7,249 nt of DNA, from assembly GCA_030603495.1 (NCBI GenBank), contig JAUVXR010000055.1, positions 1 to 7,249 on the forward strand. The letters are read 5' to 3'. Within the stretch, counting starts at the first letter, position 1. Every line of letters begins with the position of its first letter. Made by a program: the position numbers and the translations under genes. Shown piece after piece: positions 1-7,249 of the stretch. Origin of the DNA: a bacterium. GTDB lineage: Bacteria > Armatimonadota > Zipacnadia > Zipacnadales > Zipacnadaceae. The notes beneath the pieces are model-generated. The model saw nothing but the letters and a program-made list of their open reading frames with translations. It was not told where the DNA came from and ran no database searches.

Positions 1-141
1 GATCGAGGAAGGGAGCTTTAGCGCCGGCCGTAGTCTGCGCAGGGCTACGCCCTGCTCCGCCTCCGGCCGCTCCACCACTGTCCCCCAGGTTACACCTTAG
101 CTAACTGTCCATCCGTGTCCAAAAGGCGCTGAGGTCAGACA
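1..141 (+). repeat. Left arm of perfect 141-bp terminal inverted repeat
   Basis: Bases 1-141 are the exact reverse complement of 7109-7249, and pairing stops at base 142 (c, facing c at 7108). Read outward from unique DNA, the repeat starts TGTCTGACC and soon contains TTTTGGACACGG. A TG terminus of this kind resembles ends of IS3/IS481-type insertion sequences, but I cannot name the element. No coding frame runs through the whole arm. A likely explanation is the end of a repeated mobile element whose body lies outside the window. A k=141 assembly boundary would also give this exact length. Confidence 0.97.
39..55. repeat. Perfect 7-bp stem hairpin inside the terminal repeat
   Basis: GCAGGGC at 39-45 and GCCCTGC at 49-55 pair perfectly around a 3-nt loop (TAC). 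The hairpin is flanked by two copies of the self-complementary CGGCCG (25-30 and 64-69), so a larger nested fold is possible. There is no T-run after it, so it is not a standard intrinsic terminator. An attenuating or protective structure near an IS end is an inference. Confidence 0.6.
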
Positions 142-146
142 CTTTC

Positions 147-419
147 TTGCCAGTGCGGGAGCTACGCAATGCGGTGGAGATGGCCGTGGGACGTTTCACC
201 GCAGCGCAGCGGATACTTGACAGGGGTAGACGCCGGGGGGATCGGCTGTTATTGCTGGACAGGGACAGGCGGATATACCAGGAATTCGAGAGGTTGCGGG
301 AGCAGGGCATGCGTGCGTGGGAGGCCTACCAGGCAGTAGGAGAGAGCGAATACCTCTCTGAGCATACTGTAAAGAAGATCGTGCTCAGAGAAAGACGAGC
401 GCAAAGACTCGAGCCCTGA
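147..419 (+). CDS. Small helix-turn-helix-like protein, probably 5'-truncated
   Basis: I do not recognise a named family. The 90-residue product is very basic and helical. Residues 40-60 form an amphipathic stretch (RRIYQEFERLREQGMRAWEA). After this, YLSEHTVKKIV at 69-79 looks like the turn and recognition helix of a DNA-binding helix-turn-helix. The first usable start is TTG at 147, with GTG at 153 as an alternative and a weak GAGGT at 131-135 upstream. The frame is open back to 105, inside the terminal repeat, with no ATG. The 141-bp repeat boundary lies just before the start, so the gene is probably cut at its 5' end. It sits upstream of serine recombinase remnants and may have been an accessory regulator of that element. 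It could also be a complete small gene with a poor start. Confidence 0.5.
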   Translation: MPVRELRNAVEMAVGRFTAAQRILDRGRRRGDRLLLLDRDRRIYQEFERLREQGMRAWEAYQAVGESEYLSEHTVKKIVLRERRAQRLEP

Positions 420-581
420 CTATAGTCTGGACCGCACGTATGACACAAGAATGGCCCGCCACCAGCGCGGGTTTGTGCTAAAATTAGAGCAGACACACAA
501 AAAGGGGCAGTCCTGACCATAGCCTGAAGATCCTTTCCCGAGAATCACTGGCTGGTCTGTCCGACGAAAAGAAGCGTTGAG

Positions 582-686
582 CTGCCCTAACACCCGACAG
601 GCGCGGCGCTCCGAGACTACCTGCCGGCCCAGCGCTTTCCTAACCTGGGGCACTGCTGCCCGGCGCCGGGCCGGGCTTAGTAGTTT
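582..686 (-). pseudogene. IS3-family transposase OrfB, N-terminal remnant
   Basis: Overlapping the orfA stop in another frame, this segment encodes the conserved opening of IS3-type OrfB: LLSPARRRAAV, then VSERRACRVLGQ, a helix-turn-helix hallmark of the IS407/IS2-like branch. Similarity ends at GQ (582-587). Family members continue with a RSTQRY-like segment and about 230 residues of DDE integrase, none of which is present. The frame runs on without recognisable transposase sequence to a stop at 420. The element therefore has no catalytic domain and cannot move by itself. An internal deletion joining the start of orfB to near the element's end is the simplest explanation. Confidence 0.75.
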
Positions 687-955
687 CCCGCAGCCGCCTC
701 CTTCAAAATAGCATTGTCCAGCGCCTGCTCGGCCAATAGCTTCTTCAACTGGCTGTTCTCTTTCTCCAGCTGCTTCAGCCGCTTGGCCTGGTCTAACCGC
801 ATTCCCCCATACTCGGCCCGCCACCGGTAATAAGTCTGATCCTTTACCCCGATCTTTTTGCAAGCCTGGGGCACCGTAGCTCCCCGGGCCAGCTCCACTT
901 CCGCCTGCCGCAACTTGTTGATGATCTGCTCCGGGCTGTGCCTTTTCCGACTCAT
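677..955 (-). CDS. IS3-family transposase OrfA (helix-turn-helix subunit)
   Basis: The 92-residue product begins MSRKRHSPEQIINKLRQAEV and has the standard OrfA layout. A winged helix-turn-helix at about 5-45 (ending VKDQTYYRWRAEYGGM) is followed by a leucine-zipper-like coiled coil at about 50-80 (AKRLKQLEKENSQLKKLLAE). It ends ILKEAAAGNY, also typical. In this family OrfA binds the terminal repeats, and OrfAB made by frameshifting is the active transposase. The start at 955 is chosen because AAAGGAGG (971-964) sits 8 nt upstream. A longer reading from 988 lacks such a site. The length is normal, so orfA is intact, but its orfB partner is only a fragment. Without it OrfA may still bind the ends or inhibit a related element. 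Confidence 0.88.
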   Translation of the reverse strand: MSRKRHSPEQIINKLRQAEVELARGATVPQACKKIGVKDQTYYRWRAEYGGMRLDQAKRLKQLEKENSQLKKLLAEQALDNAILKEAAAGNY

Positions 956-963
956 CTTCTTGC

Positions 964-971
964 CCTCCTTT
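964..971 (-). promoter_or_regulatory. Ribosome binding site of orfA
   Basis: AAAGGAGG on the minus strand, 8 nt before the ATG at 955. It decides the start between 955 and the upstream in-frame ATG at 988. Confidence 0.7.
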
Positions 972-1013
972 GAGTCCAGATTCCTCAAATACTAACACTG
1001 CACCTAGACTCGT

Positions 1014-1511
1014 TTGCGGGAGCAAGGTCAACTGCAGAAGCAATATCAGAAGCTACAAGACCGGATTGACGCGATATATGTTGACAAGCTTGACCGAAAT
1101 ATCTCTGGTGCCTACTTCGAGGAGAAGAGCGTTGAGTGGCGGCACGAGCAAGCGGACATACGCCGTAAGATCGAAGTCCATGAGCAGGCGAATCAGAGCT
1201 ACATCGAAGAGGGCATTCAACTACTCGAACTGGCTGACAAGTCCTACGACCTATACACCGCCCAACCCCCAGAAGAGCAGCGTAGACTGCTTAATTGCGT
1301 GGTTTCACATGCTACCTGGGGTAACGGCTCTTTGTCCCCGGTCTACCGGCCTCCGTTTGACCTCATCGCCCACTCGAACCATGAATATGCCTGTAAACAC
1401 AAGGGTTCTGACGATTTTGAAGTCCGAAAAGAAATCTGGCTCCCCCTACGGGACGATTATCGGAACTTTTTCGGAAGCGATGAGTGCCGGGAGCTTGCAC
1501 TGGCGATATAG
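1014..1511 (+). pseudogene. Large serine recombinase, C-terminal fragment
   Basis: The 165 residues match the C-terminal end of large serine recombinases, in which the coiled-coil insertion follows the zinc ribbon. QLQKQYQKLQDRIDAIYVDK at 7-26 and the charged helices to about residue 85 are the coiled coil. QPPEEQRRLLN at 84-94, PPFDLIAHSN at 113-122 and WLPLRDDYRNFFGS at 142-155 are typical tail segments. The resolvase catalytic domain with its N-terminal serine, the recombinase domain and the zinc ribbon are all absent. The full protein would be about 500-550 residues. The frame closes upstream at a TAG (1005-1007), close to the IS3 remnant, and TTG 1014 is only a nominal start. The gene has lost its 5' part, probably with the IS insertion and deletion, and cannot encode an active recombinase. 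Confidence 0.8.
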
Positions 1512-1534
1512 GCGAAAGTGATGTTGGGCGGGCC

Positions 1535-1603
1535 ATACGGGACGACTTCACAGACTTCCTGGGCAGCGGGGAGTGTCTAGTGCTAGCCCAATTCGCTGGA
1601 TAA
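1535..1603 (+). pseudogene. Second, diverged serine recombinase tail
   Basis: In a frame ending at TAA 1601-1603, this stretch reads IRDDFTDFLGSGECLVLAQF. It parallels the end of the preceding fragment, LRDDYRNFFGSDECRELALA: RDD, an aromatic, F, GS and EC occur at matching positions. The DNA is also alike (both contain TACGGGACGA), but third-position changes are common, so the copies are old or come from two different recombinases. Nothing upstream of about 1530 looks like the rest of such a protein. This is best read as the last residues of another recombinase gene, left by recombination between related elements. Confidence 0.6.
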
Positions 1604-1612
1604 CCGCATGCT

Positions 1613-1960
1613 TTGGGAGGTCGCCACGTCCACGCTGGCTCCCCGAGTACCCTCGAAATCCGAACTTTTCGGCATCTAGTTAACATAATACTGTACCTAA
1701 AGCCCGATTTTGCCAAGAATGGCCGTCCCGAGCGGTATGGTGACAGGTATGCCCTTTCGATAGGAGCTCCGCTCCCCACCCCAATACCTCCAAGAGTTCG
1801 GAAAGGGACCCCTCAGGAAATGGCGCAGCGATTCCAGCGGATGCTCGATTTTGGGCTAGCCAATAACAGGGCAGAACTGGCCCGCATGCTTGGCTATTCG
1901 AGGGCGTGGGTGACGAAGGTTCTGGGGAGCACTAGAGCGGTGATTTCTTGGGTTATCTGA
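1613..1960 (+). CDS. ParB-like helix-turn-helix protein of mobile-element type
   Basis: The C-terminal part encodes RKGTPQEMAQRFQRMLDFG (63-81), then NRAELARMLGYSRAWVTKVL (85-104), a clear helix-turn-helix of the ParB/KorB-like kind. Similar short proteins often lie beside large serine recombinases, and two recombinase tails precede it here. The N-terminal 50 residues are not recognisable. The nominal TTG at 1613 has no good ribosome binding site, and the frame follows directly on the stop of the second recombinase tail at 1601-1603. The protein also ends soon after the recognition helix, where relatives usually continue. It may therefore be truncated at both ends. Binding of element DNA is inferred from the motif, and its true start is uncertain. 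Confidence 0.5.
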   Translation: MGGRHVHAGSPSTLEIRTFRHLVNIILYLKPDFAKNGRPERYGDRYALSIGAPLPTPIPPRVRKGTPQEMAQRFQRMLDFGLANNRAELARMLGYSRAWVTKVLGSTRAVISWVI

Positions 1961-2085
1961 GCCAGGTTATGATACTGTCACAGCCCGCGGCAGCTAGATT
2001 ATTCTTGCCACAGTGAAGATATGCCACGCCCCATATGGACGCCGAAAGCCGCGGGAAGCTTTGTCTTACTTGCTCTGATTCACGT
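1961..2085. other. Intergenic gap between convergent genes
   Basis: This gap separates the end of the helix-turn-helix gene from the end of the last secretin gene. CCCGCGGC (1984-1991) and GCCGCGGG (2048-2055) are inverted copies 56 nt apart, but the loop is long and there is no T-run. I see no RNA gene, promoter or credible terminator here. Confidence 0.5.
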
Positions 2086-3816
2086 TTACTGCTGCGCTTC
2101 CTCAAGATAGCCAAGGTCGCCCAACTGTAGGAACCGTCTGCGTAGCTCCGAATCTTCGTCGGCAGGCAGCCTGCCGGTCTCGTCCAGCAGCCGGGGGCGC
2201 ACGAGAATGACCAGCTCCGTGGTGCTGGCGCGCTGGGATTTGCTGCGAAACAAGGAGCCGATGATGGGCAGGCTACCCAGTATGGGGATGCGCCGGTAGG
2301 TCTTTTCCTGTTGCTTCTGCAGGAGGCCACCGATGACGATGGTCTCGCCGTCTCTGGTGCGTAGGGTTGTAGATGCTGACCGGGAGCTGAGGCGGGGCAC
2401 TCCGCTCTCCGGGTCCAGCTCCACGATATTGGAGACCTCCACGTTTACACGGGTAGTGATCTCCTGATTGCCGCCGGTCCAGGGACGTACGCTGAGCCTT
2501 ACCCCCACCGGCACCACTTCGATCCGCTCCTGCTCGTATCCTGACTGCGAATACTGCACCTTTATGTAACGTTCCGAGCCGACGAAAATGGACGCCTCCT
2601 TGCCATTGACCGCCGCTATGGAGGGGTGGGAGCGAACTTCCGCTCGGCCCTGGGTTATCAACTCTTGCAGCCATGCTTGTAGCTGGGCGGTGGGCGCTAC
2701 CGCGGTGGCCAGAGCATCGAAATCTCCGTGCTCGAAATCAATTCCTCCGGTGCGGCTGTCGGTGCCTGCACCGTAGTTCTCACTGTCGTAGCGCCAGCGG
2801 AACTGGTAGTCCAGATCAGCCGAGTCAGTCAACTCGATGACCGCGCACTCCACCATGATCATCGGCGGGCAAATGTCAACTGCCTGCAGGTCCCGCTGAA
2901 TCTTTGCCAGCATCTGGGAGGGCGCGGTTACCACCACCGCGTTCTGCTCAGGATTGTCGTGCACATACTTAAACAGGAAAGTGGGCAGCAGCGAGCGGGC
3001 GTCGCTGGCCTTCAGATAGCGCATGGGGAAGGAGGCCGTGCTACTGCGGAGGTAGGTGGGCAAGTCGGCGGGCACCCCCTCGCTGAGCATGTAGACGTCG
3101 CCGACCGAGGAAAGCGCCAGTCCGTAACCAGCAGCAATCCCGCGCAGCACTGCCAGCGGGTCTCGATCCTGAACGTTAACGCTGACCGTGTGCATTACGG
3201 CATCATCCACCGCCACACTGATCTCGCCCTGGCGCGCGATCTGGCCGACCACCTTGTGGATGTCCGCCTTGACCGCGTGCACGCTGATCAGACCATCGGT
3301 GACGGTGACTTGGATCTCACCCTCCTCGACTTCCTCGGCTTCGCCATTCCCCGTGATTCGCTCCACCGTGCGGCTGCCGTAGACCGTCACCAGATAGGTC
3401 TGTCGGTCCTCGCTGAGCTCCGCCTTCACTCGCGAGCGTTCAGTCATGGTTACGGCCATCTCCACGCCCTTCCCGTCAACTGCGTCCTGCGGCACATACA
3501 GGCTGATAGTGCTGACCGGATCCTCCGCAACATTGTAAAGGGTCTTCTCCAGGTTCAAACGAGCATCGGGAAAACGAAAGATAGCCTCGGTTACTGTTTG
3601 TGTGCGCCGCCACCCACGGGAAGTATCCCGGTCCAAGGTCAAGATGCCATCGGCCTTCACCTGAATCTGAACACCGTTACTCATTACGGTGATTTTGACT
3701 TCGTTAATGTAGCAATATGCGTCTCCCTGGGCATGGGCCCAGGCCACAAACCCCAAGCCTAGACCCAAAGATAGCGCTCCTAGAATAGCTGACTTCGCCA
3801 GCAGTGTGCATTTCAT
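2086..3816 (-). CDS. Secretin C: PilQ/GspD-type outer-membrane channel protein
   Basis: This 576-residue protein has a complete secretin architecture. The signal peptide covers 1-29 (cleavage after AHA). An AMIN-like beta domain spans about 33-147, then an STN/N0 domain about 177-245 (LISVHAVKADIHKVVGQIAR). An N1-like ring domain lies at about 262-314 (YLKASDARSLLP, then QNAVVVTAPS) and the secretin beta-barrel core at about 318-541. Core motifs are VIELTD (326-331), ASIFVGSERYI (408-418), RDGETIVIGGL (488-498) and RIPILGSLPIIGSLF (509-523), the hallmark near the gate and outer-membrane lip. Secretins form multimeric gated channels for type IV pili or type II secretion. The layout is closer to PilQ than to GspD, since only one N1-like repeat is present. 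The start overlaps the stop of gene B (ATGA) and has AGGGAGGT 6 nt upstream. The substrate or pilus served is not shown. Confidence 0.93.
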   Translation of the reverse strand: MKCTLLAKSAILGALSLGLGLGFVAWAHAQGDAYCYINEVKITVMSNGVQIQVKADGILTLDRDTSRGWRRTQTVTEAIFRFPDARLNLEKTLYNVAEDPVSTISLYVPQDAVDGKGVEMAVTMTERSRVKAELSEDRQTYLVTVYGSRTVERITGNGEAEEVEEGEIQVTVTDGLISVHAVKADIHKVVGQIARQGEISVAVDDAVMHTVSVNVQDRDPLAVLRGIAAGYGLALSSVGDVYMLSEGVPADLPTYLRSSTASFPMRYLKASDARSLLPTFLFKYVHDNPEQNAVVVTAPSQMLAKIQRDLQAVDICPPMIMVECAVIELTDSADLDYQFRWRYDSENYGAGTDSRTGGIDFEHGDFDALATAVAPTAQLQAWLQELITQGRAEVRSHPSIAAVNGKEASIFVGSERYIKVQYSQSGYEQERIEVVPVGVRLSVRPWTGGNQEITTRVNVEVSNIVELDPESGVPRLSSRSASTTLRTRDGETIVIGGLLQKQQEKTYRRIPILGSLPIIGSLFRSKSQRASTTELVILVRPRLLDETGRLPADEDSELRRRFLQLGDLGYLEEAQQ

Positions 3817-5495
3817 GGTACAACCTCCCTTGCATTGTCCTCGTATTTCAGCGGCGCCAGGCTCGCCCGCGCCTGCAGCAGTACACAGACATCTTGCTCC
3901 TCTTCGACGTCGCTGCGGCCCGTCGGGACCACCCCTGTCTTACGCCGATCCTTCGTCGCCTGGCTCAGACGGAGGCCACCTATGATCACCGTATCGCCGG
4001 ACCGCAACCGCACCGTGCCCTCGGCTGAGCGGCGAAGCACTAACGGCCCGAGGTCGTTGGTTTCCCCCAGGAAGCTACTGTTGACTCTGACAGATGCGGT
4101 AATCCATTCTCCCCCCGTGCATGGCTCGATTTCCAACGCGGCGCCAGCCTCCACCGAGGCAAGCCCACTCTGCTGCACCCAATAGATCTTCTCGCCCACG
4201 AACAGCCGGGTCCGCTGGCCATTCTTCACCTGCACGACCGGCAGCGCCTCCATGTGCAGCTGGCGCCGCGTCGCGAGGAGGCGCAGGGTGCTCACAAGCT
4301 CGTGAGCCCGCCGCTCGGCTACCTCTATGCGAACCTGTCCAATACTGTCGGCCTGCCACACAGTCGTGCCGCCACTTGCCCGGCCTGTAATTTCCTGCAG
4401 ACGCTCAGTCACGTCCCGGCCGGAGACCACCCACGCCCGCAGGCGACAGTGGTAAGCCGGTTGGTCAATCACCCGCAGGTCTTGCTCGATCCGGTCAAGT
4501 AGTGGGGATGGACCGTTCATGACCAGGGCGTTACCCTCCTCGTTAGACCGGACATAAGAGAGCAGCACGTCAGGCAGCAAGAGCACCGCCTCTACCGCTG
4601 ACAGGTACTGGAGCGGCACCGAGCGCGTCTCCGCGGCCCAGAAGGGAACGGCCGTCGCCACCTGGCTGAGGCTGACGAAGTAAGCACCGCCTTCGCGATG
4701 GAGGGACAGGCCGTAGCCCACCATCAGGGTCTGCAGGAAACGCTCCAGCGGCACACTGTCCAGGTGAGCCGTCACCTGTAGATCCACCTTGTCATCCAGA
4801 TACACCTGGACTTGCGCCAGCCGCGATACGCGCTCCAACAGCAGGTGCATGTCCGCGTTGATCGCATGTATGCTTAGGTTGTCGGCCTCGCCAGTCACCT
4901 CCAATTCAGCGGCAGCCGGCTCCACCACGGGGCGCTCCGGGGGTGGCTCCTTAGGGCGATCGCTCAGCACGGTGATAAGCAGCTCGTTTTGCTTCCTGGT
5001 GGTCTGAAGCATGACCTGTGGCCCATCGTACTCTTGCTCGTAGCTGAGATCTTGAGGCCAGCCCCCCGTGTCAATGACCGTCAGGTATCCGGGCCGGTAC
5101 AGAACCAAGGTACAGATAAGCATGTTGTCCTGCCCCCACGGCACTAAGGAAAACTCCAGATGGCTCACCGGATACTTCGCCACCTGCACCGCCGGCGCCG
5201 CACCGCTGCGAACGTTGGGCAGCATAAAGCTAATACGCCGGTCAGGGCCAGCCTCAGGCTCATCGCTTACCCCAGAGAGAAGCCCCCAAAGCGTCCGGCC
5301 ATAGGCCCAGTAGGTGCTGGCATTGACCTGCAGGACGCCGTCGACGGTAAGGCGCAGGCGCACTGCGTTAGCGAGCTCCTCCACCTCAACCTTCTCAAGC
5401 TCGACAAAGTCCTCCCGCTGACCGAAGACCACAGTCGGGGCGAGTAGGACCAAGGCAACTAGCATGAGTAGTGTCAACTGTCTCGCCGGCATCAT
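3813..5495 (-). CDS. Secretin B: divergent secretin-like protein lacking the lip motif
   Basis: This 560-residue paralogue lies between the two canonical secretins. It has a signal peptide at 1-25, an unrecognised beta-rich domain (about 28-178, in the place of the AMIN-like domain of C) and a proline-rich linker (about 180-195). An STN domain follows at about 206-275 (NLSIHAINADMHLLLERVSR), then an N1-like domain at about 291-345 and a weakened secretin core at about 348-545. TRLFVGEKIYWV (428-439) and SGDTVIIGGL (499-508) match the core, and VCVLLQARASLAP keeps the last strand. Between them, the IP-x-IG-x-LF segment of A and C is replaced by the shorter GVVPTGRS, in frame. The VEF/IELT motif is also absent. 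The length and gene coupling argue against a pseudogene. A modifying subunit that mixes with A or C is an inference. The ATG at 5492 has better spacing from GAGGAG than the one at 5495. Confidence 0.85.
   Translation of the reverse strand: MMPARQLTLLMLVALVLLAPTVVFGQREDFVELEKVEVEELANAVRLRLTVDGVLQVNASTYWAYGRTLWGLLSGVSDEPEAGPDRRISFMLPNVRSGAAPAVQVAKYPVSHLEFSLVPWGQDNMLICTLVLYRPGYLTVIDTGGWPQDLSYEQEYDGPQVMLQTTRKQNELLITVLSDRPKEPPPERPVVEPAAAELEVTGEADNLSIHAINADMHLLLERVSRLAQVQVYLDDKVDLQVTAHLDSVPLERFLQTLMVGYGLSLHREGGAYFVSLSQVATAVPFWAAETRSVPLQYLSAVEAVLLLPDVLLSYVRSNEEGNALVMNGPSPLLDRIEQDLRVIDQPAYHCRLRAWVVSGRDVTERLQEITGRASGGTTVWQADSIGQVRIEVAERRAHELVSTLRLLATRRQLHMEALPVVQVKNGQRTRLFVGEKIYWVQQSGLASVEAGAALEIEPCTGGEWITASVRVNSSFLGETNDLGPLVLRRSAEGTVRLRSGDTVIIGGLRLSQATKDRRKTGVVPTGRSDVEEEQDVCVLLQARASLAPLKYEDNAREVVP
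3823..3830 (-). promoter_or_regulatory. Ribosome binding site of secretin C, inside the end of gene B
   Basis: AGGGAGGT on the minus strand, 6 nt before ATG 3816. It lies in the last codons of gene B, so ribosomes ending B at the overlapping TGA could restart on C. Confidence 0.7.
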
Positions 5496-6931
5496 TGCTC
5501 CTCTATCCCAAAACGCTCTCGGATCTGCGTCTCTTCCTCAGCTGGCAGATGCCCAGTCGGGCTTAGTGATCGAGCGGTTATGAATATGGCCAGATCTACC
5601 GTGGTTTTCTCGGTCTTCTTCGAGCGGAATAAGTTGCCGATTATCGGAATCTCACTCAATATCGGAATGGCCCGGCGCACCAACCTGCTCTCAGTCTGGC
5701 GCAGGCCTCCAGTCACAATCGTCTGACCGTCACGGACTCGCACCGTGGTACGAGCCGTCCGCGTGGTCTTGGTGGGAAGCCCGGTGACGGCATCCGGAGC
5801 GCTGAGGGTGCTGATCTCCTGGTTAATGTCCAGAATAATCTCGCCAGCTCCACCGGTGAGAGGAGTTACTTCGAGTTTGACGCCGGCAGAGATGGAATTG
5901 CCTGAGGAGCCCACTCGTGTCGTCAGGTACTGCTCCTGGCCGATGAAAATGGTGGCCTGCTGCCCGCTGACGGTCGCGATGCGCGGGTTGGCTCGCACGC
6001 GAGCTTGGCGCTTCTCGACCAGAGCTTGTAGCTGGGAGAAGAATATGGTAGGCAGATCCACTATCGCATTGAATGTCAGTTGGCCCGTCAGTGAGTCGGT
6101 GACCACGCCCAAGTTGGCATTGCTGTATCCTAACATAGCCGCGAAGGTGTCCGTATCCATATCCGTGAATTCGACTACATTGACGTCCAGCATAATCTGG
6201 GCAGCGGGCACATCGAACTGCTCCACGTCCTCCCGAAACTTATCGAGCACCGCCTGAGGAGCAGAGAGCACCACGGCGTTCTGGTCCGTGTTCACCTTGA
6301 TGTTACCCTGCAGAAAGATGGGGAAAAGCTGCTTGGCCTGGGCCGGCGAAACGTACTTAGTGGTGACGGATGCAATATCCGAAAGCAGATAGGACGAAGG
6401 AGTACGCGGCATGCCTTCGGAGACGATATGCACGCCCTCCACTTCCGCCCACGAGAAGCCGTAGGCGTCAACAATGACTTGGAGAACCTCCCGCTCCGGC
6501 TTGTCCACGATGTTTATAGTCAGCGCACGCTTGACGGTGTCATCCACGATCAGCGGTAAGTGGGCCTCAGCGGCGAAGGCCGTGAGCAATTCATGGGCAT
6601 CCACGTTAATGGCATGCAACGTCCACCCCCGGGCGGAAGGCTCGATCTCGAGCACTTTTTCATCCTTCTCTTCCTCATCCTCTTCGTTCTTCTCGTCATC
6701 TTTCCCCTCGGTTTCCTCTTCACTGCTGCCTGATGACTTGGCAGTCTGCCCTTCATCAGCTGCGGTCTCAGTGGCCGAACTCTCGGCGGAGGGCGACTCC
6801 GCCGCTGGTGCAGCGGACGTCGCTTTCTCCTGAGTGGCTTCGGGGGAAGAAGGCCCAGCTTGTTCAGCCATGGCTGCAGTTGCTATAAACAGTACTATCA
6901 CTAAAGTCCAGCTAATAGTGCGCATCTTCAT
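5492..6931 (-). CDS. Secretin A: secretin with acidic N-terminal linker
   Basis: This 479-residue protein has a signal peptide at 1-22 (AMA before the cut). A low-complexity linker follows at about 23-95: first Ala/Ser/Glu-rich, then almost only Glu, Asp and Lys (68-92). An STN/N0 domain is at about 102-172 (GWTLHAINVDAHELL), an N1-like domain at about 188-243 (YVSPAQAKQLFP, DQNAVVLSAP) and the secretin core at about 245-455. Core motifs are VVEFTD (252-257), ATIFIGQEQYL (326-336), RDGQTIVTGGL (400-410) and AIPILSEIPIIGNLF (421-435). The tail TGHLPAEEETQIRERF resembles that of C (TGRLPADEDSELRRRF), marking A and C as close paralogues. A lacks any domain like the AMIN domain of C. Its ATG overlaps the stop of the preceding gene (ATGA), and its last codons hold the ribosome binding site of B. 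The start at 6931 has only a weak GAGAG upstream, so A may depend on coupling. Confidence 0.93.
   Translation of the reverse strand: MKMRTISWTLVIVLFIATAAMAEQAGPSSPEATQEKATSAAPAAESPSAESSATETAADEGQTAKSSGSSEEETEGKDDEKNEEDEEEKDEKVLEIEPSARGWTLHAINVDAHELLTAFAAEAHLPLIVDDTVKRALTINIVDKPEREVLQVIVDAYGFSWAEVEGVHIVSEGMPRTPSSYLLSDIASVTTKYVSPAQAKQLFPIFLQGNIKVNTDQNAVVLSAPQAVLDKFREDVEQFDVPAAQIMLDVNVVEFTDMDTDTFAAMLGYSNANLGVVTDSLTGQLTFNAIVDLPTIFFSQLQALVEKRQARVRANPRIATVSGQQATIFIGQEQYLTTRVGSSGNSISAGVKLEVTPLTGGAGEIILDINQEISTLSAPDAVTGLPTKTTRTARTTVRVRDGQTIVTGGLRQTESRLVRRAIPILSEIPIIGNLFRSKKTEKTTVDLAIFITARSLSPTGHLPAEEETQIRERFGIEEQ
5498..5503 (-). promoter_or_regulatory. Ribosome binding site of secretin B
   Basis: GAGGAG on the minus strand lies 2 nt before ATG 5495 and 5 nt before the adjacent ATG 5492. 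The spacing favours the second ATG as the real start of B. Confidence 0.55.
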
Positions 6932-7149
6932 TGCTCGCTCTCTGTGGAGAAAGTGTAGAGGTTCTTAAACTCCAGGCACGCTGGATAGTTGGCGCTCACT
7001 AGATAAGTATAGTCCGCAGCGGGCAACTTGTCCATCCACTCGTATACGCTTTCACCTGGTCGAAGGTTTACCACCAGAAGGTAATGTGGGTAGAGAGAGG
7101 AACAGTACTGTCTGACCTCAGCGCCTTTTGGACACGGATGGACAGTTAG
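6928..7149 (-). pseudogene. 3' end of an unrecognised operon gene, cut at the terminal repeat
   Basis: On the minus strand a frame is open from 7149 to TGA 6928-6930 and overlaps the start of secretin A by ATGA, the same junction as between the secretins. In unique DNA it encodes about 60 residues, including YPHYLLVVNLRPGESVYEWM and, later, DYTYLVSANYPACLEFKNLY, with many aromatic residues. I do not recognise a family. A TAG at 7150-7152, inside the 141-bp repeat, closes the frame, and no good start codon lies between. The native gene therefore ended its resemblance at the repeat edge (7108/7109) and looks truncated there. From its position it should be the gene before the secretins in a longer operon, plausibly another part of the same machine. 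That role is an inference. Confidence 0.6.
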
Positions 7150-7249
7150 CTAAGGTGTAACCTGGGGGACAGTGGTGGAGCGGCCGGAGGCGGAGCAGGG
7201 CGTAGCCCTGCGCAGACTACGGCCGGCGCTAAAGCTCCCTTCCTCGATC
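7109..7249 (-). repeat. Right arm of perfect 141-bp terminal inverted repeat
   Basis: This is the exact reverse complement of 1-141, including the GCAGGGC/GCCCTGC hairpin (here 7195-7211). On the plus strand it starts TGTCTGACC at 7109 and runs to the end of the window. Its inner edge interrupts the gene upstream of secretin A. Read outward it looks like an element entering a larger repeat, not like part of the secretin operon. Confidence 0.97.

What the first reader, a model, noticed from the sequence alone, without database searches (positions are those of the whole stretch)
2086..6931. Three tandem, translationally coupled secretin paralogues
Type IV pilus and type II secretion loci normally carry one secretin gene. 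Here three full-length secretin-family genes follow each other, each joined by an ATGA overlap, and each has its own signal peptide, STN and N1-like domains. A and C share a diagnostic tail, so duplication within the operon is likely, followed by divergence of B and swapping of N-terminal domains. Coupling suggests the products are made together in matched amounts. This could mean a hetero-oligomeric outer-membrane channel or stacked rings, as opposed to three independent pores.
Basis: partly seen in the sequence, partly recalled or inferred. Interest (0 to 1): 0.75.

Follow-up and report, generated by a model that had tools for sequence, protein, structure and literature searches.

The report
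Phylum-wide three-secretin operon in Armatimonadota
Three related outer-membrane channel (secretin) genes sit back to back as a self-contained, all-or-none gene block kept in about a third of sampled Armatimonadota genomes, which suggests a channel complex built from three different secretins, where known secretin channels are rings of a single protein.

Summary
Genes A (6931-5492), B (5495-3813) and C (3816-2086), minus strand, join by ATGA overlaps and all hit Secretin (PF00263). It is not an assembly artefact: the same order and strand recurs in 41 further loci across Candidatus Zipacnadia and other Armatimonadota classes. Of 201 genomes sampled across the phylum, 66 (about 24 families) carry the trio; every genome showing only part of it breaks at a contig or scaffold edge. 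No neighbouring gene is conserved, so the trio is its own unit, not part of a pil or gsp locus. A, B and C are three old clades that group together apart from the other secretins tested. B and C carry an AMIN-like domain, A does not. Best reading: one outer-membrane assembly in which A and C insert and B is a non-inserting ring or adaptor subunit, served by the cell's general type IV filament machinery. Joint assembly is inferred, not shown. New variant of a known kind.

The parts
5492..6931 (-). Secretin A (479 aa): signal peptide, acidic Ser/Glu-rich linker, STN/N0-like, one N1 (Secretin_N), secretin domain with intact lip motif, C-terminal TGHLPAEEE tail; no AMIN domain
3813..5495 (-). Secretin-like B (560 aa): signal peptide, AMIN-like domain, STN/N0, N1, secretin domain without the lip motif and tail; fastest evolving of the three
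2086..3816 (-). Secretin C (576 aa): signal peptide, AMIN-like domain, STN/N0, N1, secretin domain with intact lip motif, TGRLPADED tail
5492..5495 (-). A/B junction, ATGA overlap; GAGGAG just upstream of the B start
3813..3816 (-). B/C junction, ATGA overlap; GGGAGG about 7 nt upstream of the C start

Best explanation
The three genes make one dedicated outer-membrane secretin assembly. A and C, which keep the complete secretin domain with its amphipathic-helix lip, insert in the outer membrane as the channel. B has kept the secretin fold but in this lineage lost the lip and tail; it most likely acts as a non-inserting subunit, either interleaved in the ring or as a separate periplasmic ring/adaptor, held with C to peptidoglycan through AMIN-like domains. 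The assembly carries no motor of its own and probably serves the general type IV filament / type II secretion platform encoded elsewhere in the genome. Shown here: three paralogues, operon, all-or-none conservation, common origin, loss of the lip in B. Inferred: physical complex, B's role, peptidoglycan anchoring, the client machine.
For: Same order and strand in all loci read with overlapping or near-abutting junctions; 55 genomes hit by both the A and C profiles, and all 11 with only one break at a contig or scaffold edge inside the trio; flanks are unrelated from family to family; a second complete triad in G017 groups with another class, so the block behaves as a unit; tree: A 100/100, C 100/95, B 92/81, together split from 15 other secretins at 100/97; lip motif in A 40/41 and C 37/41 but in B only 10 of 39 tree rows, with at least 3 changes on the A+C tree; mean pairwise identity A 0.51, C 0.46, B 0.29; AMIN fold matches for the N-termini of B and C; the lip is reported as a key determinant of membrane insertion (PMC7545093); AMIN domains of PilQ bind peptidoglycan (PMC10653833).
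Against: No direct evidence of contact between the products; conserved operons can hold proteins that never touch. B has its lip intact in some other families, so B was not always a non-inserting subunit. Solved secretin complexes, as far as I know, are rings of one protein. Lacking the trio (G001) does not go with fewer type II ATPase or platform genes, so the client machine is not identified. The C model is of modest confidence (pLDDT 64.5).
Confidence: 0.5

Rival explanations
1. Three independent homomeric channels that are merely co-expressed, each serving a different client.
For: Each protein has its own signal peptide, N0/N1 and secretin fold; the genome holds several other secretins and seven T2SSE ATPase hits.
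Against: All-or-none presence over the phylum is odd for three independent pores; B lacks the insertion motif.
Confidence: 0.2
2. A and C form the channel(s); B is an assembly factor or chaperone-like helper (pilotin-like role) that is not part of the finished channel.
For: B keeps the fold but loses the lip and evolves fastest; it always lies between A and C.
Against: B retains the whole domain train including a six-strand secretin region, more than a simple pilotin would need; lip-bearing Bs exist.
Confidence: 0.2
3. The trio is an alternative outer-membrane pore for the known pilus systems (a PilQ or GspD replacement), not a new kind of complex.
For: AMIN-N0-N1-secretin layout of C is PilQ-like; a locus with PilB-, PilT-, PilC- and prepilin-peptidase-like genes has no secretin within 20 kb.
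Against: No conserved pil/gsp neighbour at the trio; scores far below the curated PilQ and GspD cut-offs; a separate PilQ-like gene stands by aroC.
Confidence: 0.09
4. Assembly or binning artefact.
For: Window is a short contig with repeat ends.
Against: Same trio in dozens of independent assemblies.
Confidence: 0.01

Closest known systems
Type IVa pilus secretin PilQ (PDB 6w6m, 6ve2, 4av2)
   Same: AMIN (in B and C), N0/STN, one N1, secretin barrel; profile and fold matches
   Different: Three paralogues instead of one gene; no pilMNOP neighbours; below the PilQ family cut-off; B without lip
Type II secretion secretin GspD (5wq7, 6i1x)
   Same: Best sequence matches of the A and C secretin domains
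   Different: Only one N1-type domain seen, not N1-N2-N3; below the GspD cut-off; no gsp operon
Filamentous phage export secretin pIV (7ofh)
   Same: Short N-terminal part plus secretin; profile match 4.8e-26 to A
   Different: Chromosomal trio, AMIN domains in B and C, no phage genes recognised around it
Tad pilus secretin RcpA/CpaC (8odn)
   Same: Secretin domain; the same genome has one in a Tad locus
   Different: A, B and C lack the N-terminal domain PF13629 and fall outside that clade

Membership tests
Secretin superfamily (PF00263) | Secretin domain above the curated score | tested here: met
   A 128.7, B 34.8, C 137.1 bits against a cut-off of 27.5; all aligned relatives match at E <= 0.01
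Secretin superfamily (PF00263) | Lip motif IPxLGxIPxIGxLF near the C-terminus | tested here: inconclusive
   Met by A and C, not met by window B; B has it in 10 of 39 tree rows
Type IV pilus PilQ | NCBIfam TIGR02515 cut-off (284.35) | tested here: not met
   A 124.7, B 28.3, C 111.4
Type IV pilus PilQ | AMIN + N0 + N1 + secretin layout | tested here: met
   Met by B and C by fold; A has no AMIN-like region
Type IV pilus PilQ | Location in a pilMNOPQ operon | tested here: not met
   No conserved neighbours in the loci read; only stretches up to about 7 kb to either side were read
Type II secretion GspD | NCBIfam TIGR02517 cut-off (351.35) | tested here: not met
   A 138.2, B 18.7, C 145.2
Tad secretin RcpA | T2SS-T3SS_pil_N (PF13629) N-terminal domain | tested here: not met
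   Absent from A, B, C; present in the genome's Tad secretin
Type III secretion SctC | NCBIfam TIGR02516 cut-off (238.45) | tested here: not met
   A 101.1, B 12.9, C 109.1
Hetero-oligomeric secretin channel | Different secretin proteins in one ring or stack | not testable with these tools
   No multimer prediction on hand

The most novel reading that the evidence does not exclude
A, B and C co-assemble into a single hetero-oligomeric outer-membrane secretin (mixed or stacked rings), with B a naturally lip-less subunit: a type of secretin channel not known from model systems.
Probability: 0.4. Interest if true: 0.85.

Novelty: new variant of a known kind. Interest (0 to 1): 0.62.

Why it matters
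As far as I know, solved secretins are rings of one repeated protein. A three-paralogue block kept together across a phylum, with one member repeatedly stripped of its membrane-insertion element, is a natural experiment on which subunits of a secretin ring need the lip and whether mixed rings exist. It also marks an envelope system of Armatimonadota that family models would file as three ordinary PilQ/GspD-like genes and that I did not find described in the papers searched.

Tried and rejected
Client machine: T2SSE and T2SSF counts do not differ between a genome with and one without the trio in the same genus (G000 and G001 both 7 and 11), so no dedicated motor was found. Conserved neighbours: none beyond close relatives; the Tad block near the trio in one family (f6) has its own secretin. 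Possible exception G139 (A and C far apart in one scaffold): N-gaps at both breaks, so scaffolding. No Rfam match in the window. Pairwise-distance correlations between A, B and C (0.61-0.72) are what common descent alone could give, so they were not used as evidence of contact. Papers: none found on an Armatimonadota secretin cluster; the paper describing Zipacnadia holds no mention of secretins or pili.

Full report
What is there. The window is one complete contig (G000:C59) of a 2.67-Mb genome. Its close relatives belong to Candidatus Zipacnadia, phylum Armatimonadota. Genes A, B and C lie on the minus strand in that order, overlapping by ATGA twice. Pfam gives Secretin to all three, strongly to A and C, weakly and incompletely to B. 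A and C are 37% identical over 385 residues, A and B 28%, B and C 26%. The contig ends are a perfect 141-bp inverted repeat that also occurs at other contig ends of the genome, so it is a dispersed repeat where the assembly stopped.

Is it more than one odd contig? Yes. Loci from Zipacnadales and from other families and classes of the phylum show A-B-C in the same order and strand. Junctions are mostly 4- or 8-base overlaps or near-abutting. In 201 genomes of the phylum the A profile at E <= 1e-120 hits 60 and the C profile at E <= 1e-128 hits 61, of which 55 are shared. All 11 discordant genomes were opened: the locus runs into a contig end or scaffold gap inside the trio. So 66 genomes, in about 24 families, carry it, and no sound case of A, B or C alone was found. 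Some relatives with good completeness lack A and C altogether, including one of the same genus (G001), so it can be lost, apparently as a unit.

Surroundings. Flanking genes were clustered over 35 loci: nothing is conserved beyond close relatives. Neighbours tested are sugar dehydrogenases, glycoside hydrolases, histidine kinases and the like. The trio is therefore a stand-alone block. Elsewhere the same genome has a Tad locus with its own secretin, a PilQ-like gene beside aroC, and a locus with PilB-, PilT-, PilC- and prepilin-peptidase-like genes and pseudopilins but no secretin within 20 kb (gene names other than the ATPase, platform and secretin hits are by eye).

Origin. A tree of 69 secretin regions puts all A in one clade (100/100), all C in one (100/95), all B in one (92/81), and the three together apart from 13 other Armatimonadota secretins and E. 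coli GspD and HofQ (100/97). This fits an old tandem duplication followed by co-inheritance. Branching among the three is unresolved. G017 and G022 carry a second triad that groups with a member of another class: transfer or old duplication of the whole block.

Anatomy. All have N0/STN-like and one N1 domain plus secretin. B and C start with a domain that matches AMIN folds: C to AmiC 4bin Z 10.7, rmsd 3.2, 104 aligned, and to PilQ B2 4aqz Z 10.5, rmsd 3.0, 102 aligned; B to 4bin Z 9.4, rmsd 3.1, 105 aligned, and 4aqz Z 8.7, rmsd 2.9, 101 aligned. A has an acidic low-complexity stretch instead. The lip motif is in A 40/41 and C 37/41; the exceptions are small variants and one truncated contig. 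It is absent from B in every Zipacnadales locus read but present in B of several other families; at least three changes are needed on the A+C tree. Published work takes the lip as a key determinant of membrane insertion (PMC7545093). B's mean pairwise identity is 0.29 against 0.51 for A and 0.46 for C. The AlphaFold model of B (pLDDT 73) keeps the secretin strands, with a low-confidence loop where the lip would be.

How it probably works. Fixed order, coupled junctions, all-or-none presence and lack of fixed neighbours argue that the three products act together. B's loss of the insertion element while A and C keep theirs argues for division of labour within one assembly. I therefore favour one outer-membrane complex with A and C inserted and B a non-inserting partner, anchored to peptidoglycan by AMIN domains and served by the general type IV filament machinery. 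Contact between the three, the ring arrangement and the client are inferred. Earlier work reassigned T2SS to Armatimonadetes (PMC6668835), which fits a shared platform but does not show it.

Limits. The genomes are drafts, mostly metagenome-assembled; other phyla were not searched; no multimer modelling was possible; signal peptides were judged by eye; literature was limited to the open library.

Noticed in passing
window 1-141 and 7109-7249: Perfect 141-bp inverted repeat at both contig ends, a dispersed repeat also at the ends of C20, C58 and C7 and in C2, C29 and C37; the length suggests an assembler k-mer boundary.
   Followed up: yes
window 677-988 (-): IS3-type transposase helix-turn-helix ORF.
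   Followed up: no
window 1014-1511 and 1613-1960 (+): Likely remnants of a large serine recombinase; the 1613-1960 HTH ORF has about 7 places in this genome, 4 of them within about 2 kb of a secretin-domain gene (C59, C51:25031, C7:120263, C7:146666). This looks more than chance but is unexplained and was not seen beside trios of other genomes.
   Followed up: partly
L141:6134-10595 (G000:C28): A Tad-like CpaF ATPase with two T2SSF platform genes but no secretin in the 17 kb read; a similar ATPase is present in G001, which lacks the trio.
   Followed up: partly
L070:8493-10375 (G000:C7): A secretin-domain ORF (401 aa) that runs on from what looks by eye like a TolB-type beta-propeller ORF.
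   Followed up: no
L055 and L056 (G017), L060 (G022): Genomes with two triads; the second triad groups with that of another class.
   Followed up: partly
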